NCBI GenBank assembly: GCA_902574425.1
Contig: CACGNA010000004.1
Span: forward strand, 1-61,988
Reading direction: 5' to 3'
Length of the DNA stretch: 61,988 nt
Source of the DNA: an uncultured Prochlorococcus sp.
GTDB taxonomy: Bacteria > Cyanobacteriota > Cyanobacteriia > PCC-6307 > Cyanobiaceae
Part shown: in pieces, positions 1 to 61,988 of the stretch
Layout of the letters: every line of letters starts with the position of its first letter
How positions within the stretch are numbered: position 1 is the first letter of the stretch
Translations under genes and position numbers: made by a program
The notes under the pieces: model-generated
Told to the model about the DNA's origin: nothing
The model's input: the letters and a program-made list of their open reading frames with translations, nothing else
Databases searched by the model: none

Positions 1-1
1 G

Positions 2-499
2 GGTTCAGGAGGGGTTAGAGATTTAAGGAGAACTAATAATGGAGATTATGTAAGTGTAAGTAGCTTAGGAAATTTCTTTTCAACCCTTAAGAGTAATAGT
101 GATACTTGGGTTGCACATCAAAGAGCTAGTAGTAAAAGAGTTCAAAGTATTGGATTTAATCCTTCTGGGGATTTATGGATGTTATCTAGAGGTGCTGAAA
201 TTAGGTTTAGTGCTGATAGCGAAGATCTTGAAAGTTGGACCAAGCCTATAATTCCAATCTTGAATGGATACAATTACCTTGATCTAGGATGGGATCCTAA
301 TGGAGATATTTGGGCTGGAGGCGGTAATGGAACTCTCATAGTTAGTAAAGATAAAGGTGAATCTTGGAAATCTGATCCTGTAGCTTCTTCATTGCCAACA
401 AACTATATTAAAATTATTTTTCTTGATAAAGATCAAATTAATACTCAAAAGGGGTTTGTTCTAGGAGAGCGTGGCTACATTCTTAAGTGGAAAGGTTAA
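2..499 (+). CDS. ycf48: Photosystem II assembly factor Ycf48/HCF136, C-terminal part
   Basis: The frame is open from base 2, so the 5' part of the gene lies outside the window. It encodes the last ~165 residues of a beta-propeller protein with repeated blades of the type '[11 protein letters not shown]' and '[15 protein letters not shown]', and an arginine-rich patch ('[10 protein letters not shown]') typical of Ycf48. The family helps insert pD1 into early photosystem II assembly intermediates on the lumenal side of the thylakoid. It lies just upstream of psbEFLJ on the same strand with a ~130-bp gap, an arrangement known in cyanobacteria, where ycf48 and the cytochrome b559 genes are neighbours. 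The lipoprotein/signal region cannot be assessed. Confidence 0.88.
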
Positions 500-632
500 A
501 TTTAACTATCAATAAAAAATAAAAAAAACCTTAATTTTGCATCAATTTAGCAACTGTCTGTAACCAAGCTCTTAATATCTTCGCAAACATATGATTTAAC
601 CTTGTAAGATCATAGGGTAAATAATTGTGATT

Positions 633-881
633 ATGGCCGCAGGATCAACGGGTGAACGCCCATTTTTTGAAATAATTACCAGTATTAGATACTGGATTAT
701 TCACGCAGTAACACTTCCAGCAATCTTTATAGCAGGTTTCCTTTTTGTATATACAGGACTAGCTTATGATGCTTTTGGTACTCCTCGTCCAGATAGCTAC
801 TTTCAAGCATCTGAATCGAAAGCCCCTGTAGTTACTCAAAGGTATGACGCTAAGTCTCAATTAGATTTAAGAACAAAATAA
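633..881 (+). CDS. psbE: Cytochrome b559 alpha subunit (PsbE)
   Basis: 82 aa if started at the ATG at 633; an in-frame GTG two codons earlier is a less likely start because the PsbE family begins M-A-x-G-S-T-G-E-R-P. The stretch '[19 protein letters not shown]' contains the single heme-ligating histidine at the stromal start of the one membrane helix, followed by a lumenal tail beginning 'FGTPRP'. PsbE pairs with PsbF to hold the b559 heme in the photosystem II core. It is the first gene of psbE-F-L-J; the stop at 881 is one base before the psbF ATG. Confidence 0.97.
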
Positions 882-882
882 A

Positions 883-1029
883 ATGACTAACTCACAAGCT
901 CCAATGCAGGCTGCAGAAGTCCGCGTTTATCCAATATTTACTGTTCGTTGGCTTGCAGTTCACGCTCTTGCAATACCTTCAGTATTTTTCTTAGGTGCTA
1001 TTGCAGCTATGCAATTTATCAGACGTTAA
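883..1029 (+). CDS. psbF: Cytochrome b559 beta subunit (PsbF)
   Basis: 48-aa protein with the family signature '[20 protein letters not shown]', whose histidine is the second axial ligand of the b559 heme, followed by the helix end 'MQFIRR'. Its length is normal for PsbF (~45 aa). The ATG follows the psbE stop by one base, so translation is probably coupled. Second gene of the psbEFLJ operon. Confidence 0.97.
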
Positions 1030-1040
1030 CTTTATTCATT

Positions 1041-1160
1041 ATGCAAGTAAACGAAAATCCGAACAAAGTTCCTGTAGAACTTAATCGCACAAGCCTTTAC
1101 CTAGGTTTATTATCAGTATTTGTTTTGGGAATTTTATTCTCCAGTTATTTCTTCAACTAA
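1041..1160 (+). CDS. psbL: Photosystem II reaction centre protein L (PsbL)
   Basis: 39 aa, '[20 protein letters not shown]' followed by one hydrophobic helix ending 'SSYFFN'. This is the canonical PsbL length and ending. The frame is open upstream to 948, but that extension overlaps psbF and has no PsbL character, so the ATG at 1041 is the start. PsbL lies at the PSII monomer interface near QA. Third gene of the operon, 11 bases after psbF. Confidence 0.96.
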
Positions 1161-1169
1161 ATTAAAATT

Positions 1170-1364
1170 ATGAGTAAACTAAAAGGCCCCGATGGCAGAA
1201 TTCCAGATAGGTTGCCAGATGGAAGACCAGCCGTAGCCTGGGAAAGAAGGTGGACTGAAGGCACCCTTCCACTATGGCTTGTTGCTACAGCAGGTGGAAT
1301 TGCAGTAATATTCGTTTTAGGAATATTTTTCTATGGATCTTATAATGGAGTAGGTTCAGCTTAA
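1170..1364 (+). CDS. psbJ: Photosystem II reaction centre protein J (PsbJ)
   Basis: 64 aa. The C-terminal half '[20 protein letters not shown]' through '[12 protein letters not shown]' is the PsbJ transmembrane helix and tail. The N-terminal stretch '[20 protein letters not shown]' is an extended hydrophilic leader typical of marine picocyanobacterial PsbJ, making it longer than the ~40-aa freshwater form. PsbJ affects electron flow from QA to the plastoquinone pool. Last gene of psbEFLJ. Confidence 0.95.
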
Positions 1365-1400
1365 ATTATTAACTAATTAAGTTACCTTTATAATATAAGT

Positions 1401-2294
1401 TCAATAAGAATCAATAAATATCTCTAACTTTTGCTTAGTAATGTTAGGGATATTTTCTTTTTGGGTTATCAAGCCATCCCTTAATGAAAAATGAGACTTG
1501 CTGCTCGGTCTTTCTTTCTCAATTACTTTCGCTACTTCAAAGATTATTTTATTAGCTACTTCAGTATTTGACTTAAGATTATCCAAGACCATTTCTACAG
1601 ATACTTCTTGATGGGTTTGATGCCAGCAATCATAATCAGTAACCATAGACAATGAGGAGTAAGCTATCTCAGCCTCTTTTGCTAATCTAGCCTCAGTATG
1701 ATTTGTCATTCCTATTATTGAACAGCCCCAGCTTCTATATAAATTAGATTCTGCGCGAGTTGAGAAAGCTGGTCCCTCCATGGCTAAATAAGTTCCTCCT
1801 TTATGTAATTGTCTTCCGCCAGGAATATTTTTTTCTCCGATCTCCCCCAATATTCTGCATAAATTGGTACAAAAGGGATCTCCCATCGTTACATGAGCTA
1901 CTGCTCCATCATTAAAAAATGATGCAGGCCTATTTTTAGTTCTGTCTATAAATTGGTCAGGTACAACTATATCTAGTGGCCTAATTTGTTCTTGAAGAGA
2001 GCCAACTGCTGATGGAGCTATAATCCATCGTACTCCCATTGATCTTAGAGCCCAAATATTAGCTTTGTAAGGAATTTCAGTAGGATTTAAACTATGTGTT
2101 CTGCCATGTCTAGGAATGAATGCTATTTCTAAATTTTCAAGCTTAAATACTCTTATTGAATCAGAGGGTCTACCATAGGGAGTATCTATGTCTATTTCTC
2201 TTAAATAATCTATGTTATCCATTGAGTAAAATCCACTCCCTCCTATTACTCCTAATCTTGAATTTTTAATTGTTAATAAATGTTCTTTATGCAT
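1401..2294 (-). CDS. mtnP: S-methyl-5'-thioadenosine phosphorylase / purine phosphorylase (MtnP family)
   Basis: 297 aa, close to the usual ~290. Nucleoside phosphorylase family motifs are plain: 'GVIGGSGFY' near residue 15 (phosphate binding), 'PRHGRTH' near residue 61, 'AMEGPAFSTRAES' in the middle and 'GMTNHTEARLAKEAEIAY' followed by 'TDYDCWH'. It should phosphorolyse methylthioadenosine, the by-product of polyamine synthesis, to adenine and methylthioribose-1-phosphate, feeding methionine salvage. metK in the same window makes the upstream SAM. The start is fixed by the position of GVIGGSG. It is divergent from the next gene with only 10 bp between the two start codons. Confidence 0.93.
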   Translation of the reverse strand: MHKEHLLTIKNSRLGVIGGSGFYSMDNIDYLREIDIDTPYGRPSDSIRVFKLENLEIAFIPRHGRTHSLNPTEIPYKANIWALRSMGVRWIIAPSAVGSLQEQIRPLDIVVPDQFIDRTKNRPASFFNDGAVAHVTMGDPFCTNLCRILGEIGEKNIPGGRQLHKGGTYLAMEGPAFSTRAESNLYRSWGCSIIGMTNHTEARLAKEAEIAYSSLSMVTDYDCWHQTHQEVSVEMVLDNLKSNTEVANKIIFEVAKVIEKERPSSKSHFSLRDGLITQKENIPNITKQKLEIFIDSY

Positions 2295-2304
2295 TGTGAT
2301 GTAA

Positions 2305-4476
2305 ATGACTTGTAATCATCTAGTACTAATTGGAGGAGGACACACAAATGTTCTTTTAATTAAGAAATGGTTAATGAGTCCGGAATTAATACCAGAAATC
2401 CCTGTTTCAATTATATCTAGAGATTCTTATTTGGTTTATTCGGCGATGTTCCCATCTGTGATTTCAAAATCAATTTCTTTAGAGGAAAGTTTAATTGATA
2501 TAAAATCTTTAGCAAAAAATGCAAAAATATCTTTTATAGAAGAAGAAGTAAAGGATATTGATTTCAATTTAAAGACAATTGTTTTAAGCAATAGACCACC
2601 AGTGGATTTTTCGAAGTTGGTACTTAATTATGGAAGTGAAACAAAAATACCAAGAGAATTTGAGACCCTAGTAAAGAATCGAAATGCTTTTCCAATTAAA
2701 CCTTTTTTGAGAGCTTATGACTTGATACAAAAGGAAGATATTTTTGATTCAGTTGAAGAACTTCCTTTCGTAATTGTTGGGAGCGGCCTTGCTGCAATTG
2801 AAGTATCATATGCTTTGAGAAAAAGATGGAGATTTAGACACTTAAAGCTATTATGTGATTCAACAATAATTAATAATAAGATTCTTAAAAGTTTAAGAAA
2901 TTCAAATATTGAATTGGTTGATAATCTTGATTCTGATTATGGCAAGATTCTTTTATGTACTGGAAATACATCTCCTTTATGGGCGCAAAAAAAATTATTA
3001 GATTCGGATTCTCATGGCAGAATAATCACAAATCAGAATTTGCAGTTGAAAAGTTTCTCCGGGATCTTTGCTGCGGGTGATTGCGCAGTTGTAGATTTAG
3101 CAAAAAGACCAGCATCAGGAGTTTTTGCAGTAAAAGTTGTAAATACATTAGTCAACAATCTAAAAAAGGATATAGAAGGGGGATCATTAAAAAAGTGGTT
3201 TCCTCAAAAGATCGGATTACAAATAGTTAATTTATTTCCAAGCCATCATCAAAAGGCTTTTGCTATTTATCGCAATTTTGTTTTTGGCCCTTCTTATCTT
3301 TTTTGGATTTTGAAAAATAAAATTGACCTGACCTTTATTAACAAGTTCAGATCAAAAAGGTTAACTATGAAAGGTAGTGGAAAAAATTTTTCATTGAATG
3401 ATTGCAGGGGATGTGCAGCTAAAATTCCTCAGATTGTTTTGAATAAATCATTAATAAATTCTAATTTAGATTCTTTTGCTTCATCCCCTGAAGATTCAGT
3501 TGAGATTTATCAAAATGGTAAAGATATTATCTTGCAAAGTGTAGATGGATTTCCTGCTTTGGTAAGTGATCCTTGGCTTAATGCAAAAATTACTACTTTG
3601 CATGCTTGCTCAGATTTGTGGGCATGCGGAGCAAAACTTTCATCCGCGCAGGCTTTAATATCATTACCAAAAGTTGAAAGAGAATTTCAGAGTTACCTCT
3701 TTTCTCAATCCCTTCAGGGGATTAAATCAACAGTTGAGGATCATGGAGGTGAATTACTTGGCGGTCATACTTTCGAGGCAAGAAGTTTAGTAAATAAACC
3801 TTATTCATTAGGAATAGATATTTCTTTAACTGTCCAAGGCATCTTAAAAAATGGAGCAAAACCATGGCTTAAATCTGGAATGAATGATGGAGACATTCTT
3901 ATGATGTCTAGACCTCTCGGAGTTGGGATTTACTTTGCCGGTCAAATGCAAAATATTAATATGCTAAGTGGTTCTTCTGAAATAATTAATAATTTAGTGA
4001 AGAGTCAGCAAAATTTGATTAATGAAATTTATTTTTTGCAAGATCAATTTGGAGAGTCATTAGTCAATGCTGCTACTGACATTACTGGATATGGATTTGT
4101 TGGACATCTTAAAGAGATGGTTGAATCATCTAATTTATATAGGAAAAGAAATAATCTAAAGCCTGTAAAAGTTTTATTAGATTTATTTGCATTTAAAGCT
4201 TATCCTGGAGTATTTGATTTAATAAGAAAAGATATAAAAAGTACTTTCTTTGAATCTAACAAAGAAATTTTTGACAAAATTTATAAAGGAAATCGCCAAA
4301 AAAGAATAATTAATTTTTTAAACGAAAATTCATTAGATAAAGAGACTTTTAACGAGAGAATATCATTACTATTAGATCCTCAAACATGTGGCCCCTTGTT
4401 GATTAGTTGCAATCGTAAATATGAAAATAATCTAAAAGATAAATGGTACAAGGTTGGAGAAGTGGTAGAAATGTAA
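2305..4476 (+). CDS. selD: Fused pyridine nucleotide-disulfide oxidoreductase-like / selenide,water dikinase (SelD)
   Basis: 723-aa two-domain protein. Residues ~1-340 are an NDH-2-like flavoprotein: dinucleotide motif 'LIGGGHTNV' at 8-16, a second Rossmann motif 'VGSGLAAIEVS' near 160 and an FAD-binding 'GIFAAGDCAV' near 255. Residues ~360-723 match selenophosphate synthetase, with the catalytic pair in 'DCRGCAAK' (Cys370, Lys373) and the later stretches 'LLGGHTFE' and 'ATDITGYGFVGHL'. SelD makes selenophosphate from selenide and ATP. The oxidoreductase half presumably supplies or senses a reduced selenium or sulfur species (inference). The enzyme uses Cys, not selenocysteine, at the active site. 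No selA, selB or selU-type gene is visible in the window. Confidence 0.88.
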   Translation: MTCNHLVLIGGGHTNVLLIKKWLMSPELIPEIPVSIISRDSYLVYSAMFPSVISKSISLEESLIDIKSLAKNAKISFIEEEVKDIDFNLKTIVLSNRPPVDFSKLVLNYGSETKIPREFETLVKNRNAFPIKPFLRAYDLIQKEDIFDSVEELPFVIVGSGLAAIEVSYALRKRWRFRHLKLLCDSTIINNKILKSLRNSNIELVDNLDSDYGKILLCTGNTSPLWAQKKLLDSDSHGRIITNQNLQLKSFSGIFAAGDCAVVDLAKRPASGVFAVKVVNTLVNNLKKDIEGGSLKKWFPQKIGLQIVNLFPSHHQKAFAIYRNFVFGPSYLFWILKNKIDLTFINKFRSKRLTMKGSGKNFSLNDCRGCAAKIPQIVLNKSLINSNLDSFASSPEDSVEIYQNGKDIILQSVDGFPALVSDPWLNAKITTLHACSDLWACGAKLSSAQALISLPKVEREFQSYLFSQSLQGIKSTVEDHGGELLGGHTFEARSLVNKPYSLGIDISLTVQGILKNGAKPWLKSGMNDGDILMMSRPLGVGIYFAGQMQNINMLSGSSEIINNLVKSQQNLINEIYFLQDQFGESLVNAATDITGYGFVGHLKEMVESSNLYRKRNNLKPVKVLLDLFAFKAYPGVFDLIRKDIKSTFFESNKEIFDKIYKGNRQKRIINFLNENSLDKETFNERISLLLDPQTCGPLLISCNRKYENNLKDKWYKVGEVVEM

Positions 4477-5724
4477 TTAATTTCTATTCAATTTATCAAT
4501 TTCTAAATATCTTAATCTTTTGATTTCCTTTCCCATCTCCTTCCCTGGCTCCCATCCTTCTTTTTTTAATGTTTCTCCATCTTTTTTAGATTTTATCGAT
4601 TTGTAAATAAATAACCACTTAAATAAATTACGCCAGTATGGGCTCCCATCACAAATTAATAATTTGACTGTCTCGTCATTAAGGTTTCTGTACTCAATAA
4701 ATTCTGTCCAACTTGATGGAGAATAATTCATAAATTTTTTTTGGTTGGTTTTTAATATCTTTTTTATATTTGAATAATCTTCTAGTATTTTTTTGTCACC
4801 ATTATTTACCAAAAATCTTCTACATGCTGTACCTAAATCTTCTGAATCTTTTAATAAGTAAAGCATATAATTTCCATTCAATTTTTTAATCCAATTTAGT
4901 CCTCTTAAAAACCTTTTATCGACTTTAATATTTTCATTTAAGATTGAGATAATTCCCCATTTATGAATTATCGAAATTACATTATTCAAGTTATCTTGTT
5001 TATATATTTCAGCTAGTTCCATCCTTATTCTTATGCCAAGTGCAGGAGGGGAGGTCATTTTCTGATGAGTTTCTGAACTTTTCCAAGGCCATTGTCTAAC
5101 TGTTGCTTGAGATTGTTTAAGAGAATTATTTGAAATATTGAAATCTAACCTTGAAGCATATTTTGCACATCTAATTAATCTACTAGGATCATCTGAAATA
5201 CTTTTACTGTGAAGTAGGTTTAATTTTTTGCTTTTTATATCAGAAATTCCTCCATAAAAATCATAGATTTTCCTGGTTGAGACCTCGAAGGCTATTGAAT
5301 TTATAGTGAAATCTCTCCTTTTAAGATCCTCCTCAATAGTACTACTAGTTACTGTGGGATTTAAGCCTGGAGCAGAATAAATCTCTTTTCTTGCAGAAGC
5401 AATATCAATTTTATAGTCATTAATATTTATTTCTACTGTGTTGTATAAATTAAATTCCTTGATTAAACATAAATCTACATTTACAATATTTTTTTTTATA
5501 AATTTTGCCAGAGAAATAGAGGAGCCTTCAATAACAAGATCTATATCTACAGGTTTAGAAAAAGATTTTTTGTAGAATTTACTAATTAATAAATCTCTTA
5601 AATAACCGCCAACAAAAGCCACTTTAGTATTGTTATTAGATTCTATGTATTTAGTAATTAGGTTATATAAATTAAATGGAGTTTTGATTAATTCCCCTTG
5701 GATGTAATCAGAGATATCGTTCAT
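4477..5724 (-). CDS. cca: CCA tRNA nucleotidyltransferase / poly(A) polymerase family
   Basis: 415 aa. The class II nucleotidyltransferase head is clear: 'GGYLRDLL' at 39-46 and the metal-binding pair in 'DIDLVIEG' (Asp60, Asp62), then 'RRDFTINSIAF' and 'DPSRLIRCAKYASRLDF', the conserved R-R-D and R-x-x-R-F elements. It adds or repairs the 3' CCA of tRNAs, needed here because the tRNA genes in this window do not encode CCA. The stop abuts the convergent selD stop at 4476/4477. Next upstream on the same strand is the PcrA-like helicase, 5 bp away, suggesting co-transcription. Confidence 0.9.
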   Translation of the reverse strand: MNDISDYIQGELIKTPFNLYNLITKYIESNNNTKVAFVGGYLRDLLISKFYKKSFSKPVDIDLVIEGSSISLAKFIKKNIVNVDLCLIKEFNLYNTVEININDYKIDIASARKEIYSAPGLNPTVTSSTIEEDLKRRDFTINSIAFEVSTRKIYDFYGGISDIKSKKLNLLHSKSISDDPSRLIRCAKYASRLDFNISNNSLKQSQATVRQWPWKSSETHQKMTSPPALGIRIRMELAEIYKQDNLNNVISIIHKWGIISILNENIKVDKRFLRGLNWIKKLNGNYMLYLLKDSEDLGTACRRFLVNNGDKKILEDYSNIKKILKTNQKKFMNYSPSSWTEFIEYRNLNDETVKLLICDGSPYWRNLFKWLFIYKSIKSKKDGETLKKEGWEPGKEMGKEIKRLRYLEIDKLNRN

Positions 5725-5729
5725 GAGTT

Positions 5730-8138
5730 TTAACTTACATAACGAATTGGAGCTAATCTGGGATCTAGAATTTTACTTCCTTTATCACCAAATTTTACTG
5801 CTAAAGATATTTTTTCCCCACTCCCAAAAATATGTATGATTTCACCTTTCCCAAATTTTGAGTGAATTAGCTTATCTCCAACTATCCAGCTCTTCCCTTT
5901 ACTGGGTCCCGAATATAATTTCCTTACTGCATTTATTGGTTTGTTGACAAATTCATTTGGATTGTTTCGATCAACTCTTGTTAAACGATCAAGATGCAAA
6001 TCTCTTCTAATTGAAGCACCACCAGTTTGTGGTAATTCGCCATCCATTAAATCTTCAGGTATTTCTGAAAGAAATATTGAAGGAATTGTTGCTTCACGCA
6101 TTCCACCCCATAATCTTCTTTCTCTGGCATGACTTAAGAAAACTCTTTCTTTAGCTCTAGTAATACCTACATAGCATAATCTTCTTTCCTCTTCAAGAAG
6201 TGAGGGAGTATCTATTGATCTATGGCTAGGGAAGAGACCTTGTTCTAGCCCAGTGATAAAAACATTTTGAAATTCTAAACCTTTACTATTATGCAGAGTC
6301 ATAAGAGTTACAGAGTTGGGATTATTTTTCTTCGTATCATTATCAGTTGTTAAGGCTGCTGTAGAAAGAAATCCCTCTACATCTCCACTTTCTGTTTCTT
6401 CTTCATATTGAGTAGCTGCATTAATTAGTTCTTGTAAGTTATTTCTTCTATCTTCAGATTCTTCAGTCCCACTAGATAGCAGGTCACTTAAATAACCACT
6501 TTTTTCTAATATTAGTTGTAGTAGTTTAGAAGGGCCTGAATTTTCTAGATAACACAGTAGATCATTCATAACTTCAGTAAATTTATTAATTCCTTTTGAT
6601 GATCTGCCTATTGTTTCTTCAAGACTTTGCTTATCATTGATAACTTCCCATAATGGAATATTTAACTTGTTAGATAATTCATTAAGTTTTTGAATAGTAG
6701 TCTTACCAATCCCTCTTCTAGGAACATTTATGATGCGTAAAAGACTAACGTTATCTGATGAATTAACCAGAACTTTTAAATATGCTATAGCATCTTTAAT
6801 TTCCCTTCTATCATAAAAACGCAATCCTCCGAAAATTGTATAAGGAATGCGCCACCTTACAAGAGATTCCTCTAATACTCTTGACTGGGCTCTGGTTCGA
6901 TATAAAATTGCAAAATTTTTCCAAATTGGCTTCTGATTATAATTGTTTAGTGATTTAATTTTATTGGTAATTGCTTCTGCCTCGGAAATTTCATCATCAC
7001 AGCTGAGTAACTTTAAAAGCTCCCCTTTTTCTTTAGTAGCCCTTAAAACTTTGTCAATTCTTTCAGAGTTGTTTTCAATTAGTGAGTTTGCAGCATCAAG
7101 GATATTAGATGATGACCTATAATTTTCCTCTAATTTAATTAAAGATGATTTTGTATCTTCATTAAGTGAAGTTTTAAAATCTTCTTGAAAACCAATTAGA
7201 ATTCTGAAGTCAGCTGCTCTGAAACTATAAATACTTTGATCAGCATCTCCTACTACAAAAATTGATCTATCTTCCCAACTAAAGAATTTTTTTGGTTCAG
7301 TATTCCCAGCAGCAATTAATTTGATAAGTTCATATTGTGTTCTATTTGTATCTTGATATTCGTCAACCAAAATATGTTTAAATCTTTTGTGCCAGTAATC
7401 TCTGACTATATCATTTTGCCTCAATAAGAAAACAGGCAAAAGTAGAAGATCATCAAAGTCTAAAGAATTATTTTTTGAAAGCGAAATTCTATATCTCTTG
7501 TAGGCTTCTGCAACTGTTTTATCAAAACTATTATCTGCTTTTTCTAAAAGATCATTCGCAGTTAGGCATTGATTTTTAGCATTACTTATTATTCTTTTAA
7601 TCTTTTTGGGATCATATCTTTTAGGGTCAAGATTCATATCTTGACTGATAATTTCTTTTACTAATGTTTGAGAATCTGTTTCATCGTAAATTGAAAATTG
7701 CCTTGTCCATTTTAGTCCTTCTGGATCAGTATATTTTTCAATATCGTATCTCAGAAGTCTTGAAAATAAAGAATGGAAAGTACCGATCCAAAGGTTCTGA
7801 AGCCTCTCTTGGTGAACGTTTGTTCTTAATTGATTTTGATCAATTTCTTTGAGAGTTGTCCAAGGCTGACCAAATTGATTTAAAGCTAATTCTTGAGCTA
7901 GAAGAACCTCTAATCTTGCTTTCATTTCTTTAGCAGCTTTATTAGTAAAAGTAACCGCAAGAATGTTGTAGGGATCTATAGAATTGTTTTCAATAAGATT
8001 TGCAATTCTGTGGGTAAGAGCTTTTGTCTTTCCGCTGCCTGCACCTGCTACAACCAATAATGGTCCATAAACATGATTTACTGCTAGTAGTTGTTCATTG
8101 TTTAAGGACTTAAAAAGAAAATTGTTAGTTTGAGGCAC
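5730..8138 (-). CDS. pcrA: UvrD/PcrA-type DNA helicase (superfamily 1)
   Basis: 802 aa, full length for the family. SF1A motifs in order: Walker A 'AGAGSGKT' (31-38), 'TFTNKAAKEMKAR', Walker B 'LVDEYQDTN', 'VVGDADQSIYSFRAAD', 'LEENYRSS', 'TLMTLHNSKGLEF' and 'LCYVGITRAKE'. The C-terminus has the small SH3-like tail ('VGDKLIHSKFGKGEI') seen in PcrA/UvrD. It is a 3'-5' helicase for nucleotide excision and mismatch repair and for stripping RecA or stalled polymerases. It sits directly upstream of cca on the minus strand; a 68-aa hypothetical gene lies 21 bp further upstream and may be in the same unit. Confidence 0.95.
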   Translation of the reverse strand: MPQTNNFLFKSLNNEQLLAVNHVYGPLLVVAGAGSGKTKALTHRIANLIENNSIDPYNILAVTFTNKAAKEMKARLEVLLAQELALNQFGQPWTTLKEIDQNQLRTNVHQERLQNLWIGTFHSLFSRLLRYDIEKYTDPEGLKWTRQFSIYDETDSQTLVKEIISQDMNLDPKRYDPKKIKRIISNAKNQCLTANDLLEKADNSFDKTVAEAYKRYRISLSKNNSLDFDDLLLLPVFLLRQNDIVRDYWHKRFKHILVDEYQDTNRTQYELIKLIAAGNTEPKKFFSWEDRSIFVVGDADQSIYSFRAADFRILIGFQEDFKTSLNEDTKSSLIKLEENYRSSSNILDAANSLIENNSERIDKVLRATKEKGELLKLLSCDDEISEAEAITNKIKSLNNYNQKPIWKNFAILYRTRAQSRVLEESLVRWRIPYTIFGGLRFYDRREIKDAIAYLKVLVNSSDNVSLLRIINVPRRGIGKTTIQKLNELSNKLNIPLWEVINDKQSLEETIGRSSKGINKFTEVMNDLLCYLENSGPSKLLQLILEKSGYLSDLLSSGTEESEDRRNNLQELINAATQYEEETESGDVEGFLSTAALTTDNDTKKNNPNSVTLMTLHNSKGLEFQNVFITGLEQGLFPSHRSIDTPSLLEEERRLCYVGITRAKERVFLSHARERRLWGGMREATIPSIFLSEIPEDLMDGELPQTGGASIRRDLHLDRLTRVDRNNPNEFVNKPINAVRKLYSGPSKGKSWIVGDKLIHSKFGKGEIIHIFGSGEKISLAVKFGDKGSKILDPRLAPIRYVS

Positions 8139-8159
8139 TTTTGGAAGGTTTTTCAGAAA

Positions 8160-8366
8160 TCAGACTTTACTATGAGGTTCAGATTCCTTTTCAAGGTGTT
8201 CTAACGCTTTTTTTAAATTTATAAGTTCATTGTTGTTATTTATTATTTCTTCAAATTTATTTTGAGGCATTCTTAGTTTTATACTTCGGTCAATAATTTC
8301 TTTTTGCAACCTCTTTTTATATGAGGAAATAAGTTTCTTTGATAATTTTAAATCTTGTTGATCCAA
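8160..8366 (-). CDS. Small charged hypothetical protein
   Basis: 68 aa, very rich in Lys, Glu and Asn and predicted mostly helical ('LISSYKKRLQKEIIDRS', 'INLKKALEHLEKESEP'), suggesting a short coiled coil. I do not recognise a family. It ends 21 bp upstream of the pcrA start on the same strand, so it may lead the pcrA-cca transcript. No signal peptide or membrane segment. Confidence 0.6.
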   Translation of the reverse strand: MDQQDLKLSKKLISSYKKRLQKEIIDRSIKLRMPQNKFEEIINNNNELINLKKALEHLEKESEPHSKV

Positions 8367-8544
8367 AACTTTATTAAAAACGTAATTTCATATTAGCGGA
8401 AAAAAATTTTTTATTTGAATTATTTCAATTATCACTTTGGAATGAAGTTATTAATTAAGAAGCGTTGCGTTAATTTTGAAAATGTATTGTTTTTACTAGC
8501 TTTGTACTAATCTTAAACTCTAACTTTAACTTTTTACTTCAGGA

Positions 8545-9057
8545 ATGTTAGTTTCAAATAATAATCAACTATTGACTGCTGATAACAAATTAAATGATTT
8601 AAGAAACATAAAAGAATTTATTAATAGTGCAAACTCAAGATTAGATGCAATAACCTCAATAACAAATAATTCGCCTGCAATTGCAGCAGACGCTGTAACC
8701 GCAATGATTTGCGAAAATCAAGATTCAGTTAATTCAAAAATATCTTTAAATACAACTAACAAGATGTCCGTTTGTTTAAGAGATGGAGAAATAATACTAA
8801 GGATTGTTGCTTATCTTTTAATTTCTAATGACGAATCAGTTTTAGAAAAAAGTTGTTTGAAGGATCTTAAAAATACTTATCTTGCTCTTGGGGTACCTTT
8901 AAGAAATGCAAGAAGGGTTATTGAATTAATGCGAGATGCAACAATCTCTGATTTAAATTCAACAGTTAATAACATGCAAGGAAAGAAAGGATTTCTTCCT
9001 AAATTAATATCCGAAACAGAGTTTCAATTTGCAAAGATAATTAATCTTTTAAACTAG
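8545..9057 (+). CDS. cpeB: Phycoerythrin beta subunit (degenerate, high-light Prochlorococcus type)
   Basis: 170 aa with the phycobiliprotein globin fold. The chromophore-bearing helix reads '[20 protein letters not shown]', where Cys77 corresponds to the conserved Cys-82 bilin site, followed by '[20 protein letters not shown]'. The cysteines that carry the doubly linked bilin (around 50/61) and the one near residue 160 in normal beta-phycoerythrin are not present, so at most one bilin is expected. No cpeA lies beside it, whereas normal cyanobacteria have cpeBA. High-light Prochlorococcus are known to keep only such a relic, with a proposed photosensory or residual light-absorbing role. It overlaps the convergent lyase gene by 17 bp. 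Confidence 0.9.
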
Positions 9058-9592
9058 TTAAATTTCTTATCTCTGAAGTATGGGAAGTCTGTATTACTGA
9101 GTTGTTTTCGAGATTTCTAATAGTAGAAAATCTGGATCTTATGTGAGTGGATAAAAAGGAAATTCTTTCTTCGGAAACTGTTGATTTGTAAATAGTTTTA
9201 ATGTGTAAATTATTTTGTTCATCAACAAAATAATTGGATGATGAAATAAAGGATTCTGAATAACCTTTATTTCGTAAAACAATTCCTGAATTTTCATCTT
9301 TGGGTAAAAATATCAAAATAGTTTCATCTTCCTCACTCATATTATCTTCTTCCCAATCACTAATAGTTTGCCATTTTATAGAAATGGCTGTGTTCTCTAG
9401 GTTTAAACTTAATTTGTAATTTTTAAAAATCTCATTAACTTTTTTATTTTTTGAGTTGATATGTTTTATATATATTTTACTAGTTGAGTTTTCAAATTCC
9501 TGAAAAGCTAAAGTATGCGTACTTCTTATAGCCTTCCACTCTCCTATACTTTTATGAATAAATTGATTAATTGTTTTCAGATTCTTCGTCAA
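9041..9592 (-). CDS. cpeS: Phycobiliprotein chromophore lyase, CpcS/CpeS family
   Basis: 183 aa, the usual size for CpeS. It shows the lipocalin-like layout: '[20 protein letters not shown]' at the N-terminus, a beta-rich middle ('[14 protein letters not shown]') and '[15 protein letters not shown]' with '[20 protein letters not shown]' near the end. CpeS lyases attach phycoerythrobilin to Cys-82 of beta-phycoerythrin, exactly the one cysteine retained in the convergent cpeB. Its 3' end overlaps the 3' end of cpeB by 17 bp, and its start lies inside the 59-aa gene upstream. Confidence 0.85.
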
Positions 9593-9746
9593 GTTTATCT
9601 TCTACTGAATGATTTTCTGCTTTTTGAATCATTCTTACCATTGAATCCACCATTAATCTCTTTGCAGAAGTTACTTTTAATCCAGAAGGAGTTGTTGATA
9701 TTTGTTCTCCAGGGCGATCATATGAAGTTGGTCTAAATGGAGTCAT
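9567..9746 (-). CDS. Small conserved-looking protein upstream of cpeS
   Basis: 59 aa from ATG at 9746, starting '[20 protein letters not shown]' and continuing with a helix '[18 protein letters not shown]' and an acidic tail. Its last 26 bp overlap the cpeS start, so the two are probably translationally coupled. I cannot name the family, but the well-formed N-terminus and tight overlap argue that it is real and belongs with the phycoerythrin locus. It could assist the lyase or be a short linker-like peptide (inference). Confidence 0.65.
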
Positions 9747-9856
9747 CTAAGAACTTTAAAAAATTAATCGATTTCTATTCTTGCATGAATTCTTATTCAT
9801 ATAGTTGTTGATTGCAAAAATGTTATATCTTATTCGTATATTTAATTGAATCTTTT

Positions 9857-10606
9857 TTATTTCTTATAAAATTGGCCTTTAGTTAAAGAGTACAAGAAGC
9901 GAGATTGATAACTCCCTACATTGCCACACCAATTAATAAACCATCCAGGTTTCTTACTTTTTGTTAATCCAGAGATAGTAGCTAACGCGAACATTCCTAA
10001 AAGCGCTCCTCCAAGTAATAAGTTTTTCCCCTCGCTTATTCCTGCTCCAACAGCAACCAGAATTGAATCACTTATTAAAAGGCTAATAATTAATGCAGGA
10101 GTAAAAGTTTTCCAGCGTGTACCTCCTAAACCTATTGAATAACTTAGAAAATCGAAAAGTCCTGTCATAAGCAAACCTGTCATTAAAAAGAAATTTTCTT
10201 CAAGTTGATTTTGATTGAAACTTTCAATACGTTCCATCGCTTTTACTCCAACTATTTTTCTAACAGGTAGTCTGCCATACCTCCTAGCTATGAAAAAGGC
10301 AATTTGACAACATATAAAGTCAGCCAGAACAATTGTCAAATAGCCACTCTTAAAACCTAATGCTCCCCCTGCAATAACTGAGAAGATAGAACTTGGTAAT
10401 GCTGGAATAATTATACTAATCCCTCTAGCAAAAAAAAGGATTGCTGGTCCCCAAATCCCCGCTGCTTGTACTACCGATTGTATTGACTCTTTATTGGCAT
10501 TGAGGAAGTTAGTTAAAATTCCAACTATTCCAAATATTAATACTACTATTAAAAAAATTTTTACATATAAAGGCTTTATTATTTTTTGTTTTTTTAGGAA
10601 ATTCAT
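9857..10606 (-). CDS. VTT/DedA-like (TVP38/TMEM64 family) membrane protein
   Basis: 249 aa with five to six hydrophobic segments. The family core is visible: 'IIPALPSSIFSVIAGGALGF' followed by 'LADFICCQIAFFIARRYGR', the re-entrant loop plus G-x-x-x-G helix of VTT proteins, which are proposed lipid scramblases or transporters. The stretch 'GLFDFLSYSIGLGGTRWKTF' matches the second half of the domain. It stands alone on the minus strand with a 250-bp AT-rich spacer upstream. The substrate in cyanobacteria is not established. Confidence 0.82.
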   Translation of the reverse strand: MNFLKKQKIIKPLYVKIFLIVVLIFGIVGILTNFLNANKESIQSVVQAAGIWGPAILFFARGISIIIPALPSSIFSVIAGGALGFKSGYLTIVLADFICCQIAFFIARRYGRLPVRKIVGVKAMERIESFNQNQLEENFFLMTGLLMTGLFDFLSYSIGLGGTRWKTFTPALIISLLISDSILVAVGAGISEGKNLLLGGALLGMFALATISGLTKSKKPGWFINWCGNVGSYQSRFLYSLTKGQFYKK

Positions 10607-10873
10607 GGTTTTTATAGAAAATATTAGATATAGGGAATGAATTGATGGGAAATTGAAAAAATTATAGATTTGGAGTAGAAAATTCAGAAAATTAAATTCT
10701 AAGTCTTTTAAAAATAAATTTTCAATCTAGTAACAAAGTTTTTGAAAGCTATTGTTTAAAATAGTCTCTAAAAAATAGGAGCTCGTTTGGTTATAGTAAA
10801 TCCTATCATTTTCAAAGTCTAGGAATTATCCCTTTTTGTTTTTAGACTGTCTCCTCTCAAATTTAGAAAAATC

Positions 10874-11290
10874 ATGTTTACTTTTAATAATGAATTTTTG
10901 TCGAAACTATTTAAATATTTTTTTACTTTATATTTATTCATTCTTATGTTGTTTTTTCCAATACAAAAAGTAAATGCTTTTTCTCATGAATGGGTTGGAA
11001 TTACTAAAAGTGAATATGGAGAACAGTTATGGGATAGACAAAGTATTAAAAGGAATGAAGATGGTTCTGTGCGAGTATTGAGTAAATTTATTCCCAAAAC
11101 AAAAAGTGAAATTACTAAGGATATTCTCTATACAATGGATATAAATTGTTTTGAAAAATCATTTAGAGACGTTGATGTCTCTATAGATGAAGTAAATAGT
11201 AATTTCAATAATTTAGCTGATTGGCAAGATCCAAATGGAGATAAACTAATTTTGGGTGTTATTGGTCAAGTCTGCAGAGTGGTAAACTAA
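10874..11290 (+). CDS. Secreted protein, surface-adhesin-E-like
   Basis: 138 aa. Residues ~1-35 form a signal peptide (positively charged start, hydrophobic 'YFFTLYLFILMLFFPI', cleavage probably after 'VNA'). The mature part begins 'FSHEWVGITKSEYGEQLWDR' and reads like the small beta-rich secreted family (WVxI...G...WD...I...G...V) related to surface-adhesin protein E domains; two cysteines may form a disulfide. Expected in the periplasm or thylakoid lumen. Function unknown. Confidence 0.72.
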   Translation: MFTFNNEFLSKLFKYFFTLYLFILMLFFPIQKVNAFSHEWVGITKSEYGEQLWDRQSIKRNEDGSVRVLSKFIPKTKSEITKDILYTMDINCFEKSFRDVDVSIDEVNSNFNNLADWQDPNGDKLILGVIGQVCRVVN

Positions 11291-11351
11291 AAATTCTAAT
11301 TGTAAAAATAAAATAACAGAAAAAATCAAGTTTATAAATTTCTAAAAAATA

Positions 11352-11379
11352 TAAAACCCTTTCATAGAAAAGGGTTTAA
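11352..11379 (-). terminator. Hairpin downstream of tRNA-Phe
   Basis: An inverted repeat AAACCCTTT...AAAGGGTTT with a short loop lies immediately 3' of tRNA-Phe on the minus strand and is followed (minus strand) by a T-rich run. It resembles a rho-independent terminator for the tRNA transcript. Confidence 0.55.
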
Positions 11380-11382
11380 AGG

Positions 11383-11455
11383 TGCCAGGACCCAGATTTG
11401 AACTGGGGACACGGCGATTTTCAGTCGCCTGCTCTACCAACTGAGCTATCCCGGC
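11383..11455 (-). tRNA. trnF: tRNA-Phe (GAA)
   Basis: 73 nt on the minus strand. The acceptor stem GCCGGGA pairs with TCCTGGC, the D arm is TAGCTCAGTTGGTAGAGCA, the anticodon loop is CTGAAAA (anticodon GAA), and the T arm contains GTTCAAATC. The following bases are CC, but a full CCA is not encoded. Confidence 0.97.
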
Positions 11456-11543
11456 TCTAACCTATATACTTTAAATTAAGATGTGTAGTTTGTGAAACCC
11501 TTTTCATTAAAAATTTTATATCTTTATCAAATATCAAAAATTA

Positions 11544-12773
11544 TTATTTTGAATTAATCGCTAATAAGGCAGTGCCAAAAGAAGTGGTTTTATTACATGA
11601 AACTATTGGTATATTTATAATTTTTTCTCTTATTTTTCTCCACTGAGGGTTTTTTGAACCTCCACCAATAGTAATAATTTTTTTTGGAAGTGAACCTGTT
11701 AGTTTGCCTAGTTCTTCCCATCCTCTCAATTCGATTTTAGCTAGCCCCTCAAATAATGCATGTAAATAAAGTGAGTCGCTTACTGGTCTAGGGCCAAGTA
11801 TCGGCTCTAAATTAGAATTATTAACAGGAAATCTCTCTCCTTTACTATTAAGAGGTAGAAGATCCAAAAAAGTCTTTTTCGATGGATTAATTTGTCGACT
11901 GAGTTCCTTTATTTCTAAATCAGAAAAGAACTTAGACAAGATACCGCATCCAGCATTTGATGCTCCTCCACATATCCAATCGTTGTTTACTCTATGGATT
12001 GTAATGCCCTGTTTTTTTATAGGGTTATCAATAATTTTTTTAACTACTATTGTTGTTCCTAAAACTGTAAGACCATCTTCTTTACCTAAACCTGCGGCTA
12101 TTAAACCTGCATTAGAGTCAGTGGTGCCTGAGGTTAATATTAATTTCTTATTTAAGTTAAATCTCTCTGCCAAATTAGAATTTACTTGCCCAATAATTTT
12201 TCCACTTTTTACTATATTCGGTAGGCATTTTTGCCATGAAGTATTGAGATAGCTTTTTGGCCACGATTCTTTTTTTAGATCCCAACCAAGTTTTAGATTA
12301 TTACCTTCTTCTCCATGAGTCCAATCTTTTAAAAACCAACCAGTTATCCAATCAGATTGATGTCGTAAAAGTATATTTGTCCCATATTTATCTATTAGTT
12401 TTAATGCTTTAGCAAGACTACTGTATGGAGTTCGCAGATGATCTTCTCCAGAAGTTAATGATTCAAGAAGGATCATATGTTCAATACATGCTTGGTCATA
12501 AGGTATTGCTTCTCCTATCGGACCTCCTTGCAAATTGGATGCTATTAAAGTTCCTGAGGTGCCGGAGATAGCCAATTTATTAAGGTTAATTTTTACCTCA
12601 ATAGGTAAACTAAATAAGAGATTTTCACAAGAATTGATCCAAGAATTTGGATTTTTAAAGCTGTGTGAATAAGGTACTGAATTTGAATATACTAATTTCT
12701 TATGAAGATTAATTATTGATATTCTTGCCCCACTCGTTCCAAAATCTAACCCTCCATAAAAATTATCAGGCAT
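11544..12773 (-). CDS. FGGY-family sugar kinase (D-ribulose/xylulose kinase-like)
   Basis: 409 aa. The actin-fold nucleotide site opens the protein ('YGGLDFGTSGARISIIN', residues 6-22) and the second domain carries 'LTSGTTDSNAGLIAAGLG', 'GLTVLGTTIVVKKI' and 'ITIGGGSKNPQWRKI'. It is slightly shorter than E. coli xylulokinases (~480 aa), as are the cyanobacterial and plant-type homologues shown to act on D-ribulose or D-xylulose. It would make the pentulose-5-phosphate that enters the Calvin/pentose pathway. It lies 11 bp downstream of metK on the same strand, so the two are probably co-transcribed. Confidence 0.85.
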   Translation of the reverse strand: MPDNFYGGLDFGTSGARISIINLHKKLVYSNSVPYSHSFKNPNSWINSCENLLFSLPIEVKINLNKLAISGTSGTLIASNLQGGPIGEAIPYDQACIEHMILLESLTSGEDHLRTPYSSLAKALKLIDKYGTNILLRHQSDWITGWFLKDWTHGEEGNNLKLGWDLKKESWPKSYLNTSWQKCLPNIVKSGKIIGQVNSNLAERFNLNKKLILTSGTTDSNAGLIAAGLGKEDGLTVLGTTIVVKKIIDNPIKKQGITIHRVNNDWICGGASNAGCGILSKFFSDLEIKELSRQINPSKKTFLDLLPLNSKGERFPVNNSNLEPILGPRPVSDSLYLHALFEGLAKIELRGWEELGKLTGSLPKKIITIGGGSKNPQWRKIREKIINIPIVSCNKTTSFGTALLAINSK

Positions 12774-12784
12774 AGAAAAAATAT

Positions 12785-14026
12785 CTATAAAAATATTTTG
12801 GAAGTCTCTGCCAATTTAGCTGCTTTTTCTTCTACATTTTCCCAAGGCAGGTCAAGATCTCTTCTGCCAAAATGTCCATAGGAGGCAGTCTTTCTAAAAA
12901 ATTTTCCTCCCATTTTTTTTGGTAGATTTCTTAAGTTAAATTCTTTTATTATTGCTGCGGGTCTTAAATCAAAGTGCTCTTTAATTAGCTCAGTCAAATT
13001 AGCTTGTGAAATAATACCAGTATCAAAAGTTTCCACGAGAATGGAAATTGGTTTTGCTACTCCAATTGCATAACTTAATTGTACTTCAGCTTTTTTTGCC
13101 AGTTTTGCCTTAACTATGCTTTTAGCTACATAACGTGCTGCATAAGCGGCTGATCTATCTACTTTTGTGGGATCTTTACCAGAAAAGGCCCCTCCGCCGT
13201 GTCTGGCATATCCACCATAAGTATCTACAATAATTTTTCTGCCAGTAAGCCCGGCATCTCCTTGAGGCCCTCCTACTACAAATTTTCCCGTTGGGTTTAC
13301 TAGGAATCTTGTTTTGTGAATATTTGGTTTGGTTTCTAAATCTTCAGTAGCAGGAATTACAACATTCGTCCATAAATCTTCTTTTATTCTTTGACGAATT
13401 TCTTCTTCATTTTTAATTCCATCAATTTCAGGCTTATGTTGAGTTGAAATTAAAATAGTATTAATTGAAACTGGCTCCCCATTCTCGTAATCAATACTTA
13501 CTTGAGTTTTACCATCAGGCAAGAGATAATTAAGGACTTTTTCATGTCTTACTTTGGCAAGTTGAATGGCTAATCTATGAGCCAAGCTAATCGGTAAGGG
13601 CATTAATTCAGGCGTTTCATCGCATGCATAGCCAAACATTATGCCTTGGTCACCAGCTCCGGTATTGTCTTCCAAATCATCGTTAACATCATCTGCGTGG
13701 TTGACTCCTTGAGAAATATCTGGTGATTGCTCGTCAAGGGCTACTAAAACAGCACAACTATTTGCGTCAAATCCCCCAGCTTGATAGCCTTCATATCCAA
13801 TTTCTTTAATTACATTTCTAACAAGTTTTATATAATCGACTTTTGCTTTTGAAGTTATTTCTCCAGTAAGTAGACAAAGACCCGTGTTAACGACAGTTTC
13901 GCATGCAACTCTGCTTTCTGGATCTTCTGTTAATAAAGCATCTAAAACTGCGTCACTAATTTGATCACATATTTTGTCAGGATGACCTTCAGTTACGGAT
14001 TCAGAAGTGAAAATGAAATCACTCAT
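12785..14026 (-). CDS. metK: S-adenosylmethionine synthetase
   Basis: 413 aa. Signatures: N-terminal '[20 protein letters not shown]' (ATP and methionine site), '[12 protein letters not shown]', the P-loop-like '[19 protein letters not shown]' and C-terminal '[14 protein letters not shown]'. It makes SAM from methionine and ATP. No length anomaly. The ~135-bp gap to rps1 is AT-rich and probably holds its promoter. Confidence 0.98.
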
Positions 14027-14163
14027 TTATAAATAATTTTGAAATTAGACTTTATACTAAATTAAATTATCGTTACAAATCAATCATTGTAAATTAAAAA
14101 ATACCTGTATAAGAATAATGAGGCTTAAGTTACGATATTTGTGCACAAAATAAATAAGTGAAT

Positions 14164-15264
14164 TTATACTGTTTCAGCTGAAGCTGTTGCTATTTCTTCA
14201 TTATCGTCAGTTTGTTCAAATAACATTTGCTTGTATTTCGCAGCCATTTCTTCAGCTTTATTAAAAACTTTTTGAGGGTCTGTTAGCATGTCCCCTGGCT
14301 CGGGTTCAAGTGCTTTTGTAGATAATGAAATTCTTCCTCTTTCTGAATCAAGGTCAATTATCATAACTTTCATTTGGTCATTAACATTTAAAACATTATG
14401 AGGAGTTTCGATATGTTCATGGCTGATCTCAGAAATGTGCAACAGACCACTAACTCCTCCAATATCAATAAAAGCTCCATAAGGTTTAATACCTTTAACA
14501 GAACCCACAACAACTTCGCCCACCTCAAGTCTATTCATTTTTTTCTCAACCAAAGCTCTTCTATGACTTAGTACTAATCTGTTTCTCTCTTCATCAACTT
14601 CAAGAAATTTTAAAGGTAGGTACTCACCTTCTAAGTCATCTTTAATTTTTCGAGCACTTATATGAGAACCTGGTATAAAACCTCTTAAGCCTTCAACTCT
14701 CACAAGAGCCCCACCTCTGTTTGTCGCAAAAACTTCAGAATAAATAGTGGCATCTTCTTTTTGTAGTTGTCTAACTCTTTCCCATGCTCTTTGATATTCA
14801 ATTCTTCTTATAGAAAGTGCTAATTGGCCATCTTCATTTTCTTCACTCATTATGAAGAACTCTCTGCTTTCTGAAGGTTGTAAAACATCATTTAGCCCTT
14901 CAACTTTATTTATTGAAACCTCCTGTACAGGCATAAAAGCAGCTGTCTTAGCACCTATATCTATCATGGCCCCTTTGGGTTCTAGAGCAAAAACGGTACC
15001 TTTTACTAGATCGCCAGGCTTGAAGTTATAATCATACTTACCTAGTAGTGATGCAAATTCTTCTTGAGTGAATCCTGCATTATCAAAATCCGCATTTGTT
15101 CTGCTAGAGGAAGAATCTGCTGAAGGAATATCTTTCTTTTCGAATGATAAATCTTCATCATTTTGGGATACTGCAGCATTATCTAATTCAGACGAATTTT
15201 TAATTTCTTTATCTTCAGAAAGTTCTTGAATGGTTTGGGAAGAATTTTCGTTCATTTGTTGCAT
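14164..15264 (-). CDS. rps1: 30S ribosomal protein S1
   Basis: 366 aa with three S1 RNA-binding repeats: 'GDLVKGTVFALEPKGAMIDI' (~90-110), a second around 'GGALVRVEGLRGFIPGSHIS' and a canonical third 'GEVVVGSVKGIKPYGAFIDI'. An acidic, Ser-rich leader of ~80 residues precedes them. Three repeats is the normal cyanobacterial/plastid arrangement (six in E. coli). It binds mRNA leaders lacking strong Shine-Dalgarno sequences. The first codons could start at either of two Met residues (1 or 4). Confidence 0.95.
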   Translation of the reverse strand: MQQMNENSSQTIQELSEDKEIKNSSELDNAAVSQNDEDLSFEKKDIPSADSSSSRTNADFDNAGFTQEEFASLLGKYDYNFKPGDLVKGTVFALEPKGAMIDIGAKTAAFMPVQEVSINKVEGLNDVLQPSESREFFIMSEENEDGQLALSIRRIEYQRAWERVRQLQKEDATIYSEVFATNRGGALVRVEGLRGFIPGSHISARKIKDDLEGEYLPLKFLEVDEERNRLVLSHRRALVEKKMNRLEVGEVVVGSVKGIKPYGAFIDIGGVSGLLHISEISHEHIETPHNVLNVNDQMKVMIIDLDSERGRISLSTKALEPEPGDMLTDPQKVFNKAEEMAAKYKQMLFEQTDDNEEIATASAETV

Positions 15265-15364
15265 CGCAGACTACCAAAGGTAGTTAGAAAGGAATGCTAC
15301 TAGCCTGCAAACCAATAGCAAAAAACATTTGTGTTATGTATTCTACACTTTAGTATGCTGAATT

Positions 15365-15844
15365 TTATAAAATTGAAGCTAATTGGTTTTTTGAAGTTCC
15401 TTTTAGAGATTCAAGAGTAGAAATAAAATCTTTTACGCCATTAAATTTTCTGTATACAGAGGCATATCTTATATAGGCAACTTCGTTTTCCTTCCTAAGA
15501 TTTTTTAGTATTAATTCTCCAATTTTTGAAGATTTAATATCTTTATTAGAATCCTGTATGATTTGTGATTCAATCCCATCTACAAAATTAATAATTGCTT
15601 CACTAGTGAAGGTGGTTTTTTCGCAAGCTCTTGATATGCCAGTAAATAATTTTTGTTTATCAAATAATTCTCTGCCCCCATCTTTTTTTATTACTGAAAC
15701 TGGCATTGTTTCAACTCTTTCATAAGTTGTAAATCTAAAGTTGCAATTTAAGCACTCTCTTCTTCTTCGAACACTTTTACCACTATCAGCAGATCTTGAT
15801 TCCAAAACTCTGCTATCTGTGTTTTGACAGGTTGGACACTGCAT
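15365..15844 (-). CDS. nrdR: Transcriptional repressor NrdR
   Basis: 159 aa, normal length. N-terminal zinc ribbon '[17 protein letters not shown]' with '[19 protein letters not shown]', giving four cysteines, followed by the ATP-cone domain starting '[20 protein letters not shown]' and ending '[14 protein letters not shown]'. It senses dATP/ATP and represses ribonucleotide reductase genes. Separated from psbT upstream by a strong terminator, so it is its own unit. Confidence 0.96.
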
Positions 15845-15904
15845 TTAGTGAAATAAGGTGAACTTGTACTCTAATAGTAGAATAATATACTAATTATGAA
15901 AAGC

Positions 15905-15938
15905 AAAAAAAAACCTCTTGTTAAAGAGGTTTTTTTTA
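15905..15938 (-). terminator. Rho-independent terminator after psbB-psbT
   Basis: A-run, ACCTCTT, loop GTTA, AAGAGGT, T-run: a near-perfect symmetric hairpin flanked by A8 and T8. It lies 6 bp past the psbT stop on the minus strand and so ends the psbB-psbT transcript before nrdR. The symmetry would let it work in both directions. Confidence 0.85.
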
Positions 15939-15943
15939 TAAGA

Positions 15944-16042
15944 TCATTTTTTATCGAATTTAGGGGGATCTCTAAAGGCGACAGCAAAGAATAAGGTAAC
16001 AACTGCGAGAGTTAAAATAAGAACGTAAGCAAAAGCTTCCAT
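15944..16042 (-). CDS. psbT: Photosystem II protein T (PsbT)
   Basis: 32 aa, '[20 protein letters not shown]' followed by '[12 protein letters not shown]'. This is a textbook PsbT: one helix then the R-D-P-P tail, a small subunit at the PSII dimer interface. It follows psbB by 23 bp on the same strand, the conserved psbB-psbT order. Confidence 0.96.
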
Positions 16043-16065
16043 AAGATTAAGTAATAAAGTTTAGT

Positions 16066-17589
16066 TTAAACCCTTCCTGGGATTCTTCTTGTGGATTCGT
16101 CACCAAGCTTCTTGAATAAACCAAATTCAACTTGGTCACCAATCTCAGCGTCAATTCCAGCGAAGGAATTTCTGTAAAGAGTTCTTGAAGCATGCCACCA
16201 GTGGCCAAACAAGAATAGCAATCCGAAACATAGATGTGCATATGTAAACCATGCTCTTGGAGAGCTTCGGAATACACCGTCAGATTTATATGTTTCTCTG
16301 TCGAACTTGAATGCTTCTCCAAGCTGCGCCTTTCTAGCTAATCTTTTGACTACTGCAGGATCAGTAAATGTTTGTCCATTTAGGTCCCCTCCATAAATAG
16401 TTGCAGTAACGCCAGTTTGTTCAAATGAATACTTTGCTTCAGCTCTTCTAAATGGAATATCAGCTCTTACATTGCCTTCTTTATCTTCTAGTATTACTGG
16501 GAAGTTTTCAAAGAAATTAGGTATTCTTCTAACTTCTAAATCGTTACCTTCCTTGTCTTGAAAAGCAATGTGACCTTGCCAACCAGTTGGTAAACCATCA
16601 CCATTAACTAGAGCTCCAACCCTGAATAATCCTCCTTTCGCAGGACTATTTCCAACATAATCGTAGAAAGCTAATTTCTCTGGTATAGATTCATATGCCT
16701 CTTCTCTAGTGGCACCATTATCTATAGCAGTTTGAACCCTTCTATTAATTTCAGTTTTGAAATAGCCTGAGTCCCATTGATATCTGGTAGGACCAAATAA
16801 CTCGACTGGGGTTGTCGCTGAACCGTACCACATTGTGCCTGCAACGACAAAGGATACAAATAGTACAGCAGCTAAGGCACTAGCTAGAACTCCTTCAAGA
16901 CTTCCAAGTTTTAATGCTCTATAAAGTCTTTCTCCAGGTCTATTTGTAATGTGAAAAATACCTCCAATGATACCCATGAGTCCGGCCGCAATATGATTTG
17001 CAACTATCCCTCCTGGATTGAAAGGATTAAATCCGTCTACTCCCCAGGAAGGGGCTACAGGCTCTACATGACCAGTTAGACCATAAGGATCAGACACCCA
17101 AATACCCACGTTTGCACAATGAAATGCTCCAAATCCAAAACATGTAAGTCCAGCTAGAAGAAGATGAATTCCAAAGATTCTTGGCAGGTCTAGAGCAGGC
17201 TCACCTGTTCTTGAATCTTCCCATAAATCTAAGTCCCAGTAAGTCCAGTGCCATATAGAGGCCAGCATCAATAGTCCACTAAATACTATGTGTGCTGCTG
17301 CAACCCCTTCAAAACTCCAGAATCCAGGATCAACTCCTGTAGCACCAGTGATATCCCATCCGTTCCAACTACTTGTGATACCTAGTCTAGCCATAAAAGG
17401 CATAACGTACATTCCCTGTCTCCACATAGGATTGAGAACAGCATCAGATGGATCAAAAATGGCTAATTCGTAAAGAGCCATTGAACCGGCCCAGCCGGCT
17501 AATAATGCAGTATGCATAAGATGCACAGCAAGTAGTCGACCTGGGTCATTAATAACTACTGTGTGTACTCGATACCAAGGCAATCCCAT
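16066..17589 (-). CDS. psbB: Photosystem II CP47 chlorophyll apoprotein
   Basis: 507 aa, full length. It begins '[20 protein letters not shown]', as all CP47 proteins do, and has six transmembrane helices with many His chlorophyll ligands ('[16 protein letters not shown]', '[18 protein letters not shown]', '[20 protein letters not shown]'), a large lumenal loop (~260-440) and the C-terminal '[13 protein letters not shown]'. Inner antenna of PSII. Upstream promoter region 17590-17811 is shared with the divergent ferredoxin gene. Confidence 0.98.
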
Positions 17590-17811
17590 CGGTTAATTTC
17601 TAGTAACTATGCTGAATAAACAGCTAAACATCACGATAGTAAGGGTTTTTTAGTCTTTAAGGGATTTTTGTAAATAAATTTATTTTCTTGCAAAAATTGG
17701 GTAAATCAATTTACAGGACTGAGTTTTCAAGGAATTTTTGACTAAAAAATGTTAATATTTTGGTCACAATTCTCAAAGTAAAACGCCAAAATAAGAAAAA
17801 TAACTAAAAAA
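17590..17811. promoter_or_regulatory. Divergent promoter region between psbB and the ferredoxin gene
   Basis: 222-bp AT-rich spacer separating psbB (minus) from the 2Fe-2S ferredoxin gene (plus); it must carry promoters for both. I can see A/T-rich -10-like hexamers but cannot assign transcription starts with confidence. Confidence 0.5.
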
Positions 17812-18174
17812 ATGGCAACTATTAGGTTTATCCGTGAGGATTTAGAGATTCAATGCAATCCTGGTGAAAATTTAAGGGAACTAGTAATGAAAGAGAACTT
17901 ACAACTTTATGGATTAAAAGGTATTTTAGGAAATTGTGGAGGCGCAGGACAGTGTAGTACTTGTTTTGTTTCAGTTGAAGGAGGAAGCAAAAATTCCTTA
18001 AGTCCACTAACTTCTGTCGAAGAAGAAAAACTTAAAAATAGACCAGAAAACTGGCGACTTGCATGCCAAACATTAATAAAATCCTCTACAGTAATTTTAA
18101 CAAAACCACAATCTCCTCCTTCAAACTTAGAAGAACTTAAAAAAAATAGTGAAAATAAAAAATTACCTCGTTAA
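17812..18174 (+). CDS. 2Fe-2S ferredoxin-like protein
   Basis: 120 aa. The cluster motif is 'GNCGGAGQCSTCFVSV' with Cys42, Cys48, Cys51 and a distant Cys85 in 'RLACQT', the C-x5-C-x2-C...C spacing of adrenodoxin-type and cyanobacterial accessory ferredoxins, not C-x4-C-x2-C of plant-type PetF. It also has a Pro/Lys-rich C-terminal tail. It lies between psbB and psbM, suggesting a photosynthesis-linked electron carrier, but its partner is unknown. Annotated in relatives simply as a ferredoxin; it should not be called PetF. Confidence 0.85.
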   Translation: MATIRFIREDLEIQCNPGENLRELVMKENLQLYGLKGILGNCGGAGQCSTCFVSVEGGSKNSLSPLTSVEEEKLKNRPENWRLACQTLIKSSTVILTKPQSPPSNLEELKKNSENKKLPR

Positions 18175-18277
18175 ATTGTTTAAGACTGTTAATCAGTTGA
18201 TAATAATTATTGATTTTTCCACTTTAGTTCAAGTTAAATGTCTATAGTCTTAATACTTATTAGAACTGTAAATTTAA

Positions 18278-18430
18278 ATGGAAACAACTAATTTTGGATT
18301 CATAGCTAGTCTTTTATTTGTTGGGGTACCAACAATATTCCTTATAGGTTTATTTATTTCCACTCAAGATGGAGAAAAATCAAGCTTCTTCTCTGAATCT
18401 GGTAAAGGTAAGCTTGGCCCAAAACGCTAA
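18278..18430 (+). CDS. psbM: Photosystem II reaction centre protein M (PsbM)
   Basis: 50 aa: 'METTNFGFIASLLFVGVPTI' then 'FLIGLFISTQDGEKSSFFSE' and a short basic tail. The helix and the 'P-T-x-F-L-x-x-L-F/Y-I-x-T' pattern are PsbM; the C-terminal extension of ~15 residues is typical of marine picocyanobacteria. PsbM sits at the PSII dimer interface. It starts ~100 bp after the ferredoxin gene and ends 10 bp before prmC. Confidence 0.93.
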   Translation: METTNFGFIASLLFVGVPTIFLIGLFISTQDGEKSSFFSESGKGKLGPKR

Positions 18431-18440
18431 ACTTTCATAA

Positions 18441-19310
18441 ATGCCTAGCATTTCTGTAAAAGAATTTTTATTTTGGAAAAAAACACAACTTTCTAAAGGG
18501 GGAGATCATCAATCTCTTGCTCTTTTACTTGATTCTGCAGGCGGTATATCAAATAGTGATCTCAACTTGTCTAGGATTAAGTCTAGAGAACATTTGTATT
18601 TAAGAAAAAACTTAGACTATCTAGAATCTATTTGGGAAGATCATTTATTAAGTTCTTCGCCTATTCAATACCTTTGCGGGATAACTTTCTGGAGGGATTT
18701 AAAATTAAAAGTTACTGATAAAGTACTTATTCCCAGGCCAGAGTCAGAACTCATAGTCGATATTGTATTCAAGATATTTGGAAAGAAACCACAAAAAGTA
18801 TTTTTTGCTGAATTAGGAACTGGATCTGGTGCTATCAGTATTGCTTTGGCATTAAAGTATCCATTGTGGGATGGAATAGCTACTGATATTGATCAAGATG
18901 CATTAGAAATAGCCACTAAAAATTATATAAATTCTTCTAAACATTCAAATTTGAAATTTTTTTGTGGACATTGGTGGACCCCTCTTGAAAGTTATAAAGG
19001 CAAATTAGATCTCGCTATCTCAAACCCGCCATATATTCCTCAAGATACTTATGAAAAATTACCCAAAGAGGTTAAAAACTTCGAACCAAAAATTGCTTTA
19101 TTAGGCGGTGAAGATGGTTTGAAACATATTCGGGAAATCATTCAAAACGCACCATTATTTTTAAGAGAGAAGGGATGGCTAATTTTAGAAAATCATTATG
19201 ATCAAGGTGAAAAAGTAAAACAACTACTTATTAAAAATAAATTTAAAGCAGTAGAAATTGTGAATGATCTTTCGGGTGTTGGTAGGTTTACCATTGGAAG
19301 ATATAAATAA
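18441..19310 (+). CDS. prmC: Protein-(glutamine-N5) methyltransferase, release-factor specific
   Basis: 289 aa. An N-terminal helical domain is followed by the class I SAM fold: 'FAELGTGSGAISIALA' (motif I) and the catalytic 'SNPPYIP' with Asn195, the signature of glutamine methyltransferases. 'VLIPRPESELIV' just before motif I is specific to the PrmC/HemK family. It methylates the GGQ glutamine of RF1/RF2. It is followed 23 bp later by the tsaC-like gene, a pairing common in bacteria. Confidence 0.94.
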   Translation: MPSISVKEFLFWKKTQLSKGGDHQSLALLLDSAGGISNSDLNLSRIKSREHLYLRKNLDYLESIWEDHLLSSSPIQYLCGITFWRDLKLKVTDKVLIPRPESELIVDIVFKIFGKKPQKVFFAELGTGSGAISIALALKYPLWDGIATDIDQDALEIATKNYINSSKHSNLKFFCGHWWTPLESYKGKLDLAISNPPYIPQDTYEKLPKEVKNFEPKIALLGGEDGLKHIREIIQNAPLFLREKGWLILENHYDQGEKVKQLLIKNKFKAVEIVNDLSGVGRFTIGRYK

Positions 19311-19333
19311 ATTATTATCGGGTAAGAATCTAA

Positions 19334-19915
19334 ATGAATTTAATAAACTGCAAATTAGCTTTGAAGACGCTTAAAAGTGGTTTACCTATAATTTTTCCAA
19401 CAGACACTTTACCTGCAATTGGATGCTTGCCAAAATTTTCAAAAACTATTTATGAGTTTAAAAAAAGAGATAGAAATAAACCCTTAATTCTCATGGGATC
19501 AGAACAGAAACAATTAATCGATTATGTTCACGAATCAGCTAAAGCAGATTTCGAAAATATAGCTTCAAAATATTGGCCTGGAGCTCTTACAATGATTATT
19601 CCTTCTTCAGAAAAACAGACTCCAATTCTCACAAGCAAGGATCTTACTCTTGGTTTGAGAATCCCAAATTCACATATGGCTCAATCTCTCATGAAAGAAA
19701 CAGGTCCATTGTTAACTTCAAGTGCAAATATTTCAGGCTTCACGGGATCAATTACAGCTGAAGGTATTTCTATAGACTTCCCTTCCATAGAAATTCTGGG
19801 ACCTATTCCATGGGAAAAAAGTAGTGGGAAAGCCAGTACCATAATATCTTGGAAGAAAAGTGGCGATTGGATGCTGATTAGAGAAGGCGAAGTGTTAGTT
19901 AGGGAATTACATTAA
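19334..19915 (+). CDS. tsaC: Threonylcarbamoyl-AMP synthase (TsaC/Sua5/YrdC family)
   Basis: 193 aa, the short TsaC form. Motifs: 'GLPIIFPTDTLPAIGC', 'FKKRDRNKPL' (K-x-R), 'LTLGLRIPNS' and 'LLTSSANISGF' (S-x-N). It activates threonine with bicarbonate and ATP for the t6A37 modification of ANN-reading tRNAs. Located directly downstream of prmC; the stop overlaps the ATG of the next small gene by one base (TAATG), indicating coupled translation. Confidence 0.9.
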   Translation: MNLINCKLALKTLKSGLPIIFPTDTLPAIGCLPKFSKTIYEFKKRDRNKPLILMGSEQKQLIDYVHESAKADFENIASKYWPGALTMIIPSSEKQTPILTSKDLTLGLRIPNSHMAQSLMKETGPLLTSSANISGFTGSITAEGISIDFPSIEILGPIPWEKSSGKASTIISWKKSGDWMLIREGEVLVRELH

Positions 19916-20082
19916 TGTTTGTATTATTGTTTTTTGTTTTATTAATTCAATTTTTTACTTATTGGATATTTGAACCCGTTACATCTTTTGTAGAGTATGC
20001 TCTTGAAATAAGATTATTTCCTAGCATTGCTATATTGAGTTTGATTTTATTATTTTCGGCAAAAAATATTGAACATAATTAA
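19915..20082 (+). CDS. Small hydrophobic membrane protein
   Basis: 55 aa beginning 'MFVLLFFVLLIQFFTYWIFE' with a second hydrophobic stretch 'LFPSIAILSLILLFSA': probably two membrane helices. Its ATG overlaps the tsaC stop (TAATG), so it should be translated with it. No recognised family; marine picocyanobacterial genomes carry many such short membrane proteins. Confidence 0.6.
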   Translation: MFVLLFFVLLIQFFTYWIFEPVTSFVEYALEIRLFPSIAILSLILLFSAKNIEHN

Positions 20083-20093
20083 ATAAACTAAAA

Positions 20094-20165
20094 TGCCGGC
20101 TAACAGATTTGAACTGATGACCTTCGCTTTACAAAAGCGCTGCTCTACCGCTGAGCTAAGCCGGC
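20094..20165 (-). tRNA. trnT: tRNA-Thr (TGT)
   Basis: 72 nt, minus strand. Acceptor GCCGGCT pairs with AGCCGGC, the D arm is TAGCTCAGCGGTAGAGCA, the anticodon loop is TTTGTAA (anticodon TGT), and the T loop is GTTCAAATC. CCA is not encoded. Confidence 0.96.
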
Positions 20166-20229
20166 ATAATTACTATCTTACAATTAAGGAGGGTCAATAA
20201 TTAGTATTTTTTTAGCTTTTTAAAATTTA

Positions 20230-20565
20230 TTACTTTTTGATATCTTTATCACTTTTATCATTCTTATCATTCTTTTTATACTTTATTTCTCCTGAAACGG
20301 TTCTTTTGATTGGTAAATTGGCTACTAATGCAGTCATTCTATCCTCCGTCTCTAAGCTTACTGCCACATCTTCAAAATCAATCTCAACATATTTAGCTAC
20401 AACATCGAGAATTTCTTTCCTCATTTTGTCCAAAAGATCAGTTGTTAAAGAATCCATATCAACTCTGTCATGAGCAAGTACAAGCTGTAATCTTTCTCTG
20501 GCTGTGTTTGCACTAGCAGTTTCTCTTCCTAGTAACTTGTTTATAAGGTCTCTGAGGGTCATCAT
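20230..20565 (-). CDS. minE: Cell division topological specificity factor MinE
   Basis: 111 aa. N-terminal anti-MinCD helix region '[20 protein letters not shown]' and '[17 protein letters not shown]', then the topological specificity domain '[20 protein letters not shown]'. A Lys/Asp-rich tail ('[15 protein letters not shown]') follows. MinE drives MinCD off the membrane so that the FtsZ ring forms at mid-cell. It starts 1 bp after the minD stop. Confidence 0.96.
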
Positions 20566-20566
20566 T

Positions 20567-21382
20567 TTAAAAAACCTTTGTTTGCATTAATCTCATGAAT
20601 TTATCTTTAAGACTTTTACCTTCATTTTTAGGGTCAATAATTGGTACATCCTTTCCTGTAAGTCTTTGAGAAACATTCAAATAACATTTTTTTGCAGGAG
20701 ATCTACTATCAGTGAGTGTAAGTGGCTCTCCTCTATTTGTACTTATTATTACTTGTTCATCCTCTAAGACAATACCTAACAAAGGTAAAGAAAGGATCCC
20801 TTGAACATCATCGATAGATAGCATTTCTTGATTAGCCATCATATTAGGGCGAACTCTATTGATTACAAGCTGGATAGGCTCAATATCAGAAGTATTAAGA
20901 ATCCCTATTACTCTATCGGCGTCGCGGACTGCAGATAATTCCGGGTTGGTAACAACAATAGCTTCTTTACAAGCTGCAAGGGCATTTTTAAAGCCATCTT
21001 CTACTCCAGCAGGGCAATCTACTAAAACAAAATCAAATTTCTCACTAAGTAGCTCACTAATTTTCTTCATATCTTCGGGCTTCATCCAATCCAACATTCT
21101 AGGGTCACCTGCAGGGAGAAGAGCAAGATTAGGTTCCTTTTTATGTCTAACTAATGCTTGGTCAAGACGACAATTTTTGTCTAAAACATCTTGAGCCGTA
21201 TAAATAATGCGATTTTCTAATCCTAGAAGAAGATCTAAGTTCCTTAAGCCAAAATCAGCATCTAATACAGCAGTCCTTGCTCCACTGTTGGCAAGTGCTA
21301 TGCCTAGGTTTGCAGTTAGAGTGGTTTTACCAACCCCACCTTTACCTGAACAAATTAGTATTGTGCGAGTATTTTCCGCCAC
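20567..21382 (-). CDS. minD: Septum site-determining ATPase MinD
   Basis: 271 aa. Deviant Walker A '[18 protein letters not shown]' (10-27), '[16 protein letters not shown]', Walker B '[14 protein letters not shown]' and the C-terminal amphipathic membrane-targeting helix '[15 protein letters not shown]'. Member of the minC-minD-minE cluster; a 110-bp gap separates it from minC. Confidence 0.97.
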
Positions 21383-21493
21383 GAATTTAAGGATTTCTCA
21401 AATGATAAAGCCAGTTGCAGAAAGTTAAATATTTTAAATATTAAGTAATTCTTAAATTTATCGAGCTTGGATTAATTTATTTCAAATGATTGA

Positions 21494-22153
21494 TTAATTT
21501 TTAATTTCTATTATGTGTGGTTTGATAATTATCGTTTGTTTATCTATTAGAGCAATTTCTGGATAATAATGATTGGGCTTATCCTTTGGACCAATAGCTA
21601 TGACATCTGCAATTCGTAACTGTAAAGGGTTTAAATAAAGTGATGCAATAGAGGCATTTTTATCTCCACCCTGCCCTGCGAAGGCGATCCCTAGTAATTT
21701 GCCCCAAACGTAAATATTCTTCGTAGCGGAAACTATAGCTCCTGGATTAACGTCTCCAATAATGCATAGGTTTCCATTTGAAGATATTCTGTCACCTGAT
21801 CTTACTGTTCCTTCGTGAAGAATATCGTCTTTCTTTTTTGAATTGACTAAAAGTAACTGATTTCTAATCTCTTGCTCTTTAACAAAAGTTGAATCTATTC
21901 TTAAAGAGTTTCCAGCCAATACTGTATATCTATTGTTTGAGTAAATGCATAAAGAATAAATATTTAATTTGTCAAAATGATTTTTTAATTTTAATAATTG
22001 ATGAGAACTTATTGATTCATTGATTGCGAAAATTTTTGCTTCCAGAGGTCCTTTCATGGAAGAAAATTGTTTAAAAGTTTCATGGACATTATCCAAATCT
22101 CCCAAAGAAAAAATTTCTAAATATTTATTTTTATTATTTAAAACGATTTCCAT
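21494..22153 (-). CDS. minC: Septum site-determining protein MinC
   Basis: 219 aa. The C-terminal half is the MinC beta-helix: 'EGTVRSGDRISSNGNLCIIG' then 'DVNPGAIVSATKNIYVWGKL' and 'AFAGQGGDKNASIASLYLNP', the family's G-rich ladder, which binds MinD and inhibits FtsZ. The N-terminal ~100 residues are divergent, as usual in cyanobacteria. First gene of minCDE; 10 bp after the HD-domain gene. Confidence 0.93.
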   Translation of the reverse strand: MEIVLNNKNKYLEIFSLGDLDNVHETFKQFSSMKGPLEAKIFAINESISSHQLLKLKNHFDKLNIYSLCIYSNNRYTVLAGNSLRIDSTFVKEQEIRNQLLLVNSKKKDDILHEGTVRSGDRISSNGNLCIIGDVNPGAIVSATKNIYVWGKLLGIAFAGQGGDKNASIASLYLNPLQLRIADVIAIGPKDKPNHYYPEIALIDKQTIIIKPHIIEIKN

Positions 22154-22163
22154 TTAATTTGAT

Positions 22164-23420
22164 TTAGGAATTATTTTTTATAACTAAAATTTTATTGATA
22201 ATCTCACTTTTGATTTCCTTGGGGTAAATAATAAGGGAACTCTCTTCAGATTTCATTAAAGTTTTTATTAATGCAGAACTATCTTCTAATGAGTTTTGAT
22301 AAGTTCCATCCCATATTTTTAAAGCATTGTTAGATTCAAAACCTTTAAAAGATCTTTCTTTGATTCCACAAAATATTTCTGAATCATAATTATTCTTTTC
22401 GCATAATTTTCTTGCAAATGCAAGGATTTTTAGTCTATCTATCTTACTTAAAAAACTGATGTCGGATGCCTTTAATAAATTTCTATCAATAAACATTTTG
22501 CATAGAGTAGAAAGCGGCTCGAAAGATTCATCTTTCCATCTAATTAAATGATAATAAAAAGTTATATCATCATTTTTTATGAAATCATCAAAATCGAGAT
22601 TTTTAGGTGAAAATATCCATTTATAAAGTGATCTATCTATCCATATTTTCTTTTCAAAATTATGTTTTATTGTGGATATTATTTTTTCCAGAATCCATGT
22701 TGAAATTTCGTTTATTCTGTGATTGTAGATGGTTCTATACATTAAGTTTCTTAGTACTAAGAAATGCTCAATAGCGATAACTCCTTTTGGTTTGATTGCG
22801 ATATTTCCATCAGGTGAAAAAGTAAGACCTGAAATAATTCTCTCTAAATCTACTAAGCCATATTTGGTACCTGTATTGTAACTGTCGCGCAAAAGATAAT
22901 CGAGACGATCGCAATCTATTTCACTGCTAATTAATGTTTTTAAAGGTTTTGAAAATAGTTGTTTTGATCCAAATAATTCTGCGATTTGTCTAGGTAATTC
23001 GTCGTCATAATTTTTGAGTATTGAATTAATTGGAGAATAATCTTTAACTAAGTTTTGAGACCATTGTTCGTGATCATGATCGAATATTGCTTCACTGGTA
23101 TGGCTCAAAGGACCATGACCTAAATCATGTAATAGAGCTGCTCCATAAAGAACAAATTTATTTTCACAAAATAAAGATTTACTTTCAATTAATCTCTGAT
23201 ATATTTTTCTAGCGATATAAAAAACGCCAATTGAGTGAGTAAATCTGCTCGATTCTGCACCATGAAAAAGTAATGATGCCGCACCTAATTGTTTTATTCT
23301 TCTTAATCTTTGAAAAGCAATTGTATCAATTAATTCCATAATCATTAATTCTTCTGGCTTCTCTGAATTAAATACTATTTCTTTGTGTATTGGATCATGA
23401 AATATTCTTTTAATAGTCAT
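22164..23420 (-). CDS. HD-superfamily phosphohydrolase (dNTPase-like)
   Basis: 418 aa. The HD metal site is 'LHDLGHGPLSHTSEAIF' (His-Asp), preceded by 'RFTHSIGVFYIARKI' and followed by 'SSEIDCDRLDYLLRDSYNTG', the YwfO/SAMHD1-like layout of bacterial dNTP triphosphohydrolase relatives. It may hydrolyse (d)NTPs; substrate unknown. It lies 10 bp upstream of minC on the same strand and may be co-transcribed with the min genes. Confidence 0.88.
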   Translation of the reverse strand: MTIKRIFHDPIHKEIVFNSEKPEELMIMELIDTIAFQRLRRIKQLGAASLLFHGAESSRFTHSIGVFYIARKIYQRLIESKSLFCENKFVLYGAALLHDLGHGPLSHTSEAIFDHDHEQWSQNLVKDYSPINSILKNYDDELPRQIAELFGSKQLFSKPLKTLISSEIDCDRLDYLLRDSYNTGTKYGLVDLERIISGLTFSPDGNIAIKPKGVIAIEHFLVLRNLMYRTIYNHRINEISTWILEKIISTIKHNFEKKIWIDRSLYKWIFSPKNLDFDDFIKNDDITFYYHLIRWKDESFEPLSTLCKMFIDRNLLKASDISFLSKIDRLKILAFARKLCEKNNYDSEIFCGIKERSFKGFESNNALKIWDGTYQNSLEDSSALIKTLMKSEESSLIIYPKEIKSEIINKILVIKNNS

Positions 23421-23465
23421 ATTGTTTAAAATTTTTTATTTATAAATACTTTTACTATTTCAGGT

Positions 23466-24749
23466 TTATACTGTTTCATTGTTTAATTCAATCGTCTTAG
23501 TTGAAACTTCTTCTTTTTCTAGAAGTGAATCCAAAAATAATTCTGCATTTCTCACCCATTTATCGTCAGCACTTCCATATTCACTTACATCCGGAAGATC
23601 GAGTAACTTATCAGGTTTCATCCCTTGACCTTGGATATTATTACCTTTGGGAGTTAAATAACTGGCTACTGTGATTGCTATTCCACTGTCTTCTCCTAAA
23701 CTTTTTAGGGATTGAATTAAACCTTTCCCATAGGTCTGTTCTCCCATGAGAATTGATCTGTCATTATCTTGTAGAGAACCTGCAAGTATTTCACTGGCAC
23801 TCGCAGTCCCTTTATTTACCAAAGTTACCATTGGGCCATCAAAAGATGTCTCTTTTTGAGAGATGATTGCATCTTTGATTCCGTTTCTATTTTTAGTCTC
23901 TACTACTGGTCTCTCACTTAATAATGAATCTGCAACTGCTATCCCTGAGCTTACTAGTCCGCCTGAATTATTCCTAAGATCTAAGATCAATCCTTCAACC
24001 TCTTTCTCTTTTAACTCTTGAAGAGCTTCTTCAACCTTTTTGGGTACGCTTTCACTAAATTGAGTTATCCTTAAATATCCTATTGTGTGAGAATCGTCTC
24101 TTAATCTTTTTGTTCTAACTGGCCTGAGATCTACTGATCTCCTTTCTAAATCTACCTCCCTAATGTCTCCTGAATCCGAAGATATTTCAACTAAAACTTT
24201 AGTTCCTGATTCACCTCTTAATTTAGAGGCAGTATTTGCAAGGCCTAATTCTTCTGATGAAACTCCATCTACTTTATCTATAAAATCCCCGCTAACTATT
24301 CCAGCTTCTTCGGCTGGTGATCCGCCAAGAGTAGAGATAACCTTAATTTTATTACTATCATCATCATCACCTAATTGAAGCCCAACACCATTAATCTCAC
24401 TGCCAAAATTACTTGATTTCAATAGTTCATAATCTTTTGGGCGTAATATTCTTGTATAAGGATCGTCTAGAGGCCTTAACATGTCTTCAATCGCCGAATA
24501 AGCCTCTTCACTTGTTTCAATTTGTTTCTGTAATGTTTTTTGCCTAATTCTCTTCCATTGGATTTCATCAAACTTTTCTGGGTCATAAAATCCCTCATTT
24601 ACCAAGGTCCAAGCATCAAGTACTAATTGCTTGCTATCACTGAGAGCATCCACTCTTTCAATGAATAAAAAATTGGTAGAAAAAATGCTGACCATTAATA
24701 TAATGATCAATATTTTGAATGTTAAAAGTTTGTTAAAAGATGAATTCAT
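23466..24749 (-). CDS. ctpA: Carboxyl-terminal processing protease (CtpA/Prc family)
   Basis: 427 aa from the ATG at 24749; a TTG seven codons earlier is possible but would intrude toward petB. A signal peptide ('KILIIILMVSIFSTNFLFIE') leads to the lumen. The PDZ domain is at ~125-200 ('GVGLQLGDDDD', 'GSPAEEAGIVSGDFI') and the tail-protease core has the nucleophile in 'GTASASEILAG' and the lysine general base in 'TYGKGLIQ'. This family includes the enzyme maturing the D1 protein. It is divergent from petB across ~70 bp. Confidence 0.93.
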   Translation of the reverse strand: MNSSFNKLLTFKILIIILMVSIFSTNFLFIERVDALSDSKQLVLDAWTLVNEGFYDPEKFDEIQWKRIRQKTLQKQIETSEEAYSAIEDMLRPLDDPYTRILRPKDYELLKSSNFGSEINGVGLQLGDDDDSNKIKVISTLGGSPAEEAGIVSGDFIDKVDGVSSEELGLANTASKLRGESGTKVLVEISSDSGDIREVDLERRSVDLRPVRTKRLRDDSHTIGYLRITQFSESVPKKVEEALQELKEKEVEGLILDLRNNSGGLVSSGIAVADSLLSERPVVETKNRNGIKDAIISQKETSFDGPMVTLVNKGTASASEILAGSLQDNDRSILMGEQTYGKGLIQSLKSLGEDSGIAITVASYLTPKGNNIQGQGMKPDKLLDLPDVSEYGSADDKWVRNAELFLDSLLEKEEVSTKTIELNNETV

Positions 24750-24820
24750 TGGGTTAAGTGTTAACACCAAGTATAAGAATTTTAAGTAAGCTCTTTATAT
24801 CAAAGCTAATTTTTTTTTGG

Positions 24821-25477
24821 ATGGCTAATTCTTCATCTGTTTATGATTGGTTTCAAGAAAGGCTTGAAATTCAAGACATAACTGACGACGTAACTTCCAA
24901 GTACGTACCCCCTCACGTAAATATTTTTTATTGTTTAGGAGGCATAACTTTAGTATGCTTCCTAATTCAATTTGCAACAGGTTTTGCAATGACTTTTTAC
25001 TATAAGCCAACAGTTACACAAGCCTATAGTTCAGTAAGTTATTTGATGACCGATGTAAGTTTTGGATGGTTAATAAGATCCGTTCATAGATGGAGTGCAT
25101 CTATGATGGTCTTGATGTTAATCCTTCATGTTTTCAGGGTTTATCTTACCGGGGGTTTTAAAAGGCCAAGAGAACTTACTTGGGTTACAGGTGTTGTAAT
25201 GGCAGTCATAACAGTTGCTTTTGGCGTGACAGGATATTCTTTGCCTTGGGATCAAGTTGGTTACTGGGCAGTTAAGATTGTTTCAGGCGTACCTGCTGCA
25301 ATACCAGTAATAGGTGATTTTATGGTTGAACTACTTAGGGGTGGAGAAAGTGTTGGACAATCAACTCTTACTAGATTCTATAGTCTTCATACTTTCGTAT
25401 TGCCATGGTCGTTAGCAGTTTTCATGTTGATGCATTTTCTAATGATTCGTAAACAGGGTATTTCAGGTCCCTTATAA
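24821..25477 (+). CDS. petB: Cytochrome b6 (PetB)
   Basis: 218 aa from ATG 24821. The frame is open to 24758, but a start there would add residues foreign to PetB; the family starts M-A-N-S-x-x-V-Y-D-W-F. Four helices carry the bis-His heme ligands ('[20 protein letters not shown]' and '[20 protein letters not shown]'), and the cysteine in '[11 protein letters not shown]' binds heme c_n covalently. Core of the cytochrome b6f complex. petD follows 33 bp later. Confidence 0.98.
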
Positions 25478-25510
25478 ACATTTACAATTAAAATACAATC
25501 AGAGTCCCAC

Positions 25511-25993
25511 ATGTCTACGTTAAAAAAACCAGATCTATCTGATCCAAAATTAAGAGCAAAATTAGCTAAAGGTATGGGCCATAATTATTATGGGGAACCA
25601 GCTTGGCCAAATGATTTATTATATATATTTCCAGTAGTTATTTTAGGTACTATTGCTTGCGTCGTTGGATTGGCAGTTCTTGATCCTGCAATGTTAGGAG
25701 ACAAAGCAAATCCATTCGCGACCCCCTTAGAAATACTTCCTGAATGGTACCTCTATCCAGTTTTTCAAATTCTTAGGGTAGTTCCTAATAAACTTTTGGG
25801 TATTGCACTTCAAACATTAATTCCACTTGGATTAATGATTTTACCCTTCATTGAAAACGTTAATAAATTCTCTAACCCCTTTAGAAGACCAATAGCAATG
25901 TCTGTCTTCTTGTTTGGAACTTTTCTAACAATATATCTTGGTATAGGTGCATGCTTACCTATTGATAAATCACTAACTTTAGGATTATTTTAG
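25511..25993 (+). CDS. petD: Cytochrome b6f subunit IV (PetD)
   Basis: 160 aa, exact family length. Starts '[20 protein letters not shown]' and contains the Qo-site '[13 protein letters not shown]' (PEWY) and three helices. Co-transcribed with petB. Its stop is 2 bp from the convergent invertase gene stop. Confidence 0.98.
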
Positions 25994-25995
25994 GC

Positions 25996-27435
25996 TTAAA
26001 TCTTAAACATATCTATATCATTATTCTCTTCTCTTAGAAAGTGATTCATTAATAAAAAACCAACAATCGTCCAAGTTTGGTAGGTTCTTGATTGTTGACC
26101 TACCCATGTACCTGTAGGTCCATCAAAATATTCTGCCCATTCTTGTTTAGGTAATTGATTAAGTTGACACCAATATGACTCTTCGATTAAAGATTTCATT
26201 TCTTCCATAAGAATCACATCATCAGAAGCATAATTTTTTTGATGTAAAAGAACAGCTGCACCAAAAAACCAAAGTAAACTTGGCCAATGACCACCATTGT
26301 GGTAGCTCCAAGGCCAATTCTTTGGATCTGATCCAGTTTTGTTTTGCCATTCTTCGACATCCATATGAGGATGACAAATTCTCATAGGCATTTGAGCCAT
26401 CAAATGCTGTCTGTTATGTAAAACTAGTCTAAATAAAGCTCTTTGTTCTGAAGGAGGGAGTACTCCGAACATGCAGGCTAATGAATTCCCTAAACTGTAA
26501 AATCGAAAGTCAGGTCTTCCTGTTCTAATATTTCCTATTAAATAACCGCCTCTATTCTCTAACCAATCTTGAAGCCATGAAGGAACTACTTGAGGTTGAA
26601 CGTTAAATTCATTGAAGTGTTGATCATCTCCATACTGCTCAGTTGGCCTTCTTCTTAAAATTTGCATTGTTTGGCTGGTAACCCAATAATGTTTCAATAG
26701 AAAACTTCCTAAATCCTTAACCCATTGATTTGTAAGAATAAGTCTTTGATCTAAAAGTCTACTTACATGATCTGCTCGGCTTAATTCCATTAAGTTTATA
26801 CAACTTTTTAAGCATCCATGAAGTAAAACTTCAACTTCTAGAGGTGCTCCCCATACATCCATAGGTCTATCAATCATAAATGCGCAATCTGGTACAAATA
26901 GTACGGGAGTACCCTCAAATGTTGGATGCAAAACTAGATCTAGTAAAAGTTGAATACCTCTTTGAACACCTTGACTTTTCCCGAAGGCATAATCACCACT
27001 TTTGTTGACATAATACCAACATAAAATGGGCCACCATAAACTTGCGTCTGCTGAAGTAATCCTCCCTATTGATCTCTGACCATAGTCTCCAATAAGCTTT
27101 CCGTTTTCTTCAACGAAACTAGTAGGAAATACGCCACGCGTTTGGTAATTAGTGCTTTGTAACTCAAGGCATACATTTAGGAACCTTTTGACAATTTCGT
27201 ACCGTTTTTGGGTAATGAGGTAAATCATTACGGGAACGTTATCTCTTAAAAATATTTCTCCATAATTTAACTTCTTATTGTTTGTTGGGTGTTCTAGTGC
27301 CGCAACACTGCCTACTAGCTCTCCTGATATTTCAACTAAAGTCTTTTCGAAGTGTTTTTTTGCATTTGTTACAATTTTATCTTCTTCAGAACTTGGACGA
27401 ACCCTTAAATTTTTTTGACTAAATCTTTCTGCCAT
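25996..27435 (-). CDS. Alkaline/neutral invertase (glycoside hydrolase family 100)
   Basis: 479 aa. Signatures of GH100 invertases: 'IFLRDNVPVMIYLI' (catalytic-acid region), 'GRITSADASLWWPILCWYYV', 'QFNEFNVQPQVVPSWL'-like region and 'WPWSYHNGGHWPSLLWFFGA', ending 'QSRTYQTWTIVGFLL'. It hydrolyses sucrose to glucose and fructose in the cytosol. No sucrose synthesis genes lie nearby. Confidence 0.92.
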   Translation of the reverse strand: MAERFSQKNLRVRPSSEEDKIVTNAKKHFEKTLVEISGELVGSVAALEHPTNNKKLNYGEIFLRDNVPVMIYLITQKRYEIVKRFLNVCLELQSTNYQTRGVFPTSFVEENGKLIGDYGQRSIGRITSADASLWWPILCWYYVNKSGDYAFGKSQGVQRGIQLLLDLVLHPTFEGTPVLFVPDCAFMIDRPMDVWGAPLEVEVLLHGCLKSCINLMELSRADHVSRLLDQRLILTNQWVKDLGSFLLKHYWVTSQTMQILRRRPTEQYGDDQHFNEFNVQPQVVPSWLQDWLENRGGYLIGNIRTGRPDFRFYSLGNSLACMFGVLPPSEQRALFRLVLHNRQHLMAQMPMRICHPHMDVEEWQNKTGSDPKNWPWSYHNGGHWPSLLWFFGAAVLLHQKNYASDDVILMEEMKSLIEESYWCQLNQLPKQEWAEYFDGPTGTWVGQQSRTYQTWTIVGFLLMNHFLREENNDIDMFKI

Positions 27436-28045
27436 TTTATTTAAAATCCTTCTATTTACAGCCTAGTTCGTTAAGTGAATATTGAACAAAAAAAAAATTA
27501 ATAAAAAAATTATGTATTAATGGTTGCATAATTACGGTCAAATGGTTTAGTATTTTCTTCTGGGCAAAAATATTTTTTTTGCATTATTCAAACAATTATC
27601 TTAAATCTAATTTTTGGTAAGCGTAATGAATTTTTTGGAGATATGATTTCGATCAGTACTTTCAGCCAGTAGAAGGGTTTTCCCTTCGAAATGAGTTATT
27701 CACTTGTGCTTAACTCTGCACCTAGAAAATTTAAAACTTAGGAACTGATGCTTTTATTGCGTCAAGACTTTATCAAATTTAGGTTTGATAATTTTGAGAT
27801 GAATTTGTAATAAAGGTGTGAGGTCCCGTCAAGAATATATAAATTGTTTTCAATTGCTAACTTTTAGTTTTTGAGAACCAACGGATCTGAGATCTTGGAA
27901 AGTCACTTTAAAATATTTTTAATGTGCACTCAAAGTAATCCTTAATTATCTAAGGAGGCTGAACCTAAATAATTTAAGTCAATCTTATTTTTATTTGGAG
28001 AATGCAATTCATATTGAGTAGATTTATCTACAAAAGGATTTGAAC
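27436..28045 (+). promoter_or_regulatory. Leader and promoter region of the rRNA operon
   Basis: 610 bp without a coding sequence between the divergent invertase gene and the 16S gene. It holds a perfect hairpin GAAGGG-TTTT-CCCTTC at 27672-27687 and an AT-rich stretch with a GATAAT hexamer near 27788 that could be a -10 element. Sequence shortly before 16S would pair with the spacer after 16S to form the RNase III stem, but I did not find an obvious long match by eye. Confidence 0.45.
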
Positions 28046-29531
<1,486 letters not shown>

Positions 29532-29655
29532 AGGGAGACAACAAAATGTTTAATATTATTATTTTGTCACCTTAGGTCGATCGGTATCTCACATTCTTAA
29601 TTTATTAAGGATTTCATTTCCTAAGTTTTTCTAGGTCACACCCATTATTTTTCCT

Positions 29656-29729
<74 letters not shown>

Positions 29730-29741
29730 TATCTCTATGTT

Positions 29742-29814
29742 GGGGGTATAGCTCAGTTGGTAGAGCGCCTGCTTTGCAAGCAGGATGTCAGCGGTTCGAG
29801 TCCGCTTACCTCCA
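29742..29814 (+). tRNA. trnA: tRNA-Ala (TGC)
   Basis: 73 nt in the 16S-23S spacer, 12 bp after tRNA-Ile: GGGGGTA/TACCTCC acceptor, anticodon loop TTTGCAA (TGC), T loop GTTCGAGTC. The Ile-Ala spacer order is the usual cyanobacterial one. Confidence 0.97.
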
Positions 29815-30073
29815 CTGATTACCACCTCTTCCATAATCTGTAGAAAGGAAATTTTTTGAGTTGTGACCAAATTCTGAAAGAATCTAGCTTCCTAATGAAA
29901 TCATTAAGATGCTGGACTCATTGAATTAATTTCATTGTTTTCAGAGAACCTTGACAACTGCATAGATTATTTTTTTAAAGACAATAAGCATCTTTAATGA
30001 TGCAGATTTATTATTTGTGCGAATGCATTAATAACAATTCTATTAAGCTGATGCTTCAATTTTTGAAGTTATT

Positions 30074-32948
<2,875 letters not shown>

Positions 32949-33012
32949 AATAAACTTAATTTATTGTTTTAAATTTAAATAATTTTCTATGCAGTTCTCA
33001 AGGTTCACACTA

Positions 33013-33130
33013 TCCTGGTGTTCATGGCGATGTGGAACCACTCCGATCCATCTCGAACTCGGTTGTGAAACGCATCAGCGGCGAAAATATTTAGGGGGTA
33101 GCCCCTTGAGAAAATAGCTCAATGCCAGGT
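33013..33130 (+). rRNA. rrf: 5S ribosomal RNA
   Basis: ~118 nt starting TCCTGGTGTTCATGGCGATG and closing with CAATGCCAGGT, which pairs with the start. Contains the loop 'CCACTCCGATCCATCTCGAA'. Last gene of the rrn operon. Confidence 0.94.
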
Positions 33131-33142
33131 AAAAATATTTAA

Positions 33143-33177
33143 AAGGGTTTACTCAAAAAGAGTAAGCCCTTTTTTAT
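33143..33177. terminator. Bidirectional terminator between 5S rRNA and mutM
   Basis: Stem AAGGGTTTACTC, loop AAAAA, GAGTAAGCCCTT, with one G-T wobble, followed by T6 on the plus strand and by an A/T-rich run on the other. It ends the rRNA operon and, read the other way, the convergent mutM transcript. Confidence 0.85.
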
Positions 33178-34055
33178 TTTTGACAATTTGGACACCAATG
33201 GGTACTTCTTCCAGCAATTTTTTGCTTTTCAATTAAATTTCCACATTTGCGACATTCTTTACCAGTTTTCCTATAGACATTTGTCTGTAAACCAAAATTT
33301 CCATTCTCTCCCTCTAAGTCTCTAAAATCACTAAATGTGGTGCCCCCAGAACCTATACTTTTTTTTAATACATTAACAATTGATTCTTTGAGATTAATTA
33401 ACTCATTCTTCTTTATTGTTTTACCTTCCCTAAAAGGTGAGATGCCAGCCAAATATAAACTTTCATCAGCATAAATATTTCCTATACCTGCCACTATTGT
33501 TTGATCTAATAAGATAGCTTTTATAGATTTTGTTCTTTTGGAAATAACTTTCTTCAGATAATTAGCATGAAATTCCTTAGAAAATGGTTCTGGTCCTAGA
33601 GAACCTAATCCTTTGATTATTTTTTTAGGCGATAACCCTTCCTTAACCCACCACATTTGACCAAAACTTCTTACATCAATGTACCTAAGCTCATTATTTT
33701 GTTTATCGAAAACTCTTATTCTTGTATGTTTACAAGGCTGAGTAGAGTTATTAATAAATTTGAAATATCCAGTCATTCTTAGATGAACTACAAGAAATCC
33801 GTTGTTTTTAGAGGATTTTTCGAGATTAAATTGAATATTCTCATTTTCAATTTTTTTTAGTTCAGCTATTAAATATTTTCCTCTTCTATCCCATTTGTAT
33901 ACAAGTGAGTTCTGAAGTCCATTAATAAATTCTTCCTTATTATTAGGGAAAGCCACAGTTGAATCCCTACAGACTTCTACTTTTTTAATAATAAAGTTAT
34001 TAAGCTTTTGCTCTAAACCTCTGCGAACTGTTTCTACTTCAGGTAGCTCAGGCAA
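33174..34055 (-). CDS. mutM: Formamidopyrimidine-DNA glycosylase (MutM/Fpg)
   Basis: 293 aa. N-terminal '[15 protein letters not shown]' (Pro2 nucleophile, Glu3), '[10 protein letters not shown]', the helix-two-turn-helix '[18 protein letters not shown]' and the C-terminal zinc finger C-x2-C...C-x2-C ('[11 protein letters not shown]', 'HWCPNCQK'). It removes 8-oxoguanine and nicks the abasic site. Starts 4 bp after psaE on the same strand. Confidence 0.97.
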
Positions 34056-34059
34056 TTAT

Positions 34060-34269
34060 TTAAGCTTTTTCTAATTCACTTTCAGCAAAATTATTTGTAT
34101 TCGCTCCACCTTCTGTACCGCTAATCCCATTGTAATTTACTTTATCAAATCTAACGACACAATTATATTTAATACCTGATGTATCAACTGAAGCAACTTT
34201 GCCTATCTCATTGTACCAATATGATTCTGGTCTTTTTACTCGTACGAGATCTCCTCTTGAAATTGCCAT
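34060..34269 (-). CDS. psaE: Photosystem I reaction centre subunit IV (PsaE)
   Basis: 69 aa SH3-fold subunit: '[20 protein letters not shown]', '[20 protein letters not shown]' and '[20 protein letters not shown]'. It sits on the stromal face of PSI, helps ferredoxin docking and cyclic electron flow. 4 bp upstream of mutM; psaE-mutM linkage is a marine picocyanobacterial arrangement. Confidence 0.97.
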
Positions 34270-34349
34270 TACTTTTTATTTAACTTTTTAAACAATAACC
34301 CATCATTAATAGTCTTAGACAAATTATTCACACATATTAATTAAAAGTG

Positions 34350-35129
34350 TTAACAAAAATCATTTATTAAATTTTTTTCGAATTCTTCTTTAGCAGGCTC
34401 CCCTCCCCTCCATTTTCTGCCTGGGATTCTGATATCTAATTCATTTTTATTGCAATTAATTGAAAGAATCAGGTTTTTATTGTCTTGATTTAGTACATTT
34501 AAAACTTTTCTCCCTTTAATCGTTTCATAAGATTTACTTTGAATAATTATTGGACCATAAACTTGTTTATCTAACTCAAGTAATTCATTATTTTTTTTAT
34601 TTTTTTTATTTTTAATTATTTGATAATTTTCTGAACTAATTGGATTGTTTTTGCTTATTAAGAGCTTTTCCCCAACTTCTATAGAATCTGGATTCTTGAG
34701 ATTATTAATTTCAACCAAATATCCTAAATTTAACTTGTATTTATTTGATATTTCTGTCAGATTTTCCCCTATTTGAACAATATGATAATTATTTATGAAA
34801 TCTGATTGTTGTTTAGAATTTTCAGTAGCTTCGGAGATAATAAGGTTTTGGCCAACATAGATGTAATTTTCATTTTTTAAATTATTCAATTTAATAATTA
34901 AATCTTTATTTATTGAATAGAACTTTGAAATACTTGAAATTGTATCTCCAATTTTTACGATATGAATTTTTCTTATTTCAGTTTTATCTTCAGAAATTGA
35001 TTCTTTTTTAGCAATATTCTCAATTGTATTATTTGCCGAATCAATCTTTTCTTCTGATTTTATCAATGAGTGATTAAAAAAATTAATAAGGATTGCAAAT
35101 ACTATAAATACTAATTTCATTAACTTCAC
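34350..35129 (-). CDS. Secreted LysM-repeat protein
   Basis: 259 aa. Signal peptide ('MKLMKLVFIVFAILINFFNH'). Two LysM domains at about 50-100 ('HIVKIGDTISSISKFYSINK', '...YIYVGQNLII') and 113-160 ('HIVQIGENLTEISNKYKLNL', '...SIEVGEKLLI'). A C-terminal part with two cysteines contains 'IPGRKWRGGEPAKEEFEKN'. LysM binds peptidoglycan, so a wall-associated role is likely; no hydrolase domain is seen. Confidence 0.85.
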   Translation of the reverse strand: MKLMKLVFIVFAILINFFNHSLIKSEEKIDSANNTIENIAKKESISEDKTEIRKIHIVKIGDTISSISKFYSINKDLIIKLNNLKNENYIYVGQNLIISEATENSKQQSDFINNYHIVQIGENLTEISNKYKLNLGYLVEINNLKNPDSIEVGEKLLISKNNPISSENYQIIKNKKNKKNNELLELDKQVYGPIIIQSKSYETIKGRKVLNVLNQDNKNLILSINCNKNELDIRIPGRKWRGGEPAKEEFEKNLINDFC

Positions 35130-35192
35130 TGTTTATTTAAAGATAATCTCTTAATTCAAAATCGCTAGGGTTTTGAAAACAAATTAAGTAAT

Positions 35193-36584
35193 TTAAATCT
35201 TAAAAATACACTTTAAAAAATTTTTTATTTTGTCGTACGGAGGATATCTAAGATTTAAATCAAATAAAAAACCTTTGAAAGTAATAGATTTTTGATTTGA
35301 AAAATTTCGAAAACCTTCATGTCCATGAAATTTACCAATCCCACTCTTCCCAACACCTCCAAAAGGTAAATTTGGAATAAGGACAGGTAACATAACATCA
35401 TTGATACAAATAGTTCCTGAGCTGGTTATTCTTGAAATGTGATCATGGATTTTTGTATTGCCTCCAAATAAGTAGATTGCCAATGGTTTTGATGTTTGAT
35501 TGATCTGTTTTAAAGCAGATTCTTTATCATTGATCCCAATTACTGGAAGTATTGAACTGAATAGTTCTTTTTGCAAAATATCTGTTTCATTTAATTTGGT
35601 TCTCAAAATTGTAGGAGATATTTTTGATTTTTTCTTACTAAAAGTCCCCCCATATAAAATTCTTTTTTCTTTTTTATATCTTTTGAGAATTTCTAAAGTC
35701 GATGAAAATTGGTTTTTTTCTAATTTAGATAAGTTTTCGGAAATCATTGGATTTTCTCCGTAAAAACTTACTATGCATTGCTTTAATTTTTCTATGAAAT
35801 TATTTTCAATTTCTTTATCTACAAAGATATGATTTGGAGCCATGCAGGATTGACCAGAATTAAAAAATTTTCCCCAAACAATTCTCTTCGCAGCAACTTC
35901 TAAATTTGCATTCTTGAAAATAATTACAGGATTTGTTCCGCTTAATTCAAGAGTTAATGGAGTTAAGTTTTTTGAAGCTAATTTCATAATAGATTTTCCT
36001 GTCTCAGTACTTCCTGTGAAAAATATATGGTCAAAGTTTTGTTCAATTAATTTTATGGATTGTTTATAGTCACCCTCTACTGTTAATAGGACATCTTTTT
36101 GGAAATATTTGGAAGTAAGCTTTTTAATAAGTTTTGAGGTTGAAGGACATTTCTCCGATGGTTTTATAACTGCAGTATTTCCTGCGGAGAAAATATTTAC
36201 CAATGGCTTTAAAACGTACAACAATGGATAATTATATGGACCAAGAATTAAAACACACCCAAGGGGTTCATAAATAACTTTGGAGGATGATGGAAATAGA
36301 TAAAAAGGTGTTGCAATCTTTTTTGGACGCATCCAAGAATTAAGTTTCTTTTTTATAAGTGAAATTTCTTCTTTAATTAAAAGGATTTCTGAAAGCCCCT
36401 CAATTTCAGATTTTCCTAGATCAATAAAAAGTGATTTTATTATCTCTTTTTTATTTTCATCCAACAGTTTAGAAACTATATTTATCTGTTTGATTCTCCA
36501 TTTTATATCTTCTGTTTTACCAGTAAGAACTGTATTCTTTAATTTATAGATATTTTCTAAATGAAATTTATCAGAAATTTTCAT
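35193..36584 (-). CDS. Aldehyde dehydrogenase (class 3 / fatty aldehyde type)
   Basis: 463 aa. Rossmann region 'AVIKPSEKCPSTSKLI', 'FTGSTETGKSIMKLAS', catalytic glutamate in 'LELSGTNPVII', catalytic cysteine in 'FNSGQSCMAPNHIFV', and 'LPFGGVGKSGIGKFHGHEGF' near the end. The absence of a long N-terminal extension and the K/I-rich C-terminal tail ('IKNFLKCIFKI') resemble ALDH3-type fatty aldehyde dehydrogenases, which would oxidise membrane-lipid-derived aldehydes. Confidence 0.9.
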   Translation of the reverse strand: MKISDKFHLENIYKLKNTVLTGKTEDIKWRIKQINIVSKLLDENKKEIIKSLFIDLGKSEIEGLSEILLIKEEISLIKKKLNSWMRPKKIATPFYLFPSSSKVIYEPLGCVLILGPYNYPLLYVLKPLVNIFSAGNTAVIKPSEKCPSTSKLIKKLTSKYFQKDVLLTVEGDYKQSIKLIEQNFDHIFFTGSTETGKSIMKLASKNLTPLTLELSGTNPVIIFKNANLEVAAKRIVWGKFFNSGQSCMAPNHIFVDKEIENNFIEKLKQCIVSFYGENPMISENLSKLEKNQFSSTLEILKRYKKEKRILYGGTFSKKKSKISPTILRTKLNETDILQKELFSSILPVIGINDKESALKQINQTSKPLAIYLFGGNTKIHDHISRITSSGTICINDVMLPVLIPNLPFGGVGKSGIGKFHGHEGFRNFSNQKSITFKGFLFDLNLRYPPYDKIKNFLKCIFKI

Positions 36585-36743
36585 TTTTTAATTCTATTAA
36601 TAGTATTAAATATATCAGAGGATAAATTGTAAATAGCAAAAGTTTTTTAAGCAATTAAGCTAAAGTGAATAATTTATAAGAAAGAATCAAATTAATTAAT
36701 ATTCCCTTTGAAAATTCTAATTTTTCCTAGTTAGTATATTTCT

Positions 36744-37634
36744 ATGAAGGGAAAATTTTCAATTAGATTGATATCTACAAGTGAAATATCAGAAGTTACA
36801 AATTGGGCAAGGTTAGAAGGATTTTCTCCTGGAATGGATGATGTATCAATTTATAGAAATACAGATAAACAAGGAGTATGGGTTGGATGCCTAAACAATA
36901 ATCCTATAGGTTCTATTGCGTGCATTAAATATAATTCCTCATATGGTTTTATAGGTTTATTTCTCGTAAAAAAAGAATTCCGAAATAATGGATATGGATT
37001 GAGATTATGGAAACATGCACTCGATTATTTAAAAAATGTTGATTGTATTGGCCTAGAGGCTGCTCCAGATAGATTGAATGATTATCAAAAGTGGGGTTTT
37101 AGAAAATCTTCAATTACAAATCGATGGAAATTAAATGGTTTTCAAGATTTACCATTTAGCAATTTCTATAAAGATCAATTACATTCTTTTAAAGTTGTAC
37201 CTGGGAATCAAATTTCCTCTGAAGTAGTCTTAACTTACGATGATCAGAGAGAACCTAGTCCCAGACCTCATTTTCTAAATGACTGGTTGAAAAATTCACA
37301 TGGCAATGTTAGCGCAATTGTCGATAATAATGGGATGTGCCATGGATTTGGCAGGATAAGACCGTGTGTCTTGGAGGATAATAACCAAGGCTGGAGAATA
37401 GGACCTCTTTTGGCGGATACTCCACCACTCGCTGAACTACTAATCAGAGAGTTGGTTGGTGATCTAGATTCCCAAATCTTATTGGACTGCTCTAATCTTA
37501 ATCCTTATGCAAATTTTCTTTTATCAAGTTTGGGATTTAAGGAAATATCAAAAACCTATAGAATGTATAAGGGTATTCAACCTCCTTGCCCAATGAATCA
37601 AGTATACGGACTTGCTTGCTTGGAACTAGGATAG
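36744..37634 (+). CDS. GNAT-family N-acetyltransferase, tandem-domain
   Basis: 296 aa. First GNAT domain (1-~140) has the acetyl-CoA motif 'FLVKKEFRNNGYGLRLW' (Q/R-x-x-G-x-G/A). The second half ('GFGRIRPCVLEDNNQGWRIG', 'IRELVGDLDSQILLDC', 'LLSSLGFKEISKTYRMYKG') is the C-terminal GNAT-like domain of the YitH/DUF1248 group. Substrate unknown. The long AT-rich spacer upstream ends at 36743. Confidence 0.85.
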   Translation: MKGKFSIRLISTSEISEVTNWARLEGFSPGMDDVSIYRNTDKQGVWVGCLNNNPIGSIACIKYNSSYGFIGLFLVKKEFRNNGYGLRLWKHALDYLKNVDCIGLEAAPDRLNDYQKWGFRKSSITNRWKLNGFQDLPFSNFYKDQLHSFKVVPGNQISSEVVLTYDDQREPSPRPHFLNDWLKNSHGNVSAIVDNNGMCHGFGRIRPCVLEDNNQGWRIGPLLADTPPLAELLIRELVGDLDSQILLDCSNLNPYANFLLSSLGFKEISKTYRMYKGIQPPCPMNQVYGLACLELG

Positions 37635-37707
37635 TTTCCTCTGAAATTCATCTTTTCGCCTTTTGGTTATTTAATAGTCTAAGAATGTAAGTTAGCTATC
37701 CATAAGT

Positions 37708-37959
37708 TTAAGTTTCAGAAGGTTTCAAAATCTTTTCTACAATATCGGCGTTAATTATAGTGATTTCTCCATTATCAATATTGGCTACTTGAAACAAGGT
37801 CCATGAATTTGGATTTCTAGCTCCTCCAATACAGGTAATAACTTGACCGACCCAATAATTATTCTTCTTCTCTTTAGTATCTTCGCAATTCCCTTGACTT
37901 TTAATTACTACATAATCGCCAGGTCTAACGAAAAGAAACTCAGAAGTTGCCGAGCTCAC
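37708..37959 (-). CDS. DUF3104-like small protein of marine picocyanobacteria
   Basis: 83 aa: 'FLFVRPGDYVVIKSQG', 'YWVGQVITCIGGARNP' and 'SLFQVANIDNG'-like 'TLFQVANIDNGEITIINADI'. I recognise the V-x-P-G-D...W-x-G-Q-V...G-G-A-R...Q-V-A-N-V-D-x-G pattern of DUF3104, a short beta-rich (SH3-like) family restricted to marine Synechococcus/Prochlorococcus. Function unknown. It begins the accessory stretch. Confidence 0.75.
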   Translation of the reverse strand: MSSATSEFLFVRPGDYVVIKSQGNCEDTKEKKNNYWVGQVITCIGGARNPNSWTLFQVANIDNGEITIINADIVEKILKPSET

Positions 37960-38168
37960 AATTGATGTACAAAATAGTATATGTGTACTATACTAAAATA
38001 TTAGTTTTGTTGTCGAACTTTGAATTGATTCCTAAACTAGAGGTAGTTTAGGAATGAAATGTAATCTACTGAAATTGCTATATTTTCAACATTATTGGGT
38101 TTAACTTTAGCTTTAACTGACGCTTAAATAGAAAGAAATATTCCTGGATAAGATTTTCAATTCATTTT

Positions 38169-38303
38169 TTAAATTATGTAAAATTTAAGTTGGTCTAATA
38201 TGTCGGCACGGTAAGAAATTAATTTTGTAAAAACTAAATATATCAATCCTCCCATTGCAATTCTTCCGTTGATTTTCTCCAACTGCTTTAGCTTTTCGAA
38301 CAA
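38169..38303 (-). pseudogene. HLIP-like reading frame without ATG (cryptic or decayed hli)
   Basis: Minus-strand frame of 44 codons from a TTG at 38303 to TAA at 38169. It contains 'LEKINGRIAMGGLIYLVF', close to the high-light-inducible chlorophyll-binding signature E-x-x-N-G-R-x-A-M-x-G. A stop codon lies two codons upstream of the TTG, and no ATG precedes the motif. After the helix the usual T-G-x-G end is missing and the frame runs into 'YRADILDQLKFYII'. Either a real gene using TTG or a decayed copy; I cannot decide from sequence alone. Confidence 0.5.
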
Positions 38304-38421
38304 AATTCTTTAGCGGCTAAATAAAATTTAGAAGGTATGGATAAAAAAAAAGTATTAATTACTTCAAAATCAAAAAAAGTTTTACAAATTATAAGTATTC
38401 TTTAAAAAAAACTAATTAGAT

Positions 38422-38559
38422 TCAAAGCCAAGCCTCTTTCATCTCAAGATAAAGTCTCTCGCTCTCAGCAGAATTAATTTTGCTTTCTATGTAAGATTGT
38501 TGCTGCTGTTGCTGCTGCTGCTGCGTTGAATTAGTATTAGGATTTTGAACTTCGTTCAT
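38422..38559 (-). CDS. Small glutamine-repeat peptide
   Basis: 45 aa from ATG 38559: 'MNEVQNPNTNST' then nine consecutive glutamines (mixed CAG/CAA codons), then an amphipathic helix 'YIESKINSAESERLYLEM' ending 'KEAWL'. Mixed codons suggest the tract is held at the protein level. No family recognised; no membrane segment. Codon repeat at 38493-38521. Confidence 0.6.
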   Translation of the reverse strand: MNEVQNPNTNSTQQQQQQQQQSYIESKINSAESERLYLEMKEAWL

Positions 38560-38674
38560 GAGACTATTGTTATTTGTGTTTATTCTCTCATATTCAAAGC
38601 TTTTTTTGTCAATTTAAATTCTTAAATTTTATTTAAATTTTATCTATCCTTAATTTTCCCGTATTTAGTAAAAG

Positions 38675-38776
38675 TTATTTTACTACTGTTGTTTTGGTGT
38701 AAAGGAATTTAACTTCCCAATATACAATTCCTAGGAAGATAGCACTTGCAAGAATAATTTCAGAAATAGCTAGCAT
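38675..38776 (-). CDS. Small single-span membrane peptide
   Basis: 33 aa, 'MLAISEIILASAIFLGIVYW' then 'EVKFLYTKTTVVK': one membrane helix with a basic tail. Size and form resemble photosystem or NDH small subunits, but no known one matches. Supported only by a clean ATG-to-stop frame with membrane-protein composition. Confidence 0.45.
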   Translation of the reverse strand: MLAISEIILASAIFLGIVYWEVKFLYTKTTVVK

Positions 38777-38923
38777 TTTATTTATACATACTAATTAAAT
38801 TTTGGTATCAATTTACACAGAATGCAATAGGTACTAATTACATTTAAAATTTTAAAAAATCTTACTTAATAAAATAACGCGTCGAAATAATATAAAATTT
38901 TAGAATAGATACTAATTTTATTT

Positions 38924-39358
38924 GTGGGGAATTTCATTAATACATCAATTCTTATACCTTTAATACCTCTTGTTACCTCTTTATTCGTTTTTGTTTTATT
39001 AGCAAGTTTTAACAGAACAGTTAACAGATTAACAAAACCAGTTACTGCACTTATTGCATTTTCTTTATTAAGTTCTGCTTTTATTAGCTCCCTTTATTTT
39101 TTCAAGAAAATAGAGGGGGAATTAGTTTTATCAAAATTTCTTAAGTATTTTGATAAAACAAATTTAGTGATGCATCTCAATTTGGTTAATGAAAAAATTA
39201 TAATTTTTTTCTCATTAATTATGACATTGGTAGTTGGCGTGTCTTTTTATAAATTACCGAGAAAAAAAGGTTATGTCTCATTGATGATTGGCCTTGGATT
39301 TATCTCTTCTTCGATAATGATATCAATATTGCTAATAGATTTTTCAGCACTAATCTAA
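38924..39358 (+). CDS. Membrane protein, weakly NDH-1 antiporter-subunit-like
   Basis: 144 aa starting at GTG (G-T-G at 38924; no ATG near). Four hydrophobic segments: 'ILIPLIPLVTSLFVFVLL', 'ALIAFSLLSSAFISSLYF', 'IIIFFSLIMTLVVGVSFY' and 'LMIGLGFISSSIMISILL'. The pattern recalls the N-terminal helices of NdhD/NdhF-type subunits, but the length is about a quarter of theirs and the conserved Glu/Lys residues are absent. It converges on the PTOX gene with a 4-bp overlap of the two stops, which may link it to plastoquinone chemistry (inference). Confidence 0.6.
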   Translation: MGNFINTSILIPLIPLVTSLFVFVLLASFNRTVNRLTKPVTALIAFSLLSSAFISSLYFFKKIEGELVLSKFLKYFDKTNLVMHLNLVNEKIIIFFSLIMTLVVGVSFYKLPRKKGYVSLMIGLGFISSSIMISILLIDFSALI

Positions 39359-39864
39359 ATAGAAGTGAGCATTGACAAAGCTTCATTAAGTTCTCGAACA
39401 TGATTTAATTCATCTTGAGCTATTTCTTTGATTTTTTGATCATTTGGATTATCTTTTAAATATTTGGAATAAGTTTTAAATGCATGTTCTTCTATTTTTA
39501 TGTTGACATCATAAGCATTGGCTGGAGATAAGAAATAATAAAAAACCATTATCCAGTAATAAACAAGCACAAGGTGTCTAGCAAAAAATCTATCAATCCA
39601 AAACCTATCTCCTCCTCTTTTCTCCATTTCCTTAAGATGCTCAGTTTCGTTAATAGCTTGATAAAAATGTTCTTTCATTAAAAACATTGTTTTATCATTT
39701 TTAATTCCTAGGGATTCTTTAAAATGCAGAACTGACAGAAATGCAAAATAAGGAGATCTAGCTATAACTTCTAAAACCCAGAATCTTTGTAGATTTCTAC
39801 TAGAGTAAAGGAAGTCTAAGAAGTTGACAGTATTATTTAAAATGAAAGAGTTTAGTTTCTTCAT
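39355..39864 (-). CDS. ptox: Plastoquinol terminal oxidase (PTOX, alternative oxidase family)
   Basis: 169 aa. All four di-iron motifs of the AOX family are visible: E32 in 'LEVIARSPYF', E73/H76 in 'NETEHLKEM', E125 in 'IEEHAFKTY' and E152/H155 in 'DELNHV'. The stretch 'RGGDRFWIDRFFARHLVLVY' plus 'FYYFLSPANAYD' matches plastid PTOX. It oxidises plastoquinol with oxygen, making water. In open-ocean high-light Prochlorococcus this is thought to act as an electron valve when PSI is iron-limited. It is shorter than plant PTOX because there is no transit peptide. Confidence 0.93.
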   Translation of the reverse strand: MKKLNSFILNNTVNFLDFLYSSRNLQRFWVLEVIARSPYFAFLSVLHFKESLGIKNDKTMFLMKEHFYQAINETEHLKEMEKRGGDRFWIDRFFARHLVLVYYWIMVFYYFLSPANAYDVNIKIEEHAFKTYSKYLKDNPNDQKIKEIAQDELNHVRELNEALSMLTSI

Positions 39865-40022
39865 TAATTTTGCTTTTCTTTAAGTATAATTACTTATTTT
39901 GATTTGGAGGTATATAGCTTTTAAGTAATTAACCAAAAATTAATATTTCTAATCAAAGAATTATTATCTACCATTGAAAAATTTTATTTTCATGCATTAA
40001 TTGGTTAGATAAAAACTTTAAT

Positions 40023-40163
40023 ATGACAACAACTGAAAAGATTGCGAATGCAAAAAAAAGGATTGATGAATTAGAAAAACTTATAAAATTTTGGAATGAT
40101 TCAGAACAGGATGAAACAAAAATAGCAAGTTTTCCAATCAGAATTGAAAATAAAGTTGCTTAA
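40023..40163 (+). CDS. Small coiled-coil hypothetical protein
   Basis: 46 aa, 'MTTTEKIANAKKRIDELEKL' with heptad-like spacing, then 'IKFWNDSEQDETKIASFPIR'. Soluble and charged. Real-looking start but no family recognised. Confidence 0.5.
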   Translation: MTTTEKIANAKKRIDELEKLIKFWNDSEQDETKIASFPIRIENKVA

Positions 40164-40312
40164 ATAATGATGTTTTAGGTTGATTACCTTTTATGAATTT
40201 TGAGTGATTTAATATCTTTAAGTATGCATATATTATTTTCTATATAAAAATAGAGCAATTAAACCTATTCTCAAAAATAGTAAGGAGGAAATAATCTAAA
40301 AGAAAAATCTAT

Positions 40313-40426
40313 ATGCAAACTGTTTCAAAAAATTATTTAGTTCCCATTAAATTTTTGCCCTGGATTTTTTGGGTGATTATATCTTTAGCGAGTATATATT
40401 TGTTTAAAACAGCCTGGGTAAGTTGA
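40313..40426 (+). CDS. Small single-span membrane peptide
   Basis: 37 aa, 'MQTVSKNYLVPIKFLPWIFW' then 'VIISLASIYLFKTAWVS'. One membrane helix. A possible ribosome binding site AAGGAGG lies 30 bp upstream, rather far, so the start may be weak. No family recognised. Confidence 0.45.
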   Translation: MQTVSKNYLVPIKFLPWIFWVIISLASIYLFKTAWVS

Positions 40427-40439
40427 ATATATATCGATC

Positions 40440-40748
40440 TTAACTTCTTCTTAGCCAATCAGGAGCACCTCCAAACCAGTCAGATATGTCATCTTCGTTT
40501 GGGTTGAAATGATTTTCTTTGTAGATTCCATCTATCCCAAATGATTGTAAAAGGGAATCAATTCCACTATCGGTTTTTCCAACATTCCTCCTAAAGCTGT
40601 TAGCTTTCTTTAGCCAAAGAGAAATTGTAGAATTGTGCTTAGCAAATTTCTCGACATATATTCTTTCTTCCAATGAAATTGATTTGTCATGTGCAATTCT
40701 TTTAATTATTCCCTGAATTTTTATTCTTTTTTGATTATTCAGAAGCAT
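40440..40748 (-). CDS. Conserved-looking hypothetical protein
   Basis: 102 aa, soluble. N-terminal helices ('IKIQGIIKRIAHDKSISLEE', 'RIYVEKFAKHN'), then a linker and a compact acidic C-terminus ending 'EDDISDWFGGAPDWLRRS'. The Trp-rich end looks conserved, but I cannot name the family. Convergent with the 37-aa gene, stops 14 bp apart. Confidence 0.65.
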   Translation of the reverse strand: MLLNNQKRIKIQGIIKRIAHDKSISLEERIYVEKFAKHNSTISLWLKKANSFRRNVGKTDSGIDSLLQSFGIDGIYKENHFNPNEDDISDWFGGAPDWLRRS

Positions 40749-41053
40749 TTTTAAATCAAATTCTTAATACTTTTATAGGAACGATGATTAAAAATATCTT
40801 GTCAATGTGAATTCCCACAAATTATTTATTTTAAAGGGTTTTCAGCAAGAAAAGTCTTAAGACACTAAAAAAAGGTATTGAAAGGTAATGCATGATACGT
40901 TGATTAATATATAAAACTTATATATTTTATGATTTAGATAAGAAAAGAAAATTTAATCAACTCCCAAAGACGTCTGAGCGAGTAATTAAAGCGAGCAAAT
41001 TGTTGCATTATAGTAAATATGTACTATTATTAGTACAAGCGTATTGTTAGGTT
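40749..41053. promoter_or_regulatory. Spacer with inverted repeat upstream of the 68-aa gene
   Basis: 305 bp without a gene, separating divergent transcripts. At 41020-41037 there is a perfect 7-bp inverted repeat TGTACTA-TTAT-TAGTACA, 17 bp ahead of the 68-aa gene start, so it could be an operator. It is not NtcA-type (the GTA...TAC spacing is 10, not 8). Confidence 0.4.
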
Positions 41054-41260
41054 ATGGAAGTGATTTCATCTTCTCCTTATGCCACTTTTAATTCAAAAGA
41101 GTGGAATTCTCTAATAAGTAAAAATGAAAAGTTTGAAAATACTCCAATAAAGATTCAAAAGAAATTTTATAGAACTTTTACCTTAAAAAAGATTGAAAAA
41201 GATGAACTTTTGCTAGAGAAGAATGAATTGCATCAACAAATGCAACTTGTATTCACATAG
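41054..41260 (+). CDS. Hypothetical protein
   Basis: 68 aa, Lys/Glu-rich and soluble; begins 'MEVISSSPYATFNSKEWNSL' and ends in a probable helix 'KDELLLEKNELHQQMQL'. No family recognised. It lies just after the inverted repeat and precedes the TTG-start gene at 41351. Confidence 0.55.
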   Translation: MEVISSSPYATFNSKEWNSLISKNEKFENTPIKIQKKFYRTFTLKKIEKDELLLEKNELHQQMQLVFT

Positions 41261-41350
41261 AAAAATTTCAACTAACAATCTTTTTATTGAATATTATTTT
41301 AAGAGATCCAATTTTTTGTTAGATTAGTATAAAGACAAGAAGGTTTTAAT

Positions 41351-41641
41351 TTGGCTGTAGATCGAGAACTTTTAAAAGAAGTTACCCAAGAACTTTGGAA
41401 TACTGTAAAAAAATTAAGACCAGAAATTGATCGGCAAACCCGACTTCAATTAGTCTTGAAGGCCTTATTGACTATTGGAGATTTGCCAGATCAAATGCAG
41501 GCTGCAATGGTAGTAGGTGTTTGTGCAGAAATGGACAAGAGTGATATTGATAATGTAGAAACTAATTCTCAAACAAAAGATTCAAGCGGAGTTGACACTT
41601 CTACAGGAAGAAAAGTAGTTAGAAGAAGTTCAGCTAAATAA
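41351..41641 (+). CDS. Conserved hypothetical protein
   Basis: 96 aa from a TTG start (sequence TTGGCTGTA) with a purine-rich site AAGAAGG ~9 bp upstream that supports it. Mostly helical: 'ELLKEVTQELWNTVKKLRPE', 'TRLQLVLKALLTIGDLPDQM', 'QAAMVVGVCAEMDKSDIDNV', then a Ser/Thr-rich basic tail. The well-ordered N-terminal 60 residues look like a conserved small protein family, but I cannot name it. Confidence 0.7.
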   Translation: MAVDRELLKEVTQELWNTVKKLRPEIDRQTRLQLVLKALLTIGDLPDQMQAAMVVGVCAEMDKSDIDNVETNSQTKDSSGVDTSTGRKVVRRSSAK

Positions 41642-41653
41642 ACTTTAAAACGA

Positions 41654-41911
41654 TCATCCTTTAATATTCTTTGATTCGTTTTTATTAAGTCTATTGAATA
41701 GATAATATGAAATTACAAGTAAGAGAGGAAAAAATATTGAATGTAAAGTCATCATTAATTCTGTTTGACCCATTCCTATAAGATTTGACTCGCTTGGAAG
41801 TTGCTCTGACCAAGTGCCAACCAAATGCCAGGCTTGAGGAATTGATAAGAAAAACATATAAGAGCTATAAGTTAAGTTTATGTTCAGATAAAGATTATCA
41901 TTATTGAACAT
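41654..41911 (-). CDS. Small membrane protein
   Basis: 85 aa with one long hydrophobic helix at 53-70 ('LHSIFFPLLLVISYYLF') and a possible short one near 15-30. The middle 'IPQAWHLVGTWSEQLPSESN' is distinctive and may be lumenal. Unknown family; convergent with the 41351 gene, 12 bp apart. Confidence 0.55.
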   Translation of the reverse strand: MFNNDNLYLNINLTYSSYMFFLSIPQAWHLVGTWSEQLPSESNLIGMGQTELMMTLHSIFFPLLLVISYYLFNRLNKNESKNIKG

Positions 41912-41974
41912 TTCTGCTCTCTTTATTCTTATTTCTTAACTAAGTATTTGTAGAGTTATAAAAAAGGACTTTAT

Positions 41975-43504
41975 TCATAAATTTATTTTTTTAAGAAGAG
42001 TTTTAAATTCTTTTTTACCAATAATTTTTTCAGCTGCATAAGCCCCGCTTGCTGAAACAGCTGGAATTCCAATACCTGGAAATGTACTTGCACCGCAAGT
42101 AAATAAATTTTTCACTGGAGTTTTGCATCCTGGGAAAAGACCTCTTGCTGCAGATAATGCTGGACCATAACTACCGCAATGGGTATTAGTGAATTTTTTA
42201 TGAGTAATTGGGGTCCCTAACATCTTTAAATCTATCCTTTCATCTATATCAGGGATGAATTTTCGCACAGCATTAAGGAATATTGAACATCTTTCTTCTT
42301 TCAAATTTCTATATGCTAATTCCTTTGGATTTAGGTTTTCCCAAATTTCCCATGGTTCATTTGCCGGAGTATATCCATGAAGAACATGTTTCCCTTTAGG
42401 GGCCATATTTTTATCTAAAACAGATGGGATTGAAAATACAGCTATATTTCTTTCTGCGGTTATACCTTTTTCCCACTCATCAACACTTATCGCATGTATT
42501 GGCAAATCTTCAAGACCATCAGCATCAAAACCTAGATGTATATGAAGGAAAGAATCACATTTATTAGGGTTCAAAACTTTTGTATTCCATGTTTTTGAAA
42601 TTTTATTTGGAATTAACTTTTTTAAATTCCAAACATCAGTATTCGTAACAACAGATTCACAACTAATACTTGAACCATTATTAAGAGTTATACCTGTCGC
42701 TAAATTTTTATTGAAGTTAATTGTCTTTACTCTCGAAGAGAGAATTAATTCTCCTCCATTTTTTTTAAATCCATTAATTAAGGCTTTTACGATAGATTCA
42801 CTACCTCCTTTAGGGTATTCAAGGTATGAATTTGGTTCAAACCATTCGTTAAATAAAGTAGCCATCGCGGCTGTATTTGTATCATGCATTGACATACCAC
42901 TTATCAAAAAGCTCAATAAATCAACCCAATTCCTGAGAAAAGGATCCTCAAGATGATTATTTACTAAATTCCCAAAGCCCTTATTAATTTTTGGTATTTG
43001 CTTGATATTAGGTAAAAATTTTGAGGTTAAATTTATTAGATCTAAGAAATTTATTGATTCGGGAGAAAATGAGAGTAAAGGTATTTCATTTATTATTTGG
43101 CTAAGTGGTTTTATTGCGGAAATAAATGATTCCCATTCTTTAACAGATTTCTCACCTCTTAAAGTTTTTATTGTTTGTTTAAAAGGTTCTTCCCCTACAT
43201 CAAGATTAAAATTGCCTTCTGGGACAATTACTTGCCAACCTTTGTATTGAAATAGTTCAACTTTTTCGTCAAGTAATTTAAGAATTTGCCCTAAGGGATT
43301 AGTTGTCGGCCATTTACCTATTCCACTCCACAATGAAGGACCTGATTCGAAAGTATAACCTTTTCTTTTAAAACTGTGAGCAACACCTCCAGGCTGGGTA
43401 TGTGCTTCGCATATAAGAACTTTTTTGCCTGATAAAGCAAGAATCGAACCACAGCATAGACCTCCTATTCCACTACCAACAATTACAACGTCATATTTTT
43501 GCAT
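41975..43504 (-). CDS. FAD-dependent carotenoid isomerase/desaturase-like oxidoreductase
   Basis: 509 aa. FAD motif 'DVVIVGSGIGGLCCGSILAL' (5-24) and 'EAHTQPGGVAHSFKRKGYTF' follow the CrtI/CrtISO/retinol-saturase pattern. The C-terminal FAD-binding end is 'NLFTCGASTFPGIGIPAVSA'. 'SGPSLWSGIGKWPTTNPLG' also fits CrtISO-like proteins. It may isomerise or reduce a carotenoid; CrtH proper and CrtISO-like paralogues are hard to separate by eye. No carotenoid genes are adjacent. Confidence 0.85.
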   Translation of the reverse strand: MQKYDVVIVGSGIGGLCCGSILALSGKKVLICEAHTQPGGVAHSFKRKGYTFESGPSLWSGIGKWPTTNPLGQILKLLDEKVELFQYKGWQVIVPEGNFNLDVGEEPFKQTIKTLRGEKSVKEWESFISAIKPLSQIINEIPLLSFSPESINFLDLINLTSKFLPNIKQIPKINKGFGNLVNNHLEDPFLRNWVDLLSFLISGMSMHDTNTAAMATLFNEWFEPNSYLEYPKGGSESIVKALINGFKKNGGELILSSRVKTINFNKNLATGITLNNGSSISCESVVTNTDVWNLKKLIPNKISKTWNTKVLNPNKCDSFLHIHLGFDADGLEDLPIHAISVDEWEKGITAERNIAVFSIPSVLDKNMAPKGKHVLHGYTPANEPWEIWENLNPKELAYRNLKEERCSIFLNAVRKFIPDIDERIDLKMLGTPITHKKFTNTHCGSYGPALSAARGLFPGCKTPVKNLFTCGASTFPGIGIPAVSASGAYAAEKIIGKKEFKTLLKKINL

Positions 43505-43543
43505 TAAATATTGACTTTACTATTCTTGTATAACTAATTAGTT

Positions 43544-43654
43544 TTAAACAAATGTATTAGTTGAAGTTGTAATACTTAGTACAACAGCGAGGAAAAATAT
43601 GTAAGGAACTGCTTTTATAGGTATGTATCCTTGGCGTTTAGAAATGAAATCCAT
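43544..43654 (-). CDS. Small membrane peptide, paralogue of the hli-linked peptide at 58176
   Basis: 36 aa: 'MDFISKRQGYIPIKAVPYIF' then 'FLAVVLSITTSTNTFV'. It differs from the product at 58176-58283 by three substitutions and one extra Ser (32 of 35 aligned residues identical). One membrane helix. The second copy follows an hli gene; this one has no hli beside it. The near-identity supports both being real, functional genes. Confidence 0.75.
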   Translation of the reverse strand: MDFISKRQGYIPIKAVPYIFFLAVVLSITTSTNTFV

Positions 43655-43827
43655 TACTTTAGTTACTTTATGTAAACATATTAACGAAATCTTGTTCCTT
43701 ATGTGTGCTAAAAAAATATATTTTTAGAAATATATTGAAACAAATAAATCTTTTTGGAGGGATTTGATTAATTAGGAACTTTTTTTATGGAGTTATCTTA
43801 GTATTTAATTCTTAGATTAAATCTATT

Positions 43828-44313
43828 ATGAAAGATTTCCCTGATATCAATGAGATAAAAATATTAGAAAAAAATTCTCAAAAAAATGGTAGCGGAATAG
43901 TATATGACGAATTGTTAGGAATATGGAAGTTTAAGTATGTATGGGGAAAGGCGTCAGATGAAATCAAAAATATACCCAGTTCGATTCTCCAAGTATTGTC
44001 GGCAAGACTCGAATTAAAAAGTAAAAATAAAGAGGATCAAATAAATTATGAAATAAAAAATTCAATTAATTTCGGATTATTAAATATTACCTTTAAAGGC
44101 AGCGCAGAATTAAGAGGACTTAGACCTTTATTGGCTTTTTATTTTGAAGAATTGAAAATTAGTATTAGTAGTTTTCCAATATTTAATAAGGAATTAAAAA
44201 AACCTGAAGATAAAAAAATGCCTTTTTTCTCACTTGTAGGAATTAGCGCTAAAGATAATTGGTTGTGTGCTCGAGGCAGGGGCGGAGGGCTTGCAATATG
44301 GGTTAAATCTTAA
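43828..44313 (+). CDS. Conserved hypothetical protein, fibrillin/PAP-like features
   Basis: 161 aa. 'ELLGIWKFKYVWGK' at the start, a mid-section 'NFGLLNITFKGSAELRGLRP' and the C-terminal 'NWLCARGRGGGLAIWVK' recall the G-x-W...L-x-Y and terminal R-G-x-G-G-x-x-x-W of plastid lipid-associated proteins (fibrillins), thylakoid lipid/quinone-binding beta-barrels. The match is by pattern only. The first 23 residues are charged. Convergent with the Nif11-like gene, 1 bp apart. Confidence 0.6.
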   Translation: MKDFPDINEIKILEKNSQKNGSGIVYDELLGIWKFKYVWGKASDEIKNIPSSILQVLSARLELKSKNKEDQINYEIKNSINFGLLNITFKGSAELRGLRPLLAFYFEELKISISSFPIFNKELKKPEDKKMPFFSLVGISAKDNWLCARGRGGGLAIWVKS

Positions 44314-44314
44314 A

Positions 44315-44530
44315 TTAGTGGTATTCTCCTGGATGATCTACTTTTCTTACGGTAACTTTATCAACTTTTTGTCCATTAAATCTTAAGAGATCATCTCCTG
44401 AAAAGTCATAACCTAAGCGTTGACCTATTAGGGCTACATCATCCGCTGTAGAGGATGTAGTAACTCGCTTTTTTAAGTCTTCATCAGATTGCATCTTAAT
44501 TAAAAATTTTCTTATTTCAGAAAAACTCAT
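44315..44530 (-). CDS. Nif11-like leader-peptide family protein
   Basis: 71 aa: 'MSFSEIRKFLIKMQSDEDLK' then 'KRVTTSSTADDVALIGQRLGYDFSG' (in two parts), the Nif11 pattern F-x-x-x-x-x-D-x-x-L-x-x-x-x-x-x-A-x-x-A-x-x-x-G-Y. Nif11-type N11P leaders guide lanthipeptide enzymes such as ProcM, but this one has no G-G cleavage motif and no Cys-containing core; its end is 'VRKVDHPGEYH'. So it is probably a free-standing Nif11 domain protein and not a lanthipeptide precursor. Confidence 0.72.
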   Translation of the reverse strand: MSFSEIRKFLIKMQSDEDLKKRVTTSSTADDVALIGQRLGYDFSGDDLLRFNGQKVDKVTVRKVDHPGEYH

Positions 44531-44621
44531 ACCTAGAATTTGATTGATTGATGTTAAAGAATTTATAAAAATCTTTTTCTTAGTCAGAACAAGATAAATA
44601 GATAATTATTATACTATTTTT

Positions 44622-44939
44622 ATGACTTACTTATTTCTCTATATAGTTGGCATAATTTTAATATGGTGGACATATCGTGTTGGTTGGCTTGAGGCGCTAA
44701 AAACAATAGTTAAAGTTATAGTTCCCTCAGCGCTTATTATTTTATTTAACATTAAAGCTGGAAGATTACTTTTTAAAAGTCCTATTGTCGGTTTATTAAG
44801 CGCTTTGCCTACTTCTATTTTTATTTTTAGAGGTTCATTGCCTTTAGTTAGTTATATAAATAACTGGATTGAAAAAAAAATAAATAAGTATGATGATTCG
44901 GAATTTATAGATACTGATTCTGTACCTTTGGATGATTAA
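44622..44939 (+). CDS. Hypothetical membrane protein
   Basis: 105 aa with three hydrophobic segments ('FLYIVGIILIWWTYRVGW', 'TIVKVIVPSALIILFNI', 'SPIVGLLSALPTSIFIF') and an acidic cytosolic tail ('KYDDSEFIDTDSVPLDD'). No family recognised. Convergent with the next gene, 16 bp apart. Confidence 0.6.
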   Translation: MTYLFLYIVGIILIWWTYRVGWLEALKTIVKVIVPSALIILFNIKAGRLLFKSPIVGLLSALPTSIFIFRGSLPLVSYINNWIEKKINKYDDSEFIDTDSVPLDD

Positions 44940-44955
44940 TTTAATCTAATTTAAT

Positions 44956-45348
44956 TCAATCAAAGCCAAGAAATAATTCTTTGTGTACAACAAGAACATC
45001 AAATAAAGTTGTTCCATGAATAGGACTTAATGGGATTTTGTCTATATTGAATGCTTCTGCACAAATTAAATGAGCATCCCATTTTGTATCGTGATCACTA
45101 ATTTCTATTGACCACTCAATTACTTTTTTGAAATGATCTGGCATCTCTGAACCAATTTTTCTGCAAATTTGACATAGAACTGACAAAAGAGGAGGCTTTG
45201 ATGGCCTTTTTAAATCTTTAATAAGACTTGTCTGTGTAAAAACGCTTGTATAGCGTATGTAGTCTATTAATTCATATTCTTCTTTAGTAAGAGCTGCTTT
45301 ATCTAATGCTCTTTCAAATTCGTCTATGGGGGTTATGGGCCTATCCAA
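44956..45348 (-). CDS. Conserved hypothetical protein
   Basis: 130 aa, soluble, helical, with several Cys ('VLCQICRKIGSEMPDHF', 'HLICAEAFN'). Starts 'MDRPITPIDEFERALDKAAL'. Composition and codon use are normal, and it lies 4 bp after tatA on the same strand, so co-expression is likely. I do not recognise a characterised family. Confidence 0.7.
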   Translation of the reverse strand: MDRPITPIDEFERALDKAALTKEEYELIDYIRYTSVFTQTSLIKDLKRPSKPPLLSVLCQICRKIGSEMPDHFKKVIEWSIEISDHDTKWDAHLICAEAFNIDKIPLSPIHGTTLFDVLVVHKELFLGFD

Positions 45349-45352
45349 GATA

Positions 45353-45643
45353 TTAGTTGTTGCTGTTTTCTTTATTTGAAAAATTCTTGTTTTCTGAATC
45401 TATTATTTCTTGATTAATTTCATTTGTTTGATTGCTTTCTATAGATTGAGGAGATTCCTCTTTATCTTCTTCGTTCATAACTTGATCGATTTCGTTTTGA
45501 AATTCATTCGACGCTTTTTTAAGACTTTTCAAGGTTTTACCAAGCTGTTTTCCTAATTCTGGAAGCTTTTTTGGACCAAAAATTAAAAGAGCTAATATAA
45601 GTATTACAGTAACTTCAGGCAAACCTACACCAAAAATATTCAT
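45353..45643 (-). CDS. tatA: Sec-independent translocase component TatA
   Basis: 96 aa. 'MNIFGVGLPEVTVILILALL' followed by 'IFGPKKLPELGKQLGKTLKS' is the TatA/E helix, F-G-P hinge and amphipathic helix, then an acidic Glu/Asn-rich tail. It forms the translocation path for folded, twin-arginine-signal proteins across the thylakoid or plasma membrane. No tatC beside it. Confidence 0.93.
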   Translation of the reverse strand: MNIFGVGLPEVTVILILALLIFGPKKLPELGKQLGKTLKSLKKASNEFQNEIDQVMNEEDKEESPQSIESNQTNEINQEIIDSENKNFSNKENSNN

Positions 45644-45732
45644 AGCTGATAACTAATTAATAATGAGTAAATCTATCATTAAATATAGTCAAATCATTTA
45701 AAAATTTCATTCTTGGAACAGCTTTATTAATA

Positions 45733-45876
45733 TTAAAAGATTTTGAAAAATATCATTGTTACTAATATTCCTTTAAAGAAAACTAGCCAAAGTAATTGAT
45801 AATCACTTAACTTGAATTTTTTTTTATACCAATTTATAAAAGTTTTGTGTTTTTCTATTAATTTTCTTATTTTCAT
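45733..45876 (-). CDS. Small conserved-looking membrane-associated protein
   Basis: 47 aa from ATG 45876: 'MKIRKLIEKHKTFINWYKKK' then 'FKLSDYQLLWLVFFKGILVT' and 'MIFFKIF'. A basic N-terminal helix and one hydrophobic C-terminal helix. I recognise this form (E-K-H-K-x-F-I...W-Y-K-K-K-F-x-L-S-D-Y) as a widespread short cyanobacterial protein without a known role. Confidence 0.68.
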   Translation of the reverse strand: MKIRKLIEKHKTFINWYKKKFKLSDYQLLWLVFFKGILVTMIFFKIF

Positions 45877-46052
45877 GGAGATAATTTTTTAATATCACTT
45901 ATTTTATCTTAATTTCTATTATTATTATTTAGAAGAATCCTAAATTTCACTCAAATTAGAATATTCTAAGAAATCTTAATCTTATTTTTTCTAAACTAAT
46001 TTTTTGCTCTGTTTTGAAACTAATTGCTAAATATCTAAATTCTTAAAAAAAA

Positions 46053-46286
46053 ATGAAGTCCTTATTTATTATTTTTTACCTAAGTTTTTTAATTTATCCA
46101 GCTGAAGCAGTTACAACAAAAATGTTTAAAGTATTAGATACATGTGCAAGATATCGACTTGGTGAGATTGATGCTGATGAGGCTATAGAAAAATTAAAAT
46201 TAACGAATTCTTCTACCAATCAGCCAAGGGATCTATTAAGAAAATATTGCTCTGTATTCACTCCAAATGAAAAAATTGAATTTTAA
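46053..46286 (+). CDS. Small secreted protein
   Basis: 77 aa with a signal peptide ('MKSLFIIFYLSFLIYPAEAV', cleavage likely after A-E-A). The mature part has two Cys ('LDTCARYRLGEIDADEA', 'LLRKYCSVFTPN') that could form a disulfide. Expected in periplasm or lumen; no family recognised. Confidence 0.6.
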   Translation: MKSLFIIFYLSFLIYPAEAVTTKMFKVLDTCARYRLGEIDADEAIEKLKLTNSSTNQPRDLLRKYCSVFTPNEKIEF

Positions 46287-46302
46287 TCTTTAGTAATACA
46301 AA

Positions 46303-46437
46303 TTAAATATTCTTTTTTGAATAATCTTTGGCCTTGTTTTGTACTTCTTTAACTTTTTTGAAATTAGTTATTTTTAAATTAAAAATAACTCCTAAAAAAA
46401 GAATTAGAAATAAAATAATATAAATTATTAATTCCAT
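46303..46437 (-). CDS. Small single-span membrane peptide
   Basis: 44 aa, 'MELIIYIILFLILFLGVIFN' then a lysine-rich tail 'FKKVKEVQNKAKDYSKKN'. Single N-terminal helix with a basic cytosolic end. No family recognised. Convergent with the secreted-protein gene at 46053. Confidence 0.5.
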   Translation of the reverse strand: MELIIYIILFLILFLGVIFNLKITNFKKVKEVQNKAKDYSKKNI

Positions 46438-46587
46438 AATATTGAATTAATAAATTCACCTTAGTTTATTTCAATAATTTTTTAGTATCTTTTAAAACAA
46501 AAAAAGTGACTTTTACATCAGTTATTTACTTTGAAGGTCACAAAAGAATCAAATTTACACTTAATATATAGTTTTATAATTAATATT

Positions 46588-47037
46588 TTGCAGATTGGAG
46601 ATAAAATTCCAGAGTTTTCTTTACTGGATCAAAATGGAATTAAAAGATCAAATAAGGGATTAAAAAATCCTCTCGTTTTATTTTTTTATCCAAAAGATGA
46701 TACCCCAGGATGTACCATAGAAGTTTGCGGATTCAGAGATAAGTATGACTTATTTAAAGTCTTGGGTGCCCAAGTTTGGGGAGTAAGCAATGGAAGTACC
46801 TCAAGTCACTTGGCATTTGCCAATAAAAACAAGTTACAGTACCCTTTAATTTGCGATACTAATAACTCTCTCAGGAAAACTTTTAAAGTCCCTAAGGTAT
46901 TAGGTTTTATGGATGGCAGAGTAACTTATGTTATCGATCGAAATGGAATAGTTAGGCATATCTTTAGAGATTTATTGAATGGTCCGGAGCACATTAAAGA
47001 GGCCATTAGAGTACTAAAAGAAATTCAAAATAAATAA
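46588..47037 (+). CDS. bcp: Peroxiredoxin Q / bacterioferritin comigratory protein
   Basis: 149 aa from the TTG at 46588 ('LQIGDKIPEFSLLDQNG'); the open frame reaches back to 46531, but the extra 19 residues are not part of the family, and Bcp proteins start M-x-x-G-x-x-x-P-x-F. The peroxidatic Cys is in 'YPKDDTPGCTIEVCGFRDKY', with the resolving Cys five residues on. It reduces peroxides and lipid hydroperoxides using thioredoxin. Confidence 0.92.
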   Translation: MQIGDKIPEFSLLDQNGIKRSNKGLKNPLVLFFYPKDDTPGCTIEVCGFRDKYDLFKVLGAQVWGVSNGSTSSHLAFANKNKLQYPLICDTNNSLRKTFKVPKVLGFMDGRVTYVIDRNGIVRHIFRDLLNGPEHIKEAIRVLKEIQNK

Positions 47038-47103
47038 ATATAATTCAAATAATTTTAGTTGTTTATTTTTTGTCTTAATATGGTTTTAGGCTTTATTTAA
47101 TCT

Positions 47104-47376
47104 ATGAAAAAAATGGGAATGCAAGCTGTTGATTTGGCTATTCAAAATGGAGTTGATCTTGACGGTACCCCAATCCCTCCAAAAATGCTAGATCTATATA
47201 ACAGAATAATGGATGAGGAAAATAAAAGACAAAGAAGTGGCGTTAAAAAATCAATGAGAAATAGATGCGTCAAAACTGGTTCTAAGCATTTTGATAAAGA
47301 AACATTGAATCAATTATTGATTGACTCAGGATGGGAAGGTCTCAAAGAAAAGGAAATTTTATTTTTTTATAACTAA
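47104..47376 (+). CDS. Hypothetical protein
   Basis: 90 aa, basic, soluble: 'AVDLAIQNGVDLDGTPIPPK' then 'MRNRCVKTGSKHFDKETLNQ'. Probably a small helical bundle; no family recognised. The N-terminal Met-Lys-Lys-Met makes the exact start uncertain by a few residues. Confidence 0.6.
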   Translation: MKKMGMQAVDLAIQNGVDLDGTPIPPKMLDLYNRIMDEENKRQRSGVKKSMRNRCVKTGSKHFDKETLNQLLIDSGWEGLKEKEILFFYN

Positions 47377-47431
47377 AAAAATAAAAGAAATTTTAAAGTA
47401 GACTTTAATATTATTTAGGGTAATTTTTTAA

Positions 47432-47776
47432 TTATTTAAACCATCCTTTTTTTTTAGAGGGCTTTATTTTTTCTTTTTCAGTATTTATTTTTTTAATTGC
47501 TTTTTGGAAAGCTAAGTTGGCTTCTATAACAGTAATTATTGATATAAAAAAAAGACCGGAAACCCCAATTATTTGTTCAACTTTAGCAGGTTCTGAATCT
47601 CCTTGTAAAAAAAATCCTAAAGCAAACCATGAAGTAGTAGCAGCTATTGTTAAAAAATATGGTTTCCATCTTCTTTGGTATAAGTAACCGGATCCTAAAC
47701 CAGGAAGAAAATTTAAAAATGATGCTACCCAGCCTTTTGAATATGCAAGTATTTCGTCTCTTGAGGGATAAGACAT
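47432..47776 (-). CDS. Conserved cyanobacterial membrane protein
   Basis: 114 aa. 'FLNFLPGLGSGYLYQRRWKP' followed by 'YFLTIAATTSWFALGFFLQG' and a third hydrophobic stretch 'GVSGLFFISIITVIEANLAF', then a Lys-rich tail. The 'LPGLGxGYxYQRRWxxY' pattern is a recognisable cyanobacterial small membrane family (TM2-like); function unknown. Confidence 0.72.
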   Translation of the reverse strand: MSYPSRDEILAYSKGWVASFLNFLPGLGSGYLYQRRWKPYFLTIAATTSWFALGFFLQGDSEPAKVEQIIGVSGLFFISIITVIEANLAFQKAIKKINTEKEKIKPSKKKGWFK

Positions 47777-47953
47777 TTATGTTAGGTATTTATTAAATGT
47801 GAATTTATATAAGCAAAAGATATTGCTGCACAAATTACCCAACTAAAGGGTAAGAACATTCTTATTTTTTCTTTATTATTATTCATATTTTTAATTATGG
47901 AAAATATTTTTAAAATTTGTGGATTTAATGGATACCTTAAAACTAGAGGAATT

Positions 47954-47985
47954 AAAAAAGACGGTTAAAAACCGTCTTTTTTAAA
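47954..47985. terminator. Strong symmetric terminator
   Basis: A6, GACGGTT, loop AAAA, ACCGTC, T6: a hairpin with A- and T-runs on both sides. It follows the minus-strand gene at 48007-48243 by ~20 bp and separates it from the gene at 47432-47776. Confidence 0.85.
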
Positions 47986-48006
47986 AGTAATTTCTCTAAA
48001 AATAAA

Positions 48007-48243
48007 TTATTTATTTTTTGAGGCCGAGAGTACTTTAAGTTCTTTCTTTACTTCTTTTTCTCTTTCTTCAAGATGTTTTAGTTGAGCTTTAAAAGCATCT
48101 TCAAGTCTTACTTTGTGTGTTGTAATTTCATCAAGCTCTTCTTGATGTTGGTTTTTCTTTAACTCCTTCATTTCACTATCAGAAATAACATATACTGGTC
48201 GATATGAAGGTGTTTCAAAAAGAAGATCAAACATTGAATACAT
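48007..48243 (-). CDS. Conserved hypothetical protein
   Basis: 78 aa from the ATG at 48243 or 75 aa from 48234 ('MFDLLFETPSYRPVYVISDS', the form I recognise in other cyanobacteria). The longer frame to 48357 adds hydrophobic residues unlikely to belong. The rest is a long charged helix ('HQEELDEITTHKVRLEDAFK', 'LKHLEEREKEVKKELK'), probably a coiled coil. Function unknown. A terminator lies just downstream. Confidence 0.68.
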   Translation of the reverse strand: MYSMFDLLFETPSYRPVYVISDSEMKELKKNQHQEELDEITTHKVRLEDAFKAQLKHLEEREKEVKKELKVLSASKNK

Positions 48244-48447
48244 AAGTGACCTTTGAATTAGTACAAATCCAATATCTAATAATTTTTTTAAATATGAAAG
48301 GATAAATACCGAAGATATTGATACGGCAAATACACCGAATTTCGGTTTACATAACATAACCGCACAGTATTTACCGATCAGATTTTAAAATATGTTTTAA
48401 ATTATTAGAGAGATAATTCTAAAAATCTAAATTAAGTAGAACTAAAA

Positions 48448-48885
48448 ATGGATTTAAAAATGACGAAAAGATTAGTAATACCATCCAACGAACTTAAATG
48501 GCGATTTTCCAGATCTTCAGGTCCTGGAGGGCAGAATGTAAATAAAATTGAAAGCAGAGTAGAGATTATTTTTAATTTAGAAGATTCAAAAGTACTAAAT
48601 GATTATCAGAAAGAAATTCTCAAGATTAATTTGAAAAACAAATTAGTGAATAATAGTCTACGTTTAGCGGTTCAAGAACATAGAAATCAATTACTAAATA
48701 GGCAGCTAGCCTTAATGAAATTTAGTTCAATCATTAAAAATGCTTTAAATAAACCATTTAAATTGAGAAAATCTACAAAACCTACTAAAGAATCGCAAAA
48801 GAAAAGAGTTGAGTTTAAGAAAAAACGTGGCGAATTGAAAAAAAGTAGGCAAAAAGAAAAAATATATCAAGTATTAGAAAAATAA
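48448..48885 (+). CDS. arfB: Peptidyl-tRNA hydrolase, ArfB (YaeJ) family
   Basis: 145 aa. The release-factor GGQ motif is 'RSSGPGGQNVNKIESRVEI', followed by a helical domain and a highly basic C-terminal tail ('KKRVEFKKKRGELKKSRQKE') that enters the mRNA channel. It lacks the codon-recognition domain, the mark of ArfB, which frees stalled ribosomes. Relevant to a genome with few rescue systems. Confidence 0.93.
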   Translation: MDLKMTKRLVIPSNELKWRFSRSSGPGGQNVNKIESRVEIIFNLEDSKVLNDYQKEILKINLKNKLVNNSLRLAVQEHRNQLLNRQLALMKFSSIIKNALNKPFKLRKSTKPTKESQKKRVEFKKKRGELKKSRQKEKIYQVLEK

Positions 48886-48944
48886 ATATTTCCCTCGTAA
48901 ATTATAATGAAAGGATATGATTAATTTAATTTCATTTTGGTTTA

Positions 48945-49193
48945 TTGAATTCAAATAATGATTTTTGGTTAATTGACTCCAATTTTGTAGGGGTGATGCA
49001 TTTTTATAAAGATAAAGAGAATTCTGATAAATCTATTGCTTATATGTTTATTGAAGAAGGGATTATTATGGGAATTCATGGGGAAAATCCTCCATTAATG
49101 AAAACTAGAAAAAAAATTGTTATTGAAGAAGCAAGATTATTATGGCAAAAATTGTTAAATGAAGGTTGGAAAAAAACTAGTAAAAAATGGTGA
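48945..49193 (+). CDS. DUF1651-like small protein
   Basis: 82 aa from TTG at 48945. 'FWLIDSNFVGVMHFYKDK', 'MFIEEGIIMGIHGENPPLMK' and 'TRKKIVIEEARLLWQKLL' end with 'NEGWKK'. I recognise W-L-x...G-V-x-x-F...A-R-x-L-W-x-x-L-x-x-x-G-W as DUF1651, restricted to Prochlorococcus/marine Synechococcus; function unknown. The TTG start fits the length; no upstream ATG. Confidence 0.75.
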   Translation: MNSNNDFWLIDSNFVGVMHFYKDKENSDKSIAYMFIEEGIIMGIHGENPPLMKTRKKIVIEEARLLWQKLLNEGWKKTSKKW

Positions 49194-49221
49194 GGAAATT
49201 CAAAAATAAATTTTTTTAATT

Positions 49222-49386
49222 TCAGAAAATAAATGAACCTTTAGGATATAGCCTGGAAATTTTTTTATGTTGTAAAAATTTCTTTTTTTTGATGTCGTTT
49301 TCATATCTTCTCAACATCATTAGATAGTTTGTAACTCCAAAAATTACTAAAAAGAAAATAAATCTTATTCCTGCCTCAAAGTTCAT
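49222..49386 (-). CDS. Small membrane protein
   Basis: 54 aa from ATG 49386 ('MNFEAGIRFIFFLVIFGVTN', then 'YLMMLRRYENDIKKKKF'). A start at 49428 would add 14 residues of no clear kind. One helix and a basic tail. No family recognised. Confidence 0.55.
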   Translation of the reverse strand: MNFEAGIRFIFFLVIFGVTNYLMMLRRYENDIKKKKFLQHKKISRLYPKGSFIF

Positions 49387-49448
49387 ATGAGTATTAAGCT
49401 TTATTATAATCTGACAATTACTAATCAAAAATCAATCGGTATTTATAT

Positions 49449-50309
49449 CTAATTAAAACTTCTAGGAGAAATCTTTTTTGATTTTACGGCATAAAAAATA
49501 CATAACAAAAGTAATATTAAAATTGCACTGAAGCTACCGATTGGGTTTGGAATATTTTGTGTAAAAGGCCCTGCTAAAAAAGAAGTTGTATTTTCTTTGA
49601 ATTCTATTAATCCGTTATTTATAAAAAACCAAATACCCACAAGTCCTCCATGAATTCCTATGCAATTCCATAAAGAACCTTTATCTCTAATTTTTACTAA
49701 TGATAGAAATATCCCAAGTAAAATAAATCCCAAACGTAATCCTACTATGTTCCAAAAGATCTCATTTGATAAATTATGAACGAAGCTAAAAATTATAGCT
49801 TGTAAAGCTATTGATATTTTTGTGCCATATTCAAATTTTAATTCTTCTAGTAACCAGCCTCTAAAAATTATTTCTTCTGCGAATCCAACACCTAATCCCA
49901 GTAGAATAGAATTTAGCAATATTATTGGCGAGAATTCACCTATCCAAGAAATATAATTTTTTTGCAATAGTGGTACCAGAATTAGAATTATTAAAAATAA
50001 AGCAAATAAAATACCTTGAGAAAAGTTGAAAAAGTTTTTTAATAATTTGTCTTTTGTTATCCCAAGAAGTATCCAAGCACTTGATTTGTTCCTTTTGATA
50101 TAAAACCAATATGGGAGTAAAAAGATAAAAAGTAAGAAAGTAATAATAGTACCAATTAAGGATAAATTTTCTTTTTCAAAATTAAACAATAAAAGTGGCT
50201 GAGATAAAACCCAGCCAATACCATAAAGAATAGGAATAAAAAATATAGTGGATAAAATTCTTGGTCTTAAAAGAAAAAAACTTCTAATTAGTATCATTAC
50301 ATTTTTCAT
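49449..50309 (-). CDS. CPBP-family intramembrane metalloprotease
   Basis: 286 aa, about eight membrane helices. The Abi/CAAX-protease motifs are clear: 'GVGFAEEIIFRGWLLEEL' (E-E-x-x-x-R) and 'IIFSFVHNLSN' (F-x-x-x-H), then 'NCIGIHGGLVGIWFFIN' as the third motif. Known relatives process prenylated or other proteins or modulate signalling; the substrate here is unknown. Confidence 0.85.
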   Translation of the reverse strand: MKNVMILIRSFFLLRPRILSTIFFIPILYGIGWVLSQPLLLFNFEKENLSLIGTIITFLLFIFLLPYWFYIKRNKSSAWILLGITKDKLLKNFFNFSQGILFALFLIILILVPLLQKNYISWIGEFSPIILLNSILLGLGVGFAEEIIFRGWLLEELKFEYGTKISIALQAIIFSFVHNLSNEIFWNIVGLRLGFILLGIFLSLVKIRDKGSLWNCIGIHGGLVGIWFFINNGLIEFKENTTSFLAGPFTQNIPNPIGSFSAILILLLLCIFYAVKSKKISPRSFN

Positions 50310-50326
50310 TTTAGTTTGAATATTAA

Positions 50327-50524
50327 TTAACTCCAGCCTTTACCTCTTATTATTCTAACTACTTGTTCAAAAAGTTTTAGCTTTTTCTTTTTACTATAGT
50401 TTATGTTTTTTGAAAGATTAGATAAATCTTTATAAAATTGCTGAGTTATTTTATCTTCTTTATCACTAGGCCATAGTAAGTCTGAGCCCTCTTCATATTC
50501 TTCTTTATATCTTTCTTCAATCAA
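50327..50524 (-). CDS. Hypothetical protein
   Basis: 65 aa, acidic N-terminus ('MIEERYKEEYEEGSDLLWPS') and basic C-terminus ('NYSKKKKLKLFEQVVRIIRG'). It precedes the CPBP protease gene on the same strand by 17 bp and is probably co-transcribed. Unknown family. Confidence 0.58.
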   Translation of the reverse strand: MIEERYKEEYEEGSDLLWPSDKEDKITQQFYKDLSNLSKNINYSKKKKLKLFEQVVRIIRGKGWS

Positions 50525-50614
50525 ATGTTTTTTTATATCGTAATAATTTAGATTTTACTTATTGCAAATGCTTAAAAGTGATGTTTATTAAATTTGTGTA
50601 TATATTTAAAATTT

Positions 50615-50704
50615 ATGCTGATTAATCTTTCAACTTTAATTTTTACATTATTATCTCCATTGCTTATTTTTGCAGTAATAGTATCTGTTTACTTATTTCA
50701 TTAG
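50615..50704 (+). CDS. Candidate single-span micropeptide
   Basis: 29 aa, 'MLINLSTLIFTLLSPLLIFA' followed by 'VIVSVYLFH'. Pure membrane helix, similar in size to photosystem small subunits, but no match to a known one. Weak evidence: frame and composition only. Confidence 0.35.
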   Translation: MLINLSTLIFTLLSPLLIFAVIVSVYLFH

Positions 50705-50733
50705 GAAGTATTTATCAAATAAACTTAATTAAT

Positions 50734-50829
50734 TTAAGGGTGTATTATGCCAACTTTTTCTAATACAAATGAAAAAATTGCAATTACTGCCATTAGTGTT
50801 AAGATCTTGTTCTTTTTGATGAAATCCAT
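50734..50829 (-). CDS. Candidate single-span micropeptide
   Basis: 31 aa, 'MDFIKKNKILTLMAVIAIFS' then 'FVLEKVGIIHP'. Basic N-terminus then one helix. Weak evidence; convergent with the 29-aa frame. Confidence 0.35.
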   Translation of the reverse strand: MDFIKKNKILTLMAVIAIFSFVLEKVGIIHP

Positions 50830-50903
50830 AATGAATATTAATAATCTATTTATTTAATTCTTATATAGAATAATAAATAATTAAAATCATTATATCAATT
50901 AAG

Positions 50904-51033
50904 ATGGAGTCAATATATGTAGGAGATTTAATTCCCTCAATAGCTTCTTCTAAAAAGATTATTAAAAATATTATAAATTTATAAAAGAAGGGGAATTTTA
51001 TAAAGAACCTATTGGCCGAGATTTTAATTACCC
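50904..51033 (+). pseudogene. Possibly decayed small gene
   Basis: Frame 1 gives 'MESIYVGDLIPSIASSKKII' and stops; another frame of the same strand continues with 'KYYKFIKEGEFYKEPIGRDF' and 'NYPDW' to a stop at about 51043. A shift near the AAAAAG run plus one stop would join them into a ~48-aa protein. This may be a real small protein with a frameshift and a nonsense change. Speculative. Confidence 0.3.
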
Positions 51034-51036
51034 TGA

Positions 51037-51228
51037 TTGGTAAATATGCTTACTACAAAAATAACTTTTGCCTTGGCAGATTGGATTAGAGATTGGCGTA
51101 AGTGCCGGGATAACAATCCTTCTATTGATGAGTGTGTAAAATTTGTTGAGTGGAAATTGGAAGATTATAAACTTTCTTATAGTTATAAAAGAATAATTGA
51201 ATCTATTTTGCTCTATGAATCTGAATAA
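51037..51228 (+). CDS. Hypothetical protein
   Basis: 63 aa (60 aa if started at the second Met, 51046). 'FALADWIRDWRKCRDNNPSI' and 'DECVKFVEWKLEDYKLSYSY': soluble, two helices with Trp residues. No family recognised. Confidence 0.55.
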   Translation: MVNMLTTKITFALADWIRDWRKCRDNNPSIDECVKFVEWKLEDYKLSYSYKRIIESILLYESE

Positions 51229-51354
51229 CTAAGGATGATAGACTTTAATTTTTATATTTATCTATTAAAAACAAAGGGTCATTAAAATCCTCTTACAAAT
51301 TAAGAAAAAAGTAAATCAGCATATTTACGGATTTACTGAAAATATAAAAAGGAG

Positions 51355-51664
51355 TAATTTATAAATGTTGAGTTCGGAGGCAATCTAAATGATTGATAGT
51401 CCGCCTGAAATTTAGCAAATTCCAAAATATAGGAAGCGTATTCCTGAGAATGGGATTATTCGAAAATTCAAGTTCAATCAATTAGTCTGATAAGACTGCG
51501 CTTTATAATTACTAGCGAAAACAGGGACTGAAATTATCGAGAGAAATCCCCGAATTCACGTATTCTAGGTTTATGAGTAAATAGACTTTAAAATATGTAA
51601 TTTTATATCCTGTTAGAAGGAAATCAAATATCAAAAAGGACTGTACCACCAGTCCTTTTTTTTT
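51355..51664 (+). ncRNA. Candidate structured small RNA with terminator
   Basis: The ~500-bp gap between genes has no coding frame, yet from about 51366 it is richer in G/C than other spacers and carries stem potential: CAATC-TAAAT-GATTG inside flanking GGAGG/CCGCCT, an upstream 8-bp inverted repeat AGTAAATC/GATTTACT (51310-51337), and it ends at an intrinsic terminator. I do not see tmRNA tag codons, RNase P P4 elements or an SRP Alu core. 6S RNA cannot be ruled out. Strand set by the terminator. Confidence 0.5.
51633..51664 (+). terminator. Rho-independent terminator of the small RNA candidate
   Basis: A5, GGACTG, loop TACCAC, CAGTCC, T9. A G/C-rich hairpin with a long T-run, ~300 bp after the last coding stop, so it must end a non-coding transcript, or a very long 3' UTR of the 63-aa gene. 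It precedes the iminopeptidase gene. Confidence 0.85.
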
Positions 51665-51735
51665 AACAAATTACTTCTAAAGTAGACTTCTTTTTGGATA
51701 ATATGGATTTATTAAGTGTTTAAAAATATTTCACA

Positions 51736-52686
51736 ATGAAAGATCAAGTCTTGTTTCCTAAAATCGAAGTTCGTGAAAAAGGTTTTTTACAAGTAAGTGA
51801 TATTCATACGATTTATTGGGAAAGATCAGGCAATCCAAATGGTAAAAAAATACTAGTTATTCATGGAGGCCCAGGAGGAGGAAGTCAACCAAGATATAGA
51901 AGATACTTTGATCCAGATAAATTCGATATTATTCAATTTGACCAAAGAGGTTGCGGTTCTTCAACTCCTTTCTCAGAATTAAAAGAAAATTCGACTTATC
52001 ATTTAGTTGATGATATTGAGAAATTAAGGATTCTATTAAAAATAGATAGTTGGCATTTGTTTGGTGGATCTTGGGGCTCAACACTTTCACTTATATATGC
52101 AATTAAAAATCCCTCAAGAGTTATAAGCTTAACTTTGCGAGGAATATTTTTATGTAGAAAGTTTGAATTATTGTGGTTCTATCAATATGGTGCAAGTGAG
52201 ATATTCCCTGATGAATTTGAAGAATATATTTCTGTGATACCAAAAGAAGAAAGAAATGATTTGATAAGTTCTTTTTATAAATATCTAACATCATCAGATG
52301 CAAATCTTAGATCAAAAGCAGCAGCAGCTTGGACAAAATGGGAACTCTCAACTAGTCATTTAATAAATAAAAAATTCGATTTTGATAAATCTCAAGTTAA
52401 TTCTTTTTCAGATGCATTTGCAAGGATCGAATGTCATTATTTTATTAATAATATTTTCTTAGAAGATGATTTTATTTTGAAAAATATAAAAACAATAGAA
52501 TCGATTCCAACAAAAATAATTCAAGGTAGGTATGACGTTGTTTGTCCTGTTAGGAGCGCTTGGGATCTAAATAAGAAATTAAAGAATTCTGAATTAATTA
52601 TTGTTAATGATGCTGGTCATTCAATGAGTGAAAAAGGCATTACTAAAGAATTAATAAAAGCTGTAAAAGGAATCCAAAATCTCTAA
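51736..52686 (+). CDS. pip: Proline iminopeptidase
   Basis: 316 aa alpha/beta hydrolase. Oxyanion loop 'VIHGGPGGGSQPRYRRYF', 'DQRGCGSSTP' (family signature), nucleophile elbow 'FGGSWGSTLSLIYA', later 'QGRYDVVCPVRSAWDL' (Asp) and 'NDAGHSMSEKG' (His). It removes N-terminal proline from peptides. Confidence 0.95.
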   Translation: MKDQVLFPKIEVREKGFLQVSDIHTIYWERSGNPNGKKILVIHGGPGGGSQPRYRRYFDPDKFDIIQFDQRGCGSSTPFSELKENSTYHLVDDIEKLRILLKIDSWHLFGGSWGSTLSLIYAIKNPSRVISLTLRGIFLCRKFELLWFYQYGASEIFPDEFEEYISVIPKEERNDLISSFYKYLTSSDANLRSKAAAAWTKWELSTSHLINKKFDFDKSQVNSFSDAFARIECHYFINNIFLEDDFILKNIKTIESIPTKIIQGRYDVVCPVRSAWDLNKKLKNSELIIVNDAGHSMSEKGITKELIKAVKGIQNL

Positions 52687-52709
52687 AACAGAGAATATTC
52701 CTTTAAAAA

Positions 52710-52883
52710 TTAAAGGCCATTATCTTCAATATTTTGTGCAATACTCCTAAGAAGTTCGACGATATCAGAATCTTCGCATTGAGTATCTTCTTTGAGCAAA
52801 ATGCACTCGTCTCTAATACTTACATTAGTACTCCACCATATACCTGAACTATTGGTATCGTCCCATTCAAATCTTTCAGACAT
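52710..52883 (-). CDS. Small acidic hypothetical protein
   Basis: 57 aa from ATG 52883: 'MSERFEWDDTNSSGIWWSTN', 'VSIRDECILLKEDTQCEDSD' and 'IVELLRSIAQNIEDNGL'. Acidic with a Trp pair and two Cys; a short helix at the C-terminus. Clean start; no family recognised. Confidence 0.55.
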   Translation of the reverse strand: MSERFEWDDTNSSGIWWSTNVSIRDECILLKEDTQCEDSDIVELLRSIAQNIEDNGL

Positions 52884-53010
52884 AATTAATAAAATCTAAT
52901 AAATACATTAAAGCTTGCATTAGTTCATCGTGGATTTAAATATTTAATTTCAAAATTTAAAAAACTTTCCTAGGCGCTAAAAGGAATCTGGAAATTTCTG
53001 ACAATAAAAT

Positions 53011-54507
53011 TTAAAAATCTAATTTCAGTTCGTATTGTTTTTCCTTTTCCTTAGAAACATTTTTTTTATTATTTATATTTTTTCTAGGCCTTTTTCTAGA
53101 GCCATGCTTTAAATAAATTTCTTTTGAGATATCCCAATATCCATCCTTTTTAGTGATTTCCTGAATTTTCTTCTTAGCAGTTTTAGTGCTATTTGGGATG
53201 TCAATTATTGGTCTTATGTAATTAATTTGTTCATATTCTTCTTGATTAAATCTAGATAGTAGCCATGGTTCATGAATGAAATTAAGTGATATATCTTTTA
53301 ATTCTGGTATCCATTTTTTTATAAATTTTCCTTGAGGATCATGATCTTTTCCCTGCTTAATAGGATTATAAATTCTATTGGTATTTATAGACGTAGTTCC
53401 AGATTGCATTTGGCATTGGTTCCAATGTATTCCAGGCTCATAATCTACAAATTTATTTGCTAATTCAGAACCTGAATCTTGCCATGGTAGCCATAAATTA
53501 TAGCTAGCAAAAGACATTAACATCGCTCGCATCCTGAAGTTAATCCATCCATTGCAATTTAATGAACGCATGCATGCATCTATAAAAGGAAAGCCCGTAT
53601 TACCTGAACTCCATGAATAAAGTAATTCATTATTTTTTTCTCTAATATTTTTAAAAAAAGGATGGTATTCCCTAAACTCAAGTTCTGGTTCACTTTCAAG
53701 TTTCTGAATAAAATGACAATGCCAAGTTAATCTGCTTTTTAACATCCTAGAATTATTGTTTTTTGATATATTTGCCTTTTTAAAAATTTCTTTTAATGAA
53801 ATGCATCCCCAACAAATATATGGGGATAGTCTTGTACAACTATCAAATGATTTTTCTGGGCTAGATATATCTTTTGAATAAGAATCTAATTTATTACTAA
53901 AGAAGTATTGCATTCTCTCTAAACCTTTATTTCTTCCACCTTGCATTCTTCCTGGACAAGTTTCTTTTTTAAAGGAAAAAATTTCGTCTGAGGGTATTTC
54001 TCCAATATTAAAGTTAATAGAATTAATTCTTAATGGAGCTATAAGTAAGTTTTTGTCGGAATTTTTTTGCCATTTTTTAGACCAATTATTCCTATCTAAA
54101 TTTCCTCTAAAAACTGAAAATTGTAGAAATTCCTTCCAAATAATATTTTTGCTTAAAGCCCATTCTCTTACTTTTTGATCTCTTTTATAAGTAAGCCAAT
54201 CTCCGGTTTCTTGATGACTATATATACCTTTGATTTTAAATTTTGAACTAATTTCATCAAATATATTAATAATATTCCCAGTCCTAATAATTAATGGTTG
54301 TCCAATCTCAGCAAGTGCATTTCTTAAATCTATTAAACTTTCTTTGCAAAATTGCCATTGTCTATCTGAATGAGTATTTTGGCTCCAAATATCTAACTCA
54401 ATAATATAAATAGGTAAAATATCATTATCTTTTATAGCCTCACAGAGAGCTTCGTTATCAAAAATTCTTAAATCTTTCTTAAACCATAAGATATTTATTT
54501 CTTTCAT
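53011..54507 (-). CDS. phrB: DNA photolyase (cryptochrome/photolyase family)
   Basis: 498 aa. N-terminal alpha/beta antenna domain ('ILWFKKDLRIFDNEALCEAI') and C-terminal FAD domain with 'SKKWQKNSD', 'RLSPYICWGCISLKEIF', 'FPFIDACMRSLNCNGWINFR' and 'MRAMLMSFASYNLWLPW', then 'HWNQCQMQSGTTSINTNRIY'. A basic tail (~20 Lys-rich residues) follows. It repairs cyclobutane pyrimidine dimers in light; fits a surface-ocean organism. Confidence 0.93.
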   Translation of the reverse strand: MKEINILWFKKDLRIFDNEALCEAIKDNDILPIYIIELDIWSQNTHSDRQWQFCKESLIDLRNALAEIGQPLIIRTGNIINIFDEISSKFKIKGIYSHQETGDWLTYKRDQKVREWALSKNIIWKEFLQFSVFRGNLDRNNWSKKWQKNSDKNLLIAPLRINSINFNIGEIPSDEIFSFKKETCPGRMQGGRNKGLERMQYFFSNKLDSYSKDISSPEKSFDSCTRLSPYICWGCISLKEIFKKANISKNNNSRMLKSRLTWHCHFIQKLESEPELEFREYHPFFKNIREKNNELLYSWSSGNTGFPFIDACMRSLNCNGWINFRMRAMLMSFASYNLWLPWQDSGSELANKFVDYEPGIHWNQCQMQSGTTSINTNRIYNPIKQGKDHDPQGKFIKKWIPELKDISLNFIHEPWLLSRFNQEEYEQINYIRPIIDIPNSTKTAKKKIQEITKKDGYWDISKEIYLKHGSRKRPRKNINNKKNVSKEKEKQYELKLDF

Positions 54508-54593
54508 AATTTTTTCTTTTAATCCTAGAAAAATAAGATTAAGTTTGTAGGTAAAAAATATAAAAAATTTTAGAATAACTAAAAATCAAAAAA

Positions 54594-55217
54594 ATGAAAA
54601 TAACAAAAAAACTTTGGGAGGATAATTATGAGATTGCTTTACTAAGTTTAAATACAAAATTTGTTCAAGGTTTAAAAAATGGAAATCTCCCTAAAAATAT
54701 ATTTCAAGAATATTTAGCTCAAGATTATTTCTTTTTAGAGACTTTTGCTAAGGCTTATGGTCTTGCTGTTTCCAAATCAAAAGATAAGTACTCAATAAGG
54801 AAGTTAAGTGAACTGTTAATGGGCGTTTCAGAGGAGTTAATACTTCATGAAACGTATGCAAAAGAATGGGATATTGATTTGTCTAATAACTATATAAAAA
54901 AAGCCACTAAAAATTATATAGATTTTCTTGATGATACTTCCAAAAGACTTAGCCCCGTTGAAATAATGTTTGCAATGACTCCATGTATGCGACTTTATTC
55001 TTGGATAGGAAAAAGTTTGTATGAGGACGATTTTGACATTAAGTATAAAGAATGGATAATTACTTATTCTGATGAGAGATTTGAAAAGCTAGCAGATTCA
55101 CTTGAAAATCTTATTGAGACTAATAAAGAAACTTATGATATTAATCAGGCCAAATATTTATACAGGAGAGCTATGGAATTGGAGTTAGATTTTTTTAATG
55201 CATATTCAGATTTCTGA
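54594..55217 (+). CDS. tenA: Aminopyrimidine aminohydrolase TenA
   Basis: 207 aa. Heme-oxygenase-like helical fold with the catalytic Cys131 in 'FAMTPCMRLYSWIG' (TenA_C type), 'YLAQDYFFLETFAKAYGLAV' and the C-terminal 'YLYRRAMELELDFFNAY'. It hydrolyses aminopyrimidine from degraded thiamin to HMP for salvage. Followed by thiD 49 bp later on the same strand. Confidence 0.93.
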   Translation: MKITKKLWEDNYEIALLSLNTKFVQGLKNGNLPKNIFQEYLAQDYFFLETFAKAYGLAVSKSKDKYSIRKLSELLMGVSEELILHETYAKEWDIDLSNNYIKKATKNYIDFLDDTSKRLSPVEIMFAMTPCMRLYSWIGKSLYEDDFDIKYKEWIITYSDERFEKLADSLENLIETNKETYDINQAKYLYRRAMELELDFFNAYSDF

Positions 55218-55266
55218 TTTAAATTAAAATTTACTTATAGTACTTTCAAAAACAAGTTAATAAATT

Positions 55267-56046
55267 ATGTATTCTAAAATTGCACTTTCAATAGGGGGTA
55301 GTGACTCCGGGGGTGGAGCAGGCATACAGGCTGACTTGAGAACTTTCATGGCCCTTAAAGTACATGGATGTTCTGTTATTACATGTATTACCGCACAAAA
55401 TAGTGTAGAGGTTACATGCGTTCAACCAGTAGAGAAGAATACTTTATTAAATCAGTTAGATACTTTATTTGCTGATTTTGGTATTGATGCCTTAAAAACT
55501 GGAATGTTATTAAATGAAAGGATAATTAATGATACTGCTTCAAAATTAAATACATATAAAATAACCAAAATTATTGACCCAGTAATGGTTACAAGAACTG
55601 GTTCTAAATTACTTGAAGATACTGCTATTAATGCTTATAAAAAACTCTTATTACCAATTGCTGATTTGGTAACTCCAAATATTTATGAAGCAAATCTACT
55701 TTCTGGTTTAGAAATAAGGAGTAAAGAAGATATCGAAAATTCAGCAAGAAAAATTATTGGTCTTGGAGCTAAAGCGGTACTTATAAAAGGTGGCGGTTTA
55801 AAAGATATGAAAGGGAAGGATTTTTTCCTTGACTTAAATGGTAGAAAAGAGTGGCTATTTAATAATTTTATAAATACAAAAAATACCCACGGTAGCGGAT
55901 GTACTTTGAGTGCTGCTATTTGTGGTTATAAGGCTTTAGGTTTTGATCTATTTGATTCCATACAAAAAGCGAAATTATTTGTTGAGAAATCTTTAGACAA
56001 TTCTTATAAAATAGGCTCTGGCCCTGGTCCCTTAGGCCATCATTAA
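55267..56046 (+). CDS. thiD: Hydroxymethylpyrimidine/phosphomethylpyrimidine kinase
   Basis: 259 aa. N-terminal '[20 protein letters not shown]', '[15 protein letters not shown]' and the anion-hole motif '[16 protein letters not shown]' are diagnostic of the ribokinase-fold HMP-P kinase. It phosphorylates HMP and HMP-P for thiamin synthesis, taking the TenA product. tenA-thiD forms a two-gene thiamin unit here; I see no TPP riboswitch upstream. Confidence 0.95.
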
Positions 56047-56064
56047 TTATTTATAGAAGTGGAG

Positions 56065-56250
56065 TTAGAACCACCATTTTCTGTAGGGCTTTTTTAAAAA
56101 TAAGATTTCTTCAGTCTCCCATCCTCCCTCTAACCACTCAAGATGCTCAAGTAATAAAGACTCACTTTCCCTTTTGCTTAATTGCCCAATTCTATTAGCA
56201 ATACCATCGAACCTGACTTTCATCAATTCTTCAATCTTGATGTTATTCAT
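56065..56250 (-). CDS. Hypothetical protein
   Basis: 61 aa: 'MNNIKIEELMKVRFDGIANR', 'IGQLSKRESESLLLEHLEWL' and a Trp-rich end 'KKPYRKWWF'. Soluble, helical. Convergent with thiD, 18 bp apart. No family recognised. Confidence 0.58.
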   Translation of the reverse strand: MNNIKIEELMKVRFDGIANRIGQLSKRESESLLLEHLEWLEGGWETEEILFLKKPYRKWWF

Positions 56251-56432
56251 AGGTTAAATAATAAATTTTTTCTACTCTTACTTGTATACATTTTCTTGTC
56301 AACGATTTAATTTTATTTGTTTACTAGAAGTTCTTAAATATGTATTAAATACAACTTTTTAAAATAGATAGTAATTAAGACTTATTCACATAGATTTAAT
56401 TAAAGACTAATTTATATAAAAATACTTTAACT

Positions 56433-56576
56433 ATGAATAAAGAAGAAACAGCAAAGCAAAAAACTATTTTAAATGTAGGCTATTGTGAAACGACCTCTGA
56501 ATGGCTCAATAGAATCATTACTGAACTGGCTGATGAAAATAAAAATTTTGTAGATTTGTCAGTTATTTGTGCTTAA
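56433..56576 (+). CDS. Small hypothetical protein
   Basis: 47 aa: 'MNKEETAKQKTILNVGYCET' then 'TSEWLNRIITELADENKNFV'. Likely one amphipathic helix with two Cys; soluble. No family recognised. Confidence 0.48.
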   Translation: MNKEETAKQKTILNVGYCETTSEWLNRIITELADENKNFVDLSVICA

Positions 56577-56658
56577 TTTTTTAGAAAATATAGTTTGTTT
56601 TGATTTATTTTCAGTTAGCTTTTGACTATGAGAGAAATTTAAAAGATATTTTTGTGAT

Positions 56659-57126
56659 GTGAATCCTAATAAAAAAAACATAGAAATAATTAAACAATTC
56701 AATTTATCTCCTCATCCTGAGGGTGGATGGTTTAGAGAGATAGTAAGGAGTGAGAATTCTCTAATAAGGGAAGATGGCCAAAGGAGAAACTTTATTACGG
56801 GAATTTATTATCTTTTGGAGAGAGATGCGAAAAGTGCTTGGCACAGAGTAAAAAATGCTGATGAAATTTGGATTTATCTAAGGGGCGATCCTCTGAATTT
56901 ATGGTGCCTAGATAATGATAATAAGTTAATAAGAAATTTAATTTTAGATTCCAATAATCCAGTAGAAATGATCCCATCTGGATATTGGCAAGCTGCAAAA
57001 AGTACCGGCGAATTTACTTTAGTGAGTTGTTGCGTTGGTCCTGGGTTTGATTTTAAGGATTTTGAATTGCTCAGAAATACTAATGATACTTCTAGGTTAG
57101 ATAAAGCAATCAATGATCTTATTTGA
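56659..57126 (+). CDS. Cupin-fold protein, DUF985
   Basis: 155 aa from GTG at 56659. 'FNLSPHPEGGWFREIVRS', 'TGIYYLLERDAKSAWHRVKN', 'ADEIWIYLRGDPLNLWCLDN' and 'GYWQAAKSTGEFTLVSCCVG' / 'PGFDFKDFELL' are the DUF985 sequence order (P-H-P-E-G-G-x-F/W; H-x-x-x-x-D-E-x-W; P-G-F-x-x-x-D-F). A small beta-barrel; relatives may be sugar epimerase-like, function unknown. Confidence 0.85.
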   Translation: MNPNKKNIEIIKQFNLSPHPEGGWFREIVRSENSLIREDGQRRNFITGIYYLLERDAKSAWHRVKNADEIWIYLRGDPLNLWCLDNDNKLIRNLILDSNNPVEMIPSGYWQAAKSTGEFTLVSCCVGPGFDFKDFELLRNTNDTSRLDKAINDLI

Positions 57127-57198
57127 GACATTTTTTAGTTTATATTTTATAAAATTTTGATTTATATTTATAGAGTTACTTTAATATATGTATAAGGA

Positions 57199-57576
57199 AT
57201 GAATCAAAATTCTGTCAAAACAATTGGTATTAAAGATGAATCAAGAAAAGATTCAAACTTAGTATCTGTAAATCAGGCAGATGGATTAAAAATTATCCTT
57301 AATAGGGACTTTGATGATTGGTCGAATTTTGATAATTGGCAAAGTATTTCAGCGCAGCAATGGATTTTTTCTAGGGCTCTGGAGATTTATAGAGGTATGA
57401 AAATTGATATTAAATGTGATTGTTGTGAATATATTGATTTTATTCAAAATGATTTTGAGAACATTCACAAAGAAAAATGCTTTGGTAAAAAAAGTGCTTA
57501 CATGATAGAAAAAGTTGTAGATGAAATTGTATTAGCTAAGGCAAGAAGAGAAAGTGATGGAACATATTCTGCATAA
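57199..57576 (+). CDS. Hypothetical protein with Cys cluster
   Basis: 125 aa. Middle section 'WQSISAQQWIFSRALEIYRG', then 'MKIDIKCDCCEYIDFIQNDF' with C-x-C-C and a later 'HKEKCFGKK': a possible metal-binding set. C-terminal helix 'VVDEIVLAKARRESDG'. No family recognised; the first ~30 residues are variable-looking. Confidence 0.6.
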   Translation: MNQNSVKTIGIKDESRKDSNLVSVNQADGLKIILNRDFDDWSNFDNWQSISAQQWIFSRALEIYRGMKIDIKCDCCEYIDFIQNDFENIHKEKCFGKKSAYMIEKVVDEIVLAKARRESDGTYSA

Positions 57577-57610
57577 GATTTAAAATATCTGTGAAATGAA
57601 AATCTTTTAC

Positions 57611-57793
57611 TTACCAGTGAAAATTTTCAGAAGAACCAATTGTTAAATTTCTAGTGGAAATCTTATGGAACTTATCATGTACCGAATCACTGAACTCCTT
57701 TTCATCTGAGTAATCTACAAGGTCTAAGGGGTCGATGTTTTCATCGAACCATGCATCATATTCAATATGGTTAGGTTCGGCAAAATAACTCAT
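57611..57793 (-). CDS. Small acidic hypothetical protein
   Basis: 60 aa, 'MSYFAEPNHIEYDAWFDENI' and 'DPLDLVDYSDEKEFSDSVHD', strongly acidic N-terminal half. No family recognised. Convergent with the Cys-cluster gene, 34 bp apart. Confidence 0.55.
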   Translation of the reverse strand: MSYFAEPNHIEYDAWFDENIDPLDLVDYSDEKEFSDSVHDKFHKISTRNLTIGSSENFHW

Positions 57794-58040
57794 ACCTAAT
57801 TAATAGCTTCCAAAAAACATTTAAAAGGTACATGCGATACAAAATCAAAGATTATTTTTTTCATTAATCCATATTAAAATCTAGAAGCTTTGCAATATTT
57901 ATTTAAAGACCTAGTGCTATAAGTTCAGCTTATAGAGGGCATGAGATTAAGTAATTATACTCACACTTATAATCTTCTGCTATTAGATTTATTTCAAGAT
58001 TTCATTAGGAAGCGTCCTAGCTAAACAACTAAACAAACAA

Positions 58041-58175
58041 ATGAACAAATCAAAAACAGTAGAGAAGGAAAAAGTCGTAGCTGAGAAGCTCAACGGTAGA
58101 TTTGCGATGATTGGCTTTATTGCCCTTATTGGCGCATATCTAACAACTGGACAAATTATCCCAGGTTTTGTATAA
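58041..58175 (+). CDS. hli: High-light-inducible protein (HLIP), single-helix
   Basis: 44 aa: 'KEKVVAEKLNGRFAMIGFIA' is the exact chlorophyll-binding signature (A-E-x-x-N-G-R-x-A-M-x-G-F), followed by 'LIGAYLTTGQIIPGFV'. HLIPs bind chlorophyll and carotenoid, protect photosystem assembly intermediates, and quench excess energy under light stress. They are expanded in high-light Prochlorococcus and often sit in islands. The next gene starts at the base after its stop. Confidence 0.96.
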   Translation: MNKSKTVEKEKVVAEKLNGRFAMIGFIALIGAYLTTGQIIPGFV

Positions 58176-58283
58176 ATGGATTTTATATCTAAGAGGCAAG
58201 GATATATACCCTTAAAGGTGGTTCCTTACATATTCTTTGTTGCAGTTGTTTTAAGCATAACAACAACAAATACATTCGTTTAG
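58176..58283 (+). CDS. Small membrane peptide coupled to hli
   Basis: 35 aa: 'MDFISKRQGYIPLKVVPYIF' then 'FVAVVLSITTTNTFV'. Its ATG directly follows the hli stop (zero-base spacing), so the two should be translated together. It is 32/35 identical to the product at 43544-43654. One membrane helix. An HLIP-partner role is inferred from coupling only. Confidence 0.8.
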   Translation: MDFISKRQGYIPLKVVPYIFFVAVVLSITTTNTFV

Positions 58284-58441
58284 TTTTTAAAGCGTACATA
58301 GTCGTTGAATTCAGCTAGTAGCAATACAGGCTTACTTTTTTAATGGTTATTGCACGGCTACTTTGGGGTATTAAATTAAAATCAATAATTAAAAGATCGA
58401 GAATATTTTATTAAACCTTTACTTTTAGAACCTCTATCAAA

Positions 58442-58582
58442 TCACTGGAGATTAATTTCAAATTCAGGTCTAAATTTAGTAAGTTTTGAAATCTCTAATT
58501 CGAGTTCCTCTTGGGAATTAAAACCTAAAACATCGTAGGATTCCAAACCTAGGGAAGTTTCTTGTTTTTGTGCAAGTTCCAT
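58442..58582 (-). CDS. Small hypothetical protein
   Basis: 46 aa from ATG 58582: 'MELAQKQETSLGLESYDVLG' then 'FNSQEELELEISKLTKFRPE'. Acidic, soluble, helical. No family recognised. Confidence 0.5.
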   Translation of the reverse strand: MELAQKQETSLGLESYDVLGFNSQEELELEISKLTKFRPEFEINLQ

Positions 58583-58945
58583 TTTTATATAATTTATAAT
58601 TTAATAATAGATTTTTTTGATTTTAATAAACTGCTAAGTTGCTTATTCAACACCTAAAGATGATTTCTGACATTGAGATTCGATCAATTAAAGATTTAAT
58701 ACCTCATTTTTTACTTTAAATTCAGATGAATTCAATAAAAAAATACTTCTTGAGAACAATTATTTAATTTGGCAATAACTGACTTCAAAATTGGTACATC
58801 AATAGGATTAATATGATTTTAATTTTTAAATTTTAATTCTGCTAACAATAATTATTACTTTAAGTAAATATTTTCAATTTTAATAATTATAAATCATGCA
58901 TATTTATCAATAAGGATGCTATGTTGAAATTTTTAATATCATAGG
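58583..58945. other. AT-rich spacer without a gene
   Basis: 363 bp between the 46-aa minus-strand gene and the DUF805 gene. Only frames of under 20 codons are present. It must hold promoters for both divergent genes, but I see no repeat or structured element. Confidence 0.5.
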
Positions 58946-59269
58946 ATGATTGATGCATATAAAAAGCTATGGACAAAAGCTTTTGATTTTCGTGGCCGAT
59001 CAAATAGACATGATTATTGGTGGGCAGCACTTGCTAATCTTTTAGTTTCTTATGTGCTTTTAGCTTTAGGTAATTTTGTTTCAGAAGCTTTTTCGGGCAT
59101 ATATTATCTCTATATTTTTGCAGCTTTAATACCAGGCCTTTCCCTTTGTATAAGGAGAGTTAATGATTCAGGTAAACGCTGGACATGGATATTTATAAAT
59201 CTAATTCCATTAGTAGGAGCAATTTGGTTTTTATTTATTTTATGTCAGCCATCGATACCAGCAGCCTAG
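58946..59269 (+). CDS. DUF805 membrane protein
   Basis: 107 aa. 'YKKLWTKAFDFRGRSNRHDY' then 'WWAALANLLVSYVLLALGNF' and 'GLSLCIRRVNDSGKRWTW' followed by 'INLIPLVGAIWFLFIL': the F-x-G-R-x-x-R-x-x-Y/F-W motif and R-R-x-x-D-x-G-x-x-x-W motif of DUF805, a three-to-four-helix inner-membrane family. Function unknown. It ends 100 bp before the first att-like repeat. Confidence 0.9.
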   Translation: MIDAYKKLWTKAFDFRGRSNRHDYWWAALANLLVSYVLLALGNFVSEAFSGIYYLYIFAALIPGLSLCIRRVNDSGKRWTWIFINLIPLVGAIWFLFILCQPSIPAA

Positions 59270-59369
59270 ATAATATTTAATAGGTTTCTTACTAATAATA
59301 TTATTTTAGATCGATATTCCAAAAACTAGCAATTCTCAAATGGTCAAAGAAGTGCTTTGGGAAAACTAG

Positions 59370-59400
59370 GTCACAGGCCCAAATCCTGTCGCCCCGATCA
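59370..59400 (+). repeat. att-like direct repeat, left copy (tRNA-Pro 3' fragment)
   Basis: 31 bp including CAGGCCCAAATCCTGTCGCC and then CCGATCA. It has the form of a tRNA T-arm plus acceptor 3' strand (CAGG...CCTG stem, then GCCCCGA), resembling the 3' end of tRNA-Pro, but the T loop has CC instead of the invariant TT. The rest of a tRNA is absent. It matches the copy at 60378 with one mismatch. Confidence 0.8.
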
Positions 59401-59548
59401 TTCATACCAATAGATTATAAATAATTGAGTTAGTCTTATATTGAGAAAGGGTAGCTCTAGGGGTAGCTAGAGTTATGTGCTTTGTATATACTTGTGCCTA
59501 GTTTTCTCCTTATATATAATGTTTTTTGAAACGTCTTAAGTAAGAAAA
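59401..59548. other. Spacer with an imperfect GGGTAGCT repeat
   Basis: 148 bp between the left att-like repeat and the 42-aa gene. Near 59448-59470, GGGTAGCT occurs twice (GGGTAGCT-CTAG-GGGTAGCT) followed by AGAG, which could pair with the CTCT between the copies. No coding frame. Confidence 0.45.
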
Positions 59549-59677
59549 ATGCTCTTTGCAAAAACTGGACAAGGTGTTGATATTTTTTCTCCAATAGGGA
59601 TTTTGATTCTTTTTATTGGGGTTGTTTTGACTGTTGGGTTCCCTTTCGCAATGATTAAGTTCGGCAGAAAGAGCTAG
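59549..59677 (+). CDS. Small single-span membrane peptide
   Basis: 42 aa: 'MLFAKTGQGVDIFSPIGILI' then 'LFIGVVLTVGFPFAMIKFGR' and 'KS'. One hydrophobic helix with a basic tail; the form recalls small photosystem subunits. It lies inside the segment bracketed by the att-like repeats, so it is probably cargo. No family recognised. Confidence 0.6.
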   Translation: MLFAKTGQGVDIFSPIGILILFIGVVLTVGFPFAMIKFGRKS

Positions 59678-60105
59678 TAAGCATTTAATTCCGTAAGTGC
59701 TTCTTCTTTATCAAACAATTAATAATTAATTTTTTATTTAATTTATATATATTTAGCCCAATGAACAGGACCCATATAATTGCAGCGATTATTGGTAAAA
59801 AACGATAACAAGTTTTAACATTTTTAAAATAGTGTTATTTGTTAAAAAATAATATCGTTTAAATAACTAAGAATAGGTCCTTTAACTGAGATTTGAAGAA
59901 AGAATTTAAATATCTATTGCTTGGGGTTCTCCTTCAATTCTTTCAATAGTAAAAAGGGTAAATTCTTTAGTTATAGTCTTAATTTCTTACTTATTCTCCT
60001 CTAATACCCATATATAGGGCTAAATCCAATTTCAAATATATTATCTCAAAAACATTTGCATAATTTCTTACAACTGGTAATTTTAGTGAACTTGAATAAG
60101 TTCAA
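59678..60105. other. AT-rich spacer inside the bracketed segment
   Basis: 428 bp without a convincing gene. On the minus strand at 59906-59985 a frame lacking a start codon reads 'TITKEFTLFTIERIEGEPQA' and 'IDI'; it looks protein-like and may be a gene remnant. Otherwise nothing seen. Confidence 0.45.
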
Positions 60106-60339
60106 ATGCAAGATCAAAGAATTGAAAAGATAGCAGCTTTTGCAGTAAACATAACTAAGGTTCTTTTAGTAATTTATTTAGGCTTCGAAGAAGTATTTAA
60201 AATAGGCAAATCACTTATAGATAAGTTAGATGCTTATTTGGATGTTTTACGAGTGCCTCGAGAATGGGCTTCAGAAGCTTATGCAATACTAAAAAAACGA
60301 CTAGCGGCACGAAAAGTAGCGGGTGGTATAGAAAATTAG
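60106..60339 (+). CDS. Hypothetical protein (possible cargo of the mini-element)
   Basis: 77 aa: 'RIEKIAAFAVNITKVLLVIY' (possible weak membrane or amphipathic helix), then 'FEEVFKIGKSLIDKLDAYLD' and a basic end 'AYAILKKRLAARKVAGG'. No family recognised. Lies 39 bp before the right att-like repeat. Confidence 0.6.
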   Translation: MQDQRIEKIAAFAVNITKVLLVIYLGFEEVFKIGKSLIDKLDAYLDVLRVPREWASEAYAILKKRLAARKVAGGIEN

Positions 60340-60377
60340 TTTTTTACAATCTTGAACTTTTTAAATGTAGAGGAATA

Positions 60378-60408
60378 GTCGCAGGCCCAAATCCTGTCGC
60401 CCCGATCA
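60378..60408 (+). repeat. att-like direct repeat, right copy (tRNA-Pro 3' fragment)
   Basis: 31 bp, same orientation as the copy at 59370, with 27 contiguous identical bases from CAGGCCCAAATC to GCCCCGATCA and one mismatch upstream (GTCG against GTCA). The spacing between copies is 1008 bp start to start. Confidence 0.8.
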
Positions 60409-60555
60409 GTTATAGCAGTAAGTATCAGCTAATATTATATTTCTTTCAAAAAGTCTTTACCTCATATTTTCCTCAAAATAGAAAAATTTAAAGCATTGAT
60501 TTCTGAAATTTCCATATTTATCCTAAAAGAATGGCTCTTCATTTCCTCTCCATAG

Positions 60556-61988
60556 TTAGTTTTTATCTCCTTTCTCTATGATTTCTTCCGGAATCTTTAA
60601 ATTAAGAATTGAGTCAAGAGCTTCTGGAATATTAAGTTGCCTCATCATAAAGTCTCTTACTTTATTTTCTGGACTAAGCAACCATGACCATTTACCTGTA
60701 TTTGGTAAATACATGAAATCTAAATTAATAAGTAGATTATTAAATAATTCATCATATATTTCATCAAAATCTTTTCTTAACAAATAATTTTTTAGCTCAA
60801 TTATTGTATCTTTATTAAAGACTAGAGACAAATCATCAGAACTAGCTTCAACTTTAGATTCGGTAAACTGGCTGATCATAAGGTCAATAGTTGTTCTTGT
60901 TTTAGTTCCAACCCAAGGAAACCACCTTATAAAATCATTACTAGTAAAAATACAATCTTGTGTTTGGAGATTTAGTGTTTCGTAAATATCTCTAGCTTGA
61001 AATAATAATTTCTTAGCCTTTTCATCTAAGAAGTTTGGTATTTCTTTATCTTCATAAATAGTTTTCATCATTTGAAAAATATTTGTATGAATATTTGAAC
61101 CTCCACTGGTTGCGGGTACTGATCCTTTAATGTTTGAATTAATAACGGTTATAATTCTTTTCTCTTCATCAATATTCTTTATTTCCCATTTTTTCCCTCC
61201 GAAAAGTAAATTATCTCCTTCTTTTAATGAGGAATTACAAGGAATTATTCCAATTCTTTTACCAAAGGCGTAAAGTTGGTATTCTTGAAAACTTTCAAAA
61301 CAGGTATAGAAATTAAAATTACTTGTTAAATGGCCACCTTTATCGGATAAATAAATTCTTCGACTAATTTGCAAAATTAGCTCTAATTTCTGAAGGTAAT
61401 TTAATAAATTTTTGAAAATTTCAATATCTAAATTAAACATATTTTTATCCTTAAAGAAAAACCAAATATCTTCAGCTGTAGCTCCTCCTAGCTGCTTAAT
61501 GAGAGCTAGAATTTGATGTGCTGTTATACATAATGATATTGTTGTACGCTCTTCTGTTTCATACCAACCTTCAAGCATTAAATTAATTATTGCTATAGTG
61601 CTAACTAAATTAAATCTAAGTATATTTTCAAAATTTTTATGCTCATTTATACAGTCTTCCACAATAAACATTCTTAGAATTGACTCGTTACCTCTTCTTC
61701 CTGATCTACCTAGTCTTTGACGAAGTGATGAGACTGTAAATGGAGCATTGATTTGAAAAACATTATCAACTGCACCTATATCAATACCAAGTTCTAGAGT
61801 TGCAGTACATACAATTGTCATTGGTTTTTTACCCTCTTTTGCACTTCTCTCAACATCGCGTCTTAGATCATTTGACAATAAGGAATGATGTGGATAAAAA
61901 ACTTGATCTTCATTTTTTACATTTGCCAAGAAATTTCCTTCATAAACAAAATTTTCTACGTTGCTAATAGAGTTCGGGAATACTAAGT
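60556..61988 (-). CDS. Lhr-like superfamily 2 helicase, C-terminal part
   Basis: The frame is open to the window edge, so the start and the N-terminal RecA domain lie outside; 477 residues are visible. The visible part begins in motif IV ('LVFPNSISNVENFVYE') and has 'YPHHSLLSNDLRRDVE' (the H-H-x-S-L-S of Lhr helicases), motif V 'CTATLELGIDIGAVD' and motif VI 'SLRQRLGRSGRRG'. After them come a winged-helix region ('RTTISLCITAHQILALIKQL') and a beta-rich part ('LFGGKKWEIKNIDEEKRIIT'). Such helicases act in DNA repair and, in some islands, in defence. It lies 150 bp from the right att-like repeat. Confidence 0.85.
   Translation of the reverse strand, partial: LVFPNSISNVENFVYEGNFLANVKNEDQVFYPHHSLLSNDLRRDVERSAKEGKKPMTIVCTATLELGIDIGAVDNVFQINAPFTVSSLRQRLGRSGRRGNESILRMFIVEDCINEHKNFENILRFNLVSTIAIINLMLEGWYETEERTTISLCITAHQILALIKQLGGATAEDIWFFFKDKNMFNLDIEIFKNLLNYLQKLELILQISRRIYLSDKGGHLTSNFNFYTCFESFQEYQLYAFGKRIGIIPCNSSLKEGDNLLFGGKKWEIKNIDEEKRIITVINSNIKGSVPATSGGSNIHTNIFQMMKTIYEDKEIPNFLDEKAKKLLFQARDIYETLNLQTQDCIFTSNDFIRWFPWVGTKTRTTIDLMISQFTESKVEASSDDLSLVFNKDTIIELKNYLLRKDFDEIYDELFNNLLINLDFMYLPNTGKWSWLLSPENKVRDFMMRQLNIPEALDSILNLKIPEEIIEKGDKN

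Follow-up and report, generated by a model that had tools for sequence, protein, structure and literature searches.

The window (the whole stretch of DNA analysed, 61,988 nt from an uncultured Prochlorococcus) ends in island DNA: the conserved core gene order stops just left of position 57880, and the island runs from there to the contig end at 61988. It begins with a gene for a 44-aa high-light-inducible protein (58041–58175, forward strand; PHROG hli, 4.6e-20) and one for a 107-aa DUF805 membrane protein (58946–59269, forward; PF05656, 5.2e-21), the last gene of a left module. Two short tRNA-like repeats follow, enclosing two small open reading frames, p42 and p77. On the reverse strand, the C-terminal part of a SngC helicase (60556–61986; PADLOC SngC, 2.6e-102, profile positions 264–714 of 720), cut by the contig end, is all that the window holds of the Shango defence system (SngA, SngB and SngC).

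The repeat pair and the genes it encloses

The repeats form a direct-repeat family of 43 nt (59370–59412 and 60378–60420; 88% identity, spacing 1008) within which 27 contiguous bases are identical (59374–59400 and 60382–60408), as an earlier note on this DNA had described. That note also saw in both the T-arm and acceptor strand of a tRNA with no tRNA body nearby. ARAGORN indeed detects no tRNA gene within 29 kb upstream, and by comparison the repeats are 3' fragments of tRNA-Pro(TGG), which excludes a core unrelated to a tRNA; this identity rests on comparison, the tRNA-Pro gene itself lying away from the window locus. The proposed shape holds for copy 2, which aligns with positions 47–74 of the tRNA alone, but copy 1 is longer than claimed: 59352–59411 aligns with query positions 29–89 at 82%, starting at the anticodon stem. 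Profile match and alignment thus delimit copy 1 as a degenerate fragment extending from the anticodon arm to the 3' end (59352–59397, forward). Copy 2, delimited by repeat search, profile match and alignment, consists of T-arm and acceptor strand only, with the anticodon arm lost (60378–60405, forward). Ahead of copy 1, alignment with G107 and AG-418-F16 reveals by eye a degenerate right-end arm (59308–59351, forward), and both copies are followed by left-end-type sequence on the same strand, from 59398 to approximately 59520 (homologous to G107) and from 60406 to 60550.

The exact version of the 24-bp core, with a CC, occurs in the genome of origin (1.16 Mb in 57 contigs, 65% complete) only at the two window repeats. 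A single further match to the pattern CAGGYY, on contig C19, has TT rather than CC, and a looser search returned 17 tRNA-Pro-like matches, both window copies counted. Among 200 genomes of the genus, near matches to the core (at most two mismatches) were found in seven others, none of them with CC. Because the CC version is absent from all other near matches, the two window copies have a common local history, in line with the shared source proposed before; the common CC suggests conversion between them.

The 42-aa and 77-aa reading frames announced between the repeats both exist, p42, a small membrane peptide, at 59549–59677 (forward; 95% identity in AG-418-F16) and p77 at 60106–60339 (forward). 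Searches of Pfam, PHROGs, PADLOC and NCBIfam gave neither of them a meaningfully scoring family match, and no PHROG matched at E 1. The 60–70 bp ahead of p77 (60036–60105) are nearly invariant in G107 and AG-418-F16, better conserved than p77 itself, and are perhaps a promoter or leader. Relatives of p77 occur in at least 79 Prochlorococcus-type loci, and a tRNA-Pro plus terminator profile detects fragments in 75 of 81 p77-holding loci. Relative to the fragments, p77 has the same orientation in 39 cases and the opposite one in 37, with six lacking a fragment; orientation clusters on the tree, which is poorly resolved (12 changes versus 25.7 in shuffles). L034 (285–4132) is the only p77 locus with fragments on both strands, two each way, as an inversion or the joining of contigs would produce. 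Contig C19 of the genome of origin, which has five tRNA-Pro fragments, carries another p77-like stretch (L128 9968–10320, G000:C19) that shares 82% identity with the window DNA. The protein is modelled as one long helix (pLDDT 82.7, pTM 0.34), and given this single helix a role as recombination directionality factor was dropped. A phage or satellite origin of p77 was likewise set aside: none of 50,697 phage records matched, and of 20 IMG/VR stretches that fit a search pattern none encoded a relative. As the earlier note stated, the segment holds no integrase; the tyrosine recombinase that it proposed to seek in the flanks is absent from the window, the only PF00589 match of the 65% complete genome being on contig C2.

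tRNA-Pro arrays and their cassettes in relatives

Fragment arrays were searched for in the genome of origin and in 11 closed single-contig Prochlorococcus relatives, the islands of nine being taken for analysis. Rows of tRNA-Pro fragments, each downstream of one intact gene, are present in nine of the 11, with one match each in G204 and G206. The nine islands contain 85 matches, all oriented like the one intact tRNA-Pro gene of the island and 0 in reverse: nine intact genes, 73 fragments of the 3' part (3–14 per genome) and three pieces of the 5' part. These same-orientation rows substantiate the context suggested earlier, namely att-type repeats of tRNA 3' ends and tRNA-anchored elements of picocyanobacteria. 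Outlying fragments are seen in G050 (near 1.29–1.31 Mb and 1.69 Mb) and singly in G182, G015 and G022. Across the genus, 241 of 266 genomes and 84 of 87 high-quality ones have tRNA-Pro fragments, scored as presence only from the best three candidates per genome. In the 67 of 73 fragments without indels, columns 29–74 match the gene at 72–100% and columns 1–28 at 0–58%, resulting in a sharp 5' edge at position 29. In G041, G109 and G211 the 5'-part pieces precede the intact gene, ending at positions 41–43; since 3' fragments and 5' pieces overlap in the anticodon arm, we infer that strand exchange takes place there. Coordinates of 5'-half pieces are L141 2837–2878, L150 2603–2642 and, reverse-complemented, 2599–2638 of the G211 island; the genome of origin has one at G000:C22:534–570.

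The 73 segments between fragments have a median length of 2.1 kb. Twelve reciprocal between-genome cassette pairs of at least 300 bp were recovered, three of them forming one trio. Strand is conserved in all 12 and a matching neighbour in one; for the remaining 11, the neighbours differ on both sides in five, and in six the one neighbour that is present differs. Judging from end points counted by hand in the alignments, homology stops 43–142 bp into the right-hand fragment region in nine of the 12 pairs (one further pair is ambiguous), and the left-hand values are 42–227 bp in seven, three of which involve the intact gene. Before the core, TATAGC/GCTATA is found at 30 of 73 sites (random mean 2.8, maximum 9) and GTCTCA/TGAGAC at 20 of 73 (random mean 2.2, maximum 8); after it the motifs are less enriched (14 of 82 each; random means 2.7 and 1.9, maxima 7 and 8). 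We regard them as putative recombinase arm sites, with the proviso that the enrichment overstates independence, the motifs being drawn from related sites. The cargo of the arrays includes Shango-like defence genes: in G025, two tRNA-Pro fragments at a distance of 10.6 kb enclose SngA-like (4.1e-07, weak), SngB (4.8e-125) and SngC (1.3e-198) genes (L167 300–11068).

A complete element is apparent in the closed genome G050, where a stretch of 16,557 bp occurs in two copies, 99.84% identical. Copy A reaches from the intact tRNA-Pro gene (1075748) past a fragment (1092147; the duplicated stretch is 1075772–1092325), and copy B (1290010–1306564, reverse) is located at an ectopic tRNA-Pro fragment, its left site without the tRNA 5' half; L144–L147 cover both. 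The cargo comprises nitrite reductase, a nitrate-reductase-type molybdopterin oxidoreductase, a transporter and molybdenum cofactor genes. Near the right end, whose site is followed by a terminator, the element encodes a 424-aa tyrosine recombinase (PF00589 at 25.4 bits, below the cut-off of 27.1; motifs recognised by eye). In G211 and G107, too, recombinase-like frames are found about 0.8 kb away from a fragment. MIT0604 is described as the only member of its clade with two nitrate clusters, each in an island of its own (PMC6370341); the G050 duplication fits this and is probably the same one.

Decay with distance from the intact gene

Core identity declines with distance from the intact gene (rho -0.76, n=70, eight islands pooled; none of 5000 within-genome permutations as extreme). 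Seven islands taken individually yield rho between -0.94 and -0.53, the weakest being G203 (p 0.053); G211 has no core-identity gradient (rho -0.15), and G015 has too few copies for a single-island gradient. The longest perfect terminator stem also shortens with rank (rho -0.69, n=41 fragments with a terminator; none of 5000 permutations as extreme). A literature search, with most subscription papers outside its reach, returned no report of tRNA-Pro fragment decay along an array. Instead of age, the gradient could reflect gene conversion by the intact tRNA gene, acting more strongly close by. The sharing of cassettes between genomes, tested for polarity, is not correlated with rank (rho 0.07, permutation p 0.27), which speaks against simple ageing and in favour of conversion. 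Nonetheless, conversion of the tRNA part alone would not explain the gradient, because the decaying terminator stems lie outside the tRNA, and near stems differ in sequence; on balance, we hold conversion to be an unlikely source of the gradient.

Origin of the segment and relation to known elements

Core synteny with relatives stops at window 57857–57879 in at least 10 of the 17 genomes searched. Within about 3 kb past this end, G171, G103 and G107 have tRNA-Thr(ggt) and tRNA-Tyr(gta), and the own tRNA-Pro island of G171 is approximately 700 kb from the end point. The island of the window segment lies between the thiD/cupin core and tRNA-Thr/tRNA-Tyr, away from tRNA-Pro; judging by this location, the cassette or its parent appears to have moved between islands. 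Could the contig instead be a chimera of amplification or assembly, in which a thiD-side core was joined to a piece of a tRNA-Pro island? Its left flank is indeed the core near thiD, homologs of much of 59350–60550 are found in the tRNA-Pro islands of relatives, and the assembly is fragmentary at 65% completeness. Yet G107 shares the core-to-island join up to 58661 at 91–93%, and the DUF805 stretch, which is 86% identical to a tRNA-Pro island of G067, is 90% identical in G133 near the same core. Furthermore, DUF805 leads into a recognisable right-end arm, and single tRNA-Pro fragments are present on the thiD side in two closed genomes, G182 and G015 (L157 7784–7827 and L159 5816–5914, the latter about 430 bp from tRNA-Thr), so tRNA-Pro-type sites reach this island elsewhere. 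A chimera therefore seems decidedly improbable.

The homology of the DUF805 stretch ends at 59302 in both G133 and G067. In AG-418-F16 (L012, same contig as L126) and G107 the p42–p77 pair follows a tRNA-Pro fragment, and a further fragment, degenerate in G107, lies past the pair. The window aligns with both past p77 to approximately 60385; G107 then continues for some 85 bases before its degenerate fragment, whereas the window jumps into the T-arm. The stretch 60378–60550 shares 92% identity with G103, in which the fragment has its full length. Since G107 continues past approximately 60385 and the G103 fragment is not shortened, copy 2 would have been made by deletion at short homology; this deletion, like the right-end arm before copy 1, is read off alignments rather than proven. 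What follows each window copy is similar to the left end of the G050 element (GATAGTTATAGCA), so that by eye both copies look like left-end junctions. The earlier note had also proposed comparison with relatives for a clean empty site. Among the matches listed (best two candidates per genome scored) none had such a site with both flanks, which does not demonstrate its absence; the helicase was rejected as an anchor for this search, having at E 1e-20 a match only in the genome of origin and G025 (2/266).

Overall, the segment is likely to be what is left, after decay, of a single cassette that was integrated by a Prochlorococcus system of integrative elements targeting tRNA-Pro(TGG). A recombinase would act by strand exchange within the anticodon arm (GTGC-TTTGGGA-GCAC). 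The tRNA would be made whole again by a 3' half arriving with the element, the old one would be pushed downstream, and repeated integrations would give an ordered row of fragments. Between a DUF805-ended and a SngC module, the window would hold a single module consisting of left end, p42 and p77. A deletion at a short GCAGGTTCA-like homology would have removed its right end and brought what follows p77 directly up to the T-arm of the neighbouring fragment. With both sites degraded, the cassette is probably no longer mobile by itself. Of the readings offered earlier, that of an integrated element or its scar is upheld. A minimal self-standing element or phage satellite with its own att sites, to which two tRNA-derived direct repeats around some 1 kb with two small genes lend an initial appeal, is in contrast very hard to credit: copy 2 is without the anticodon arm and crossover region, left-end-type sequence follows both repeats, unlike an attL/attR pair, and the phage-related genes or particle presence of a satellite find no counterpart in the PHROG search of p42 and p77 or in the phage-record and IMG/VR searches of p77. 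Alternatively, the fragments may only anchor homologous recombination, in which case exchange among repeats of 50–100 bp or with incoming DNA would insert, delete and shuffle small cassettes, site-specific recombination having seeded only some of the copies. The small cassettes without recombinase, the common direct repeats of 46–98 bp, the short-homology appearance of copy 2 and the occurrence of p77 in both orientations would all agree with such shuffling. Still, it fits poorly with two near-identical 16.6-kb copies ending at such sites, a recombinase beside one end, and with the same 5' edge at position 29 across fragments, and we judge it unlikely.

To our knowledge, plasmids and prophages are rare in Prochlorococcus, although gene content differs greatly between cells. 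The tycheposons that Hackl et al. reportedly described from this genus in 2023 are said to be tRNA-bounded and cargo-carrying, with a tyrosine recombinase, partial tRNA repeats and nitrate-assimilation cargo. The G050 element, recombinase included, fits this description. The window segment shares the partial tRNA repeats at its borders, as tRNA-Pro 3' fragments, and differs in having no tyrosine recombinase inside, degraded sites and a position away from its tRNA. Coleman et al. reportedly noted in 2006 tRNA-Pro repeats of 48 bp in a Prochlorococcus island; these are probably the same fragments (positions 29–76 would be 48 bp), and that work is not known to us to cover arm motifs, a gradient of decay or a comparison of cassettes. 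In CIMEs, as in tandem accretion at tRNA genes, modules lie between att sites without an integrase, a CIME having attL and attR and neither integrase nor transfer genes. The window segment likewise has no integrase between att-type sites, but these are degraded, copy 2 is shortened and both resemble left ends. Chromosomal integrons hold small same-orientation gene cassettes between repeated sites, as do the tRNA-Pro arrays, the sites of which are, however, tRNA fragments, and the full elements of which bring their own recombinase. In PMC10872708, tycheposons are given as 4–200 kb, a range that includes the G050 element (16.6 kb) and not the window segment (spacing 1008 bp). The same source describes fGI-2 of Methylophilaceae, an additive flexible genomic island at tRNA-Lys, in which repeated tRNA ends mark modules as in the window system, with another tRNA and host and with 20-bp repeats (PMC10872708). 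In its workings the segment resembles tycheposon-type elements that target tRNA-Pro, from which it is probably descended; by the features tested it is not itself one, and it adds to a known kind, tycheposon-like and tRNA-anchored.

As a relic, the window segment is low in novelty, and its value is that of a lead to the array and of a case in which array DNA lies in a different island. The interesting part, which deserves follow-up, is the polar decay seen along the arrays. It is tempting, if rather doubtful, to regard the tRNA-Pro islands as polar, integron-like arrays, with entry only at the intact gene, small recombinase-less modules moved in trans by the recombinase of the element, through a 46-bp site that runs from the anticodon to the 3' end and bears arm motifs, and fragment decay following entry order; if true, a genome would be readable as an ordered list of acquired cargo, defence systems included. 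The anticodon-arm site and the 424-aa recombinase provide a concrete testable target, and from arrays ordered by age one could see how nitrate-use, high-light and Shango cargo enters and decays.
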